Of a stretch of 64,000 nt of DNA, positions 1 through 64,000 are shown piece by piece (the first letter of the stretch is position 1; every line of letters starts with the position of its first letter). Made by a program: the position numbers and the translations under genes. The notes under the pieces are model-generated. The model did not search any database, was not told the DNA's origin, and worked only from the letters and a program-made list of their open reading frames with translations. The stretch comes from Coniochaeta sp. PMI_546 (Eukaryota; Ascomycota; Sordariomycetes; Coniochaetales; Coniochaetaceae): assembly GCA_021432605.1 (NCBI GenBank), contig MU271147.1:1178001-1242000 (forward strand), given 5' to 3'.

Positions 1-1
1 C

Positions 2-1678
2 CGCTCTGCCAATGCCGACTACGCGATAGTGCTGAAGTGGGTTCTCGACCGGAAGTTCCTCTTTGGTATCCCGGCGCATTACCTGATTCCTGACCCGTCT
101 CATCTTCCGGTTGAGTCCCTTCGCTTCTTCCAGATAGATCAGAATTGGGTTGATGCTCTTGTGGATGGTGCTCTCAGTCTTGCCAACCATACCGACCAAG
201 CCGAAGACCCGGCTAGGAACGCGATTCAGGGCGCCATAAAGTCCTTCATCGACACGCCAGACCCGGTGCTTGGCTATAAGCCACAGATACCCACATACGG
301 TTTTTTATTGAGGAGCAACATAGTCACGCAATTTCCTGATCTTCATGTTGATATTCCTTTCACGTCGAAAGATACACCCAAGGCCACTCTCCTTCGCCAT
401 GAAAACATAGATCAAGGTGTGATGCTGGTGCTCATCGACCGTCTTCCTGGCGACAAGGAGCTGACAGGGCTGGCTCTGACGCAACCACCGCACCAGCAGC
501 GCTTTGCCGCCGCCGCCACGGTCGGCATCGAACCTGGTGCCAAGCCCCCCGTTCTTACGCCGACCTTTGAAGTCGAACATATGCCCGTGTTCACAATCTC
601 TAACCCTCCCAGTGGCGATATTGGCCAAAATTGCGGCCCAAAAGTCACGTTTGTTCAGGGGGGCACTTACGACAACCCTCTCTTTGACTTTGAGACGAGA
701 CTGATCAACATCGACAACTTCGCCCAGCACGTGTTGCACAATCTGCAGCAGTATATGCCCAAGACGCCAGTTCCGGAATTCACCGACACTGTGGCAACAG
801 CCGCTATGATGGCCATTCAACTCAACGATCCTGTCTACAGGGTCAACATCACATTTCCTGGCATCCCGGCACCACCATCGGCAAAGCCAGACACGCCGCC
901 GACGTTTGCGGTCACGCACAGAAGTATCAAGACATCTGCGACGTGGAAGTATGGTATAGCAGCACATTATGCGGACTGGATAGCATCCCAGGGCACATCC
1001 CATGTCAAGCCCCAGGGGCTTGCAGGTGGCCATGTCCCTCGGACAATATCGACGGCTGAAGCTCGTTCTCGCCCAAGAAATGCGCCTCCGCCGCATTATC
1101 GAACGATACATTTCAAAAGATTACCACTGGTGGCTTTTACTGACGATCCACCGGCCGACAAACCCAAATTCTCTTACGGAATGTGGCCTGTCGGGGCTGT
1201 GACGGGGAATGTGGGATCCGACCCTCCACCCATTCCAATCACGAAGACGCTGCAGGACCTGGTAATCTCAATCCAACTGCCTCCGGACCAGCGCGAGGTC
1301 GGCAATTTCTTTCTATCGAAAATCGTCGTGGTCATCCCCTACGGCGAACCGAACAATCCTGCGGGACGCACCAACCTATTCAAGAGCTATCGAGGCATCG
1401 GCCCGACAATGCTGAGCAACGTTCGGTTCAACGTCCACACCCAGTACGATAGTGATGTTGACGGGCCACTGATGAAGCTGAGCATCATTCCGAGGCGGGT
1501 CTCCGGGGTCATCAGCATCAAGCTCATCAACGAGATGAGCATCTTGCTTCCTGAGGTGGAGGTGAACGCGTATACGAAGCCTGGGCTTTCCGTCATGTGT
1601 CAGATGTGGGAGTGGTATACCTTTCAGCCCGACCAAGGATTCAGCTCCCCACTGCAAGTGTATTTAGACATCAAATAA
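2..1678 (+). CDS. 3' part of a large protein of unrecognised family (truncated by window edge)
   Basis: The reading frame is open from base 2, so the true start lies outside the window; 558 residues are visible, ending at TAA 1676-1678. No intron is needed. The N-terminal visible part contains the phrases GIPAHYLIPDPSHLP and VDALVDGALSLANH, a style I associate from memory with bacterial hypothetical proteins, but I cannot name a domain. A proline-rich middle and a C-terminal part with alternating beta-like strands (for example IVVVIPYG, LMKLSIIPRR) follow. No membrane segment is visible. It lies on the same strand as, and upstream of, the lectin-like and MBL/DUF6603 genes, which suggests a functional cluster, but this is inference. 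Function unknown. Confidence 0.75.
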   Translation, partial: RSANADYAIVLKWVLDRKFLFGIPAHYLIPDPSHLPVESLRFFQIDQNWVDALVDGALSLANHTDQAEDPARNAIQGAIKSFIDTPDPVLGYKPQIPTYGFLLRSNIVTQFPDLHVDIPFTSKDTPKATLLRHENIDQGVMLVLIDRLPGDKELTGLALTQPPHQQRFAAAATVGIEPGAKPPVLTPTFEVEHMPVFTISNPPSGDIGQNCGPKVTFVQGGTYDNPLFDFETRLINIDNFAQHVLHNLQQYMPKTPVPEFTDTVATAAMMAIQLNDPVYRVNITFPGIPAPPSAKPDTPPTFAVTHRSIKTSATWKYGIAAHYADWIASQGTSHVKPQGLAGGHVPRTISTAEARSRPRNAPPPHYRTIHFKRLPLVAFTDDPPADKPKFSYGMWPVGAVTGNVGSDPPPIPITKTLQDLVISIQLPPDQREVGNFFLSKIVVVIPYGEPNNPAGRTNLFKSYRGIGPTMLSNVRFNVHTQYDSDVDGPLMKLSIIPRRVSGVISIKLINEMSILLPEVEVNAYTKPGLSVMCQMWEWYTFQPDQGFSSPLQVYLDIK

Positions 1679-2663
1679 GCCGAAAGCGCAAGTCTGGTCG
1701 ATCTATGCCTGACGCTTGAATACTATCCCAACAGTTGTCAGCGCAACGCTGAACACCGCTCGCTGATCATCAGAGACTACAGAACTGAATTGACGTCTCG
1801 AGTGGGGGGCATATCATGCAATGGCATACTTCACATGATATTATGTCAAGGCAAACTTCACATGTTATCATGCAAAATCAAACTTTACATGTTGCAAACA
1901 CTCTTTGCCAGTCAGCAGAGCCACGCCATGGGGAAAGGACAGAGAGAAAGAAAGAACTTACTACTTGGGCATAGCAACACATGGTCAAAGTCGGCCGGCC
2001 GTGGCCACTCATGTGTCCCTGGCGCGTCGCCAGCTAAGCCCATTGTATCAATTGCAACACGCTCCTAACGACGGAATCGCGTGTCGGAGTATACTAGGTT
2101 GCATATGCGCGAGTGATGCGCATAAACTCTGCGCACTGTGTCAGCTCAGCCCTGTGAACTAGGCTCATGCAGTTCATTCCCTGCAACCGGTAAAGCTTGG
2201 CAGGTTTGAACTAGTCAGAAGCTTAGCATCCGAACGACATAAGAATGCAACGGCATGTGTGGGTTGACATGCGGCCGAGAGTGTGGAGTAGCCCACCTGC
2301 GGGCGCAACTAGACGTGGGCTGAAAGACCTGAACGGGAAACGACCTTCGGACGGGAGACGCACCCAGCAGGATAATCTGTTCAAGCTGTCGTCTGAAGTT
2401 TGTTTGGGTGGCCTGGCTTCGCTCATCACTGGTCGGCTTCTGACAGAGGAAGACATCACACATAGTTTATAGGCCAAAGTGTCTCAGTAAGAACTGCCGT
2501 GGTGTGGCATCGATCGATGCGTGCGATATTCCCAGGGTCTCACGGCCTCCCCCGACCAAATGGCTTTCACTTTCTCGGTTTCTCATTTAACCTTCCTCGT
2601 CTCTCTGCCAGGGATCTTCTGCCATCGAGAAGAGCCGGAGTTCTCATGCTCAAATTGCCCCCA
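1679..2663. other. Intergenic region, about 1 kb
   Basis: Holds a short degenerate tandem repeat (separate entry) and presumably the promoter of the lectin-like gene. I see no additional coding exon with splice support. Confidence 0.5.
1829..1899. repeat. 27-bp degenerate tandem repeat, about 2.6 copies
   Basis: Two 27-bp units (1829-1855 and 1856-1882) begin CTTCACATG and end CAAA; a third partial copy starts CTTTACATG at 1883. Units differ at several positions. It lies 150 bp past the stop of the first gene. Confidence 0.7.
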
Positions 2664-3796
2664 ATGTCGGCCATCGCGACCCAGTACAACCCGGACGGCA
2701 CCTCTGCCGATGAGATCTTTGTCTTCTATAACGACAAAGACGCCCTGCTAGGCTTTGAGCTGGTGGATGCTCAGTCTACGGATGTAGTCACTTACGACAG
2801 CGCCTCGATCAGCACCAAGGGTTTTATCAGAAATCCTTCTCAGCTGGCGGCGATTCACTTCAAACGTGTTGTAAGCACACTCACTTCACACATCGTGTAC
2901 CCAAGATATGTGCCACAAAGTAGAACTACTAACCAAACTGCTTGGACAGATGCGTGTTTATGCTGTCAATGATGCCGACAGCGACATTGTTTTGATTAGT
3001 CCTGGACTCAAGGATCTCAACATCTCAACTGAAAAGACGTATGGCAGTCTTGCTGTCTGCGGTGACGGGGCAGACCAGGCATGGCTCTTCTATCTCAAGT
3101 AAGCTCGTTTTCAAGAAGGCCTTGGCGTTATTGCTTGACGATTGCTGATACAGACCTTGCTTCAAGAGGCAATCCCTGCACTATCAGGGTGTACGACCTC
3201 CAGCTTAAGGTGCCCACCCCGCTTGGGTTTGGGAACGTTCTGGATAGTTCGTACCTCGCTGCTTGTTATGACACCATCAAGGGACAGGCGCATCTGATCT
3301 ATCAGTCAAATGACAAGCCGTCCGTCTTGGTTCACGCCCAAGGAACCTCTGGAGCCAGCGGTATGATAAAGTCCCAGCGCGTCCCTCTCATGTAAGATCA
3401 AACTCGCCCATTTATGCGATACTCACTCCTCCCACAGGTGAAGGCATCACCAGCACCGACACGGCGGCGGCCAACACGCCCGTCGCCGTCTGTGCTCACC
3501 CGAAGCAGACCCAGATCCAGGTCTACTTCAAGAACAACTCGGACAACATGGTGCACCGCGTCTCCTGGAACCCTGTCGAGAAGAGACCTTACTCCGACCC
3601 GATGATGGTCGGGGAGGCGGCGATGGACGCATTCAGTAGCATCTCCGTCGTTGCGGCTCCTGATGGCAGCGGCGTGCATGTGTTCTATGTGTATGACCAG
3701 GACGAGAAGACGCGGGCTCTGGCTCACGTTGTGGACAACTGGCACACGCACAGCGACAAGGAACGGGGAACTGTAGGCGCCAAGCCGATGTACTAG
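2664..3796 (+). CDS. Fungal fucose-lectin-like beta-propeller protein
   Basis: Predicted exons 2664-2870, 2950-3098, 3167-3360 and 3438-3796 give 302 residues; phases agree at all junctions (0, 2, 1). An in-frame ATG at 2646 would add six residues. Length and repeated blades of the type IFVFYND, AHLIYQSND, IQVYFKNNSD and VHVFYVYDQD resemble the fungal fucose-specific lectin family (AAL type, six-bladed propeller, about 310 residues), whose known members bind fucosylated glycans. No signal peptide is visible, as is usual for that family. Individual sugar-binding residues cannot be assigned by eye. It sits between the truncated unknown gene and the MBL/DUF6603 gene on the same strand. Other propeller proteins remain possible. 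Confidence 0.6.
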
Positions 3797-4322
3797 CGGC
3801 TCGGTAGGAAAGGAAGATATGGGCTGTCCCTGGTAGCCTAGAGTAAAATTGGTAAATACGCCTGATACGGCGGGAACTCAACTCATTCAGTAACAACAAC
3901 ACACGGCAAATATGTAGCGATTTGTGCACTTTTCTCATTTCTCATGGTCAGTCACTATAAGAATTAACAAGTAGAGTGAAAATGAAGCCACACAGGATGC
4001 TAAAATTGAGGAGTCATACTTGCTCGACCTTGAGGTTGTACATCTGTGCCAGTCGATGGTGTGTGTGTGCGTGCGTTTGCAGAGGTAATGTAGACTTAGA
4101 CGAACCAGAATAGCTAGCATTAGGGTGCTTACCTCCTCTACACATGAGCTGATTGATCACTGGAGCGGGGTTTGCCAGAGAGATGTGTCGTATAAGAAGT
4201 ACATGTCCAGCCCCTACCAACCTGGAACCTGCACTCAAGGTCCCCCCCGTCTTCTGTCTCGTCTAGTCTAGTCCCCCATCCCACTCCACTAACTCTCCCT
4301 CTTCCCATGCGTAATCTTCAAC
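3797..4322. other. Intergenic region before the MBL/DUF6603 gene
   Basis: Contains a short GT-rich stretch near 4057-4075 and a pyrimidine-rich leader (4230-4320) directly before the ATG, as is common before fungal genes. No coding exon recognised. Confidence 0.4.
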
Positions 4323-7300
4323 ATGCCCACTTACAAAGCCAACTCCTACCACATCAACGTCCAACAGGGTGACGCGGCCATTTACGACCTATTTGAGGAT
4401 GGTCAGATCATCTCGAGGGTCCTGGTTGATGCGGGCAAGGGCAACGCAAACAACATCGTTAACCTGCGGAATTTTATCAGGAACTATCCACAGCCATTTG
4501 ATGCTGTCGTGATAACCCACTGGGATAGCGATCATTATGTCGGGCTGTACAACCTGTTCATCGAAGAGGTAAACCACCTGAGACTTCTGAGGGGGAGTGC
4601 TCCAGCTCATGATTCATCTTCTGCTTATAGTGGGCGGCCACGACGTCAGGCACATGGCGACCGTCGTTTTTCAGGTTCTTGGGTGATGGAACACCACTGA
4701 CACGTTTCTACTGTCCGTACTTTGAGAACACGCCGCCAGACAGGGGCGATCTCAAGTCCTCGTACAAGAACTTCGAGTCGGTAGGCAGCGGCGCTTACAT
4801 GACGGTCAAGTACGGGAGTGCGGCCTCTGTCCCTGTCGCGGCTCTAGGGCCTGAAAACGTCATTGGCACGGATTTCTTCAACACGATTGATAATCCGCGT
4901 TAGTAGTACTCTCTCCTCTGTCTTAGATGTCAGTCGGGACTCTGCTGATGTCAGTCATCCGCCTCCTCAGCCACGCTGGCGCAGGCCCAGAAGTTCAAAA
5001 CTCCACTAGACTTGATCACATATCATTCCAAGAGCAACTGGCAGCAAAAGCACCCTGGAGCGCCGGGTCTCTACTGCGTGGCCCAGAACTGGACTTACAT
5101 TGGCCCCGGGCCCGGTGTTAGTGCCCCTTCCCGTTCTCACCTCACGACCGATGTGCGCTAACCAAGACTTTGTTCAACCCGGCCCAGCTGGAGATATTCG
5201 ACACGGAGAGCTCTACCTATACCAACCAGAGCTCCATCGCAGCCATGCTGATCTGGCCAGATCTTCAGAAGAGTCTGTACACGGCCGGAGACCGTGATGA
5301 TCCGAGGGAGCAGTACATCGCGGCTTGGTCCCAGTGCCAAGGCGGGCCCGGGCAAGCCGATCACGTCACGACGGTCAAGGCGGGCCACCACGGAGCAGCG
5401 ACGTCGACGGCCACAGATGTTCTGAACAAGTTCAACCCCGAGAACATCATATTCTCTGCTGGCACCGATTACGGCCATCCTCGTACGTTCTCTGCGACAT
5501 ATTCGAGCCGTAGCTGTATATATCTGCTCTCACTGACTTGATGTGTAATTATTTCCAGGATATGAGCTGATCAATTACTTGGCCGGGTGGAACCAACTGA
5601 ACAAGTTGCGGGTCACACCGCACGAGTACAGAAACTTTGAGAAACCGGTCGTCTCCACGGTCTTCCCATACTGGCTTGCTAAAGACAAGAACAACAACTG
5701 GTAGGTCTCGCCTCTTCTCTCTGGGAGGCTTCTGTAACGACACGTGAGCCGACTAACGCATCATCACATCAGGGTGGTCCTACCAATCAACAAGATGTCA
5801 ACCATTGCCATGGATGACGACAAGTACGAGGAATTCCAGACTAACCAGGAAGCCATGTGGAACGATATTGGTGAGGAAATGATCAGGCTCGTCTCTGCCG
5901 ACCCAGGCTACGACACGTCAGCCATTCGACAAGGTAAGTGGAAGCTTTGGATTTATTTTTGATTTATGAGGGGTCGGCAATTTAGATTCCTAGACGTTGA
6001 AAGCCCCTGTGAAAGCCCCATACCTCGGCTTAGTACCGTGGAAGGAAAAGTGATGATTGATGACATGGGGCGCAAGGGGGACCAATGTCTGGCTCCTGAT
6101 AGCTGGAGCCCGCTGGCTTCGTTCCTTTGCTACTGCGACATTGAGCCTCAACTGACAAGATATTCTAGACCCTGTGGCTGCGTATCAAGCGGCTATGCTC
6201 GCCCACCCCGGCGCTGCGAGATTTGACAAGATTCAAGAAATCTGCAACTTGGCCTCGGGGCAGTGGAAGGCATTGTCCAAAGTCGGATCCGACTTATACC
6301 CTGTCATGAGCGCCAAAGGTTGGCTGTACGACGGGGTCGCACAGGTCGCAGGTCTGCGCAAGGACTCAATTGCTTTCATCAGAGTCACGCATACGCAGCC
6401 GTGGTACCAGGACGGATCGGTCGCAGTATACTTCTGCGGCGGGAAGCAGGATGGCTGGTTCCGCAACAACGGCAACCGTAAGGATCCGACCAAGGTCGCA
6501 GTGACTCTTCCTACAATGCCGAGAGCGGCCGTGAGGGACGCTCGTCCTGTTTTCCCTGTTCTCCCAGCCAGGGTCAGCGGCGCATTTCCCTCAAGTGGCC
6601 TGGCCCTGATGTCCGACGATCTGTACATCAACCCAGACGACGACCCGGACGAGGCTGTTGATCCCCTGCCTGCGTCCGGAAAACCGGCCAAGGTGCTGCC
6701 GCTGGCGCCTTATCCGGCCATTACGTGGCCTCCGGGCATTTTCTTCTACAGCACGGGAGGCATCAAGCCACAAGGGGCCGGAGTCACTGCCACCGAGTGT
6801 CTGACCACCTCGCCCTTCGGCTATTTCATCTCGGGGCTGCACATGCAGTTGATAGGACTATCGCCGACCCAAGATCCCACGGGCTGGAGTTCGGTCTTGC
6901 AGAAGGACGAGCTAACGACTTGGTTCACCACCGTGATGCAGCCATTCTTAGGGAGCGTCACGTTGCAGGTCATGTTGGACAGCTCGACCACCAAATTCAA
7001 TGACATGCAACTGACAGTACCGATACTGTTCGGTGCCGGCGTAGTCTTCAACAGTAGCTCGGTTGCTGCCGCTTTTCCAAAGACCATAACTCCACTTACC
7101 GGTGTGGTGGTGGATGAGAGTATGGTGATACTGGGCCTGGATCCGACCAAGTCGCCGGCTGTGCTGAAGACGACGTCGAATGAGATGCTCAAGTACCTGT
7201 TCCTCGACCGACAGCTGCCGTTCGTCTTGGACCTCACATTGGATCCTTCAAAGGCCACTGGGAAGCGCAATGCCGTCTGGTTCGTGCCGGGCCAGAACTA

Positions 7301-10300
7301 TGCTACGACTTTTCGATCTGTCTGGACTGCAGATGCCTCGGGCATCGCTGACCTGAACACGTTCCTAGCCAAGTTTGGCTTGGACATTAGTGTAGAGACA
7401 GCAGAGGTCATAGCCGTGAAAAAGGTGAAATGGGGCGTGCCAAACTTGGATTACGAGTCCAGCGCAACGCTTGGTATCTCGGTCAACTTTGGGAACACGC
7501 AGATGGCCGCGTACCTGGAGTTGAAGATGGGTGGCACCGATCTGACCCTTATCTGCGTTGATGGCGGACCGTCCCTGACCCAGCTGGTGGACTGGGTTGC
7601 GAAGCCCTTCTCTAGCGGCGCAGCCAAGGACGCCCCTCCAAAAGGCGAAGACGTCGAGTCGTGGATCGACAAGATCGGGGAGAACATCAAGCCGAGGCAA
7701 GTGAAGGTCTCACTGGATCAGAACGACGCCCTGGTGTATTGTGAAGTCTCCTTCGAGGTCGACTTGACCATCGGACAGGCCCAGGGTGCCGGCCAGACTG
7801 TCGCGTCCTTGTTTACCTTTTCCTGGAGCAAGGATATTGGCCTAGGACTGAGCGGGAGTTTCTTTCCGGGTATGACACCCACCGAGTCCTCTCCTCATTA
7901 TATGCGGAGCACTGACATTCTACAGCCGCCCCCCCTCTACCCTTCATCAATGACAAAGCCCTCATTCCAGGCTACGAGGAGTACCGAGACCTCCAGCCTG
8001 AAGCGAAGGACGCCGTGTCATCTATCGACCTTGCCTACTTGATACCGGGCATGAGCATCACAGAGGTCCCCGGCTCAGTTCATCCCGCCATCCAAGCCGC
8101 TTCATTCTCCATCGCGGCAGACGAGTACACCTTCTTTGCTGCGATTACGACAGTCGAGACCCCAGCAGCAGCGGCGGCAGACTCGTCGCCAGTGCCCCAT
8201 CTACGCCTCGGCCTGTTGTCATTGGGTGCTACCTACTCCACAACTCTCGGCCTATCCCTGAAGTGCGACCTTCAAATCAGCCTTACTGGCAAGCAGGATG
8301 CCAACTCCCGACAGGCCTTGCTCCTCGGGTCGCTGGAGTACATGAGGACATCCCGGGCACAGCACGCACTGTCACGGCGTGGCAAGCTCAGAAGCACCGA
8401 CTCCGCTTCATCGTGGCAGGTCTCCGCCGGAATCCAGGATCTGCAGGTCGGTACGCTGTACGAGCTCTTCGACTCAGACTCACAGGACGGGGTATTGGGT
8501 CTCATCGGCCACATCAAGATTGCCTGGCTCGACTTCGTCTACAACTATAGCTCTGGGCAGGCGACCGACTTCACCTTCAGCGGCCTGCTGCTTCTCGGCC
8601 CTCTGCAGTTGGAGCTGGACTACCATTATCCGTCGTCTGGCTTGTGGAAGTTCCATGCCAGCCTAACGGAGCAACCAGGGGTTTCGGTGACGCTGAATCA
8701 GCTGGTTGGGGAGCTGCAGAATCAAGGCTCTCCTCAGATAGTCCTGCCTGGCTTCGTGGGTGACGTTGTGTTGACGGCGAACAACGCAATCCTGGAGGTC
8801 ACAGTTCAGAGCTCCGTAATTGGTGGTAACTCGACTGTGTTTGTCACAGTCGACCTGAAGCTTGGCGACTTTGAGGTTCTCTTTGTCCAGTTCCAGGAGA
8901 AGGGCGAGACCGCGGCAAAGAGGCTCTTCAGAGCTGCCGTCACGGGCTTGGGAGAGGTCGACAACGTTCCGATCATCGACAAGATCTCGCAGCCGTTCGA
9001 CGACATGTACTTCCTGTACGTCGTTGACGGGAACCCCGACGACCAGGGGATCACAAAGGCGGAGCTCGACGCTGTGAACGGGATACTGCCTGCCACATCG
9101 CGACCATTGGTCGTGATGCAGACCAAGGCAAACCCGACACCTGCGGACATACTGATCAAGCCTGGCGCGCATTTTGTGGTGGCCATGAGAGTGGACAACG
9201 TCCCGACAGCCGTCCTCGATTACGGATTTACGCCCGACAAGGAGACCCCCTCGGGGCCCCATGACAAGGCCGCAGAAGTGCTCGCCGACCAGCCAGACAC
9301 TGGCTCTGGACAGGCAACATTAAAGAAGACCATCGGCCCCCTAACTATCAACAACATAGGACTCCAGTACAAGGACGGTAGTCTAGGCATCCTTCTGGAC
9401 GCGACATTCAAGCTCGGCCCGATCGAGCTCGACCTCATCGGCTTCAGTCTGATGGTACCCCTGACAGGCTTCACGATAAACTCCGTGCTGACGCCTCAGG
9501 TCTCCATCAATGGACTCGCTGTATCGTTCAACGAGCCACCCACTTCCATGGCCGGAATGTTCGCCAAGCTCAACGAAGCCCTCTACATCGGTGGCCTGGC
9601 CGTCTCCTTCGATCCATACGTCCTGACCGCCGCCGGTGCGTACGGCACCATCACCGACGCGCAGGGCCACCAGTTCAAGACGGTCGCCGTCTTCGCAGAG
9701 CTTCAGGGCCCGCTCATCGAACTCGAGTTTGCTCAAGTATCAGGCATGACCCTCGGCTTCGGCTACAACTCGCACCTCACCCCTCCCACCGTCGACAGCG
9801 TCACCTCCTTCCCGCTCGTCGGGCCCAAAGCCGTACCCTCCGGAAACGCCATCGACATCTTCGGCACGCTGCAGACCCCGTCCCCACCCGCACCGGCCCC
9901 GCCCTGGATCGTCCCGCAGTCGGGCTCCCTCTGGCTCGCCGCAGGCCTCAATGCAACCGCCCTCTCCACCCTCTCGGTCTCGGCCCTCGTCGTCCTCGAG
10001 TTCTCCTCCTCGGTAACCCTGGGCCTCTTCGCCCAGGCCGTCGCCCAGTTCCCCACCACCTCCCCAACCATTCTCTACGCCGAGCTCGGCCTGGCGGGCA
10101 CCATCGACTTCTCCGCCGGCACGCTGCTGATCCAGGCCAAGCTGTCGCCGGCCTCCTACATCCTCGACCCCTCCTGCCACCTGACCGGCGGCTTCGCCCT
10201 GGGCTACTGGTTCGGCTCCAGCCCGCACGCGGGCGACTTCGTCTTCTCCCTGGGCGGCTACCACCCGGCCTACCGCCCGCCAGCGCACTACCCTACCCCG

Positions 10301-11825
10301 GCGCCGGACAGGCTGGGGATCTGGTGGTCGCTCGACGGGTGTCTCACCATCACGGGCGGGTCGTACATGGCCGTGACGCCCAAGGCGTGCATGGCTGGCG
10401 CGAGCCTGCATGCTGCGCTCAGCTTAGGACCGCTTTCGGCATCGTTTGATGCGTGGGCTGATTTCTTGGTGAACTTCCAGCCGTTTTGGTTCCAGGGAGA
10501 TGGTGGAGTGTCGGTGAGGGTAGAGTTTACGCTTGATTTGTGGATTGTGACGATTCATATCGATGTTGAGATTGGGGCGAGCTTGGCGGTTTGGTATGTC
10601 CATTCCTTTTCTTTTCTGTCGTTGCTGTCCCGTCTCGAATGTCTATTTTCTTTGTTTTTCTTTGGAAGAGAGATCAGATCTCACAGGCTGTCCATCCTAT
10701 CAGCGAATGGACCGAATGGACCGGCCATCCAACTGACATGCGCAAAACAGGGGACCATCCATGGCAGGCACTGTACATGTGGACTTCTGGGTGTTCGGCT
10801 TCGATATCAACTTTGGCTCCAGCGGCGGCAAACCAGATGCGGCTGTGCTAGTCGAGGACTTCTACAAGAAGGTCCTATTGCAGAACAAGGACAGCAGCGA
10901 GCATGCTGTCGAAGGCAGCCCGGCCAACGACCACACGGTAACGTGCGTCAAGGGCTTGGTGCCGAGCGCGCACGGGACGACGGAGACGGCACCAGCTGCA
11001 ACGTGGAACGTCCGCGGCGGCGTGTTTGCGTTCTCGATCAAGAGCGTGTTCCCCTTTACCCACGCCGCCATTGACCAGGGGGGGCAGGTGCCGGTCCCAC
11101 CGGCTGTCGTCAACCCCGTCTACTCGAAGCCGATGTGGAGATCTAAGGACCAGCCGCTAGACACGACGGTGACCATATCCATCTTCGAGGGCCAGGAAGG
11201 TTCTGGTGCCACGGAGACAATACAGGGATTCCAGATTGCTGGTAACATTGCCGAGCTGCCGACTGCGATCTGGGGAGATTGTGAGTTTCTCTCTAGCCAA
11301 CGTACTCAAACCGACAGATTGGAACGCTTGCTAACAAACCGCACCAAAGACACAACCGAGACCGACCCCCTGCGCTCCTCCCAAGGCAACCAGATCCAGA
11401 CGCTCCTGAACGGCGACGACCCCACCGTCTCCCTCCTCAACGGCGTGACCATCACGGCGCCCAGGCCGTACTTCTCCACAGACCCCATCCCGCCCTTCAA
11501 CGTCCTATTCAGCAACATCGACATCGTCAACGACGGGGAGGTGTTTGACGTGTACAACGTGCCGCGCTGCGAGGGGCCGTGGGACCCGGTCCCCGTGGCC
11601 GACCGAATGGCGCAGTACGCGGTCGTGGAGAAGGCCTGGCTGAATCCGGGCGCGGGCGCAGAGGCGGCGCAGAAGGCGGCGACGATGTGGGCGACGCTGT
11701 GGGCTGGGCCGGGGGAGACGCCGCCTGAGATCGTGGGGGGGCCGCCGCCGGGGATGTTGGGGCTGAACAAGGGCGTGTTTGAGATGGATTACTTGGAGGC
11801 GCCGATGGTGAGTGTTGGTGCTTGA
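4323..11825 (+). CDS. Predicted 2217-residue fusion: ComEC-like metallo-beta-lactamase domain plus DUF6603-like region
   Basis: Ten exons fit by splice signals and phase: 4323-4568, 4631-4898, 4971-5116, 5167-5482, 5559-5700, 5773-5933, 6169-7869, 7926-10593, 10751-11280, 11350-11825 (6654 nt). Residues 1-430 form a metallo-beta-lactamase fold of ComEC type: HWDSDH at 66-71 (ComEC has HPDADH), GDRD near 261 and [10 protein letters not shown] near 291-300. No ComEC membrane domain follows. From about 430 there is a linker, then a long beta-rich region whose end (about 1765-1910) has [15 protein letters not shown], an Ala/Gly-rich stretch and [15 protein letters not shown], features I recognise from DUF6603 proteins of bacteria and fungi. 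No signal peptide or clear membrane helix. The MBL part could hydrolyse a phosphodiester or similar bond; substrate unknown. The join depends on the 235-nt intron 5934-6168; two separate genes are the alternative. Confidence 0.7.
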
Positions 11826-12939
11826 GGGGTCGGGTAGGAACAGGTGGTGAGGATGGCAGGGTATTCACTCGTTTTGGGAGGCTAATTTGTCGGATTTGGT
11901 GTACATGACACCTAACTGTAGTCGGTCGCTGATGGACATTGATCCAATATCGCATTCCTTTAGGTAGTTCTAATTTCTGAGTTTGAGTCTTGCCTGTTAT
12001 AAGCAGTGGTGAAACAACACGGCGTTTCCAACCTCTCCTCTTGAACGTGTAATATTACTGGACGATAAGTGTCCATGTCGAGGGAACCTGTGCGATATTG
12101 GCCCCAACTATGTCCATATATGATTTACCAAGAAATCCTGCTCGCGTGAGAATATCACCTGTGTACACCTTTCGTCTCGGATCCAGACGTTTGAACTGGA
12201 ATTCACAGTATTTGAGTAATACTGCATCTCGGGGTACAGAGGAGTCATGGAAAAGATATGAGAATTAAATAATTGAAATAGAAGAAAACGCCTGACTTCC
12301 AGACGCGGCGAGCTTCCTTCAAGCTCTTCAAACCGGAGTCTTTAAGTTGATGATATCTCCTTTACCTGCGAAGAAAGCCAACCGACATATATAATCTGGT
12401 AAGCAGAGGTGCATCTACTGGGAAACAGTCTGATGTATTAGATGAACCAGAAGCGTTACATGAACTGGAAAGATATATATTTACTTGACCGCGTCATCGA
12501 GACTGTACACGAAGCACTAGCTCTCGACAAGATAATTAAATGCCGTTCGATGTAGATCGGAGAGCCAGAGGAGTTGAGCAGCCGAGAAACACTGCAATTA
12601 CCTAGGACTGACGGCAGTGCTGCTCCGCGCATGACCGCCGAGTAGTAGGAAAATAGCAATAGCGAGCCCGGCGTCATATGATGTGCTCGGTTTGCGATTG
12701 TTCCCTCAGTGACAAGTCCTTTCCATAATGTGATGTCTAAAAGGGGCCTAGGCTGCTGGGGAAATGCTGTATTCTACTGTACGGATAGATCGTCTGGTGA
12801 GCGTGGGTTTGGAAGATATTCTACAAAAATCATGGAGAACATGCACTCGTTAATTTGGTTACTACCTTAGTGTTTGATGTGCCGTCTTCTTCCACGGAAA
12901 AAAGAAAGAATGAAAACACACCGGAGTCCATTTTCACGA
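11826..12939. other. Intergenic region
   Basis: No ORF with family resemblance or splice-supported exons. Presumably the 3' region of the MBL/DUF6603 gene and distal promoter of the ATPase gene. Confidence 0.4.
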
Positions 12940-13828
12940 GCCAAGTCAACGAAAACTCACCACGATCACCGCGAAATCGCTGTCTGTCCCAATCATAAAA
13001 AACAACAACGAGCGAAGCTGTCTCAAATACTTGGACATGCTCTCAATCTGATCCATTCCCACAAGAACAGGACGAGAAAGAAGTGGCGGCGGGGACGAAG
13101 AGCCAAGAATCTTATGCTTGAAAGCCACGACTTGGCGATGACGAAATGAAAGGAGGGGTTCGTGGCCAACACTGAAGAGAGCAGCGGAGGTGTTACACTT
13201 GAGGATAGCTCGAATGTATGATGGAGGAAGAGGAGATAGTCGCTTGTCTGGTCCGACTCCCTCATTAAAGCCTGTATCTGTGCTCTCCTCGCATGCGCGG
13301 GTTGAACGATCTCACAGAGTCCGGTCTTCGTGGATCTGCTCATCGGCCTTCTTCTGCCCTGATCACGCGGACTGGTGCCGGCGCCAAGTGACCGGATCGT
13401 AGCACAGCCCCGAACACAAGCACCTTGGCGCACTCACTCCCCAAGACTTCACACAGGCGCATCGCCCCAACGCGTGGACTGCCTGGTTCAGACGCTGCAT
13501 CCTTTTGCTTGGCTGGCATGACGACCGCTTGGCTTCGTCCAGTACACGTGTAGTGCCAGGGCGAAGAGGTACAAGGTGATTCTGTCAACCCGGACACAGC
13601 ATCCACTGCACTTGGAAGATCCTCCTGCATTCGGGGAGGAATAAAAGACCAGCACTCTTTACCGTGTTCCCGAATTTCTCTGTTTATTCTTCTCTGGTCT
13701 CTTACCACGACATCAGAATCACGCACCACTGGACAACACAGTCTTTCCCTCACTCCCTTTTCATCCGCTACTTTGTAGACCTCAACACATCACAACATCC
13801 TCATCTTCGTGCCGTGTCGCTTGCCAAG
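12940..13828 (+). promoter_or_regulatory. Promoter region of the ENA-type ATPase with a GCCARG cluster
   Basis: GCCAAG occurs at 12940, 13102, 13383 and 13823; its reverse complement CTTGGC at 13131, 13424, 13508 and 13528; GCCAGG at 13555. GCCARG is the established core site of the pH regulator PacC. About one such hexamer would be expected by chance in this length. A TATA-like AATAAAAG lies at 13641-13648. Whether PacC binds is inference. The site at 13823 is within the leader, 20 bp before the ATG. Confidence 0.45.
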
Positions 13829-13847
13829 GCAAACCGTCCCAATATCG

Positions 13848-16800
13848 ATGGGAGAAGTGAACCCTCACAGACATGGTGACAATAACGACGACTCAGGCCC
13901 TCCGCCGGCCGACCCAGACGAGCCGCCGTCACTGCACCCTAGACAGGTTACCTCGCCTCGCGTTGCGGACCGTCATCATGACCCGGCCGGTCTGAGTACT
14001 GCCGATGAGAAGGACAGCAACTTTGCACGCCGCGGTGTCGATGATGAGGCCGGTGGTGGCGTGAAAGCGGTGCCTCTCACAGCCCCCCGTGCTCTCTCAG
14101 TCGCCCCCGCTGCTGCTGCTGCCCTCAACATTACGAACCCTCCACACGCGATCCCGGCTGCAGAAGTAGCCCGCAATCTGCGAAGCCATCTTCAGCACGG
14201 ACTCACGGCCGCTGAGGCTGCCCTGCGTCTGGAGCGTGATGGACCAAACAAGGTCGAGACGTCTGGCGGCACTTCGGCGCTGCAGATCTTGGCTAGGCAG
14301 GTGTCGAACAGCCTGACGGTCGTCCTCGTCGCTGTCATGGTGCTGTCATTCATCATTCAAGACTATATTGAGGCCAGTGTCGTGGCTGCCGTCATCGTAT
14401 TTAACATTGTGGTCGGGTATGTTGTGCCCCATGCCCGTACATATGTCACTACGACCCCCTACTTGCCTCATCTCTGTGCTGTTTACGTGATGTCAATTCA
14501 TGCCTTGTGGGCATATGACTTCAATCAGCATTGCTCAGGAAACTCTAAAAGCGCTTACGCTAAACTCATCTCTCAGGTTCCGCCAGGACTACAAAGCTGA
14601 GAGCCAAATGCAAGCTTTGTTAACCTTGGCCTCACCTACCTGCACAGTCATCCGTGACGGGGGCCGCCTTGAGGAGATCAAAAGCGAGGCCGTCGTTGTT
14701 GGCGACCTCATCAGCGTTAGCGCGGGCGATGTCGTCCCTGCCGACGCCCGTCTAGTCGATTCGCTTAGCCTGTCAGTCGATGAGGCTAACCTCACGGGCG
14801 AGTCTCTGCCCATCAGCAAGCACGCCGACGCGATACTTCCGGCTAACGATGTCGCCCTCGGTGATCGCATCAACATGCTGTACGCCACCACGGCTATCGC
14901 TCGCGGACGCGCCACCGCTATCGTCACGAGCACTGGTATGGATACCGAGGTGGGCAAGATCGCTCGCATGCTCCGGTCACAGAAGTCGGTTGCCGAAGGT
15001 ACCTCCACGATGATGCGGGCTTTCGCCTGGTTGAAACGCAAGGGCAGCAGCATCCTCGGCTTTGACGGCACCCCTCTGCAGAATAAACTCAGCAAGTTTG
15101 CCCTGCTACTGTTTGGCTTCGCTATCTTGCTGGTGCTTATTGTCTTCGCCGCCAGCCGCTTCGAGCTGGACGGTCAAGAGGTTATCTATGGCATCTGCGT
15201 CGGCGTCGCCGTAATACCTGAGTCTCTCATCGCCGTTCTAACCCTGACCTTTACCGTCGCCGCCCGTGCTATGTGTCGAGGCAACGTGCTTGTACGCAAC
15301 AAAGCTGCGCTACAGGCCGTTGGCGGCGTCACCAACATCTGCTCGGATAAGACCGGCACGCTGACGCAGGGCCGCATGCTCACGCGCAAGGTCTGGCTTC
15401 TCGAGGGCGGCACCACGGTGACAGTTCACAACACCAGCGACCCTTTCGACCCCTACAGTGGCAAGGTGGTTTGGAACGATGACGCCGCCTTGCTACCCGT
15501 CGTCGGAAAGGATGGCGAGACATCCAGCTCAGCACTCGTCCCAACAATCGAGAAGGCCGGCGAAGGTCGCTTCCCAGCCACCTTCTCTCCGTTTCTCGAG
15601 GCTGTCGCTCTCTGCAACAACTCCACGGTAACCGACGACCAGAATGGTGGGACAACCCCTGAGGATAGCGCCTCTGTCACCACCGCCGCCCTTCCTGCTT
15701 CCTGGACTGCCGTGGGTGAGCCCACCGAGATCGCTCTCCAGGTCTTTGCCATGCGTTTTGGCAAGGGCAAGCCGGACGTTATGCAGAGCAACAACGTTCG
15801 CCTGGTCACTGAGTTCCCCTTTGATTCCACAGCTAAACGCATGAGTGTCGTCTATGCCGCCTCTTCCAAAGCTGCTTCCAACGGCGACCGATATGTTTAC
15901 ACCAAAGGCGCTATAGAGGTTGTCCTTCCTCTGCTGGCGGACTCGGATGATGTCAAATCGTCTATCACTGCCACGGCCGACGAGCTCGCCTCGGAGGGCC
16001 TTCGAGTTCTTTGCATTGCTTACAAGATTGTGTCCGACCCTGCCGTTCCTCTCAAGGACCGCGCAGACGCCGAATCGAACCTCCAGTTCCTCGGCCTCGC
16101 TGGCCTCTACGACCCACCTCGGCTGGAGACCGCCGCGTCTGTCCACGGCTGCCACACAGCCGGCATCTCGGTCCACATGGTGACGGGCGATCATGTCAAG
16201 ACGGCAACCACTATCGCCTACGAAGTCGGCATCCTGTCGCGGGAGCAGCACCATCCCGACTCGCTGGGCTCGCTGGTCATGACGGCGTCTGACTTCGACA
16301 GCCTCACCGACGCGCAGATCGACGCGATGGAGAGCCTACCGCTGGTCGTGGCCCGCTGCAGCCCGCTCACCAAGGTGCGCATGCTCGAGGCCCTGCACCG
16401 GCGCCGTGCCTATTGCGCCATGACGGGCGACGGCGTCAACGACTCCCCGGCGCTGAAACGAGCCGACATTGGAATTGCGATGGGCATGCGCGGTAGCGAC
16501 GTCGCCAAGGAGGCATCAGACATGGTGCTCACTGACGACAACTTCGCGTCCATTGTCAACGCTATCAAGGAAGGACGACGTCTTTTTGACAACGTGCAGA
16601 AGGTTTGTTGCTTGCCATGCCTTTTTTTGCCGCTTACCTGCTCTCAATCTCTTCTAGCAAACAGCCGAAAAGTCAGCCAAATGCTTCAGGCCAGAAACTC
16701 AGAAGCAGAACCAAGAGTGGAGTATTGTCCACGACATCTTTGACCCCAGAAGCCAACATTACTAACTGACACCGCACCCTTTTTAGTTTCTCCTGCATCT

Positions 16801-17548
16801 TCTCATCTCAAACATCGCCCAGGCTCTCGTCCTCCTCATCGGCCTATCCTTCAAAGACCGAACAGGCACCTCAGTCTTCCCCCTGTCGCCTCTCGAGATC
16901 CTATGGGCCAACCTAGTCACCTCGTCCTTCCTGGCCGTCGGTCTGGGCATGGAGGAGGCGCAGCCCGATCTACTCGAGCGGCCACCACCCAGCGCGCGCG
17001 GCGGCGTCTTCACCTGGGACCTGATCCGCGACAAGATGGTCTACGGCGTCATCATGGGCTCCCTGTGCCTTGTATCCTTCGTGTCCGTCGCCTACGGCGC
17101 CTCGGGCCCCACCGGACTGGGCGTCGGCTGCAACGACGGCTGGAACGAGACATGCGGCGTCGTCTTCCGCGCCCGCTCGACCACGTACGCCTCCTTGAGC
17201 TTCCTCCTCCTCGTGACCGCCTGGGAGGTCAAGCACTTCACCCGCAGTCTCTTCGCCATGAACCCGGAGGTGTGGAGTGGGCCGACCTCCGTCTTCCGCA
17301 CGGTCTGGCACAACCGCTTTCTCTTCTGGGCCGTCGTGGCGGGGTTCTTCCTCACCTTCCCCGTGGTTTACATTCCTGTCGTCAACCGCACTGTCTTCAA
17401 GCACGACTCCATCACGTGGGAGTGGGGCGTGGTCTTGGGCTGTCTGGTCGTGTATGTGGCGTTGATTGAAGTCTGGAAGGCCATTAAGCGCCGGTTTGGC
17501 CTCGGCTATGTCGCTCAAGTGACGAGTGGCGAACATGGAGAGGCTTGA
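13848..17548 (+). CDS. ena: P-type ATPase, type IID (ENA-like Na+/K+-exporting ATPase)
   Basis: Exons 13848-14416, 14577-16602 and 16787-17548 give 1118 residues, the usual length for ENA pumps. Visible motifs: TGES in the actuator domain, the phosphorylation site DKTGTLTQ with Asp at about residue 447, MVTGDHVKTA, and the hinge MTGDGVNDSP. The segment VAVIPESLIAVLTLT matches the type IID transmembrane 4 region rather than SERCA or PMA types. The last exon holds the C-terminal membrane helices. The N-terminal 75 residues are a variable Pro/Asp-rich cytosolic tail. The family exports Na+ (and K+ or Li+) at the plasma membrane at high salt or alkaline pH. The start at 13848 is the first ATG; upstream in-frame sequence lacks ATG. 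Intron 2 (184 nt) is longer than most here. Confidence 0.92.
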
Positions 17549-18954
17549 TTAACTTTCCGGACTACATCACTCCTTAGGCGTGTTTGGCACGTTCCGAGTT
17601 TGAATTCAACACTCAGCTCGGTTATAGAGGTATAAGCTTGTTTCATTTCCTGCGCACACATGCTAGATTGCGAAGCAGGGAGCTTCGAATTTGCTTCAAC
17701 TGCGTGGCCACGGATCTATGTGCTCGCGGCTCGTGTGGTTTCTTTCTTTGAATCATGATGGCAGATACCCCGTTCAAACTGGCATTCATTCATTCAAGAC
17801 AAACAAAATAAAACACAAAATTCAGGACAGTCCAACTCGTCCAACTTTGGTTGTCTGCAATCGTTCTTCTAGGCAAACCCCATACTCCTGCTGGTGATGG
17901 TCTGGGAGGCACTTTTGGATGAGCGCAAGGTGTACCAGAATGTCTCATATCACAAGCTCAAGACAGTGAATTGAAAGTCGGAAATGGTTTCCTTAGACCG
18001 TCTCATGCGGCTGCCATAATCGAGTTATGAGGAATTTGAATTTCTGGACCGAGACGAACAAAAATTGTCTTGCTATGCACCTAATTTCAGTGTTTTATTC
18101 AACTTGGCGGTCTTCTTTTCACCTCAACCTATATTATCTCATGCTGCTGCCCGGATGATTACTTATGATGCCAGACACTTTCTCTCTTTTCGCAGTCTGT
18201 CGTTGAGCTATTGACTGTGGCAGAATACATGACTTGCATCTCCCTGCACACGTTCAAAAGGTTATTCAATGTGCGAGACGGCAAGTCATACCCTCTAACC
18301 GCTCCGGAGGTGCACCTCCGTGCGGTAGATGGTCCAGATCAATCGTGGCGTTCTGCCAGACAAAACAGCATAGGGAATGGCTATGTAAGGAAATAGGAGT
18401 AATCTGCGAGAACCCTGAGAGTCCACCCTATTGCGGAATAGTTAACCTTTTCATCTAGTGGACAGCTAACATTCCAATGCTAAAAGGTTAGTCTGGGGGA
18501 CATCTAGACCGGTATCATGCTGCATGTCTCACTCCTTTCTAGCGTCTTAGGGGTCGAAATGCATCCACAATTTCCCCAAATCCACAACAAAAGCTCACGT
18601 CTCGGTCCGTCGCGTCGACCAGAGTATGACCGGTGAGCCATCGCTATGTGGAATGGGTCATACATAGTAAATGCCGGGCATCAGCTCTTGAGTTCACATT
18701 AGGTCACACTAACTGATTAGCACACAAAAATGCACTCTGTGGAGAAGATTCTTCCAATAACTCATGTCTCGATGGAAACGGCGCTTGAGGCTTGGCTTTC
18801 GAGCACGACGTAAACATGATTTTGAGCGTTCCAGTCTATAAAGAGAACGCCAGGGTCTGCTGGTAGGGATGACGGTTCTGAACACCCAGACGCCAGCACT
18901 AGGCACTTCGACGACGCCGGCACTGACCGCCAGTCATTCATTACTAACAACAGG
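17549..18954. other. Intergenic region, 1.4 kb
   Basis: No coding exon recognised. A canonical TATAAAG lies at 18837-18843, about 110 bp before the ATG of the oxidase gene. Confidence 0.5.
18837..18843 (+). promoter_or_regulatory. TATA box of the amino-acid-oxidase gene
   Basis: TATAAAG, 112 bp upstream of the ATG at 18955, with no other coding feature between. Confidence 0.5.
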
Positions 18955-20845
18955 ATGTCGCTCTTTAACTCACTGACGCTCATTACCGCCTTCTTGGCGC
19001 AGACACTCGCTTTGCCAGCCCCTAATACCACACACCCGACTGTAACTGGAGCTACCGTCTGCACTGATGGGACGCTCGCTGCTGCCAATCCCCGTGCCGC
19101 CTTCTTCAGGCAGATCCTGGCCAATACGCCCTACACCAACTACACCAAGCGGGCCTCACCGAAAGATGTACACTTAAAAGTTGGAATCATCGGCGGAGGC
19201 GCTGCTGGTCTCTACTCCGCTATCCTGCTGGACTCCCTGGGTATCGATTACGACATCCATGAGGCTTCTGATCGCATCGGTGGGAGGATCTACACCTACC
19301 ACTTTGATCAGGCGGCTTGGGATAAGTCGACACCCAGCGACCCGGCATATTACGACTACTACGTGAGTAGCTCAACCACCATCCTGCTGGTCATACGTCG
19401 GCTCACATAACATACAGGACGTCGGAGCGATGCGTTTCCCGCCTATGCCCTACATGGACCGCGTCATCGGCAATGAGTCGTGGAGTCTGATCCCTTACAT
19501 CAATGCCCGCGTGTCCCAGCGCGACCAAGTGGTCCAGAAGAAGTACATCTTCAAGACAGACAACACCTTCAGACTCTTCAATGGGGTGACCTCCTTGATC
19601 CAAGATCCCGCCTCTGCCTCGCCCGCCCGGTACAATGTGCCTATCTTCAACACCACCTTTGACACCATGTCCGCATCCGCGATCTGGGCCGCCGAGGTCA
19701 AGAACATGACCGACGCGCTGTCGGCCAATTTTCTCGACGGCTTCAACTTGCTCATGCAGTACGACTCCCTGTCCGTGCGGGACTTTCTCCTCCTCAAGGG
19801 CTTCGCCAACAGCGAGATCGACTGGATGGAGACCATGAACGACGCCACGGGCCACTACGACATGTACTCTATGAGTCAAGCCGTGCTCGAGCAGTGGATC
19901 TTCGACAGCGCCGACATCAGCAACTGGTCGCTCATCAACGGCGGCATGGACATGCTGACCAAGGGCATGAACCTCATCGTCAAGAACAAGCCCGTCCTGC
20001 ACAACCGCGTCACAGACATCAGGAAGAACGCCGACGGCACCCTCAAGGTACTCGTCAACCACACCCAAGAGTTCAACTACGCCCACGTCATCTCCACCGT
20101 CCCACTCGGCGCCCTGCAGGCCATCAACACAACCGACCTCGGCCTGTCCTACTTCCAAAACACCGCCATCCGCATGCTCAACTACGACCCCGCCGGCAAG
20201 ATCGGCATGAAGTTCAAGACCCGCTGGTGGGAGCACCTCGCCACAGGTTCCTTCCAGGGAGGCCAGTCCTTCACCGACCTCCCGATCAGGCGGTGCGTCT
20301 ACCCCTCCTACGGCCTCGACGTGCCCGGCGCCCCGGGCACCATGATAGCCTCCTACGTCTGGGGCCAGGACTCGTCCCGCCTCGGCTCCTACCAGAACCC
20401 GCACAACACCAACACCCTCGCCCCCTACCAACCAGAGAGCCTCGACGTCCTGGTCGACCTGACCCTGCGCGACCTGGCGCAGCTCAACGGCGTGAGCCAC
20501 GACTTCATCAAGGAGCAGTTTGTGGGGTTCCACGCCTACGACTGGTACTCCAGCGCCTACAGCAACGGCGCGTTCGCCATCTTCGGCCCCGGCGAGTTCA
20601 GCTCCCTCATGCCCTGGCTGATGACGCCGGCCGCGGACGGGCACATGCACTTCGCCGGCGAGGCGCTGAGCTCGGGCCATGCGTGGATCATTGGCGCGGT
20701 CAACAGCGCGTGGAGGTCGGTGTACGAGATCCTGAGCACGGAGGGCTTGGAGGACAAGAAGAAGCAGTTCGTTGAGATGTGGGGGGTTATTGACGAGGTG
20801 GACATGGGTTGGTATGATTGGAGTCCTGAAGGGTTTGTGGCATAG
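18955..20845 (+). CDS. Secreted FAD-dependent L-amino-acid-oxidase-like enzyme
   Basis: Exons 18955-19362 and 19418-20845 give 611 residues. Residues 1-22 are a signal peptide (MSLFNSLTLITAFLAQTLA, then a Pro-Ala site). The dinucleotide-binding motif GGGAAG is at residues 80-85, followed by EASDRIGGRIYTY, the GG motif of flavin amine oxidases. The C-terminal FAD motif HMHFAGEALS..HAWI is present. The family oxidatively deaminates L-amino acids to keto acids, ammonia and hydrogen peroxide; fungal secreted members serve nitrogen scavenging or defence. Exact substrate cannot be read by eye; a polyamine or monoamine oxidase is less likely given signal peptide and length. Long antisense ORFs here are shadows of high GC third positions. 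Confidence 0.85.
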
Positions 20846-22012
20846 ATGGATATTATTGAAGTCGCTTCAAATATTGGTCTTGTTACCTGCCGCGACATGA
20901 TGCCGGCTATCTATTCAGCAGGGTTCAAAGTTCCTGAGACGTGATTGCATTGTAGACGCTTTGCCCCTTTTTCTCCGCCTGTGCTCGATTCTAGCCCTAA
21001 CCCTAACCCTTCAGTGAATTTGTGTAACTCAAGCTGGCTATAATTGGTCGAGAGCTGCTGGTAAATTCACTCGGATACAACGACCACGGTCTTGCAAGGC
21101 TGACACCCGTCCAACTCGTTGGGCATTTTCTACCTTTTCCAGTGAGTCCGCATGCCGCGTGCTCACCATGCAACGTGGCATAGTCGGTTCAACATCTCAG
21201 CTTCCCAGATGCCGTAGTAAGCACGAGTTTTGTTTGTCGAACGGCCCAAAGAACTAAAAGATTACATGTAGCCAGTTGCTTGCGAACGAGGGCAGGGGAA
21301 GTTGACGGACTATGAGGCCTGGGAACTGGATGTGCTTGTCAAAACGTATACCTCATGAGGCATGTCAATTCCCACTTGTTGATGCCTAGTTCGACAAGAA
21401 TTAAGCTTACTTATTTGAGTATGTGAGTATCTTGGTGCGCACAAGCAAGACCTCAGGATTGTATCATGGCGATGTCAATCTTGGTTAAGGTTTACTCGGT
21501 GTCCGACATACAGGAGTATCAGAGATTGAGCCAATGTTCAAGAATCACAAGAATCCTCTCAAGGTACATGGAGAATCACAAAATAAGCTTTCAGTCCAAT
21601 CTTCAAGTACTCCTGAAGCGTAGATCCAGTACCGTCACCAATTGGGCGGGGGCCGCTTGGACACTTAGAAATTAAAGTCCACTTCAAGGTATATACTTCA
21701 GGCAACTGAAACGTACATTCAGGCTCACTGTTTTAGATCTAGAGGTAGTTCTAGCATGGCTTCTTCCAAAATAAAAATGCAGACAAGACACTTACCGTCC
21801 CAAACCTCATCTTCCAAGTTAGGACCCGACTTCCTTCATCCTCCCCGACGTCAATCCTTCCTAACCTCGGGGTTGTTCAAGACTCGAGGACTCTTCCATC
21901 AAGCAACAGGTTTTTTTCAAGGTAGTCGCAATCAGAGGGCATTTGCCGGGAGTTCCAGGTACTGACGGAAAAGCATCTAGGCACTCTGACTTGCCAGAAC
22001 AGCAAAGCAAGA
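20846..22012. other. Intergenic region with telomere-like motif
   Basis: Contains the CCCTAA motif noted separately. ORFs at 21466-21675 and 21756-21965 resemble nothing I recognise. No splice-supported gene seen. Confidence 0.4.
20994..21008. repeat. Short interstitial telomere-like repeat (CCCTAACCCTAACCC)
   Basis: Two and a half CCCTAA units lie 150 bp downstream of the oxidase gene. Single and partial units also occur near 36080 and 56547. Too short to be a telomere. Confidence 0.6.
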
Positions 22013-22477
22013 ATGTCGCACGTGTCAATCGGAATGGGTGCTGGCACGATTCACCTGCCGCCAATACCACAGCTCACCGGTCTCGAAAACCTCAATCAGT
22101 GGGGCAAGAGCCTCATCCTCACCTTGCGGGCCATGAACATGAGCAAATTCATCATTGCAGGACCCTCTCCCCGGAGGGGCAACCTTGCGAGAGCCAACGA
22201 CGCCGGAGAACTCCTCAGGGTGGTCGATTACTGGACAGGCCACCTCTTCGAGCTCAGGGAAGAGGAGCTGAGGCAGCGAGCCGCCGTGATGCTCCTGGTC
22301 GAGAGTTCCATCTCGCCGGATGTCAAAGCTCAGCTGATCGAGGATGGATACGACGACGACAACTGGGATCCCAATGTTCTCTACAAATGCGTATGGGATG
22401 TCCTCATAAACCGCGGAGCCATGGCGGCACAGAAAGATGCAGAAGAGGCTGCAGAGGACGCTGCGGACAGCACGTGA
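22013..22477 (+). CDS. Short ORF resembling a retrotransposon Gag N-terminus
   Basis: A 154-residue ORF from a clear ATG. The phrase LTGLENLNQWGKSLILTLRA recalls the start of Ty1/copia-type Gag domains (a short segment that includes a tryptophan, followed by helices), and the rest is helical and charged. No zinc knuckle, protease, integrase or reverse transcriptase is seen within the next 1.5 kb, and I could not find flanking long terminal repeats. It may be a relic, a solo Gag-derived gene, or an unrelated small protein. The C-terminal tail is Ala/Glu-rich. Confidence 0.4.
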   Translation: MSHVSIGMGAGTIHLPPIPQLTGLENLNQWGKSLILTLRAMNMSKFIIAGPSPRRGNLARANDAGELLRVVDYWTGHLFELREEELRQRAAVMLLVESSISPDVKAQLIEDGYDDDNWDPNVLYKCVWDVLINRGAMAAQKDAEEAAEDAADST

Positions 22478-24047
22478 AGGGCCTGTCTCAAGGTACATGA
22501 TAAATCGACCCGGTTGACACATGGTGCGGTGTTACCTATAGAAAAAGCGTCAAGTGCCCAAGCCCGCTCGCTCTTCGTTTTCCGCCTTCGAAATATCCAA
22601 AGAACCAACTATCGACACTGCTATGACGCACAAGAAGCCCGCCGAACCTCTTAGCGAGCAGGGTACGCATCCGCCAGACAATTCTTGCCAAGTACCGTCC
22701 TCTCGACCCCGACGAACCCTCCACACCGACAAAACCTCTCAATGGCTACCAGTGACTTTACTCCTTCCACTTCGAAAAAGTCGCTAACACCACCAGTATT
22801 TGTCGCTGCAACCTCCACATCCTCGCCCAGCAAACATGACTCGCCTTCCTCCCCAGCCCGGATCTGGCAGAGATGGGCTCTTTTGTCAAAGCCCTCAGTC
22901 GTGTCGACAGTTCTGCTCAAAATAAACCACGTCTCCATCTGACCCTCAACGGACGGATACTTGACAGCTCGCCCGGCAAATTGGACAGAAGAATTAGTAA
23001 CAAGATGAGGACAAGCTTCAGCTTCGGACCTCCGAGGAACTCAAAGTTGTGGAGATAGACTCTGAGAGGGGAAGATGAGGAATACGCGAAGTCTTGGTCG
23101 AGGATAGGGAAAAGAAGAATACCAAAGGTGCCTGTCAGCTCCGCTTCACTTTGTTTGTTAGTAGGCCAAATACTACAATGTTGTCAACCTCGACAAGATC
23201 CTATTATTCCTGAAGGGGGGTGAGCCTGATGGCACATGCTGCAAGCGGTGGAGACAAAGCAACCACGATCCCTTCCCACTTCGAGTCTCCAACGCCGTTT
23301 ACATATCTCCCTACCTAGGTAGGATCAGTAAGCCTACAATCTGATACTAAACCGGTGAACAAGCCTTTCGGCTTAGGTAGGGACCATCTTATCCATATAC
23401 TCCACCACCCTATATGACCCTCCCTACTCGACATCCTGCGTCCCACACATTTCGCCTTCCAGATGCATAGGATTGCAAGAATGACCACCCAGTACGCTGC
23501 AGTCGACGCGAGACTCGAGATATTGTGCTTCTGTATCTACTACATTGAGCTGATATGGGCTCTAGCAGATGAGCCTAGTTGATGCATTCGATCAAGATAG
23601 CGCGTTTCGGCATTCTTCAGAAGACTGATGAACAGGGGGCGTAGAATTAAAGCAGCTGACCTTTGCAGTTCTGTGATGACATCCGAGTCTACTGCATCTA
23701 CGCCGCCCTCCGTGATCTCTGACGTAGCTCCTTAGTGTGCTTCTGCACCCAAGATATAAATCCGGCCTTGACTTTCCGAATACGAAAGAAGGGGCAAGCA
23801 CTGGGGGCTTATTAAGCTGCTGGGCAGACGAAAGCTAAACGTCTATATAAGCCATAGTGTCCGCTCATGACGGACCAAGTTTTATATCGTGCATGACCTT
23901 CCAAACATCGTAACTTAACGCAACTTTTGGCCGCCCGTCTACGGCTGGCCACAAACACGTGTCTTAAGCTGCCTACTTCGTTTCAGCCGTTAAATAGACC
24001 CACGGCAGTCTGAAGGAATTCAGTTCGAGGAAGCGTGGAGTTCTACC
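22478..24047. other. Intergenic region with possible decayed coding sequence
   Basis: ORFs at 22554-22787 and 22873-23058 are Ser/Pro-rich and may be decayed extension of the Gag-like element, but show no domain. A perfect 12-bp palindrome CTACCTAGGTAG is near 23312. A TATATAA at 23844-23850 lies 200 bp before the ankyrin pseudogene. Confidence 0.35.
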
Positions 24048-26145
24048 ATGGACACACTCGGTGGACAAGATTTAGGAGTCGGCGGCCTCGACTCCCAGCA
24101 GCACGGGAACGAGGCACCGGTCAGCATACCTGCCCAAAGAGGCACGCCTCCAGGAGATCTTGTTGACGCCATCTTCTCCGACGACGTCGAACGGTGCCGG
24201 TAACTCCTCGACGCACACCCAGAACTCCTCAACACTCCACTGCGCCACCGGGCCTATCGCCGAACAAACCGAGAAGACTCGGCCTGGCCTCGCACGGGTT
24301 GGAAACAACGACTACCAATACATAACACCATTGGTTTTCGCATCACTTGTGCCGCGGTTTCGAGAACCACAACTGGACTCTCGCACCATATCGTCGTCGG
24401 GCCTGGCGATTATCGAGCTTCTTGTAGGGCGCGGGGCATCAGTCGAGTCGCGACCAGGATTCGCGTGGTGGCAGGATCTTCTGTTCCACGAAACCTGCCG
24501 CGATTACGACTCGCCCGAAGCCATGGAGCTCTTGGCGCGCGCCGGTGCCGACTATCACACCAAGTTGCTGAACGACTACTACTACTCAGTCCTCCAGGCT
24601 GCCGCCGCTCGTGGTGCAGTGAGAACCGTGGACTTCCTCCTCAACAGGGGAGTCCCCATGCACCACATCCACCGAGAAGACGACAGGTCGCGCTATGGCC
24701 GTCCCCAACGGGACGCCTCTCCATGCAGCCGCTGCGAATGGAAGGTGTGATGCTGTCAGACTTCTCCTGGATTGCGGCGCAGTATCCGACCTGGAGACCC
24801 TAGACTGGCGTGGCCGCACGCCACTGCTATGTGCCTCCAAGGGTCCCTCCTCTGACGAAGTCGGTGCCAAGCGAGGCTCGCAGGAGGAAACAGTTCGCCT
24901 CCTCGTCGACGCCGGAGCGGATCTGACAGCTTTGGACCAGCGGGACCTCGACTGGTGTCCGTACGTCTTTGATGACGAGGCGGTATTTCCGGACACACCT
25001 CTGGGCCATGTCTCGGTCTGGGGCAGCGGCGACTTGGTGAGGTATCTGGCGGACAGGAGAGCCGATATACATCGACGATGCTCATACCTGGATGAGAAGT
25101 CATTTCCGTATGTTGCCGCGGGGGACAACGTGACGCCGCTGCATAGAGCCGCGCTGAATTGGAATGCGGATGCTGTGCAGGCCTTGTTGGACCTCGGCGC
25201 GGACCCGGCCGCCAGCGACGAGTACGGGAGACAGGCCCAGCACTGGGCCGCCATGGGAAAATGTGTGTCAGTAATGGTGGGCTCCGAATAAATTCTCCTT
25301 TTCCTGGGGTGATGTCCTGGATAACCCAGCACAGAAACCTACTCTGTTGACGCGGTTGACTGCAATGGAGTCGACCATATCGCATCTTCTCTGTGCCACC
25401 ACCGATTCGAGGGGAGTCCTAGGCCGGCAAGACGTCTTTGGCCGCACGCCGCTCCATTATGCGGCATACGTGAAGCTGGTCAGTGCCGTTGTGCTGTTCC
25501 TGGAGCGGGGAGGCGGAGGAGGTGTGGACGACGTTGGGCAGGCGGACAACGAGGGACGCACCGTCCTGCACCATCTCGTCGATGCGCCGTACCATCCTAA
25601 AAAATTTGAGCCCGTCGACGGTAACCTCGTGGACGAGCGACTGGGAGTCGCTCTGACCACTTGCATCAGGGACAGGCAAGCCCACGACATCGTCGACCGC
25701 ACCGACCATTCCGGCTTCACGGCGCTTCATACAGCGGCGCATACGGCGTCATGCAACGCCGTGGCATTACTGCTGCGCCTCGGGGCCGACCCCAATGCCC
25801 GCGTGGCCAAGAATAGCGGCGGCGGCGGCGACGACCACAACGACGACGACGATGAGGCCGGTTCGACAGCGCTCCACCTCACGATGCGCTGCCCCGCCTG
25901 GGTGCACCTGGCGACCTACGAGCCGGAAGAGTACGAGCCCTGGAAGAGGCAGGCCGCGCGCGTCAAGGAGCTGCTCCTGGCCGCCGGAGCGGACGAGGGC
26001 ATCTGCCGACAGCCGCGGAAGGACGGCGGGTCAGGTCGAGGCTGCTGTGGACGAGGGGCTGCGTCGACAGCTGGCCGAGCGTCTGGCGCTGCGGGATCAC
26101 TTTGCGGCGGAGTGGGCCAGAAGATGCGCTCTTGAGTCGTCTTGA
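24048..26145 (+). pseudogene. Ankyrin-repeat protein gene, broken
   Basis: Translation in three frames gives one continuous ankyrin-type protein. Frame at 24048 runs to a TAA at 24201-24203 after DDVERCR; the following codons (LLDAHPELLN) continue the ankyrin helix, so the TAA looks like a former CAA. A frameshift lies between 24204 and 24300. An extra C in CCCC at 24703-24706 shifts the frame just before NGTPLHAAAANGRC. A plausible intron is 25271-25334. Another shift near 26025-26040 restores EGLRRQLAERLALRDHFAA. Repeats seen: NGTPLHAAA, NVTPLHRAA, GRTPLHYAA, GFTALHTAA, GSTALHL. Such proteins bind partners. Assembly errors could explain single shifts, but not easily all of them. Confidence 0.7.
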
Positions 26146-26980
26146 CCCCCGCGGATTCGGCCGCGGACGGGCCGATGCTCGTCCTGTCCCGATCCCGGCC
26201 CCTGGTGATAGTGGAGCGTAGCAGAGTCCTTATGCATCTGGGGTAGTATCTGGGGTAGGACGGGGAAGGGGATCGTAGGGGAGGGGAACAAAACGACAAG
26301 GAGATCTTGCAGCTTGTCATCTCATCTTGTAGCAGGACCTGGGCCAGATAGACGTTATCCCAAACATACCAGGTACCCAGGTATAGTTCCCCATCTGAGC
26401 GGGCAGGAGTAGCAATTATTCTAGAGATCTTCCCTGATTAGACAAAGTCAGAATATTGAAGATTCCGTTTTTATTTGACTTCAAAGTGTATTTATGTTTT
26501 TATTATTACGTCTTACGAAAACGAGTTGACGACGAGGCTTACTTCCGTACGTTTTTGGTAACTGAGTTGAGTCTCCAGACACCGACCTTAGCTTGATAGA
26601 TTATCAGGCATCACTTGACCGGTAGCACATCTGCCTCGGGTGATGTGTCTCTCAAGGAAGGAGATATGCCCTTAGTGGGGATTTTACCTACAAACAGAAC
26701 GGGTCAAATGTATCGGTGAATCTTCCCTCGTATTCAGAATTAACGTATCGAACGATCTACCTGCGTCATCCGTTGAAATCTCCCGAGTTCGCTGACTCCC
26801 GTCAAACTCGTCATCTGATCCCATTACCACAGATACCACACTGATAGCATCATCTCCACGAAAATTCCCGTCAATCAGCCTAACACTTGTGCCTCACGGC
26901 GGACATGCTGACCAAAAGAACGCAGGTGGGAACCTCCATCGATAGCGAAACGACCGCAGGATGACCAGCAGGCGACGTAA
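26146..26980. other. Intergenic region, convergent
   Basis: Lies between the ankyrin pseudogene and the 3' end of the helicase gene on the other strand. A TACCTGGGTACCTGG-like palindromic stretch is near 26368-26384. No gene seen. Confidence 0.4.
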
Positions 26981-28947
26981 TCACCAGCCTCCAGTCTCGG
27001 TGGCCTCCTCACCATCGCCGTTGGCCTCGTTATCGCCACCACCCCATCCACCACCCTCGACCTCATCAGCAGCATTGCCCTCCTCCTCAAAGTCGGAGTC
27101 CTCCTCGAACTTCAGGTTGACCGCAGCCTCACCCTCAGGCTTGTACGGCTCCAGGAAGTCAGGAATCTCCTGCTTGGTCTCGAGCAGAGTGCGAGTCAGA
27201 ACCGAGGCGATCGGCTCATCCCGGTCACAGTAGAAGGAACTCGCGGTTCCCTTGTAGCCGATGCGACCAGTACGACCTGGAAGGAAGTTAGAAGGTAATT
27301 CAAGTATCATGTCAAGCCGAACACAAAATGCAACTCACCAATGCGATGCGTGTACTCCTCGATACCTCCGTGGTCAAGGGACGGCAGATCATAGTTGATA
27401 ACATGTCCAACAGACTTGACGTCAATACCACGGGCGGAGACACCGGTCGCAATCATGACCGGGTTTTCTCCCTTCCGGAAAGCACGCATAGCAGCTTCAC
27501 GCTCCTTCTGAGTGCGGTCCGAGTGCATCGAGCAGCAGGGAATGCCCTCGTTGAACAAGTAGTCGTCAAGTTCGTCGGCTGTGCGCTTGTTGTTCACGAA
27601 GATGACGGTGCGGACTGGCTTCATGGACATCAGAAGATCAAGCAGAGCCTTGCGCTTCAACTCGGGCTGAACATAGATGATCTTCTGTGTGATGTTCTCG
27701 TGCGAACTACCAGCACGGCCGACGCGGAAACGAACATGCTCCTCCGAGAGATGCTCCTTGGCGAGGTCGCGGGCGTTCTTGGGAAAGGTTGCCGAGAACA
27801 GCATGTACTTCACGTTGCCTTCCTCCTGCTCTGCAGATTGTTAGCCAAGACTCGACATCATGATGGAAGATGTGATCTCTTGCTTACCACCACCAGAAAG
27901 AATCTTGCTGAACTCATCAGACCAGCTCGTGTCCAACATCTCGTCAGCCTCGTCAATGACCATGTAACGCAGGCGACGAAGGGTGAGCACGTTGGGGCGC
28001 TCGATGAAGTCAATGAGGCGGCCGGGAGAAGCGATCAAGATATCACAACCCTTCGAGAGCTGTCGAATCTGCTCGCCGACAGGACCGCCACCATAGGCAA
28101 CGCAGGGGCGGAGCATGGTGCGATAGCAGAACTTGCGTGCCTCGTTGAAGAGCTGCACCGCGAGCTCGCGGGTTGGGCAGACCACGACAACAAGGGGCTC
28201 AGCGCGAACCTGGGCCTGGAAATTCTCCACAAGAGCAGGGTTGGGGCGCGGAGCGGCAAGCTTCTTCGCCTTACCCATCAGCTTGTTGAGAATCGGAATC
28301 AAGTAGGCAGCTGTCTTGCCAGATCCTGCATACTGTTAGAGAGCGGGAAGCCAAGGTCGGCGGCATGTCTTTCTCACCAGTTTGGGCAATGCCGATCACA
28401 TCGTATCCCAGAGAGATAGCAGGGAGGCAGTACTTCTGGATAGGTGTGGGAACCTCGTAACCACAGAGCTCGACATTACGAAGCATGACGGGATGAAGAC
28501 CAGCATCCGCAAACTTGGCGATGGGTTGGATGCGGACCGGACCCTCCTGGATGAGCTCGATTTCGGCGATCCTGGTCTGCGTCAGACAAAGAGTATAGGC
28601 GAGTCAGCAGTGAGGATAACTTACTTGCTGAAGTCGATACCGTGAGAGACTCGAGTCTCGGGAGCGCCGAACAGCTCGATCTCGAGCTCGGGATACTCGG
28701 GTCCAACATCACCAGTCTCACCATCCCACTCATATATTTTGGCATTGCTCTCCCACTCATGATCAGCATCCCTGCCGTACTCGTCGTACTTGTATGGCGT
28801 AGCCTCAACCCAGCCCTCTGGAGTGGGCTTGGGCTTGTTGGGCTCCGCCGGAGGGGTTGTGGCACCCTCAGTGAGAGCAGCCTTCATGTCCGCGAGGCCC
28901 CACGGCGCACGGATCTTCTCGCCTTGCTCATCAGCGTTGGCAGACAT
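26981..28947 (-). CDS. DEAD-box ATP-dependent RNA helicase, Ded1/DDX3-like
   Basis: Exons on the minus strand: 28947-28625, 28571-28378, 28325-27888, 27830-27339, 27276-26981; 580 residues. All standard motifs appear: Q motif around GYEVPTPIQK, Walker A AQTGSGKT (split by an intron), PTRELAVQ, VIDEADEMLD, FSATFP, ARGIDVKSVGHVINYDLP and HRIGRTGRIG. The N-terminal 110 residues are acidic and Trp-containing rather than RGG-rich, and the C-terminus is acidic with GGGWGGG. The family unwinds RNA in translation initiation, mRNA export or processing. The closest subgroup is Ded1/DDX3/Vasa, but the short non-RGG N-terminus suggests a divergent paralogue rather than canonical Ded1. The ATG at 28947 is the first in frame. 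Confidence 0.9.
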
Positions 28948-28969
28948 CGTGCAATTACTGACGATGGAA

Positions 28970-29133
28970 CTGTGAAGATGAATTTAGTGACGAATTTCGA
29001 TTGAGACGTGTTTCACAGATGAGAAGGAGGAAAGGATTGAGAAAGGTGTGAAATCGAGAGCACAGAAATGATAAAAGGTATGAGACAGAGGATGGAGGAA
29101 GGACCAAGGTGATGATGGATGAGAAAAGCTTAC
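28970..29133 (-). other. Putative 5'-UTR intron of the helicase gene
   Basis: On the minus strand a GTAAGC donor begins at 29133 and a CACAG acceptor ends at 28970, 23 bp before the ATG. The interval and sequence upstream are pyrimidine-rich on the coding strand. Only RNA evidence could confirm it. Confidence 0.4.
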
Positions 29134-30642
29134 CGAGTTTGCCTGTTGTTGAGTTCCAATTCCGCTTCAACCTTGTGATCGAGGTTAGTCGATCTGTACC
29201 TTTTGTGGTGCTTGGAGAGGGCCGTTGGAAAAGGTAGATGAATGAGGGCAGGAGTCTCGAGGAGTGAAAGAGTTGGAGGATTCGAACAAGGACCAGGTGC
29301 GATCCTAGCTTGTCGAAACCGGTATTCACTTGTGCCGAGACAAAAAGTTGGGCAAGAACGAGGAATGCAAAGTGCTACGCTTCAGGAAGGCGCATTGGAG
29401 AGAACGGGAGGAGAGGACAAGGGACGAGAACGAGGGGAGAGAACGAAAGGAGAGTACGAGGGTGAAGAGGGTTTACCTTTGAATCAGAGAGATGAAGAGT
29501 GACGATCATGAGACCCGCTGACGGAGGGCATTTGAAGGGTAAAGAGAAGGAGATGAGGCTTCTTACCTTGAGCAGAAATAAGGTGATGCGGTGCTTGAAT
29601 GCTTCCTGGAAAAGCTTCAACAAATTCTCACGTCTTTCAGACGAGAGGTTGGCCTGGTTGATGTGGGAAAAGAGGTGGAAAGTGGAAGAGGGAGGAGGAA
29701 GGGAAGAAGGGAAAGGGTCTTCAAGGACTTCAGCCCAGAAAGGCAGTAACCAAAGGGCAACAACTCTCAAAGGCTGCGGAGACAGATACTTTCGCAATCA
29801 GTTGACCAGACCACAAAAGGAAATTGTTTCCATGGTCTTCCGGAAGCCTGTGAGGGGATCAATGGACGCCGACAAGGTCAAAGCTTGTGGAATAGTGGCC
29901 GTCGACGTACTCACGCACAACACCAAGAGAACGAGATGCGTGATAGGTCGACAGTCGAGAACCACGACATAATAAAAGGAGAAGGGAGAAGTGCACCAGT
30001 CACTGTGTGAACGATGCAACAGGTTGAGATAATTCGTTTCTTGCTTCTTTCTCAGGGGCATAATTCAGCCTCAGAACAGCTGATGAGTCTGTCGCCCCTG
30101 ACGAGAACCAGGTCGTCGTCGAGGACTTGCTTGTGTGATACGGCCGGTAGAACTGCATAGCGACTTACATCCGTCAAGGAGAAACATCCCTGACTGTTAA
30201 CTGACACCTTTACCAGCAAAGTTTATACTGTAAATATACACTTCAGTTCTGAGCAAGTGCTTTATGAGTCTAGATTCCACACATAGACAACAGACTTGCA
30301 TACAAGTTGAGTGGCAGCCACACAGAGTGTTAGTATATATTGATATCTTCACACGAGGAAACGAACGGCTGACGATGCAATATCTGCTCGAGAGGAGAGA
30401 GCGAGCCCGATACCATATAAGGAATAAGATCACAGGAGGAATAACTTCGTAGAATCTAAAACCTGACACCAAGACTTAAAACATTAAAACTTAGACTATA
30501 GCAGCTGCAACACAGGACGCCTTCGCAATGTAATGTCACGTGCAATGTAGTGTCATGTTATAGCTGCACAACATCGTCGCCAAAGATATTGCCTCAAGCT
30601 TACAGTTTAACATCATGTTAACTGGCAGCTGCCTCGAAGAGC
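29134..30642. other. Intergenic region, upstream leader/promoter of helicase and 3' side of ipi1
   Basis: Strongly purine-rich on the + strand (29230-29720), hence CT-rich on the helicase sense strand, typical of promoters and leaders of highly expressed fungal genes. ORFs here are low-complexity. No other gene seen. Confidence 0.4.
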
Positions 30643-31784
30643 TCACTGCTCCGGGTCGCCCTTGTAATCACCCATACCCTCTTTAAGGGCCTGGTCCAGC
30701 ACAGCAGCAGCTCGGCCGACGGCACCACCTTCTTTCTTCGCCTCCTCCAGCCCTCTTGTGATAGCCTTGTTCCACCTTGCATGGAACACCCTCTGCCTAG
30801 ACTCTCTATCCGGGTACATCTCGCCCTCCTCGTCCCGGGCCGGCCCAAAGAGATTGAGATAGGCAAACGGGTTTGGGCGTCTGGGCATCCGGTATAGGTT
30901 ATCCCAGAAAGCCTGTGGGTCGTAGGCCACTTGGTTGTCTGGCTTGAAGCCCGCCTGTAAAAAGCGAGCCAGTACCTGGATCTGGCGAGCTTGAGCGTTT
31001 CCTCCCTTGGTGGCGCCCAGTGTAGCCTTGGATGCTGTTGTCCAGCCTTTGCTTCCGGTGGCATTCCCGATGCTAGGATTCCACCCAAGCATGGCGCTGA
31101 AGCTGTTCAATGTCTTCATCCAGCCTCCGGGGCAGGATACGACCTCATCACCGGCAACGTCGAGGAGCCATTCCAAAACGTTGAGAGTATCCGTCCGGAT
31201 CTCGGGTGACAAATGGGTCATGCCGGCCCGGACATACATAAGCGCCTTCTCCACATCAGGGCTTACTTCGGCGGGGGGGAGTGCGCGGAAGAGCTTGAGT
31301 AGCTGGCCGCGAACAGAGGTATAACTATCCGAGATCAGGGGCAACAGCTTGGTCAGGACAGCCGAGGTGCCGACCGGATTGTTGGGGGGCCTTGCTGATA
31401 GTTGACTGGTGAGATATGCAAGCGCATCTTTGCGCTGCGTGTCTGATCTCGAGGATGATGCCAGGGAGAGGTTGTGCTTGAACTGCTCCACCCGGTCTGG
31501 GGCAGTTTCTGATAGAGATTGCTGGTTGACCACAATAGCTGTTCATAGATGTCAGCCAAAGTCCACACATTGGCGGCTGAGAATGTCTCACCCTTGGACT
31601 TGAAGCTTGTGTCGGTAAAGTTGGAAGCTTGAGGCTTCCCCTTGCCAACCCTTAACTTTGCTTTCTGCAAGCAACCTATCTGTCAGTCACATCGAGTCCA
31701 AGCCAAACAGCATATATCACTGTCGGAAATGCATACCTTAAAGTCCTTCGCCTTCTCGTTCTTTTTCCTATTACTGGATCCCAT
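30643..31784 (-). CDS. ipi1: Pre-rRNA-processing protein Ipi1 (Rix1 complex)
   Basis: Exons 31784-31737, 31664-31592 and 31538-30643 give 338 residues, the usual size for fungal Ipi1. The N-terminus MGSSNRKKNEKAKDFK is basic; the conserved region KLRVGKGKPQASNFTDTSFK is typical of the Ipi1/TEX10 family. A HEAT-like helical stretch follows, including RKDALAYLTSQL and SVRGQLLKLFRALPP. Ipi1 acts with Rix1/Ipi2 and Ipi3 in the nucleus, in removal of ITS2 from 27S pre-rRNA and maturation of the pre-60S particle with the Rea1 ATPase. Its first exon is only 48 nt, as in relatives. Confidence 0.9.
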
Positions 31785-32346
31785 TTTGATTTGAGTGCAG
31801 AGGCTGCCATTGGCTACCTGTCTTCTCTCATTACATGTCTTTTGAGTCGCGGCAGCCAACTGCCCTGGAAAATCTCAAAAGCCAAAACTGTACTGTGGTA
31901 GCGCCTTTCCGAGTCTAGGCTGAGCACGGGCCACAGTCGTAGAATGGACCTTTCTGTGTTATGCAGCACTGTGTAATCCGTACATACCTTAGTAATCAGG
32001 CATATAACGCTAGTCCCGATTCAGGTAGCTCAGAATCAGGAATTCGCGGACCCCACAATTACGTCTTCGTAGCAAATCATCAGACAAGCCCCTGACGAAA
32101 GTGACGCCGTTCCCCGTGATTGGTGATTGGAGAGCATCCCACCTCACTTCCGAACCAGCCGACGTAACAACTTACTAAAGGCGCACCCAACACTCCTTCA
32201 ACTTCCCCCACACTTCCATCCGTCAAGCAAACAAACACAACATACGACATCTCGTTCCCTGACTTTTCTTTTCTACTACACCATATCGATCTGTCTTCAA
32301 CCCAAATCTGAATCAGCGTTTCTTCCACACGACATACATTTCCAGC
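31785..32346. other. Divergent promoter region between ipi1 and the PPxY membrane protein
   Basis: 562 bp separate the two start codons. The side facing 32347 is pyrimidine-rich. No small gene recognised. Confidence 0.45.
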
Positions 32347-33528
32347 ATGTTGCTGAAACCACTGACGCTCGCCGCGGCTGGCCTGGCGGCGGCCACACAG
32401 GCCTTCCTACTACCTCCCGACATCTCCCAGTCCGACGTCGATACCGTCAGTTCTCTTCCCCACGTCGAGGCTCTCAGTATCCCTGAGCACATCAACCTCA
32501 ACCTGTCTTGCCCGGGATGCCTCTTGCAGACCAAGGGCAGGCATCATGGTGTCGGCGCCGAAACATCACCCGCTAGGCGCAGCCATCTTGAGCTCGCCTT
32601 CTCCATCGATCATAGCGAGAGCCCTGACAGGCTCCTTGTCAACGGATACCCTCTCTTCCCGAAAGCCAACCCCTTCCTCGACTCGCTGAAGGCGGCCGTG
32701 GTACCAGATAACTGTGTACGGACAGCAATAAAAGAACTTCGAGGTCACCGACGGCGTCCTCAACCACAGCAAGAGCTAGGCTATCAGCTGTCTGTCGGCC
32801 AACGGGCGACAAACCCCGAAGATGGCCTAGCCCTCTACGCCCTCGACCTCCAGATAATCGAAGTTGGAGATGCCTTCGTGGACGGAATCCCGAACGTGCA
32901 CATCACGCTGGTGAAGGACATCGCAACCGGAGCTCTAGCCATCGGCAGTGTCGAGACCACCGAATCCACCACTGCCATCGCCACACCCATGGACAAGCAA
33001 GCAGAGTGTTCCACGTTCATGTGCAAGTGGCTGGCCATCATGAAGGACAACATGGCGAAGATGAAGGGCAAGCCCTGCCACGGCAAGATGCGCGGTGGCG
33101 CCAAAGGCCCGCGTCCTCACCACGAGCACCACCATCACCACAAGGGCCGTCCAAATAAGATGGAGGGCGATGCCCGCCACCATAGCTGGGGTCAGCTGTT
33201 TAAGAACATTGCTCACCACATCCTCCTCCCCGTCGCCGTCGGCATCGTCGCGGGTGTTAGCGTCAGCTTGATCGGAATGATGGTCGGAACCCTGATTGTC
33301 TCCGTCTGGCGGCTCTTCTTCCGTCGTCCGAGCCACCGCCGTCGGTCTCACTCCCGCTCGCACTCCCACTCCCACCACAAGGCTCCGAAGACAGAGGTCG
33401 CTGCCGCGGAGGCAGAGGAGAAGTCAGGTCTCATTGAGCACCAGGACCCACCCCCATCTTATGACGAGGAGGCTGTCCCAACACCACCATCGTACGAGGA
33501 GGAAGTTACCCCGAAGACCAACGTCTAA
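32347..33528 (+). CDS. Signal-peptide, single-span membrane protein with His-rich loop and PPxY tail
   Basis: Single ORF of 393 residues. Residues 1-19 are a signal peptide. The lumenal or outer part contains LNLSCPGCLL and resembles a fungus-wide family of hypothetical proteins (my recollection: DUF7728). A His-rich stretch precedes one hydrophobic helix (about 296-320, LLPVAVGIVAGVSVSLIGMM). After it come SRSHSHSHH and two PPSY motifs, which in other proteins bind WW domains of Rsp5/Nedd4 ubiquitin ligases; this implies ubiquitin-dependent sorting. The segment coded by 32701-32775 looks frame-shifted: the alternative frame reads NFEVTDGVLNHSKS, more natural than the Arg/Gln-rich annotated reading. 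The gene may therefore carry two compensating changes or a very short intron plus a one-base deletion. Confidence 0.75.
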   Translation: MLLKPLTLAAAGLAAATQAFLLPPDISQSDVDTVSSLPHVEALSIPEHINLNLSCPGCLLQTKGRHHGVGAETSPARRSHLELAFSIDHSESPDRLLVNGYPLFPKANPFLDSLKAAVVPDNCVRTAIKELRGHRRRPQPQQELGYQLSVGQRATNPEDGLALYALDLQIIEVGDAFVDGIPNVHITLVKDIATGALAIGSVETTESTTAIATPMDKQAECSTFMCKWLAIMKDNMAKMKGKPCHGKMRGGAKGPRPHHEHHHHHKGRPNKMEGDARHHSWGQLFKNIAHHILLPVAVGIVAGVSVSLIGMMVGTLIVSVWRLFFRRPSHRRRSHSRSHSHSHHKAPKTEVAAAEAEEKSGLIEHQDPPPSYDEEAVPTPPSYEEEVTPKTNV

Positions 33529-34305
33529 ACAGTGCCTCACATATCACATGTATACCTACTGATACGGACAAAACTTGGCGAGACCAAGTTGCAGAGAAGG
33601 AAGCAGGGATTCCGGAATCAAAGAAACAGCCAAAATTTCCAACACACCAAACCAAGTGGGCGTTGATCGGACAGGGGCCGGGCGTGATTTTCTACGAAGA
33701 TGGGGATGGACATGACGAATGCCGGCATTTGGTGGGCGAATGAACGTCCGATACACACTCCTTTGCTGTCTTCCTGTTGGTCTTGGTTTTCTCTTTGCGG
33801 TCCATATCTACTAGCACAATACCCACGTTCCTTAGGCTTTAGCATTACAATCGATACCCTGTCAGCTTGCGATCTACTTGTCGTACTCGTGAAGTGTTGA
33901 TTATGCCGTGATCTGCTGTTTGGCTCGACTGAATGGTTAACCAGCGAGAAGGTGTTACGACTCATCATGACACCTTGATATCCACTGGTAAACGGTGAAG
34001 ATGCAGTAGACCTCGGTGTGTAGATGTGTCTATCATATATGTTCCCTCTGGATGTTAGACTACCTTAGTGTGGTTCCTTATCACATTCTTTTGGGGGGCC
34101 AGTCCGACGCCGCCCTAGCAATGATCAGAATCGACGACCAGACGCAATCCTTCATACAGATGTAGAGCACCATATACTCGTCCATTCTCGGTGACCATCA
34201 CCTACAGACATCCAGACCTCGGCAGGTATGCTTTTCCCTTGAACGCCTTGACTATGCTACATCGTTCAAACTCGGACATGGTCCAAACCTTCCAATGCAT
34301 GACCC
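33529..34305. other. Convergent intergenic region
   Basis: Lies between the 3' ends of two genes; no coding exon recognised. Confidence 0.4.
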
Positions 34306-35898
34306 TCACCCCAAGAAATTCCTCAAATTCCCCCCGATGTTCTTCAGATCAAGCAGAAAAGTATCATGCCCAAACATGCTCTGCTCCTCACTCAGCTCAT
34401 GGTACGCCACATTCCTATTCCCACCCGCCTTCAGCGACTCGGCAATCTCCCTCTGCTGCCACGCCGGGAACAGGATATCGCTCGCCACCCCCATGACCAG
34501 CGCCGGGTGATCCCACAGCGGCGCCAGACCCTGAATCAGGTCCTCCGGCGGCCTCGACCCCTGCGGCGCGGGCTCCAGCGCGCTGCCAGCAGTGGCCTCA
34601 TCCCCCACAGAAGACCCGGGCTGCTCCTCGTACGGCGTCTCCGGCAGCGTCAGGCTGCACGATGCGTCGGCAAGCGACTGCTGCTCACCAGAGGCGAGAC
34701 TCCTCTCCCTCTCCGCCCGCCTCGCCGCAGCCGCCCGCCTCGCCTCGATCCCCAGGTCGAACAAATCCATCGCCTTGCTCACATACAGCAGACTGTTCGG
34801 ATCATACGTCAGACAAAACTTCTCCCCCGCATGGTCGAGATAAGTCTCGATCAAGAAATCCGGGCACAGCGCCGGCGGCTTGGTGGGGTCCGCCCTCCGC
34901 CGCGCGAACCTCTGCTCCCACTCCGGGCCCGACCGGTACGTGACCGTGGCAATCTCCCTCGCGAGCTTCATCCCCGCGTGCGGCGGCACCCGGCCGTAAT
35001 AGAACCCCCTGTTCCAGTTGGGATCCATCATCAGCACCTGTCTCTGGGTATGCCGCATGGCGATGCTGTAAGGGTGACTCCTCGCACACCCGGAAATGGA
35101 CACGATCCTCCCCACCCGGTCGGGGAACAGCACCCCGGAGGCCAGGGACAGCATCCCGCCCATGCTGCTGCCGACGCTGGCGTACAGCTTCCCGATTCCC
35201 AGGCCGTCGAGCAGCCGGAACTGGGCGCGGACCATGTCCTCCACGGTCAGGATCGGGAAGCGGGTGGCGTAGATCTGCCCGTCGGCCGGGTCGAGGCTCG
35301 AGGGGCCCGTGGACCCGTAGCACCCGCCTATGACGTTTGTGCAGATCACGAAGTACTTGTTTGTGTCGAGTGCCTTGCCGGGGCCGATGAACTTCTCCCA
35401 CCAGCCCGGGGCGGGGTTGGAGTCGGTCGAGTGAGCGTGCGAGGAGGCGGACAGGCCCGTGTGCAGGAGGATGGCGTTGGTTCTGGTGGCGTTCAGCTCG
35501 CCCCAGGTCTCGTAGGCTATGTCGAAGGACCGCAGGACGCCGCCCCAGTCGAGGAGTAGGGGGTCGGAGCAGTGGTATTTGAGCGTTGCGCCGACGGTGT
35601 AGGAGGGTTCGGGCCCGGAGTCGTCGGAGCGGGTGCGCGAGGTGGCTTCGAGTTTGGCCGAGCGGGTTTCCAGGGCGTCGAGGCAGGGGAAGGCTAGAGC
35701 GGGGTTGGAGGCGCCACTGCGAAGGTGGGAGCAGGTGGTGAAGGGTCTGGAGACGGCATGGCTGCGGCAGCTGAGCTGAGGTCGGGATGGCGAGCTGGTT
35801 GTGGTGAGGATGGAGGCCGATGGGCGGGTTCTGGGTGCTTGTGATACTGTGGCTGGCAGTTGGCGCAAACCAGTCAATGCGGACCTCTGGAGTTTCAT
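34306..35898 (-). CDS. cys2: Mitochondrial serine O-acetyltransferase-like protein (Cys2/MetX-fold)
   Basis: Intronless, 530 residues; the first ATG is at 35898. Residues 1-60 are Arg/Ser-rich and suit a mitochondrial targeting signal. The alpha/beta-hydrolase acyltransferase signature is clear: [20 protein letters not shown], the nucleophile elbow GSSMGG (Ser about 245), VASDILFP (catalytic Asp) and GHDTFLL (catalytic His). [20 protein letters not shown] fits fungal mitochondrial Cys2-type enzymes, which acetylate serine for cysteine synthesis, better than cytosolic Met2 homoserine acetyltransferases. An Ala/Glu-rich insertion follows MDLFDLGIE. Homoserine as substrate remains possible, since both activities share the fold. 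Confidence 0.85.
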
Positions 35899-37541
35899 CT
35901 TTTGCACCTTCTTCCAAGGGACTGTCCAGCAGTTGAGGAGGTGGCGGGCAAAAATGCGATATAAAAAACCGGATAGTCAAGGATTGAGGCCCGGTACATT
36001 TTACTTTGACTTATTAGTGAGCGCCGGCTCCGGCTCACCGGCCGGCATCGCATAATTGTGGGGTAAATGGCGTCAGACCCCTAACCCTTGAGGTCCTCAG
36101 ACTGAGCTCCGTCTACTCTACGGTAAGATTCATCTTGAACAAACCGAAGATCTCATGGAATCGCATCATATCAACTCGAATAGGACGGACGCAGAGTCGA
36201 TCGAAAAGGATTAGGTCATATTCAGCGATCACCATCGCAATTTCCAGACATTGGTGATCCCACCGTGATGGCTCAGTCTGGAGACCTTAGAAGCATAGCA
36301 AGCCATCTTACTGCACGGCCATTTTCGTTCTTTCCACTCCACTGGTTATGATCTTGAACTTCGATGGTTTGCGGTTTCGAATTCCGTTGACAACCTACTC
36401 AGGCACTGGTAAGCTTTGACGCCGTTCGGGCCTTCAACGAGCGTCCGCGCCACTACCACGGAGCGTACAAAGTTAGAGGGACGAGCCCAAGGGTACATCA
36501 AGTCGACGGTATATAGCGGATGTTTCAAATTAGGGACGTAGTCGGTCTCTTATACATCTTTGATGCATCTCCAGACCTCTCATGGGTGGTCGGAAAGTAA
36601 GCTTTCCCATCTCTGATCTGTTTGACTCGACAGGAGGCAAGCCAGCGCTGTTGGACATGTTGAAGACATAGTGAGCTTCTGTACGGCACACAGAGAGACT
36701 CTCGGTTGGGACATTGCAAAGGTGTCCTCTGTCAAGGATGAGCAAGAGTTCGACAAGACTACAGCCATCCGAATTGTACATGTATATAGAGCAAGGATGG
36801 CGAGGCTTGCCGCAAGGTCGCCGGTGATCAAGCATATGTGAACGGTTAGGAGGATATAAGTCGACCTTAATGCGGCATATCTTTGTCACATATTCCCGCG
36901 CTCAGACCGGCCCGTATCATTGTGCCGTTGAAGTCTCTTTCAAACGCCCTTTTAGATAATTGGTAAATGCTCACTGGAGCTTGACGCGCTCGGAGTCGGC
37001 CGACAAGATGGCTCTTCCACACCCAAGTATTCATTGCAACCGGCGAGGGGGACGCTCTACATGACAGTCCGAGCGATGTACAGTCTAATTATACTTGCTC
37101 CAGACGCTCGCCAACAAAGTAGTTCATAATGACATCGGAACGTAGCCATCAGAAGCATGATTAACACACCTTTAGCAGGCTCCGCGAAGCTTGGACATGC
37201 TCTTTGGATATAGGCGGCCCGCTGCAAACCCATCCGGTTGAGCCATTACGACCCCACTGCCAATGACATGGTGTCGATTCTACCAGAAGATGGTGCCACA
37301 ATAAATCGAAGAGCACTCTGTTTTATGAATAGCTTTTTTCGTATGATTCCCCGAGGCCAGGTCGAAGTGTCCGGATGGAACGAGGGGCGTGTTCACAGAT
37401 TGCGCAGGACACGCGGGACGCGAGTGATGGCTCATCACGTACAATTAGTGTTTGGCGGCGTTTTATACACGTACAAGACCTTTGTCTAAGGTAGTCTGCA
37501 ACTGACACTTGCCGTTCCTTCCTTCCAGCCCTCAGCACCTA
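35899..37541. other. Intergenic region, 1.6 kb
   Basis: No ORF of recognisable family and no splice-supported gene. A single telomere-like CCCTAACCC is near 36080. Confidence 0.4.
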
Positions 37542-38097
37542 TCATGCCCCGTTCTTGACCAACTGTGTGACCGTCTCCTCGATCTGCTTGTCCGACAGAC
37601 CTAGGAAGTCGAGAATCGTTAGCTAGGAATTCCAAGCCGAGAAGAGCCGAAGGGGATTTGGGAAGATTGTTGCTTTGACGTTGAGGCGTACCTTCTAATG
37701 ACTGGCTTTTTTCCTGACCGAACTCTGGAAGCAACAGATTAGCACCGCAAAAGCCATACAGATTTCCAGCAGGACTGTGCTAGTTCCGCGTGCGTACCAT
37801 ATCTGGCGTAGACCTTGGGCGCGGTGCCGGCAGCGTCGCGGAGCATGATCGGGATGGTCGGGTTATTCTTCTTCATCGTCGGGTAGGCGCGCGTAAGGAA
37901 AGATCTGGACACAGATAGCTAGGTTAGCACTTGATCTCTCAGGGTCGAGCACTGTCAGGGGCTAGCAGAGCTTTCAACAAGCTTCAGCAGCAAATGGAGA
38001 GGTTGTCGCACCTTGTCGCGGCGCTTTGCTCTGAGGTCTGGCAGAACAGGAACCGGACCTCCCTGAGGGCCTTTGTGAATGCGTATTTACCCGACAT
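37542..38097 (-). CDS. nuo-10.5: NADH:ubiquinone oxidoreductase 10.5 kDa subunit (NDUFA2/B8)
   Basis: Four small exons on the minus strand: 38097-38012, 37904-37798, 37724-37692 and 37600-37542, giving 94 residues with matching phases. The product starts MSGKYAFTKALREVRFLFCQ and continues AYPTMKKNNPTIPIMLRDA, EFGQEKSQSLEG and ends IEETVTQLVKNGA. This is the L51/S25/CI-B8 thioredoxin-like fold of the small complex I subunit NDUFA2, located in the matrix arm and needed for assembly. The usual length is 90-100 residues. Because the longest exon is 107 nt, simple ORF calling misses it. It is head to head with the pyruvate carrier gene. Confidence 0.88.
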
Positions 38098-38569
38098 ATC
38101 TATAATTCGCTTGTCCGCAGGGTAACCGGGGAATGTGGCGGATCAATTGGGTCGTTGGGTTTCGGTGTCGCTTTTCAAGATGCTCCGATGGATTTGGAGT
38201 TGAAGTCGAAGTTGACATGCGGCTATTGCATAAAGTTATGCAACAGAGGACAGGGATATGCACATACTCAAAGCTTGCACAGATGCTGCTGCGTAAAACT
38301 ACTCAACAAGTTTATCTCCGTTATCGCCAGTGTGGATTTTTGAGCCTCGCACTCGGAATTGGGGACTTCCATCATCGGCGCCTCGCAATATCTGGACGAC
38401 GTTCGAGTCACATCGCCGCCCGCCAATTCAACGAACCTCTCCCCTCACTCATCATCCCTACACATCGCAAAGGACACAGTCTACCTTGTGTTGTGTATTC
38501 GCCACCGAACCGCATCACAACCACCCCCCTCAACCTCCGTACGGACCTCGACTACTCAACAAATCCACA
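38098..38569. promoter_or_regulatory. Divergent promoter shared by complex I subunit and pyruvate carrier genes
   Basis: 472 bp between two start codons of nuclear-encoded mitochondrial genes. The side near 38569 is pyrimidine/CA-rich. No further coding feature. Confidence 0.5.
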
Positions 38570-39152
38570 ATGTCATCAACGGCAGCAGCTTCCATCCTCC
38601 GCGCCTCACGGCCGGTCTTCCGGAGCACAAACTTCACCCGCAACGCCGCCTTCCGGAACGCCGGCAGCAACAGGCGCTGGCAGAGCACGACGGCCGAGGG
38701 CGCCCAGGCGCAGGCCAAGGCCAGCTGGTTCAAGCGTATGTGGGACAGCCCCATCGGCCTCAAGACGGTGCACTTCTGGGCCCCCGTCATGAAATGGAGC
38801 ATCGTGCTGGCCGGCGTCGCGGACTTCGCCCGCCCGGCCGAGAAGCTGTCGCTCACGCAGAACGCCGCCTTGACGGCGACGGGGCTGATCTGGACGAGGT
38901 GGTGCTTGATCATCAAGCCTAAGAACTACCTGTGAGTTTTTGCTCGTGTGCATGTGTTTTCGAGAATAAGGGAGGGGCCCTATGCTAATGCGATGTGTCA
39001 ATAGGCTTGCTGCTGTCAACTTCTTCCTCGGTGTCGTCGGTATCGTCCAGGTCACTCGTATCCTCCTGTACAACCAGTCTCAGAAGAACAAGTCACCGGT
39101 CGAGAAGGTCGAGGATAAGGTGAAGGAGGTGAAGGAGGCCGTCAAGGCATGA
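38570..39152 (+). CDS. mpc2: Mitochondrial pyruvate carrier subunit (MPC2/3)
   Basis: Exons 38570-38931 and 39005-39152 give 169 residues. After an N-terminal Arg/Ser-rich stretch (about 45 residues) comes the conserved MPC core: THFWAP-like TVHFWAPVMKWSIVLAGVAD, then LTQNAALTATGLIWTRW and AVNFFLGVVGIVQVTRI. Three short hydrophobic helices are visible, as in MPC2/MPC3. The C-terminus is a Lys/Glu helix. The protein forms, with MPC1, the inner-membrane carrier that imports pyruvate. Which paralogue (2 or 3) cannot be told from this window. The start is the ATG at 38570. Confidence 0.92.
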
Positions 39153-39730
39153 AGGAAGGAAGTCCGAGAGGTTGATTGCTGCGTTGAGGATGGGATTGAT
39201 GGATTGGTTCTTTCTACGCCTTAAGCCTTGGCTGCCAGCCGGTTAGTTGTCTGAGGCGGGCGGTGGCTAGGAACATCAGCCACGATATCCGAATGACAGG
39301 GTCCGGCAAGGTCAGGTCATAGAGGTCTGGCACGTCGTGGAGGAGGGTCAGAGCTGGAAGTGAAGTGTTGTTAGGCTGATATTCTTGCCTTGGCTAAAGA
39401 GCAAGGCTTTGCTCGTTTGCGTTGCGGCTGGCATGTACACTACCATTCGGTACAAGGGATTGCAATTCAAGCTAGAGTCGTTCTTCAGAGCAGGTTTCAC
39501 CATTCTTTCGAAATCGTTGCGGGAGACGCCCCAAGGAAACGCTCGTCACAAGCTACCATCGAGTTCCCCCCATCCCGCCAGCACCATGACACAGTTCCAG
39601 TAGCAATACACGACTCTCATACCGCACCCAAAGACTGCAAACCAAAAGCCATCGCAAACACAGTAGAAGACGCCAGGACTCCGCACAAGCCACATACTAA
39701 GTTACAAGTGCCTCACTCAGCAACCCCCAA
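39153..39730. other. Convergent intergenic region
   Basis: Between the carrier gene and the 3' end of the AhpC/TSA-like gene. No coding exon recognised. Confidence 0.4.
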
Positions 39731-40716
39731 TCACAGCCCCAACGCCCTAACACCGGCCTCCAAATCAAGCACATCATCCGCCCTCGCCGCCTTTCCGCCC
39801 CAGACCACCGTCCCCCGTCCATCAACAGCCCAAGCCCCCGCCTGCTGCCACTTATTCCCCATGACCGTCGTCGGGCCCTCACCGACATCACTCCCCACCA
39901 CCCCCGCCCCGCTCGAGACAGCCATCGTCCTCTTACCCTCCCTCTCGGCATCGAGGGCACTCTTGCCCTGCCCTGCCGTGCCCGTCCGCGAGATGGCGCC
40001 CGCCACGCTGGCGCCCAGCCACCCCTTCTCCTTCCACCCCTGCACCTGGGTGGACGGGTTGAGCACGTACCACACCGACCCCAGACCCAGGCCCCAGGCC
40101 GCGTAGATGGCGCGGTCCTCGTCTATCACCACCGACACGTTCCAGGCGCCGCCGATCAGGTCGATCCACTTCCGCGTCGCGGTGGGCGAGGAGTGGGAGA
40201 TGGCGATGCAGGATAGGCTGGTGGGGTACTTGTTTGCCAGGGCGCGGAGGTGGAGGAATGTCTTTTGGGCGACTGACATGCAAAAAGTTAGTTCATGCTG
40301 TGGTTGTTGTTGGGTTGGGGCTTTGGAAAGAGGGAAGATAACGTACATGCACAGCCAACGCAACGGAGAAAGACGACGAGGACCTTCTTGCCTCCGCCAA
40401 AGGTCAGCTTGCGATCGCGGTCGAGGGGTGCCAGGTCGCCGGGCTTGGGACACTCTGCTGCCACGGGGATGGGGGGCGGTGGGGGCGAGAGCCAGGGCTG
40501 GACGGTCAGAGGCAGGGATTTGACTGTCATCCACGCCGGCCACTTCGACGAGGAGTCATCGTCCTCCTCGTCGAGTCCCGGGACTGTGCCCGGCGGGGCG
40601 TTCTTGGTGAGCTTCTTGGGCTTGGGCTCTGGGGCGGTTGGTGACGAGAAGTTAAGGGTGTCGCTGTTGAGGCCGAGTTTGCGGAGGGCGATTTTTGTCG
40701 TTATGGCGGAGAACAT
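39731..40716 (-). CDS. AhpC/TSA (thioredoxin-fold) antioxidant-like protein
   Basis: Exons 40716-40347 and 40272-39731 give 303 residues. A Pro/Asp-rich N-terminus of about 90 residues precedes KKVLVVFLRCVGCAFAQKTF, the thioredoxin-fold strand and helix with a CxxC at the intron junction, similar to the AhpC-TSA_2/PRXL2 family. The following WIDLIGGAWNVSVVIDEDRA and LGSVWYVLNPSTQVQGW fit fungal relatives. Such proteins may reduce peroxides or act as disulfide reductases; activity here is not established. The C-terminus keeps a Gly/Thr-rich tail ending in WAVDGRGTVVWGG. No targeting signal is obvious. Confidence 0.78.
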
Positions 40717-43700
40717 GGTGGAGGTGGTCTCTATCGAGGGCCACGCCGATGTGTTGGTTTGAATATGGCCTCTGAGGCGTTGGTGAGTAGCGTGAGTCAA
40801 GGTTGGGTTGCACCTGGCATGGGACGTAATGTAATTTGAATGATGTTATTCAAAGGAGGAAATATGTACAAGATAACAGCTGTATAAGAGATATCGCAAC
40901 CTGAAAGACAGGAGTCGACCCCATTTTGAAACGCCAAACGCTGAGAAACAAATCGTCTTACCGTCGAGAAGCACTGACGCCCCAACGAGGCTTGCGGAAG
41001 AGGTCAAGGGTCTGGTCGACACAGGGGCCGTCGCAGATCTGTACCACCCCTGTTGACCCCTGACATGACCACGCGAGGCTGAAAGATCGACCTGCACGGT
41101 GGATTGCGACCCCTGGAAGGACCCTTGTTTCGTCTCAATTAGTGGATGGAAAATGCGGGGTGCGTGGGATTTTCAGCCTGGCCTCTGCGGAAGGTTGGCC
41201 TGTCCGCCACTATCGCAGACACATATGTCAAATGCTGCCAGCGGACATATCAGTTCATTTGGTCCCTTATTCGAGTCAGTTGCTGTCCATCGTGTGAATC
41301 ATATCGCCGAGTGCAATCGTCAGATCTCAATGATCAAGTCGAGACTAGATGCGCATTCAGGCGCCGTTGAAGATATAATTTGATAGTTGAAAGTCGTTGC
41401 CTAGGAGCACCGGCTCAGACGGGAACACGGTGCCGAACGTGAACAGAGGAGAAAGGTACTGCTTTGTCAAGGTCGCCAGTCCACAGCGGTATTGGCAGAG
41501 TCAGAACTGGCTCCTGTTTGCGTGAGTCACCAGTCGGCAGGTTCTCGGACGTCCAAACTCCGTTACAAACGGAAGGGAGCACATCGATCGCCTTTGCCGC
41601 GATTTCCTGGATTCAGTGAAGCAAAGGGGACAGAACTCCCACTAGTCACTGCTAACAGAATATCAAGTCTCCTCAACGAGGCAGACAAGCATTCATAGGA
41701 AAGTATAAAGATGGCCTCGAACTGCCTCTGCCTACCTGAGCTTCACGTAAAGCAATATAATCCACGCATGTACGTCACAGGCTGCCAATCCGGAACCACA
41801 CAGCCCAAACCAGAGGTCGTGCACACCACGCGCTTCCAAGCTTTACTCAGAAATGGATGCCATGAACGTGGACAATAATAGACACGGGAAGCGGGTGCGG
41901 TGCGGAGACAATGGAGAGCAGACAAGAACTTTAGGCTTGTATGTCCAGGATCCGAGAATTCGTTGGTGCTCGGTTGAGCATTCTGCTGCGTCCCGTAGGT
42001 CTCCAGGTTTCTGTCAGTGAAGCCAAGTGGGTCATTGGTGAGAAGGCTGTTCGGATGAAATCAAAATTCTGGGGAGTTGAAAGAAAGTGCGGCAGTAGTA
42101 AGCCGTGTGCTATATTCGGCCGGTGATATGGATTGGTGGATTCCCAGCGGAACGTCTTGAAGCCATATGACGCCCACTTATCCCACGGCAACGAGGGTAA
42201 AAGTGCCGAGTTGCAGACGACGAACCAGTCAACTATGATCTGTGAAAGTACGTGACGTGCCGGAACGGTCACTCGCAAGTCCGGTAAGAACCTGGGCCTG
42301 AGGACAGAGGCCCAGGTGGGCAGCCAGGTAATCTTCCTAATCGGAGATAGAGTCCTGCAACCGAAGATCGGTACCTCGCATAGTGCACAGAGAGAGTTCG
42401 TCGGCTTGACAGGCTCGGGTGTGTTACATTGCACAGGATCTGACTGTGGCTAGTTCTGTCCAACTCACACATCGGAGCCAACTGTCAGCTTGTCGAATGC
42501 GACCGGTCAACCAGGTCGTGCCCGGCCGAAGGTGAGGTAAGATCCTGGGATGTGTGGCATGGTTGTGGCTAACCACTTTTGAGCCGTTCACGCCAAAGGC
42601 TCTGGCCCGTTCCGTAGCTGCAGATGGCCAGTTCGAAGGATGCAGTTGTTGGCGCTGTGCCGTCCGGTGAAGTAAGACGTGTGGCTCTCCGCCCCTCACG
42701 TTTCCCGCTAGACGGCGGGTTGCGATAGTCATTAGGTGATGTGACGAGGCGACGCCGTGATGATGTATTGGCCAGTGCAGATAGGTACCTAAACGGATGT
42801 TGGCGGCTATCCCTTTCTGCGCGTAGTATTCAGGTCAGCCGCGATGTCTTACAGACGGCTGGCAGCCAGCAGGGGGACACATTGAGCAGTGACTATTCCT
42901 GATTGGACGCTGCATTCAACACAAGACTCGAGCTGAGACTGGTCAATTGTCCACGGCGGGTATGACAAGAGTGTAAAAAAAAAGCCTCCTTATTCTGGGA
43001 GGTCAGATCAGAGATGGTAAAAGTGCAGCGGGCATCGGGTTGAGGCGGACCACTCCAGGACAAAGGATATGGTCTGTAAGCAACCACAAGACCTGTGCAT
43101 TCTTCTCAAGCAGCTCTGCGTGAGTGTGGCAATGTCACGGCAAGAGCCACTCACGTAGATACCAAGTGCTAATGCACATGGTCAGCCTCCTCTGCTTCGC
43201 CGGCGGAGAAATGAGTAAGACCAAGCTAATACGGGTGAGCACCTGGGACATTCTGATGGCCACCTAGTGTGAAGTGCTGCCGTGATGGTAAGAAGATCCA
43301 ATGGCGAGTCTTTGGGGTTCACAGGGTTGTGGTTATGGCGGTGCGAGCTGTGGCTGTGGCTGATGCAGGTCGAGGCTCATGGTCGCAACTTCCGCCGATG
43401 ATTGGTGCACTTAATGCAGATAGATCTTGGGTACATGTTGTCGGTTTGTTCCATGTTGCCGTTGGTTCTGGATGCATGTGCCATTTTGTTGGAAGTCTAT
43501 ACGTATACACTATAGTTTGCAGTCCCTTTGACCACGCCAGGGCGGAAGAGCATGTGTCGTTCCCGGTGAAATCAAGCCGAATCCTAGGCATCGTCACTGG
43601 TCACTGACAACGTGTTTTAGGGCTGTGAGTTTAATGGCGGCCCCGCACTCCAAGTACCCCCAAGTACCTTTTCCTTGCTTGTACCTCTTTGACGGCAAGT

Positions 43701-45639
43701 CTAATCCGTCAGAAACGATTGCATTCTGAGGGTATCGAGAAGATATCGATGAGTTCAGACCACTAGAGAACTTTATAAAAGTCAAATTCCGGGTTGAGAC
43801 TTGCTGAGCTGGACTTGATCAGATATGGATCACGTCTCTAGATCTTGAGTTACAGGCGAGTGCGCTGTCTGAAGAGGAGTGGAGTAGACAAAGAATGCCA
43901 CACATCTCAGGTCCTTTACGCGTACAGTGCCGGTATTCTTGTCTGTTGCACTGTAACGCACTATAGTATGAAGCTGCTCTGTACTGCCAGGGGCCAAATG
44001 GTTAAGGGGAGACCCTCATTATCAGACGAAACTTCGGGTCACTGCCTCTACTCAAGCAGCATCACAAGCCAGCCGTCTGAATTATGACCCTGCAAATGCC
44101 AAGCCATACTCGGCTTATACGAATTACTGATGGACAGGCACATGGCGGATAGGAGGAAAGCTGCGGCTGAGGCTGGCTGTGGCTCACTAATGTGTAGCAC
44201 CTGTGAATTCAGAGAGACGTCATGGCTGCAGACTGGCCCTGGGAGCTGAAGGAAGGGAGAACACGATATGCTTGCACTGTGCGGGAGACTGGCACGGATA
44301 AGGCTCGGGACTCGGGACATAACCTCAACTACGGCTAGGATGCACATTTGGATGTCGAGACTGAAGACCATGGCGTCACTAGTGGAATGTGTACAACTGC
44401 ATTATCATTACGAAGGTGAGTCTCCAAACACAGCTCGGCGTAGAATGCTTGTGAGAAGCGGATGAAAAGCACAGCCAGGTCCAGACAGTGAATACGGTAG
44501 ACCTCTTCATCTGCGACGCGTGAAATACTCCGAAGGACGGTAGTGACCTGCCGTGACATCCATGGCATCCTTTTCAGGGCAATTACCCCCCTTTCTTCGG
44601 ACAGACTTCTGTTGGGGAAGGTAACAACAACTTTGGATTCTCGGATTTGGAAGTTGTAGAAAAGGCAGACGGGAGGCAGAGGAATGAAGAGGCACATACT
44701 TTTGGAGACATATTGTCGAACAGCCGAACACTCTTTCCCATCCCTGAGCCGTTATCGAATCCCATCAAATCCATTTAATACCATCAGCTTAATCCAGTGC
44801 TGGACTAGCGTCATTACGGATGTACTAAGGTATATCTACACTACCTACCTTAGTCCTAGCGCTACTAGCCGGGGGCTTGCTTGAATCGCTTTGGTGGACA
44901 TTGGCTTTGGACCATTGGCGGCCAAGTCGAACCCTCTGTGCACTGTCTGCAACTCTGCAGCACCTGCTCTCCACTTTCGTTCATTCGTTCACTTCCGCCT
45001 CTGATTCCCTTGTCCTGCCTTGTCGCCGCCGCCTTTGGACGTCAACCTCATTTACGACCTTTTACCAACACAAGATACACCTGGACCCTCACCAAGAGAC
45101 CCATCCTTGCTCTTTGCCGGCCAGAGTCGTCCGTCTCCAGATTTCCAACCAAGATCCTGTGCTGCTGGATGCAGTTATTTCACGCGTCTTGACGTTGGTG
45201 GCCCAAATATCGTCACGTCCTCTTTAAATTGGCCCTCCTATATTATTTTTTTGCCCGGCGCCTTCGCAACTCCCACGACCTTGCTTCTGGTCTCTCTCTA
45301 TTCACGGATTTTTTATTTTCAGATCTGGCATCTTCGGCGTCTTCATTGTCCTCTGTATTGATCAGCCGACGAGCTCTCTACCCCGGGCGTGCATTGCCGA
45401 CCTACGTCAGACTCCAAAGGATCCTCCTTTGCTCGAACACGACTTCGACGGGCACCTCTGTCGCCAGACTCGCGGTTCCCCTACTAGGCGCATATGCACA
45501 AAGTTAGAGACACCGAAATACATCCGCTCCTGAGCAGCTAGAAACCAGGAGGTCTCAGCCGTCCTCTGAGTCTTTGTCCTTTCGCACACATCTCGTCTGC
45601 ACAACGACTACCCTCGGAGACCGTTGTTCCCCCTCCCTT
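40717..45639. other. Gene-poor 4.9-kb region
   Basis: Short ORFs only (largest about 120 codons), none resembling a family; no pair joins across plausible splice sites into a convincing protein. The last 700 bp (44.9-45.6 kb) are CT-rich and are probably the promoter and leader of the Cid1-like gene. Confidence 0.45.
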
Positions 45640-48600
45640 ATGGACAGCCAGTCTACCACAGCTGAATCTAAACCTCGTCACCGACAATCAAATCCTTGGT
45701 CGAAAGCTTCTTCTGCAACATCTACCCCTAGAGTTTCTCCGGCGACCCAACTAGAATCCCCGCCTGCCCACTTCGCAACACCTCTCGATCTTCTACCAAT
45801 CCTGTCTCAGCAGTCGTCGCTCTATCAAGCCCAGCTTCTGCAGTATAACAAGCTGATATCGCCTGGTCGAGGCGGAGGAGGCGGTGGACCACAAACCTCT
45901 CCCCACGTCACCGCAGCTTCGCCTACCCACTTTCAGACCACCACACGGTCAAGATCATCCTCCAAAGTGTCGAACAAGGACAACTCAAGCTCGAGGCCTG
46001 GCGCTCAGAACTGCCATGGGAACAAGCCAGCAAAGAACTTACCCGAGAGCGCCGACCGCGCGTCCATAACACCGCCAGAGAAAGAGTTACCGCAGCCCAA
46101 GATGGCGGGCAAAAAGGCGGCTGACAGGAATTCTCAGCCTGCCCATCAGCTTCCCGCGCGGCCTCCACAAACGACACGGTCTGCACCTCCGGCGGCCACC
46201 GGTGAACATGCTGCTCTCTCAAGCTCCGTGCCGTCCACGCCCCACCAGCATGCACGGCAGTTCTCGTTCGGATCCAGAGAGCCCTCGCCGGGCGCCGCCC
46301 ACAACCACTCGCCTCGCTCAGCCTACTCAGAGACAAATAGCACGTTACCATCACTACGACCTCTGCCACCGCGCTTGGGGGGATGTCGTTTCGAAACGAT
46401 GCCGGCATACGGGAGGCGCCGCATGAACTACAGCATAGGCGATGAGAAGCTGGAGAGAGTGGATCTGGACAAGATCAAGAGCAAATTGTCCGAGGACGAC
46501 GAGCGGAAGCTCACCACAGATATGCGCGAGCTTTACGACCGGTTACTACCCACCGAGTCTATAGGGAATAATCGGCATAAACTGGTACAGAAGCTGGAGA
46601 AGCTGTTCAACGACGAATGGCCAGGGCACGACATCAGGGTCCACCTATTCGGGTCGTCTGGAAATCTGCTATGCTCTGATGATTCCGATGGTCCGTACAT
46701 CTGCTCTTTTTAAGACAAAACAGGATGCAACATGGCTAACATTGTCAACAGTGGATATATGTATCACCACCCAGTGGACAGAGCTCGAAAGTGTCTGCAT
46801 GATTGCCGATCTCCTAGCCAGACGTGAGTGCTATGCCTGCCCGTGGAAAGGAGCGCGGATTGCTGATATTGGTCACAGATGGTATGGAGAAAGTGGTCTG
46901 CGTTTCCCAGGCCAAAGTTCCAATCGTAAAGATTTGGGACCCGGAGCTGGGCCTCGCCTGCGACATGAACGTCAACAACACCGTGGCTCTTGAGAACACA
47001 CGGATGGTCCGGACCTATGTTCAGATCGATGAGCGCGTAAGACCTCTTGCAATGATCATCAAGTACTGGACTCGGAAACGTATAGTAAATGATGCGGGTG
47101 AGTCCTTCTGCCCTACACCTGTGCCTAGAGGACTCCGTTGTTGACCTGTTACCCAGCCTTCGGAGGAACGCTGAGTTCATATACGTGGATCTGCATGATC
47201 ATCGCGTTTCTTCAGCTTCGGGATCCCCCAGTGCTCCCTGCTCTGCATCAGCGACATCAGGAAAAGTTGACCGACAAGCAAGGGCATAAGAGTGATTTCG
47301 CCGACGACGTCGAGAAACTGCGCGGGTTTGGTGACAAGAACAAGGACAGCCTAGGCGCTCTCCTGTTTCAGTTCTTCAGATTCTACGCTCATGAGTTTGA
47401 CTATGACAAGTACGCATTATCCGTGAGGTTAGGGAAACTCATCACCAAATCCGAGAAGAAGTGGCATCTGGCACAAAACAACCGCTTGTGTGTGGAAGAG
47501 CCATTCAACACCGCCCGGAATCTGGGCAACACTGCCGACGACTACTCCTTCCGCGGACTTCACCTCGAGTTGCGCCGGGCGTTCGACTTGATCGCGGAAG
47601 GAGAACTGGAAAAGTGCTGCGAACAGTACGAGTTCCCGGAAGAGGAGCCGAGGACGTTATTCCAGAAACCGTCGGCCGCCCCGAGACCCATACTTGTTAG
47701 GAGCTCGTCACAACACAACTCGACCTCAACAAGGGGCAGTCGTGGTGGCTATCGGGGCGGCGGCGGCCGACAGTTTCATCGCAATGGCGGCAACAATAGC
47801 AGGCGGGCTTCAAGCGTGGCATCATACGACGCCAATGCATCATTCCCACAAGCAGGGACACAGTCGCAAATGACGCCCCAGGAGGCGCAGCTGCTGTGGT
47901 ATCAGGCTCAGCAGCCTCAACTGGCAATGCATCAAGACATTTTTGGTACTACCTTGAATGCTCTGCAAGCTCAAGAGAACAGTCTGAGGTTTCACCTCTA
48001 TACGCAGCAGCAAGCTATGCAGACCCAGCAGGCACTTGCTGTGGCTCAGCGCATGCAAAACGGTGGCTCGACACAGTCGGCGGATAGATCCCGGACGAAC
48101 TCGTTTGATAACCCACCGTTGACCGCGCCGATCCGGCCGGATATGCAGTACATCTACCCTTACCCGATGCAACCAAGTCCCTACTACGCTCACCCTGGCT
48201 TCACGACGTATCCCTCCTCGCCGTCGACCACTACTTCTGGCACTGCTACCGAGTTCAGAAGGAGCCTGCACAGATCCACCATCACCAGCGACTCCGGTCT
48301 ATCTACAGGAAGCGGGTCGCTTAGGTCGCAATCCCAGCCTGCGTCGCGCACATCTTTGCCTCAGGGAGCTCAGGGCGCCTCTGGCTACCCGACGGCCGCA
48401 CAAGGACCGACATCAGTGCCGGCGTTCCCGCTCCGGCAAATGAACGGCGTGACAGTACCGAGTTTCATACCCGATGAAAGACTCGTGCCAGACTACGGCA
48501 ACGATTCGATTAAACCGTTGTCGAACTCGCCCCCAGAGGACGATGGGCCGCGGTACGTTGGATTCTACGTGAATGAGGCGCCGAGCCCGATTCCAAATTC

Positions 48601-49786
48601 AATAAGCTCAATCCCGTCTATGAACGGAATTGGTAATGGAGTTTCGTCTTATGCGGATGCTGGCCACAGCAGTCAAGGCAGGCGCCGACTATCGACGGAC
48701 CAGCTCCCGCAGTCTATCCTTGATAGGAGGATGAGGAGAACATCGAGGTCGCCTTCCCCACTCGGTCACACCCGGGCGTTCTCGGTTGGCACGAACTCGG
48801 CGCCTCTCGCGTCAAGTCCATTCCCACAGACGGCAAGCAAATTGGGCCCAAGTCGTCCACTGGTGGTCAACGGAACCGCAATGCCAGTGAAGTCTGCACC
48901 TGCCACAGCGATACCGAGTCTGCAGCCCTCAGGAACGGCGCGCTTAGCATCCGATGAGTCGAGCTACGATAACCCGCTGCGGATCAACCAACAACATGGG
49001 TCGGGTATGTCCTGGACGGACCAGGTCCTGGGGCAGCCTCCACAAGGCTTCGCCGAACAGAGTCCGCCCACAGATCGACCTGTCGTGGTAAGCGGAACGA
49101 TGTCGACTCCAGCACCATCCTCTGTCGCCCAGCAGCCACTTATGGACTCGCCCTCATTCAACCAGCGAATGGCTCAGTTTAGTACACTGAACATCAACGC
49201 GACTCCATATACTTATGTGAATGGTGACAGTCCGAATGGTCTGTCTAGACAGGCGCAGAATGGCCGTTCGAGAGTTATCTCGCGCCAGCAGCAGAGCGGC
49301 ATCGCACCGCTTGATCTCGCTACCGGCGACTTCATGGTGAACCAGGATCTGCAGCATTTGTCACCAGTCTACGAGCACAGGACACCGTCTCCGACCTTTA
49401 TGCGAAAGTATGAGACACCTCAGGCTCGAGCCGACAAAGCGGCGGGCGTGGGACCCTCCAAGCTGGCCACGGCAAGGGAGCCGTCGGGATCACTGCCTCC
49501 AAAGCCGCCGACCCAGAAGAGCCATCTGAGCAAGACGCCGCCACTCAAAGAGATCAGCACGAGCTCTCCGACTACGAATTCGCGAGCTAACGGCTTCGCA
49601 CGAGAGAACGGACACGGCCATGGATCGCGGAAGGAGGGCGAACATGCAAGTGGGTGGCAGAAGCAGAAGAGCAAGAAGAAGGCCGGCGTTGCCGACCTGA
49701 AGACTGCTGCTGCTGCTGCTGCTGCTTCTGGGTTCACGCAGGTCGAGCAGCTGCCCAAGAACGATGCTGACCGGAAAGGCGGATGA
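45640..49786 (+). CDS. Cid1-family non-canonical poly(A)/poly(U) polymerase with long C-terminal extension
   Basis: Exons 45640-46690, 46752-46823, 46879-47097 and 47157-49786 give 1323 residues. The catalytic motif is split by intron 1: FGSSGNLL followed by SDSDVDIC (GS at 338-339, DxD at 350-352), matching the polymerase-beta superfamily spacing in Cid1. Downstream, VRPLAMIIKYWTRKR and GGTLSSYTWICMIIAFLQ are the PAP-associated/central domain. The N-terminal 280 residues and the roughly 600-residue C-terminus are Ser/Pro/Gln-rich and disordered. Cid1-type enzymes add U or A tails to RNAs in turnover or activation. Tail base preference cannot be read here. The C-terminus carries a GGYRGGGGRQF patch that may bind RNA. 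Confidence 0.85.
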
Positions 49787-49828
49787 AGCGGGAAACGACG
49801 GCACTATCAGAACTCTAAAGCTGAGATG

Positions 49829-49842
49829 CCCCCCCCCCCCCC
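49829..49842. repeat. Homopolymer, 14 C
   Basis: Run of 14 C in the 3' region of the Cid1-like gene, 43 bp past its stop. Prone to length errors in sequencing. Confidence 0.8.
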
Positions 49843-50502
49843 TCCCTCCTCACGGTTGGGGCCGAAGCCAAGCCGAGTTCCCTCCCGTTGGATAAGCGAC
49901 ATCTGCGGCCCTCTCTGGTTGTCATGACACTACGCATTCTGGTCCTGCCCCCCTAGGTTGAATCTTCTGCTCGATATTGGACATTTGATTTGTTCAGGAT
50001 CTGAGCTCTGCTGCTTTGGGATTGTGGTCTGTGTACGATGGGTGGGCTCGACGTCAAACTGGGGTGCAATGCAGCCCTTTTGCGCTTTTTTCCAGCGATT
50101 TTGCCTGGGAGTCTGTCTGATGGGCTCCACCGGGCAGGCGGGAACGAGTGTGTGAAGTTTTTCTGTCTCCATTAAGAAACTTTCACCTGAGGACACAATG
50201 AACTACCAAGTTAGGCCAGGGAGGAAGGGAGGGGCAAAGGGACGAGATTACCGGTGCCGCTGTTACCGGTTTAGAGAGCGGTGGGGTGTTTGATACGAGT
50301 ACATTGTTGGGACTACAATATCATGCCCCCCTGGTTTGAAAGAATTCCGGGAGGTTTTGCGCATGGCTTTTTCACTTGGCGTTTTCTGCAGATGCATTGT
50401 TCGGTCACGGATCGGTTAGAGGGGGGTTTTTTTCCTTGTTTTTATCTCTTCAGCTCTTTTTCCCCCCCACAACAACCGTGAAGCGCAGAGAGAGAGAAAA
50501 GT

Positions 50503-50524
50503 GAGAGAGAGAGAGAGAGAGAGA
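50503..50524. repeat. GA dinucleotide microsatellite, about 11 units
   Basis: GAGAGA tract, preceded by a shorter imperfect AG stretch at 50487-50500. Confidence 0.8.
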
Positions 50525-51490
50525 TCAAAAGTGATGGCCCATTGTTTTCCTGCCTTGTTATGCGCACTCTGCTTGTGGTTTTATCCTCTGGCTCCGATGA
50601 TATGGTAAAGTCTTTGAGCATTATGGTTTATAGACAAGAGAGAGAGATGTGGTTTGCGTTGGAGGTTTGTGGGGATGACTTCAGGTTAAGGGCACGAGAG
50701 AGACAGAGAGAGAAGAGCGCGATTACATACCCCCGAGAGACACAAAATCAGAGACATGAGCATGGTATTGAAAACTTGATGGCTTTTTTTTTTGTCCTTT
50801 TGCGAGGCGGACTGTGAGGAGATGACTGGTATCGTGAAGTGGGCAGGACGCCGGTGGTCTTTCTTCGAATATGCCCTTTGGGGTCTGGCGAGGATCGGTC
50901 AGGTATATGGTGTTGTTGAGATGAAGGAAGAGGGCCTCTTCTGGCACCGGGTGAGGAGGTTCGGCAAGTCGTGTGCTTCACAGCATTTGCATCGAGCGAT
51001 GAAGCGTCAAGAGGCATGGCGACATGGTTTGGAAGGGGTGGTCATCAGCTGTTCGTGGGTTCTCACTGACATGGTGACTTTGCTTGCTGCGGCGAGTAGT
51101 GGTATATTGTCAAAACAGTGAGCTGGCCCCTTGCACAAGGTTAGGGGGCTGACCTTTTACACGGATTGGAAAAGCCTTGTGAATTACTATCTAAGTAAGA
51201 AAGGTACATGTCTACTTTACTTTGTCTTCTTTGACATCGTGACGAGTATCGTGACGACCTCTTCGATGGTTGAAGTGACGGGTGTCGTTGTTGACAGGGG
51301 TCCTTAGCGTCCACCAATCAACGCGCTTGCCGCGTCCCCGTCCTTGAACCTACAGGCTACTGTGGGAAGGGGGTCTCGTATCGGAGGTGCAGCTGCAAGC
51401 CATCGCAAGGCAACGGCTATCGACTGACTTGAAACACGTCCAGTCAATTGATCGCCCGTTTCGTTTTCTTGGGACACCTGACCAAGCTAC

Positions 51491-51506
51491 ATATATATAT
51501 ATATAT
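51491..51506. repeat. AT dinucleotide microsatellite, 8 units
   Basis: Sixteen bases of alternating AT, 185 bp before the next start codon. Confidence 0.8.
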
Positions 51507-51690
51507 CTTATTTTGCTAGCATCCAGCCCGTCGAAAAGCATCTTGTGAGATGGAGTGATACGCAGGAAGCAGTCGTGACCGGGCCCGCCCTTTCGGCAAC
51601 CGGTGAGAAGCTTCATGAATCGACATCGCCATACCTAAGCGCATCAATAAGACAGCGAACAAGCTTCAGGGACACGCATAAAGACCCGCC

Positions 51691-54600
51691 ATGCAGCGTC
51701 GCTCGTCAGCGGTGCGCCGCCAAACAACACCCTCACCTGCTACCACTTCATCCATCTTCGATGTCCCACAACCAGACATCCCTGTGGTGCTCGTCAGTGG
51801 TGCACACAATGACGACCCCTCAACAACCACCAGCGGCAACGATGCCAACTTCCGGCAACTAGAGGAACTAGTTGCTGCCATGAGAGGTCGCTTGACCGCA
51901 GTGCAGATCAGAGCTGACCGCGATACCGTCCGTGAGGAAGAGTTAAAGGCCGCCTATGGCCTGTTTGTGCAGATCGGGGGACAGTGCCGTGCGTTGTGTC
52001 ATGCGCTCGTGGCCGATGGGCATCATAAGAGGCCCGCTTCGACTGCGTCCTCGACGGGTATTGACGGTGCTGGGATTGGGCTGAAGGGGCATGTTAGACG
52101 GATGACCTCAGCGGGCGGCGGGAACTTCAAGCTCGAGGTCGGGGAGGGAGACGAGAAACTCGAAGGGAGCGTAAATGTGACGCCAGGAGCCGAAGCTTCG
52201 CGGAAGTCGGTAAACAGCGCCTGGGTGGCTGCCGTGAAGGAGTGGAGGGCTTGTCTCGACGAGCTGGCTGCGGCACACAAGCTGTGCCTCACCAACACGT
52301 ACAAGCGGCACGAGCAGTTCGCTACCCCTGAGATCCTGGACGCGCTCTTTGCGGATCGCAAGTCGAGGGCCCAGGTCGTCAGCGGGTGGATGAAGAACTT
52401 TGGGGCGTACAAGCGCATGCAGGGTCAATCTGGCGTGGTAAGTCTGTCTCTTATCCACCAGACGGATGACCCGTATCAGCTAATGCAAGAGCAGTGGTCA
52501 AAATGGGAAGCCCAGTTCCAAAACTACGAACAGGTCGTCTACGAGCTGGCAGAGGTAACCTGTCTCCTCCAGGGCCTCGACTCAGGCATCACCCCTAACC
52601 GCGTCATCAACGAGACCACCATCGCACCCCGCGGCGACACGGTCCTCGAGTTCGCAAACACATCCATGGACTGGAAGCCCGTCCTCCGCTTCAGAGTATC
52701 TAGCCACATGCTAGCCGAGACGTCGCCCATCTTCGCGAGCATGTTCAGCAAACACGCCGAGCCAGAACCTCGCGACGACAGCACTCCAACAGGGCCCGGA
52801 AAGGAAGCCATCGATGACCCTCTACCTCCACCACCCACACCATTCATATGCCCAGACGGCTCCCGCACGCTTCTCTACCGTATGCCACAGCTCGAGCTGG
52901 ACAAGGAGTCCTCGCTCACCATCCTCCTGCACGCAGCGCACATGCACAACGACCGCGTCCCGCGCGAGGTGTCCTTCGAGCAATTCGTGGCTCTCGCGGA
53001 AGCGAGTCTGCGGTACCGCTGCACCTCTCCGCTCGAGCTCTTCGTCGAGCACAGGTGGCTGCCGCAGTGGGTGCACAAGGCCACCGACGCCATGCCGGAC
53101 GGCCTGGTGGTGATCAGCTATGCCTTCGGGCTGAGAAGGCTCTTCACCAGGGTCACCAAGACCGCCATACTGAACCTCGTTGACGAGAGGGAGCTGGCGG
53201 GGAAGAACTGGCCTAGGGGCATCAAGGAGCGGATATGGGCGGTGAGGTGCGCCAAGATAGTGCAGGTTTACGGGAGCTGTGCGAGGGCTCTGGAGGAGTA
53301 TCTGCGATCGCCGAGGGGTGTTAAGGCAGAGACGAGCGGACGGCTGTCGCCCGATGCTATGGAAGGTGTGACTCCTGGTAGTCAAACCTCGACCCCGATT
53401 GGCTCGCCTCCTAGACCGGTGTCGAGTTACGCCTCGTCTATCACGCCTTCGATGCCGAGCATCTTCTCCCACGGGAACAGCAGTGCGACCACATTGTTGA
53501 ACAGCAGCCTTTCTCCTCGGCTGTTCAGCAGCACGCCTCGCTGTCCGAAGGGAAGCCACTGGTGCGATGCCACGAACCTGGGCTGGCTGATGTTGGTGTA
53601 CAACGAGCTGCATATCCTGCCCACGTTCCTCAACGCCGAGAACTTGTCCCTGGGTCACTCAAGCGCCGGACCGCCGCCTCGGTCTCTGGCACAGATCGTC
53701 GACGCACTCCGCAGCATGAACAGCCCGCCGCCGCATCCGGACCACCGTCTGTCCAGCGTTTGCGATCCCGGCCCGGCGTTCAGGACCGCGATCAATGATG
53801 TCTACAACAGCGTCTCGGGGCTGACGCTATTCGAGATTGACGGTGTCCGGCATGGCTGGGCATTGTCAAGCCATCATGTTGATGAACCACAAGTAGTCCT
53901 TCGAGTCGGCGGTGCACCGCAAAATCCAACAACCGTCCGACATGAGGAGCAGAGCATCGTGGACGAGTTAGCTCAAGCCATGGGCGGGCTAAACTTCGCC
54001 GAGGGTGAGAGCAGGGCGGTGACGGCTGCGATGGATAGTCTAGGATTATCTGAGGCTGGGGAGGAAAGGAGGAGGCCCGCACCGGTGGCACCACCTGCCG
54101 AGGAAGCCTTGCGGGACGAAGGGATCTGCTTGCGCATCCTCGGCGGCGTCGACACCTTTCCCGACCTGCACAACGCTGCCGTCATCAACCGGAACGTATA
54201 CGCGGTGTATAAACAGAACGAGCTGGAGCTGATGAGGAACGTGGTGAGGGCAGATCGGAGGAGGACAGCGTCGCTGCTCGTCGGAGAGAAGATGGAAGAC
54301 GGGAGCGACGGTTTCGATGGGCCGAGGTCTGGTCCCATCCTCAGCCCGACGGTCGATCAGTATCTGCAGCGGCTTATCCAGGAAGGGCCGAAGCCAGCAC
54401 CGCACAGCACAGGATCCCAAAGTATGTTAGGCGACGATTACGTCTCGGTCGATGCCGAGAGCGACTCTGCCACCGAGACCGGTGTATCAACCATGAGCGA
54501 GTCCACCAGCGACACCCCGGTCCGGACGGAGTCGCCCGCGCCTTCGTACTCGGCGCCGTCGAGGCGGAGCACGCGGTCCCACCGCAGCACGCAGAGTGTC

Positions 54601-54840
54601 AACCCGTACTTCAAGATGACCGAGGAAGAAGCACGGCGCATACTCTGGCCCGAACCGTCCCCGCCCTTGTCACCCCAGCTGTCGACGCCTGACGTACGGG
54701 CTTTCCGGGCTGTTAGCCATGTCGTTGAAGATGTCAAGTTTGCAAGTGGTGGTGGAATTCAGGTCGAGGACAAGATGCTTGTGACTGTTGCGAATAAGCA
54801 GCTGAGAGAAGATTTGGATCGGAGAATTGGGTTGATGTGA
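51691..54840 (+). CDS. Large BTB/POZ-like domain protein
   Basis: Single ORF of 1049 residues. The middle region contains RFRVSSHMLAETSPIFASMF, typical of the start of a BTB/POZ fold, then a variable Pro-rich linker, and VSFEQFVALAEASLRYRC with DGLVVISYAFGLRRLF, as seen in fungal BTB-like proteins. Upstream, residues 60-260 have helices with coiled-coil character (LEELVAAMRGRLTAVQ). The C-terminal 200 residues are Ser/Pro-rich. A 24-nt stretch at 52438-52461 begins GTAAGT and ends CAG in phase and codes VSLSLIHQ; it is too short to be a normal intron and is read as coding. BTB domains mediate protein interactions, often with cullin 3. No further function inferred. Confidence 0.65.
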   Translation: MQRRSSAVRRQTTPSPATTSSIFDVPQPDIPVVLVSGAHNDDPSTTTSGNDANFRQLEELVAAMRGRLTAVQIRADRDTVREEELKAAYGLFVQIGGQCRALCHALVADGHHKRPASTASSTGIDGAGIGLKGHVRRMTSAGGGNFKLEVGEGDEKLEGSVNVTPGAEASRKSVNSAWVAAVKEWRACLDELAAAHKLCLTNTYKRHEQFATPEILDALFADRKSRAQVVSGWMKNFGAYKRMQGQSGVVSLSLIHQTDDPYQLMQEQWSKWEAQFQNYEQVVYELAEVTCLLQGLDSGITPNRVINETTIAPRGDTVLEFANTSMDWKPVLRFRVSSHMLAETSPIFASMFSKHAEPEPRDDSTPTGPGKEAIDDPLPPPPTPFICPDGSRTLLYRMPQLELDKESSLTILLHAAHMHNDRVPREVSFEQFVALAEASLRYRCTSPLELFVEHRWLPQWVHKATDAMPDGLVVISYAFGLRRLFTRVTKTAILNLVDERELAGKNWPRGIKERIWAVRCAKIVQVYGSCARALEEYLRSPRGVKAETSGRLSPDAMEGVTPGSQTSTPIGSPPRPVSSYASSITPSMPSIFSHGNSSATTLLNSSLSPRLFSSTPRCPKGSHWCDATNLGWLMLVYNELHILPTFLNAENLSLGHSSAGPPPRSLAQIVDALRSMNSPPPHPDHRLSSVCDPGPAFRTAINDVYNSVSGLTLFEIDGVRHGWALSSHHVDEPQVVLRVGGAPQNPTTVRHEEQSIVDELAQAMGGLNFAEGESRAVTAAMDSLGLSEAGEERRRPAPVAPPAEEALRDEGICLRILGGVDTFPDLHNAAVINRNVYAVYKQNELELMRNVVRADRRRTASLLVGEKMEDGSDGFDGPRSGPILSPTVDQYLQRLIQEGPKPAPHSTGSQSMLGDDYVSVDAESDSATETGVSTMSESTSDTPVRTESPAPSYSAPSRRSTRSHRSTQSVNPYFKMTEEEARRILWPEPSPPLSPQLSTPDVRAFRAVSHVVEDVKFASGGGIQVEDKMLVTVANKQLREDLDRRIGLM

Positions 54841-55056
54841 TGCGATGCGCGTATGATAGATAGCTGAACTTTTTTCTTGGCTTACACGTCAACTTTAGCG
54901 AGGCGTTGGGGAGGAATGGTATACTGAATATGAATCAAATATGGTATCGAGACGTCAGTCATCATACAGCGTCGACGTTCTGTCTATATCGCATAAAACC
55001 CATCTGGAGGCCGTGATATATCCGCAACCTAAGACACAGTCATCAAACCCGGGGGC

Positions 55057-56224
55057 TCAAACGGCCCAATAAACATCAATGCGGACGCTCTGCACGATAT
55101 TCACCCAGGCAGGGAACCTCGCGCGACCCCAGACCGTCACAACATCGCCAAGGGTGAGGTTGCGCACAAACTCCCCGTTCCCGGTGCCTGTGCCTCGTCC
55201 TGCCTTGACGAGCTGCTCGAGGCGGGCGTCGCTGCCGGATGGGTCGATATCGTCGGTCCACGACCATTCTACACGGTGATCGGTGTATAGCCTTCGCGCC
55301 AGGACATTGGCTTGGATTTTGTGGTCTTGGTTTGGCTGTAACTCGTGGTGGAATGCATATGTGTCTGCCTCTTCTCCTTCTGGCACAGCTACGACGTCGG
55401 GCCATACACTTCGGAGCTTCGTTAGAGAGAACTTGGGCGCTGTGGCTGGTCAGTACATATAATAGCTACACATGTAACGAGCGCGGAAGGGATGAAAACT
55501 CACCAGTACCCTGCTCCTCTGCCTCAGCTCCAGCGTCAAATTTCTCTAATCCAGCATCAAACCATGTCCAGGACCCTTCGTATGTCCCGTGATGCTGTGG
55601 ATCGCCGCCCCACCCCTGGTCGTGGCTGCGGATCGTGAAGACTACTTTCCTGCATGGGTGCTCGAGCAGAGGATTGGGGGCGTTGATAGCCGCCTGAAAC
55701 GTCTCCAAGCTGTGCTGTCTGTGGAGGTACCGGGGAGCTGATGGGGTAGTCTCATAATCAAGTGGCAGGTTTGGGTCATCAGGGGCTTTCGTGAAGCCTA
55801 ACGGCTTTGAACGAAGCTATATCACAAGTGCACGTGTATCAGCAGATGACTGCTAGACGTAAGATAGTGCATGGTGAGATCTTACTAGGAATACATCCTC
55901 GCGATCTCTCCTCCCACCGTAGATAGACAACGGCCCTCCGCTCCACTCAGTCGTCGAATGAGGCCAGTACTCGGCCAGGTCGAAGATGGTGTTGAGAAGC
56001 TCGGGCGGTAAGGCGAGAGCCTTGTTCAGCATGGCCTTGACGATGAGAACGTCGATGATGCTGGGCTCGTAAGGCTCCACATCCTCGTAGTCTGACCCAT
56101 CTGACCCCACTGAGTCCGAATCGTGTGCCTCTATACTACTAGCGCTGCTTGTGGGCTCTCCTCCTCCGGTAAACCAGCTAAGCGGGCGGCCTAAGATGTT
56201 GCCGAATGCTGAGAATATTGACAT
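55057..56224 (-). CDS. Hypothetical acidic protein with F-box-like short motif
   Basis: Exons 56224-55886, 55816-55504 and 55439-55057 give 344 residues. The start is the ATG at 56224 (MSIFSAFGNILG); no in-frame upstream ATG. An acidic Ser/Asp-rich segment (SDSVGSDGSDYEDVEP) precedes ALPPELLNTIFDLAEYWP, which recalls the helix-rich LPPEL start used in many fungal F-box-like proteins. The remainder has FTIRSHDQGWGGDPQHHGTY and WTWFDAGLE, a beta-type region common in fungal hypothetical proteins. No catalytic motif. Same strand as no neighbour within 1 kb; convergent with the BTB gene (216 bp apart). Confidence 0.65.
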
Positions 56225-57022
56225 GTTGTCGATGGAGAGTAAAGATGATTTGGGTGCGCTTGTACTCAGTAGCAGGATGAGATTGTATGTAGTGGAATGC
56301 AAAGCAATGTAAACCAAGCTAAAGTCGTCTGCGAAGTAGTCGTCATCCAACACGTGCTCCGGACCCTGAATGCGTGTCCGTTGTCATCCGTTGTCGATCT
56401 GCCGCCAGTCGAACGGTCCGAGGCACCGACGCAGGCAACAAGGAAGGGTGAGTGACGTCATCTGCAGCGGTTAACGGTTTGAGGCAAGGGCCACCCGACT
56501 CGGGTAGGATCACGTGGAGGCCTTGCTCAGTGGAAATGAGTTGTTACCCTAACCCTCCGAATTGCCCCTTGGGCTCAGGAAACTTCACACCTCCATAACA
56601 TTCGCAGGTCATGAGCCTGGACCATTCCGTCTTGGTGTCACAGAGTGTGGTGTGAATCTGCAGAAATGGCGTGAAAGACAAGGCTGTGAGCCTTATCTTG
56701 CGTCTAATGCATGTCGCTGCGCACCACTGTGGGCGAGTGAGCCTTGCGTGATTCAGCCGCATCCATTCAATCGCGTCGGACTATTGCAGTCTGGGCCAGC
56801 CACTCCTTGGCATCCAGGAGGAGGATGTTCAGCTGTCGCTCTTCAATATGTGAGGAATTATCTTGGCCTTTCGCCGCTGGTGAAGTGACGGCCCGGCTGG
56901 TTGACGGTTGGAGTAGATGTAGAGGAGTATATAGATGAGCGGTCGACCTCTCCGGGCGTCAGTCAAGCAGGCAATCAAACCACAACAAGTGTCTCTAGAG
57001 CGCTCTTCGTAACGCGGCCAAG
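56225..57022. other. Divergent intergenic region
   Basis: A TATATAG at 56928-56934 lies 95 bp before the ATG at 57023. A telomere-like CCCTAACCCT is near 56547. A 108-codon ORF at 56562-56888 shows no domain. Confidence 0.4.
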
Positions 57023-57977
57023 ATGGTTCTCCATATTCTGCCAATGCTAGCCATCGCAGCGGGCCAGGCTTATCTCAAGAACAAAAGGTAAGCAACTCTA
57101 GAACCAGCCACGCACGCACGCTCACAATGTGGAAGACGAGAGAACGAGGCCAACGATCGCATTCGCCGAGCAGCAGAAGCAGAGCGAGAGAGGAAGCGGG
57201 CTCTCCTTCGTGCCATCACCGCCAAGCTGACAGGTCCCGGTGTCTCTGAGATGGACGCGCTGGCCTACGACTACTCGTCGACCACCAAGGCTGTCCTGCT
57301 GGTCATGACCCCGATCCAGCTCGGTACCGTGCAGCTGTCTGAGAACATCCACGGCATGTTGGCCAAGCATGTCGGCATGAGCTTGGACAGTGTCAGCCAC
57401 TGGGGACTGATCGTTGTTGATCGAAGCCTGTGTGAGACCAATTACTGCTATGAGCTGATGAGCGACCAGAAGACGCTCAACATGCTGGGCAAGAACTACG
57501 CTCGCTCCGAGGAGATCACTGCGGAGATGATCACGACGTGGAAGTGCTGCTACTACGTCGGAGAGACGACAAGGTCACATAGCGACATCCTAAATCTTGG
57601 TAAGTAGACCTACCTCGTGACATGTCGGCGTCAAGCGCAAACCTCTACGACCCTGCTAACCTGTTTATGTGTCAGCTTCCGAGTACACAAGAAGCAATCC
57701 CCGGTATAACATCCTTACCAACAACTGCCAGAACATGGTGGAGAAACTGGTCAAGGACATCTGCAACAACAAGATCATCAGCAAGCAAAAGCTGAGCGAG
57801 GAGCTGGTCTTGGCCTCGCCGCGCATCGGGCTCTACCTCATGGTCGCCAAGGTGGCGGGCAATGTCTTCCTCGGCGGTACCAGTCTGAACGACTCGTCGG
57901 TCACCCGGGATCTGAACATCATTAAGGGGCTGTGGAAGGCCGACACGTACATGGACAAGCACAGAATCACATATTAA
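57023..57977 (+). CDS. Candidate His/Cys hydrolase or acyltransferase (LRAT/NlpC-P60-like layout)
   Basis: Exons 57023-57087, 57136-57599 and 57676-57977 give 276 residues. Residues 1-18 (MVLHILPMLAIAAGQAYL) are hydrophobic and may be a signal or anchor; a short basic/Glu-Arg helix follows. The central region has SVSHWGLIVVD with His at 110, and the third exon has YNILTNNCQNMVEKL with Cys at 194. An HWG-type His followed by an NNC-type Cys is the layout of circularly permuted papain-like proteins (LRAT/H-RAS-like, NlpC/P60, PPPDE), which act as acyltransferases or thiol peptidases. This is inference from two motifs only. No partner gene is evident. Confidence 0.55.
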
Positions 57978-58523
57978 GACGATCAGATGGCTTGCCCATG
58001 TCATTTTCACCTATCACTATGGGGACCAGTATTTCTATCATGCTTGGTTGTTAGGAAAAGACTGGGAAAGCGACTCTAGAGATGACTGTGCTCTCTTGGG
58101 AAACCATTGATGATCCGTCATCCGTTCCATGCGATCCTGTGACCATGCTGCAGAGAAACCCTTGCTCCCTCGTAGTTAAAAAATGAATACAACGCGCCTT
58201 GCACCTCCCAACCTCATTAAAGCAGGGCCTTGTCACCTCTGCAGAACATTCTTAATGTTTCGTGACTGTAAACTCAACGCCATGAACCAAATGACGCTGG
58301 GAAATCGTCCCTGAATAGCAAGGCAATGTCGCATCAAACCGGTGGAGCGAGCATTTTCCACGAAAAACCAAACGCACTACCAGCCACATACGGCTCTGGG
58401 TGTAATCATCCTCAAGACAAAGACTGTCAGCTCCGCACGACATGTTCGTACGGACATCTTGCTGAGAAAGACACGGTGCAGGATAGCTGCATTAGAAAAC
58501 CAAAGTCTAGGAGGGACAAAAGT
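57978..58523. other. Convergent intergenic region
   Basis: Between two 3' ends; no gene recognised. Confidence 0.4.
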
Positions 58524-59913
58524 CTAAGAGGGACGATGTTCATCTTCCGGAAGGACTTCTCGATCCTCGGCGGGCGCAGTAGCCGAAGGGATAGGCTCTG
58601 GATCCGAGCCGTGTGCTCCAGAAGGCTGAGGGCGATCTTGAGAAGTCGAGGCACGGCCGTAGGCAGCTGACAGGTTGCCCTGGGCGTCAGAACGAGAGCG
58701 ATACGCCAACGAAGGCTGATGCCGAGTACGAGTGCCATAGGCCTGCGCAAATGAAGCATGACCTTGGGTGGACGAACGATATGCCTGGTGACCCGGAAGA
58801 ATGGAGCTAAGGGCCGGGGAGAGACGACGGTAGGTTCGACCAGTGGCATTGTAAGATTGAGGAGCCGAAGCATAGGGGTAGGGAGTTGATTGAGGAGCCG
58901 GAGCATAGGGGTGGGGAGTAGATTGAGGAGCCGGAGCATAGGAGTGGGGAGTAAATTGAGGAGCCGGAGCATAGGCATGGGGAGTAGATTGATGACCTTG
59001 GTGAGTCGCATATGGTCCGTGAGCCGTCGAGGCATACAACGGAGCAGCAGAAGAGAAACCATAGTCGGACGGATGGTATGGCTGCGTAGTCGAACCGTAT
59101 GTATGAGAATCCGGGCCGGAGGCTTGATAAGTTGGCTGGTAAGCCTGAGGAGTCATTCCGCTGTTGTGAGCAGTCGAAGAGTGTCCATAAGGTGTTGGAT
59201 GATAGTGACTAGGGGCTGCCGTAGCATGGGCCTGTGACGTCAATTGCTGGCCTTGAACAATTGAGCCAATAGTCTGAGATGTCGGACGGGAACCATGAGG
59301 GATGAGAGCGAAAGAGTGAGCGGAGGACTCAGAACGTTGGGGTGCCGTGTATTGACCCTGAGCAGCCGGAGCAGGAGCAGAGGCAGGAGCAGAGGCAGTA
59401 GCAGAGGCAGTAGCAGAGGCAGTAGCTTGCTCGGGACGCCGCTGTGGTCCATCACCATATCCATGCTCGTAGATCACCCCGCCTTGACCAACCGACCATC
59501 TGGTCTGGTCACGAAAGGTCTCGTGAAGCATGTTGAGGCTTTGGGCGTTCTGCTGGCTGACTGGCGGGACGGTGACCGGAAGCGCCGGCTGCCTCGCAGC
59601 TCGTCGCTGCGCAGGAGTCAAAATGGGAGAAAGCTCACTCATGGGCAAGCCGCGTGCCTGGTGCAAGGCTATCCTGCGCAGGCGCCATCGCTCGGCGTGG
59701 AACTCGGCCCGGCTGAGCCTAGGACTCAAAATACCGTTGCGGCGGCGGCTACAGTCAGTTAGAGTGTGAGTAGGCCTAGCAACTGTGAAACGGGTAGGAA
59801 GAGGGTACGAACGATCGTGAGTTTCTGCTGAATCTTCTCAGAGATTCTTGAATTGCGGCCGGGCTGGGGCCGGGGCTTGGTGGCCCATCTGGTGAACGAG
59901 GCGGCGTCTCCAT
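58524..59913 (-). CDS. Low-complexity Pro/Ser/Tyr-rich hypothetical protein with tandem repeats
   Basis: Exons 59913-59813 and 59748-58524 give 441 residues; the intron donor is GTTCGT, weaker than usual. The N-terminus METPPRSPDGPPSPGPSP leads to an Arg-rich segment (RAEFHAERWRLRR). The middle has SATASATASA repeats and then four 11-residue units of the type TPHSYAPAPQS, coded by 33-bp tandem repeats (separate entries). The rest is Gln/Ser/Tyr-rich and likely disordered. No domain recognised. It lies 263 bp downstream (in coding orientation) of the next hypothetical gene on the same strand; the two could be one unit only if the stop at 60176-60178 were bypassed, which I do not see. Confidence 0.55.
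58855..58986. repeat. 33-bp tandem repeat, 4 units, in coding sequence
   Basis: Units 58855-58887, 58888-58920, 58921-58953 and 58954-58986, all starting GATTGAGGAGCC or AATTGAGGAGCC. They code repeated TPH-YAPAPQS segments on the minus strand. Differences are few and partly synonymous. Confidence 0.85.
59371..59430. repeat. 12-bp tandem repeat, 5 units, in coding sequence
   Basis: GCAG(G/T)AGCAGAG units from 59371 to 59430, coding an Ala/Ser/Thr stretch of the same protein; the last unit ends differently. Confidence 0.8.
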
Positions 59914-60175
59914 CGTTGCTCTGAGGCTCGCTTGTTGCGAGATGGTAGGAGGGAGAGGCAGTGGAGGCGCTGGAAATATGGTTAGAATGGAAGTTCGGCC
60001 TTGTCTGGAGGGAATTGTTTGGGCGCTACTGAGGAGGATTGGCAGTGGGGAGTGCCAGGTACGTGTGTTGCGCAAAGTAACGTAAGTTGATAAGGTCTGC
60101 ACAGAGGCGCCGAGCCCCTTATCAACAAGTTCTTTGGCTTACCTCCCCTCCTCCAGCAACTCCTTCACCCCCTCG

Positions 60176-61430
60176 CTAGCAGATGACTCCAAACAAGTCG
60201 TCGAAAGATCCTTTCTTTGGCATACCTGTATCATGATGCGAGTCAGACTCGCTTTCGACATTCTGTGTCGACTTCTGTCCTCTCAACTCCTTGTTTACCA
60301 ACGACGAAAGTAGGTGGAGGTCAGCCCTCCCCGGCCGCCGCACAACAGGTTGGCTCTCTAGGCCTTCTTCGTCGTGCCCCTCCGACTGGTGAGTGTCTAC
60401 TGACAGACAGTTAGCAAGTCGACTACACAGCAGTCAGACAAGGGAGAGCTTACGCTGTGTAGACGCCATAGGTACCATGTTTGGCAGCACTACAGAAGAT
60501 GTTTGGCGTGTCGTCGTCACATCTCGCGGCACATATCGTTCTCCCACACCTCCAGCCCTCCGAGACGATGGGAGCTGCCTGCTGTCCGCCTGGGCTTGGT
60601 TACGGGTCACAGCCTGCATAGGATCCGTTGCATCAGCCGCATCCTCGTCGGGCAGCTTCTTCCCATGGTGGCCCTTGAAAAACCGCGAAAAGAACGGGTA
60701 GCCAATGCTTAGCTTGCCTAACAAGGGTACTTCGAAGGTCCCTTCAACTCCAGCTCCGTCGACCGCCGCCACGGCCGAGGAGGAATGGGCAAATCTACAC
60801 CACAGTTAGAGACTGCCCAGATAGTGGAAGTTCATTCGTCGAGCACATGACTTACCGAACTTTGGCAGAATAAAGCTGCCTGCGTCCTCTCGCGGCCGCG
60901 TGCATGGTCATGCTATCGACTCTGCCATATTGGCGCAGGTAGGCCCGCAAGATGTCTCCTGCTTGCTTCTTGTCTGCTTGTGATAGACTGAACCTCGGGA
61001 TATACACGGATCGCGAGGCTTTTCCGCACCGGGAGCAAGCACACTCACGGTACCTGGCCCTTGAGCCGTACAAACCCTCATTGCGACAGGGTGGCCTTGG
61101 TGCGGTGTCTCCCTTTCATGGATGGTCAGCGTACAAAAGTGAAGGCACTTGGTACAGGGTTGCATTGAAACTCACCAGATCGTCATCTTCGCCAGCATGC
61201 GTGGTTGGATCATGATGACGCGAGGGCTCTGCAATCGAAGCGGCATAAGGCCGCCGCCTCCCACCTTGAGGAACCCAAGGCAGCGACCGAGGGCAGTCCA
61301 CCGAATGGCTTCTCCATCGCTCGGAAGGCTCTCTGGCTCTAGGCGTGTATCTGATAACGCCGCTTGGTGATGTCTGGTTAGACTCTGGCCTCAGCCCAGA
61401 GTGTGTCCTATCGCCCGTTGGACCCGACAT
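60176..61430 (-). CDS. Hypothetical protein with a small Cys cluster
   Basis: Exons 61430-61176, 61112-60856, 60794-60454 and 60396-60176 give 357 residues, all phases consistent, stop TAG at 60178-60176. Exon 2 contains YRECACSRCGK, a Cys cluster that could bind zinc, and QAGDILRAYLRQYGRV. Exon 1 is Pro/Arg/Ser-rich and ends in an acidic GEDDD; exon 3 has GKLSIGYPFFSRFFKGH. No known domain recognised. The small exon 4 ends SFDDLFGVIC. Function unknown; nuclear or cytosolic location would fit the composition. It is on the same strand as the repeat-rich gene downstream. Confidence 0.55.
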
Positions 61431-62542
61431 TCTCAATCACAGCTGAAAGAGGGAAAAGACTGTTAAAAACAACTGCGACTATTGGATGGTTTGGAGAAAG
61501 CCGTGGGCTTGATTCAGAGGAGCAGTGATGAGGGTAGGGAAGGTGTCTCAAGAGCAGAGAGACAGAGTTGAGGTACTTACGCAGGAATACGGTGACGGTG
61601 ATGGAAGGGTACGAGGGATGCTGGCTTTTGCTTCAACTTGAGAGCTTTGAAAGATCTGGACTTCGCCGCTACCGTGTGAAGACCGTGTGAAGAGAGACCG
61701 GTATCACAGCAGGAGGAGGAGAGCAGAGTGATGAGGATGCCGACTGTAGAAGGCCGGAAGTTCCCTTGTGGTGCTTCTGAAGATTGCAGATGCCTTGACT
61801 GGACTGGAAGCTTCGTTCAAACTGCAATGGAGATGTGTGGAAGAACTCAGCAGAAGGATGATTCCAAGAATCGGAAAGGTGATTCAAGTACTCCTTCACC
61901 ACACCAAGTGGCCCAAGCGTTTCCTATGGTCACTTTAGACAATAAGAATTGCTTTACTTCGATATGGCCCGACCGATAACGATATGGCACTAGCGTATTA
62001 TGCTCCCAGTCTATCCCATTCACGGCTCCCGGTGGTCTGGGGAGCACGTCCCTGGACTTGAATCAGTTCCGACAAGTAGCATCACCGATGTGGCTTGCAC
62101 CGGCTATATATGACAACGAAAGTGAGGTGCTTCTCAGTGAGAATGCCACTTATGATCAAGCACGGAGAAAGAAAGAAAGAAAGGGGCTCAACTGCTTTCC
62201 ATTACATTCGTCAGGCTAGGATGAGCACGTGTAGGGGTAAGGATCCTTCTACAAACAAGTTGAGAAGAAATTCAGGAAGCACACAACGATATCATGAGAC
62301 AATCATAGGTAATGGAACACGCTACAGCCAGCTCGGTAAAAGCTAAGAAACACTTTGGAAACATGACAACAATGAACAACAATCACTAGAGACTGGAAAT
62401 GGGGAACATAGAAAGAGCCACTTGGTACAGAGCACACTCACTTTGCACAGAGCACATAAGCTTGGGAGATGTCAATTATGATTGTTAGTGTACAGAAGCG
62501 GCTTGGTAGAGGAGATATTGACGACAGTCGTACATGCTACCC
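61431..62542. other. Intergenic region, 1.1 kb
   Basis: Contains GAAA microsatellite (62165-62183). Presumably promoter of the hypothetical gene at 60176-61430 and 3' region of the Fmp46-like gene. Confidence 0.4.
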
Positions 62543-63143
62543 CTATTTCTTAGGAAGCGCGTCAAGCATCTTCAAAATCGCCGACTCATTATCGCCCACT
62601 GCAGCTTTTCCATTGTTCCAGTCGACAACCTGGCAACCATTAGCTACAGTTCAAGTATCCAGCGAAGGGTACGGGTGGAAGAGAATGTTGGTAGACGACG
62701 AAGCATTAGCCCAGCTTGGGCTAACCAGAGTGTAAACATACCACGGGCCGCTTGAAGCTCTCGGCGTCCTGCTTAAACTTCTTCATAGCCTCATCCACGG
62801 TAGATGCGCCACTGACAACCGTGCTCGGGTTGCCCACATAGTCGAGTATCGTCCTGAGCTGGTCTGGTGTGGGAGGCTTCTCTGTGACGTCGAGGTCGAA
62901 CTCTGCCCGCTGGAGCTGTGCCTGTGCAGTGTGGTCGCTGGCTTGGTCCTCGGTCGCTGCCTCGCTGGCGTTGGCCGACACCTGCTTCAGGAGGTTCAAG
63001 ACCTTGGTCGAGGCCGGGGTGCTGGACTTGTGGAAGAGGGTGATGATGTCTTTGGTTTTGCGCTGAGGAATGTTAGCTTTGAGGCCATCAACGTGCCATT
63101 GAAGTGTCAGATCCCATTGACAAGAACTTACAAAGCCGAACAT
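62543..63143 (-). CDS. Fmp46-like mitochondrial thioredoxin-fold protein (DUF1687)
   Basis: Exons 63143-63132 (12 nt), 63062-62742 and 62629-62543 give 139 residues. The reading starts MFGF and continues RKTKDIITLFHKSSTPAS, then ATEDQASDHTAQ, TEKPPTPDQLRTILDYVG, KRPVV and VDWNNGKAAVGDNESAILKM. The pattern is the DUF1687/Fmp46 family of small mitochondrial redox proteins with thioredoxin-like fold. The family is poorly characterised. The tiny first exon is typical of these genes and easily missed. The 112-nt second intron splits the conserved VVDWNNG stretch. Confidence 0.82.
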
Positions 63144-64000
63144 GTTTGCGAGTTTGCGGTTTGGTCGTGGAGAACACACTGCTTGGTTTGGGTGGTGTTT
63201 TGGGTCACTGTTGCTGGGAGGTTCGGAGTTGGATGTTGAACATTCCCACGGGTGACGTCGGTTGGAGCTCACCACACGAAGGCCCGGCAGAGGAAGCTTG
63301 GGCCCTTCTGGCCCTGTGGCGCGTAACTTGCGGCTGAAATTGGAGTTCAACGTTGGAGCTCCTGCCCCGCCCCCACAAAAGATGTGGGGTACACTGAATA
63401 CAAATCGTCACTGCTGTTCTATCATGAAGCACATACTTGAGTCTTGGAGGAAATTTCTGAACGGCAATGTTGAATGATCAGATTGTATCTAGAGAGCCTT
63501 AGCTAGTGTATCGGACAACTGATTGTGTTCCATACTCTTGGATGGATAGGTTGCTATCTAGCTATCTAGCAGGGACTATATGGGCAGTCTGGCGGAGTTT
63601 AGCTGAGCTCTGAAGCTTCTGAACCATTGCGACATATTCATGACATTCACAACGATCAGTGTCAACGACAGAGTTGATCGGAAGATGTCCCAAGTAGTTA
63701 ATCCAACTGAAAATACATTTTGCCTGAACAGTTGTCTGTTCACCATGATGTACAGCAAATGGGGACCAAGAGAGAAACATTGTCTGAGCTCAAGGTCCAT
63801 ACAAAGCATGTCTCGGATGAGAATATCTCTAGATCGAGCATACGAGCCTAGACACACTACAGTTTATCGGTCATCTTTCTCCTAAATCAGACTTACTACA
63901 CATTGATATGAGTATTCACATCTATCGGAAAACATGGCCAACTTCTCAGGCTCGTGCTACTCTGGTGTCCGTGACCGCAGAGTGTACGAGGCCGGGAACC
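63144..64000. other. Terminal region without recognised gene
   Basis: Only short ORFs without domain resemblance; likely the promoter side of the Fmp46-like gene and unknown flank. Confidence 0.4.

Follow-up and report, generated by a model that had tools for sequence, protein, structure and literature searches.

The beta-lactamase-like domain of ComEC is a nuclease (PMC12455585), and MBLs related to that of ComEC are presented as DNases of antiphage systems (PMC12799240), in which the ComEC-like MBL nuclease, HamM or its counterpart in AVAST, Lamassu and DRT, is encoded just 5' of its partner. In polymorphic toxin systems (PMC3482391), one conserved carrier is combined with many interchangeable enzymes, some adhesion or Hint-like domains lie nearby, and toxin domains have reached fungi. 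A Tc toxin complex is also reported in Metarhizium (PMC13236867). For DUF6603 (PF20248), the Pfam entry states no function and none of the literature searched named the family, consistent with a preliminary description of this locus that knew of no described function for such a protein. Here, in a window comprising the whole 64,000-nucleotide stretch analysed, DUF6603 is found fused to an MBL in a eukaryote, in a gene with introns; a literature search for a comparable system returned nothing beyond the analogies given above.

Structure of the MBL-DUF6603 gene

The gene model comprises nine exons on the plus strand, at 4323-4568, 4631-4898, 4971-5116, 5167-5482, 5559-5700, 5773-5933, 6169-7869, 7926-10593 and 10751-11825, that join into one frame of 2240 amino acids with no internal stops; all eight introns are GT..AG and in phase. 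The introns at 5934-6168 and 7870-7925 match those of the preliminary description exactly, but its length of 2217 residues is 23 short of the model, presumably through alternative splice choices. The first six exons (4323..5933) encode the MBL half (aa 1-426), which was matched by an HMM built from 18 bacterial MBLs with an E-value of 4e-29 in a set of 1116 sequences. The same HMM matched two single unspliced frames of the fusion gene in this set (2e-15 and 3e-9), and its sole further match, once the fungal MBL C15 had been added to the set, was C15 itself (2e-10). The HWDSDH motif of metal-binding type (4518..4535), GDRD (5287..5298) and GHHG (5383..5394), which had been recognised at the outset, are all present on the plus strand and align with motifs conserved in nine bacterial MBL proteins, the first Asp of GDRD with a conserved Asp. 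HxDxDH, D and HHG follow one another in the ComEC-like order, forming a putatively catalytic site of the ComEC type. The nearest solved relative in the PDB, both of the fusion MBL and of one bacterial slot MBL (encoded directly upstream of a DUF6603 gene), was ComEC, although for the fusion MBL this similarity is weak (E 0.013). The fusion shares these motifs with ComEC/Rec2 (TIGR00361); however, a Pfam scan found no competence channel family in it, and its highest 19-residue hydropathy (1.76) is located within the DUF6603 region. It therefore differs from ComEC/Rec2 DNA-uptake proteins, which carry a transmembrane channel in the same chain. By analogy with ComEC and its relatives, and in line with its PADLOC matches to LmuA and Avs1a, the MBL half is a candidate nuclease with DNA as its probable substrate.

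The carrier half begins with aa 427-1155 (6169..8410, exon 7 and the start of exon 8, with the intron 7870-7925 inside), followed by aa 1156-2063 (8411..11291, with the intron 10594-10750), which are homologous to bacterial DUF6603 carriers. Pfam DUF6603 proper covers aa 1459-1980 (9320..11042), at 506 bits (cut-off 27; E 1e-151) over model positions 1-501 of 502. DUF6603 ends within the last exon (10751..11825), which continues as a C-terminal tail up to the stop at 11823-11825. In the 33.5 Mb fungal genome a search with PF20248 found two matches, both within exons of the fusion gene; 14 control genomes had none. An HMM of bacterial sequences alone matched the carrier region aa 1156-2063 with an E-value of 1.5e-171 (1116 sequences), and motifs such as AGDF and TP..M are common to the fungal DUF6603 and five bacterial relatives. 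The preliminary description had thus identified DUF6603 correctly, but had extended it over about 1700 residues; the bacterial homology spans about 900 (aa 1156-2063). The preceding aa 427-1155 are not covered by the bacterial long-DUF6603 HMM, and no convincing relative was found for them by Pfam (exon 7) or by phmmer (aa 428-1000).

The two halves meet at intron 6 (5934..6168, plus strand, GTAAGT..TTCTAG, in phase), the longest of the eight at 235 nt, with a GC content of 0.485 compared to 0.536 and 0.574 in the flanks. Without splicing, the exon 6 frame ends at a TGA at 5960-5962, and the exon 7 frame is closed at 6153-6155. Two neighbouring genes could be read from this, an MBL gene ending at that TGA and a DUF6603 gene starting at an ATG at 6195, and the length of the intron as well as the purine at -3 of an early ATG in exon 7 would suit them, as would the situation in bacteria, which keep MBL and DUF6603 separate: the search for the same fusion elsewhere found none in 96 bacterial loci. 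However, intron 6 has a strong in-phase donor and acceptor with a branch-site-like CTGAC ahead of the latter, and a terminator and a promoter would have to share only 232 bases; we consider two genes very unlikely. As far as the sequence can tell, the MBL-DUF6603 fusion is real.

The bacterial operon and its fungal counterpart

In bacteria, DUF6603 is usually the first gene of an operon that continues with FLFG and BIG. FLFG was found in 57 and BIG in 53 of the first 58 loci, all of which had been found via DUF6603; in the enlarged set of 96 independent loci the numbers were 86 and 80. DUF6603 occurs without FLFG or BIG in nine loci (L147, L150, L152, L161, L166 and L172-L175). Neither FLFG nor BIG had a Pfam match among the members scanned. 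Some operons extend to a gene with adhesion or tail-collar domains: among 11 genes scanned 3' of BIG, two exceeded the cut-off for a binding domain (F5/8C, PLAT), two were just below it (tail collar) and seven were blank. A clustering of the remaining neighbour genes was discarded, as spurious frames in GC-rich DNA had distorted it. Within one order that includes Streptomyces, 57 of the 391 genomes sampled carried the DUF6603 family.

All three families are present in the fungus within 18.6 kb. HMMs of the bacterial proteins matched a fungal FLFG homologue (E 8e-114) and a fungal BIG homologue (E 8e-135), and the BIG, FLFG and carrier HMMs had no match beyond these fungal genes in 1116 sequences. 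The FLFG gene, a single open frame of 1132 aa on the plus strand, starts about 1720 bases before the window, and its 3' part occupies 1..1678; the BIG gene (1416 aa) lies further upstream, beyond the window, on the minus strand, at about 1171213-1175463 of G000:C5. Between FLFG and the fusion sits an orphan gene of about 302 aa, modelled on the plus strand with exons at 2664-2870, 2950-3098, 3167-3360 and 3438-3796, for which alternative splicing is possible. It has no Pfam match and no solved relative, a second copy was not found, and it may or may not be a member of the cluster; a first impression of a fucose-type lectin was abandoned for lack of a Pfam match or PDB relative.

Exchangeable enzymes upstream of DUF6603

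A separate gene for a ComEC-type MBL lies immediately 5' of DUF6603 in 19 of the 96 independent bacterial loci (18 by rule; L003, with a split DUF6603 frame, is the nineteenth), and the two fungal halves therefore follow the bacterial gene order. This order, along with the gene structure and the Pfam match, supports the original proposal that a ComEC-type MBL lacking the channel is fused in phase to DUF6603. The upstream slot also holds other enzymes. Twelve of 31 slot genes exceeded the curated Pfam cut-off for an enzyme family, namely MBL (three), class-3 lipase (three), PhoD (two), S8 peptidase (two), M64 (one) and ribosome-inactivating protein (RIP; one, 25.2 bits against 21); the others were blank (11), implausible weak matches (three), plausible weak matches (four) or a LysR regulator (one, L139). 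Enzyme and carrier do not vary together: L023 and L025 are 61% identical in the carrier and 28% in the MBL, and L003 and L029 are 36% identical in the carrier and 60% in the MBL. MBL and carrier identities are thus discordant, as they are in polymorphic toxins. The carriers of L018, which has the RIP gene upstream, and L019 share 82% identity, and relatives of the L018 RIP gene were found in no other locus. A carrier with exchangeable enzymes was accordingly found in the bacterial loci, and the fungus has one copy.

One interpretation of this variety is that DUF6603, alone or together with FLFG and BIG, is a scaffold on which extracellular or storage enzymes, various hydrolases used for nutrition, are displayed or stabilised, and that it has no role in conflict. 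Common nutrient hydrolases include S8 subtilase, M64, PhoD and lipase, and PhoD, M64 or S8 genes precede several DUF6603 genes that lack FLFG and BIG; however, the RIP in the slot, a Hint-like domain encoded in the L042 operon (30.9 bits, below the cut-off of 32.1) and the strong discordance of MBL and carrier identities speak against a simple scaffold, and we find this interpretation quite unlikely. The surrounding cluster and the enzyme slot were outside the view of the preliminary description, whose fusion stands with a shorter DUF6603, and together they provide a functional lead for the fusion.

A candidate effector-carrier complex and its origin

These observations suggest that a fungal genome has come to house a bacterial machine for carrying enzymes and possibly delivering toxins. 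We give roughly even chances to the fusion combining an MBL nuclease with the carrier of a hitherto undescribed complex for effector delivery that originated in bacteria. DUF6603 would be the first, cargo-bearing subunit of a three-protein complex with FLFG and BIG; in bacteria the complex would dock a separately encoded, exchangeable upstream enzyme and bring it up to a target cell or inside it. The carrier genes of the fungus would have a bacterial source, and a DNA-degrading ComEC-type MBL, probably of a resident fungal lineage, would have been joined to the carrier where the bacterial cargo gene sits and would thus be covalently loaded on DUF6603. A broader proposal, which we hold only tentatively and regard as somewhat doubtful, is that DUF6603-FLFG-BIG forms a protein-delivery machine of a new class, with no sequence relationship to injectisomes, contractile tails or Tc toxins, whose first subunit takes interchangeable enzymes, which occurs in several bacterial phyla, and which was passed to a fungus as a working unit and covalently loaded there with a fungal nuclease. 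Either way, DUF6603 and two Pfam-less families can now be tested as one system, in which a conserved carrier encoded by three genes has a slot for exchangeable enzymes. Should delivery prove true, it would add one more delivery route and a rare example of a bacterial apparatus of several genes that has stayed together in a fungus; otherwise, the MBL-DUF6603 fusion is still a direct handle on the DUF6603 family.

Several observations count against delivery. The fungal gene order is unlike the bacterial one, with FLFG before the fusion and BIG divergent; profile searches of the PDB with DUF6603, FLFG and BIG found no convincing relative that would point to a shell, pore or injector; and by hydropathy none of the three fungal proteins has a signal-peptide-like start or a clear membrane segment that would account for release. 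The likeness to polymorphic toxins is also limited: there the toxin is C-terminal, whereas here the enzyme is N-terminal or encoded upstream, a secretion signal was not seen in the three fungal proteins, and DUF6603, FLFG and BIG matched no known trafficking family in the scans, including Pfam scans of the fungal proteins. The Tc toxin of Metarhizium (PMC13236867) offers an analogy only, in that giant bacterial-type proteins occur in a fungal genome and cargo is borne by a complex; identity with it did not hold, as the proteins scanned had no TcA, TcB or TcC match in Pfam.

The missing secretion signal would be expected of an intracellular conflict system, in which the MBL would be a suicide or anti-element DNase, kept inactive by the DUF6603 complex inside the fungal cell, that defends it from viruses, transposons or foreign nuclei, comparable to the MBL nucleases of Lamassu, AVAST and Hachiman. 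The fusion MBL shares PADLOC matches with such systems (LmuA, 6e-16; Avs1a, 6e-8), and bacterial toxin domains in fungi are tied to heteroincompatibility (PMC3482391). However, no ATPase, protease or sensor family was found in the carrier proteins scanned with Pfam, PHROGs, NCBIfam and PADLOC, the partners showed no trypsin-like protease or ATPase family of the kind seen in the antiphage systems, and one protein from each of the three families (DUF6603, FLFG and BIG) had no PADLOC match. Two bacterial slot MBLs scanned against the NCBIfam defence models reached 18-51 bits compared to the 220 and 420 required by full-length models, far under the equivalog cut-offs for AVAST type 1, Lamassu and 6A-MBL. 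Moreover, the lipase, RIP and peptidases of the slot and the downstream adhesion domains fit extracellular targets better, and we judge an intracellular system unlikely.

For the effector-carrier reading, the two halves need not have a common history. In the DUF6603 tree, the fungal sequence groups, with support, among sequences from actinomycetes, Bacillota and proteobacteria, but on a branch of length 1.95; placement beside one bacterial group, and with it the choice of a donor, was given up because this branch is so long. A phage origin of the carrier was likewise dropped, since no PHROG matched the DUF6603, FLFG and BIG proteins scanned, one of each, and no relative was found in viral_contigs, where none of 29 pattern matches was confirmed. 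In the MBL tree, the fusion pairs with the fungal C15 MBL (100/99), away from the bacterial slot MBLs, although branches are long. The slot HMM gave the fusion MBL about 100 bits (98.0 and 103.8), but true or stand-alone ComEC-type domains of the same genomes scored 64 to 141 bits. Given these scores and the pairing with C15, the fusion MBL is not specifically a bacterial slot MBL, and the MBL half need not share the arrival of the carrier; as it groups with a resident fungal MBL, the cargo may have been locally recruited. A bacterial precedent for fusion is seen in L154, whose slot gene is homologous (E 1e-67) to residues 17-618 of the 2020-residue DUF6603 frame of L047.

An intact fusion gene in a three-family cluster

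The gene at window positions 4323-11825 (plus strand), on contig 5 of the 33.5-Mb genome, was modelled as nine exons separated by eight GT-AG introns of 50-235 bases, encoding an intact fusion of 2240 residues whose only stop is terminal. The short GT-AG introns and the gene content suggest that the genome is that of a filamentous fungus. The two introns named in the preliminary description were recovered in this model, and the MBL motifs it had read are present in the sequence and align with those of bacterial MBLs; its protein length, 2217 residues, was the sole discrepancy. DUF6603 (PF20248) was placed by Pfam at residues 1459-1980 (506 bits), and Pfam gave sub-threshold MBL matches only; an HMM of bacterial MBLs matched the MBL half (residues 1-426) with E 4e-29. 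No convincing match to residues 427-1155 was obtained in homology searches, Pfam included. In a hydrophobic-moment test, a rough measure, beta-type periodicity reached z 4.2 against 100 shuffles over residues 1159-2081 and z 1.5 over residues 427-1158, and was not detected in the MBL half.

Two partner genes lie upstream: FLFG, named after its motif, is a single frame of 1132 residues on the same strand ending at 1678, and BIG, before FLFG in divergent orientation, is a single frame of 1416 residues. HMMs of bacterial proteins matched FLFG (E 8e-114), BIG (8e-135) and the fusion (1.5e-171); elsewhere in the 73.9 kb covered they matched nothing. An orphan gene of four exons (2664-3796, about 302 residues) separates FLFG from the fusion, and searches found for it neither a Pfam family nor a solved relative, nor any second copy. 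Profile searches of the PDB with the three carrier families returned no convincing relative, BIG giving one chance-level match (E 0.45), and neither DUF6603 nor PF20248 was named in the non-subscription literature searched. Among the best candidates scored, DUF6603 and BIG were each found once in the whole genome. A second, solitary FLFG homologue is encoded on contig 3 (G000:C3, about 468756-471017, minus strand, 704-residue frame, E 4e-99; L010, L074-L075), with no match to DUF6603, BIG or MBL in the surrounding 19.8 kb; this copy could be a relic or a paralogue that has a separate role. Downstream of the cluster lies an ordinary gene for a P-type cation-transporting ATPase (14500-16740).

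The bacterial operon and its variable upstream enzymes

A tblastn search of plasmids detected DUF6603 in seven records of Streptomyces, Embleya and Paenibacillus, with an FLFG relative beside it in one Embleya plasmid. In the Streptomyces sp. NBC_01276 plasmid (L007), genes annotated as a CATRA conflict system protein and a CHAT-domain protein (1074-6130) precede the DUF6603 operon by a few kb. Two peptide patterns run against genome_contigs, which spans 84,980 species, yielded 51 loci; the groups represented are Actinomycetota, Bacillota, Pseudomonadota, Bacteroidota, Cyanobacteriota, Acidobacteriota, Myxococcota and SAR324. In the resulting first set (58 loci with the seven plasmid ones), in which every locus was found through DUF6603 and some are truncated by contig ends, FLFG was present in 57 and BIG in 53, and the usual order was DUF6603-FLFG-BIG, with exceptions (BIG upstream in L051, L053 and L063; extra genes between in L042). 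The fungal cluster is unlike the bacterial operon in gene order.

In a second sample, DUF6603 was found in 9 of 398, 57 of 391 and 17 of 395 genomes around three loci (16 over the cut-off in the third), and in none of 14 control genomes; 40 of the 107 places listed were chosen by us and fetched. The enlarged set of 98 loci, or 96 once two duplicates were dropped, contained FLFG in 86/96 and BIG in 80/96, fractions that are not unbiased estimates. Both were missing from nine loci (L147, L150, L152, L161, L166, L172-L175), seven of which form one tree branch with L176 (support 100). This second DUF6603 architecture stands behind PhoD-like (L147, L161), M64 (L166) and S8 peptidase (L173, L174) genes. 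Giant DUF6603 frames of about 3200-3500 residues with a long N-terminal part were also seen (L054, L140-L142, L151, L153, L177), and such carriers may have a very large cargo built in; the one scanned, L054, matched no Pfam family.

The slot directly upstream of DUF6603 (same strand, end within 1000 bases of the frame) held a ComEC-type MBL in 18 of 96 loci, or 19 with L003, where the DUF6603 frame is split. The remaining MBL HMM matches in 1.8 Mb were one in L040, to a gene 4.7 kb upstream, and one to an overlapping second frame at the L138 slot (masked bases). In three further loci, L034, L036 and L040, the slot encodes a different MBL-like protein (about 6356-7905; HFHWDH/HWHWDH and HHG motifs), which had no phmmer match to the ComEC-type slot MBLs. 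When 31 slot genes picked by us were put to Pfam, 12 passed a curated enzyme cut-off: MBL (L026, L029, L051), class-3 lipase (L054, L062, L064), PhoD (L147, L161), S8 peptidase (L173, L174), M64 peptidase (L166) and ribosome-inactivating protein (L018). Four gave weak but plausible matches (endonuclease/exonuclease/phosphatase in L045 and L055, MBL below the cut-off in L034, M91 in L031), three gave implausible weak ones (L004, L154, L172) and 11 gave none. The last, at L139, is a LysR regulator, which argues against labelling all upstream genes cargo.

MBL and DUF6603 shared one frame in none of the 96 loci. That the fungal gene is really two separate genes, the fourth-ranked of four readings, is improbable. 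The separate L154 slot gene is homologous to residues 17-618 of the L047 DUF6603 frame (E 1e-67), which indicates that a bacterial slot gene, here one without assigned function, can be fused to its carrier too.

Origin of the two halves

Identities of MBLs and carriers were discordant in both directions: L023 and L025 share 61% in their carriers and 28% in their MBLs, and L003 and L029 share 60% in their MBLs and only 36% in their carriers. Concordant pairs also exist (L021/L025: carrier 80%, MBL 62%). The L018 carrier, with the ribosome-inactivating protein upstream, and the L019 carrier are 82% identical, and the other loci yielded no relative of this upstream gene. For the slot MBLs, the best tree requires two changes, but if only its supported branches are counted a single change is enough.

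When the fungal carrier was placed in a tree with 94 bacterial ones, it was nested inside supported bacterial groups (97, 99) on a long branch; the carrier was thus likely transferred from bacteria, the tree indicating no particular donor. The 1.6-kb MBL half contains five introns and is closed by a sixth, against two in the other 5.7 kb. Its nearest relative among 13 MBLs compared is a stand-alone ComEC-type gene of the same fungus (G000:C15:274647-275666, L073), and the tree joined the two (100/99) away from bacterial slot MBLs and ComEC, although long branches meet there. Most simply, a fungal MBL would have been recruited onto an acquired carrier, at the bacterial cargo position; MBL and carrier may instead have arrived together.

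Candidate functions

The beta-lactamase-like domain of ComEC acts as both endonuclease and 5'-3' exonuclease (PMC12455585). In antiphage systems, MBLs related to it serve as DNases and are encoded upstream of their partners (PMC12799240). Because the fusion MBL retains motifs of known nuclease families, DNA is our best guess for its substrate. Immunity genes are usually absent from toxin systems aimed at distant organisms (PMC12419801), and there are reports of bacterial toxin domains (PMC3482391) and a Tc complex (PMC13236867) in fungi. On the intact fusion, its cluster, the bacterial operon, the variety of upstream enzymes and the discordant identities, all of them shown, together with this background from known families, the reading ranked first is that a DUF6603-FLFG-BIG complex would deliver the enzyme, which we hold to be about evenly balanced. 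Ranked second on the same grounds, and rather unlikely, is a nuclease of intracellular conflict; an enzyme scaffold without a conflict role comes third and is slightly less likely still.

Some genes near BIG also hint at delivery. Of 11 genes scanned downstream of BIG, seven gave nothing, two encoded a binding domain that passed the cut-off (F5/8C in L003, PLAT in L005) and two a sub-threshold phage tail-collar domain (L026, L045). In L042, one of the genes lying between FLFG and BIG encodes a Hint-like domain that falls just short of its cut-off, and the L026 downstream gene matched tail-fibre PHROGs with E 3e-19.
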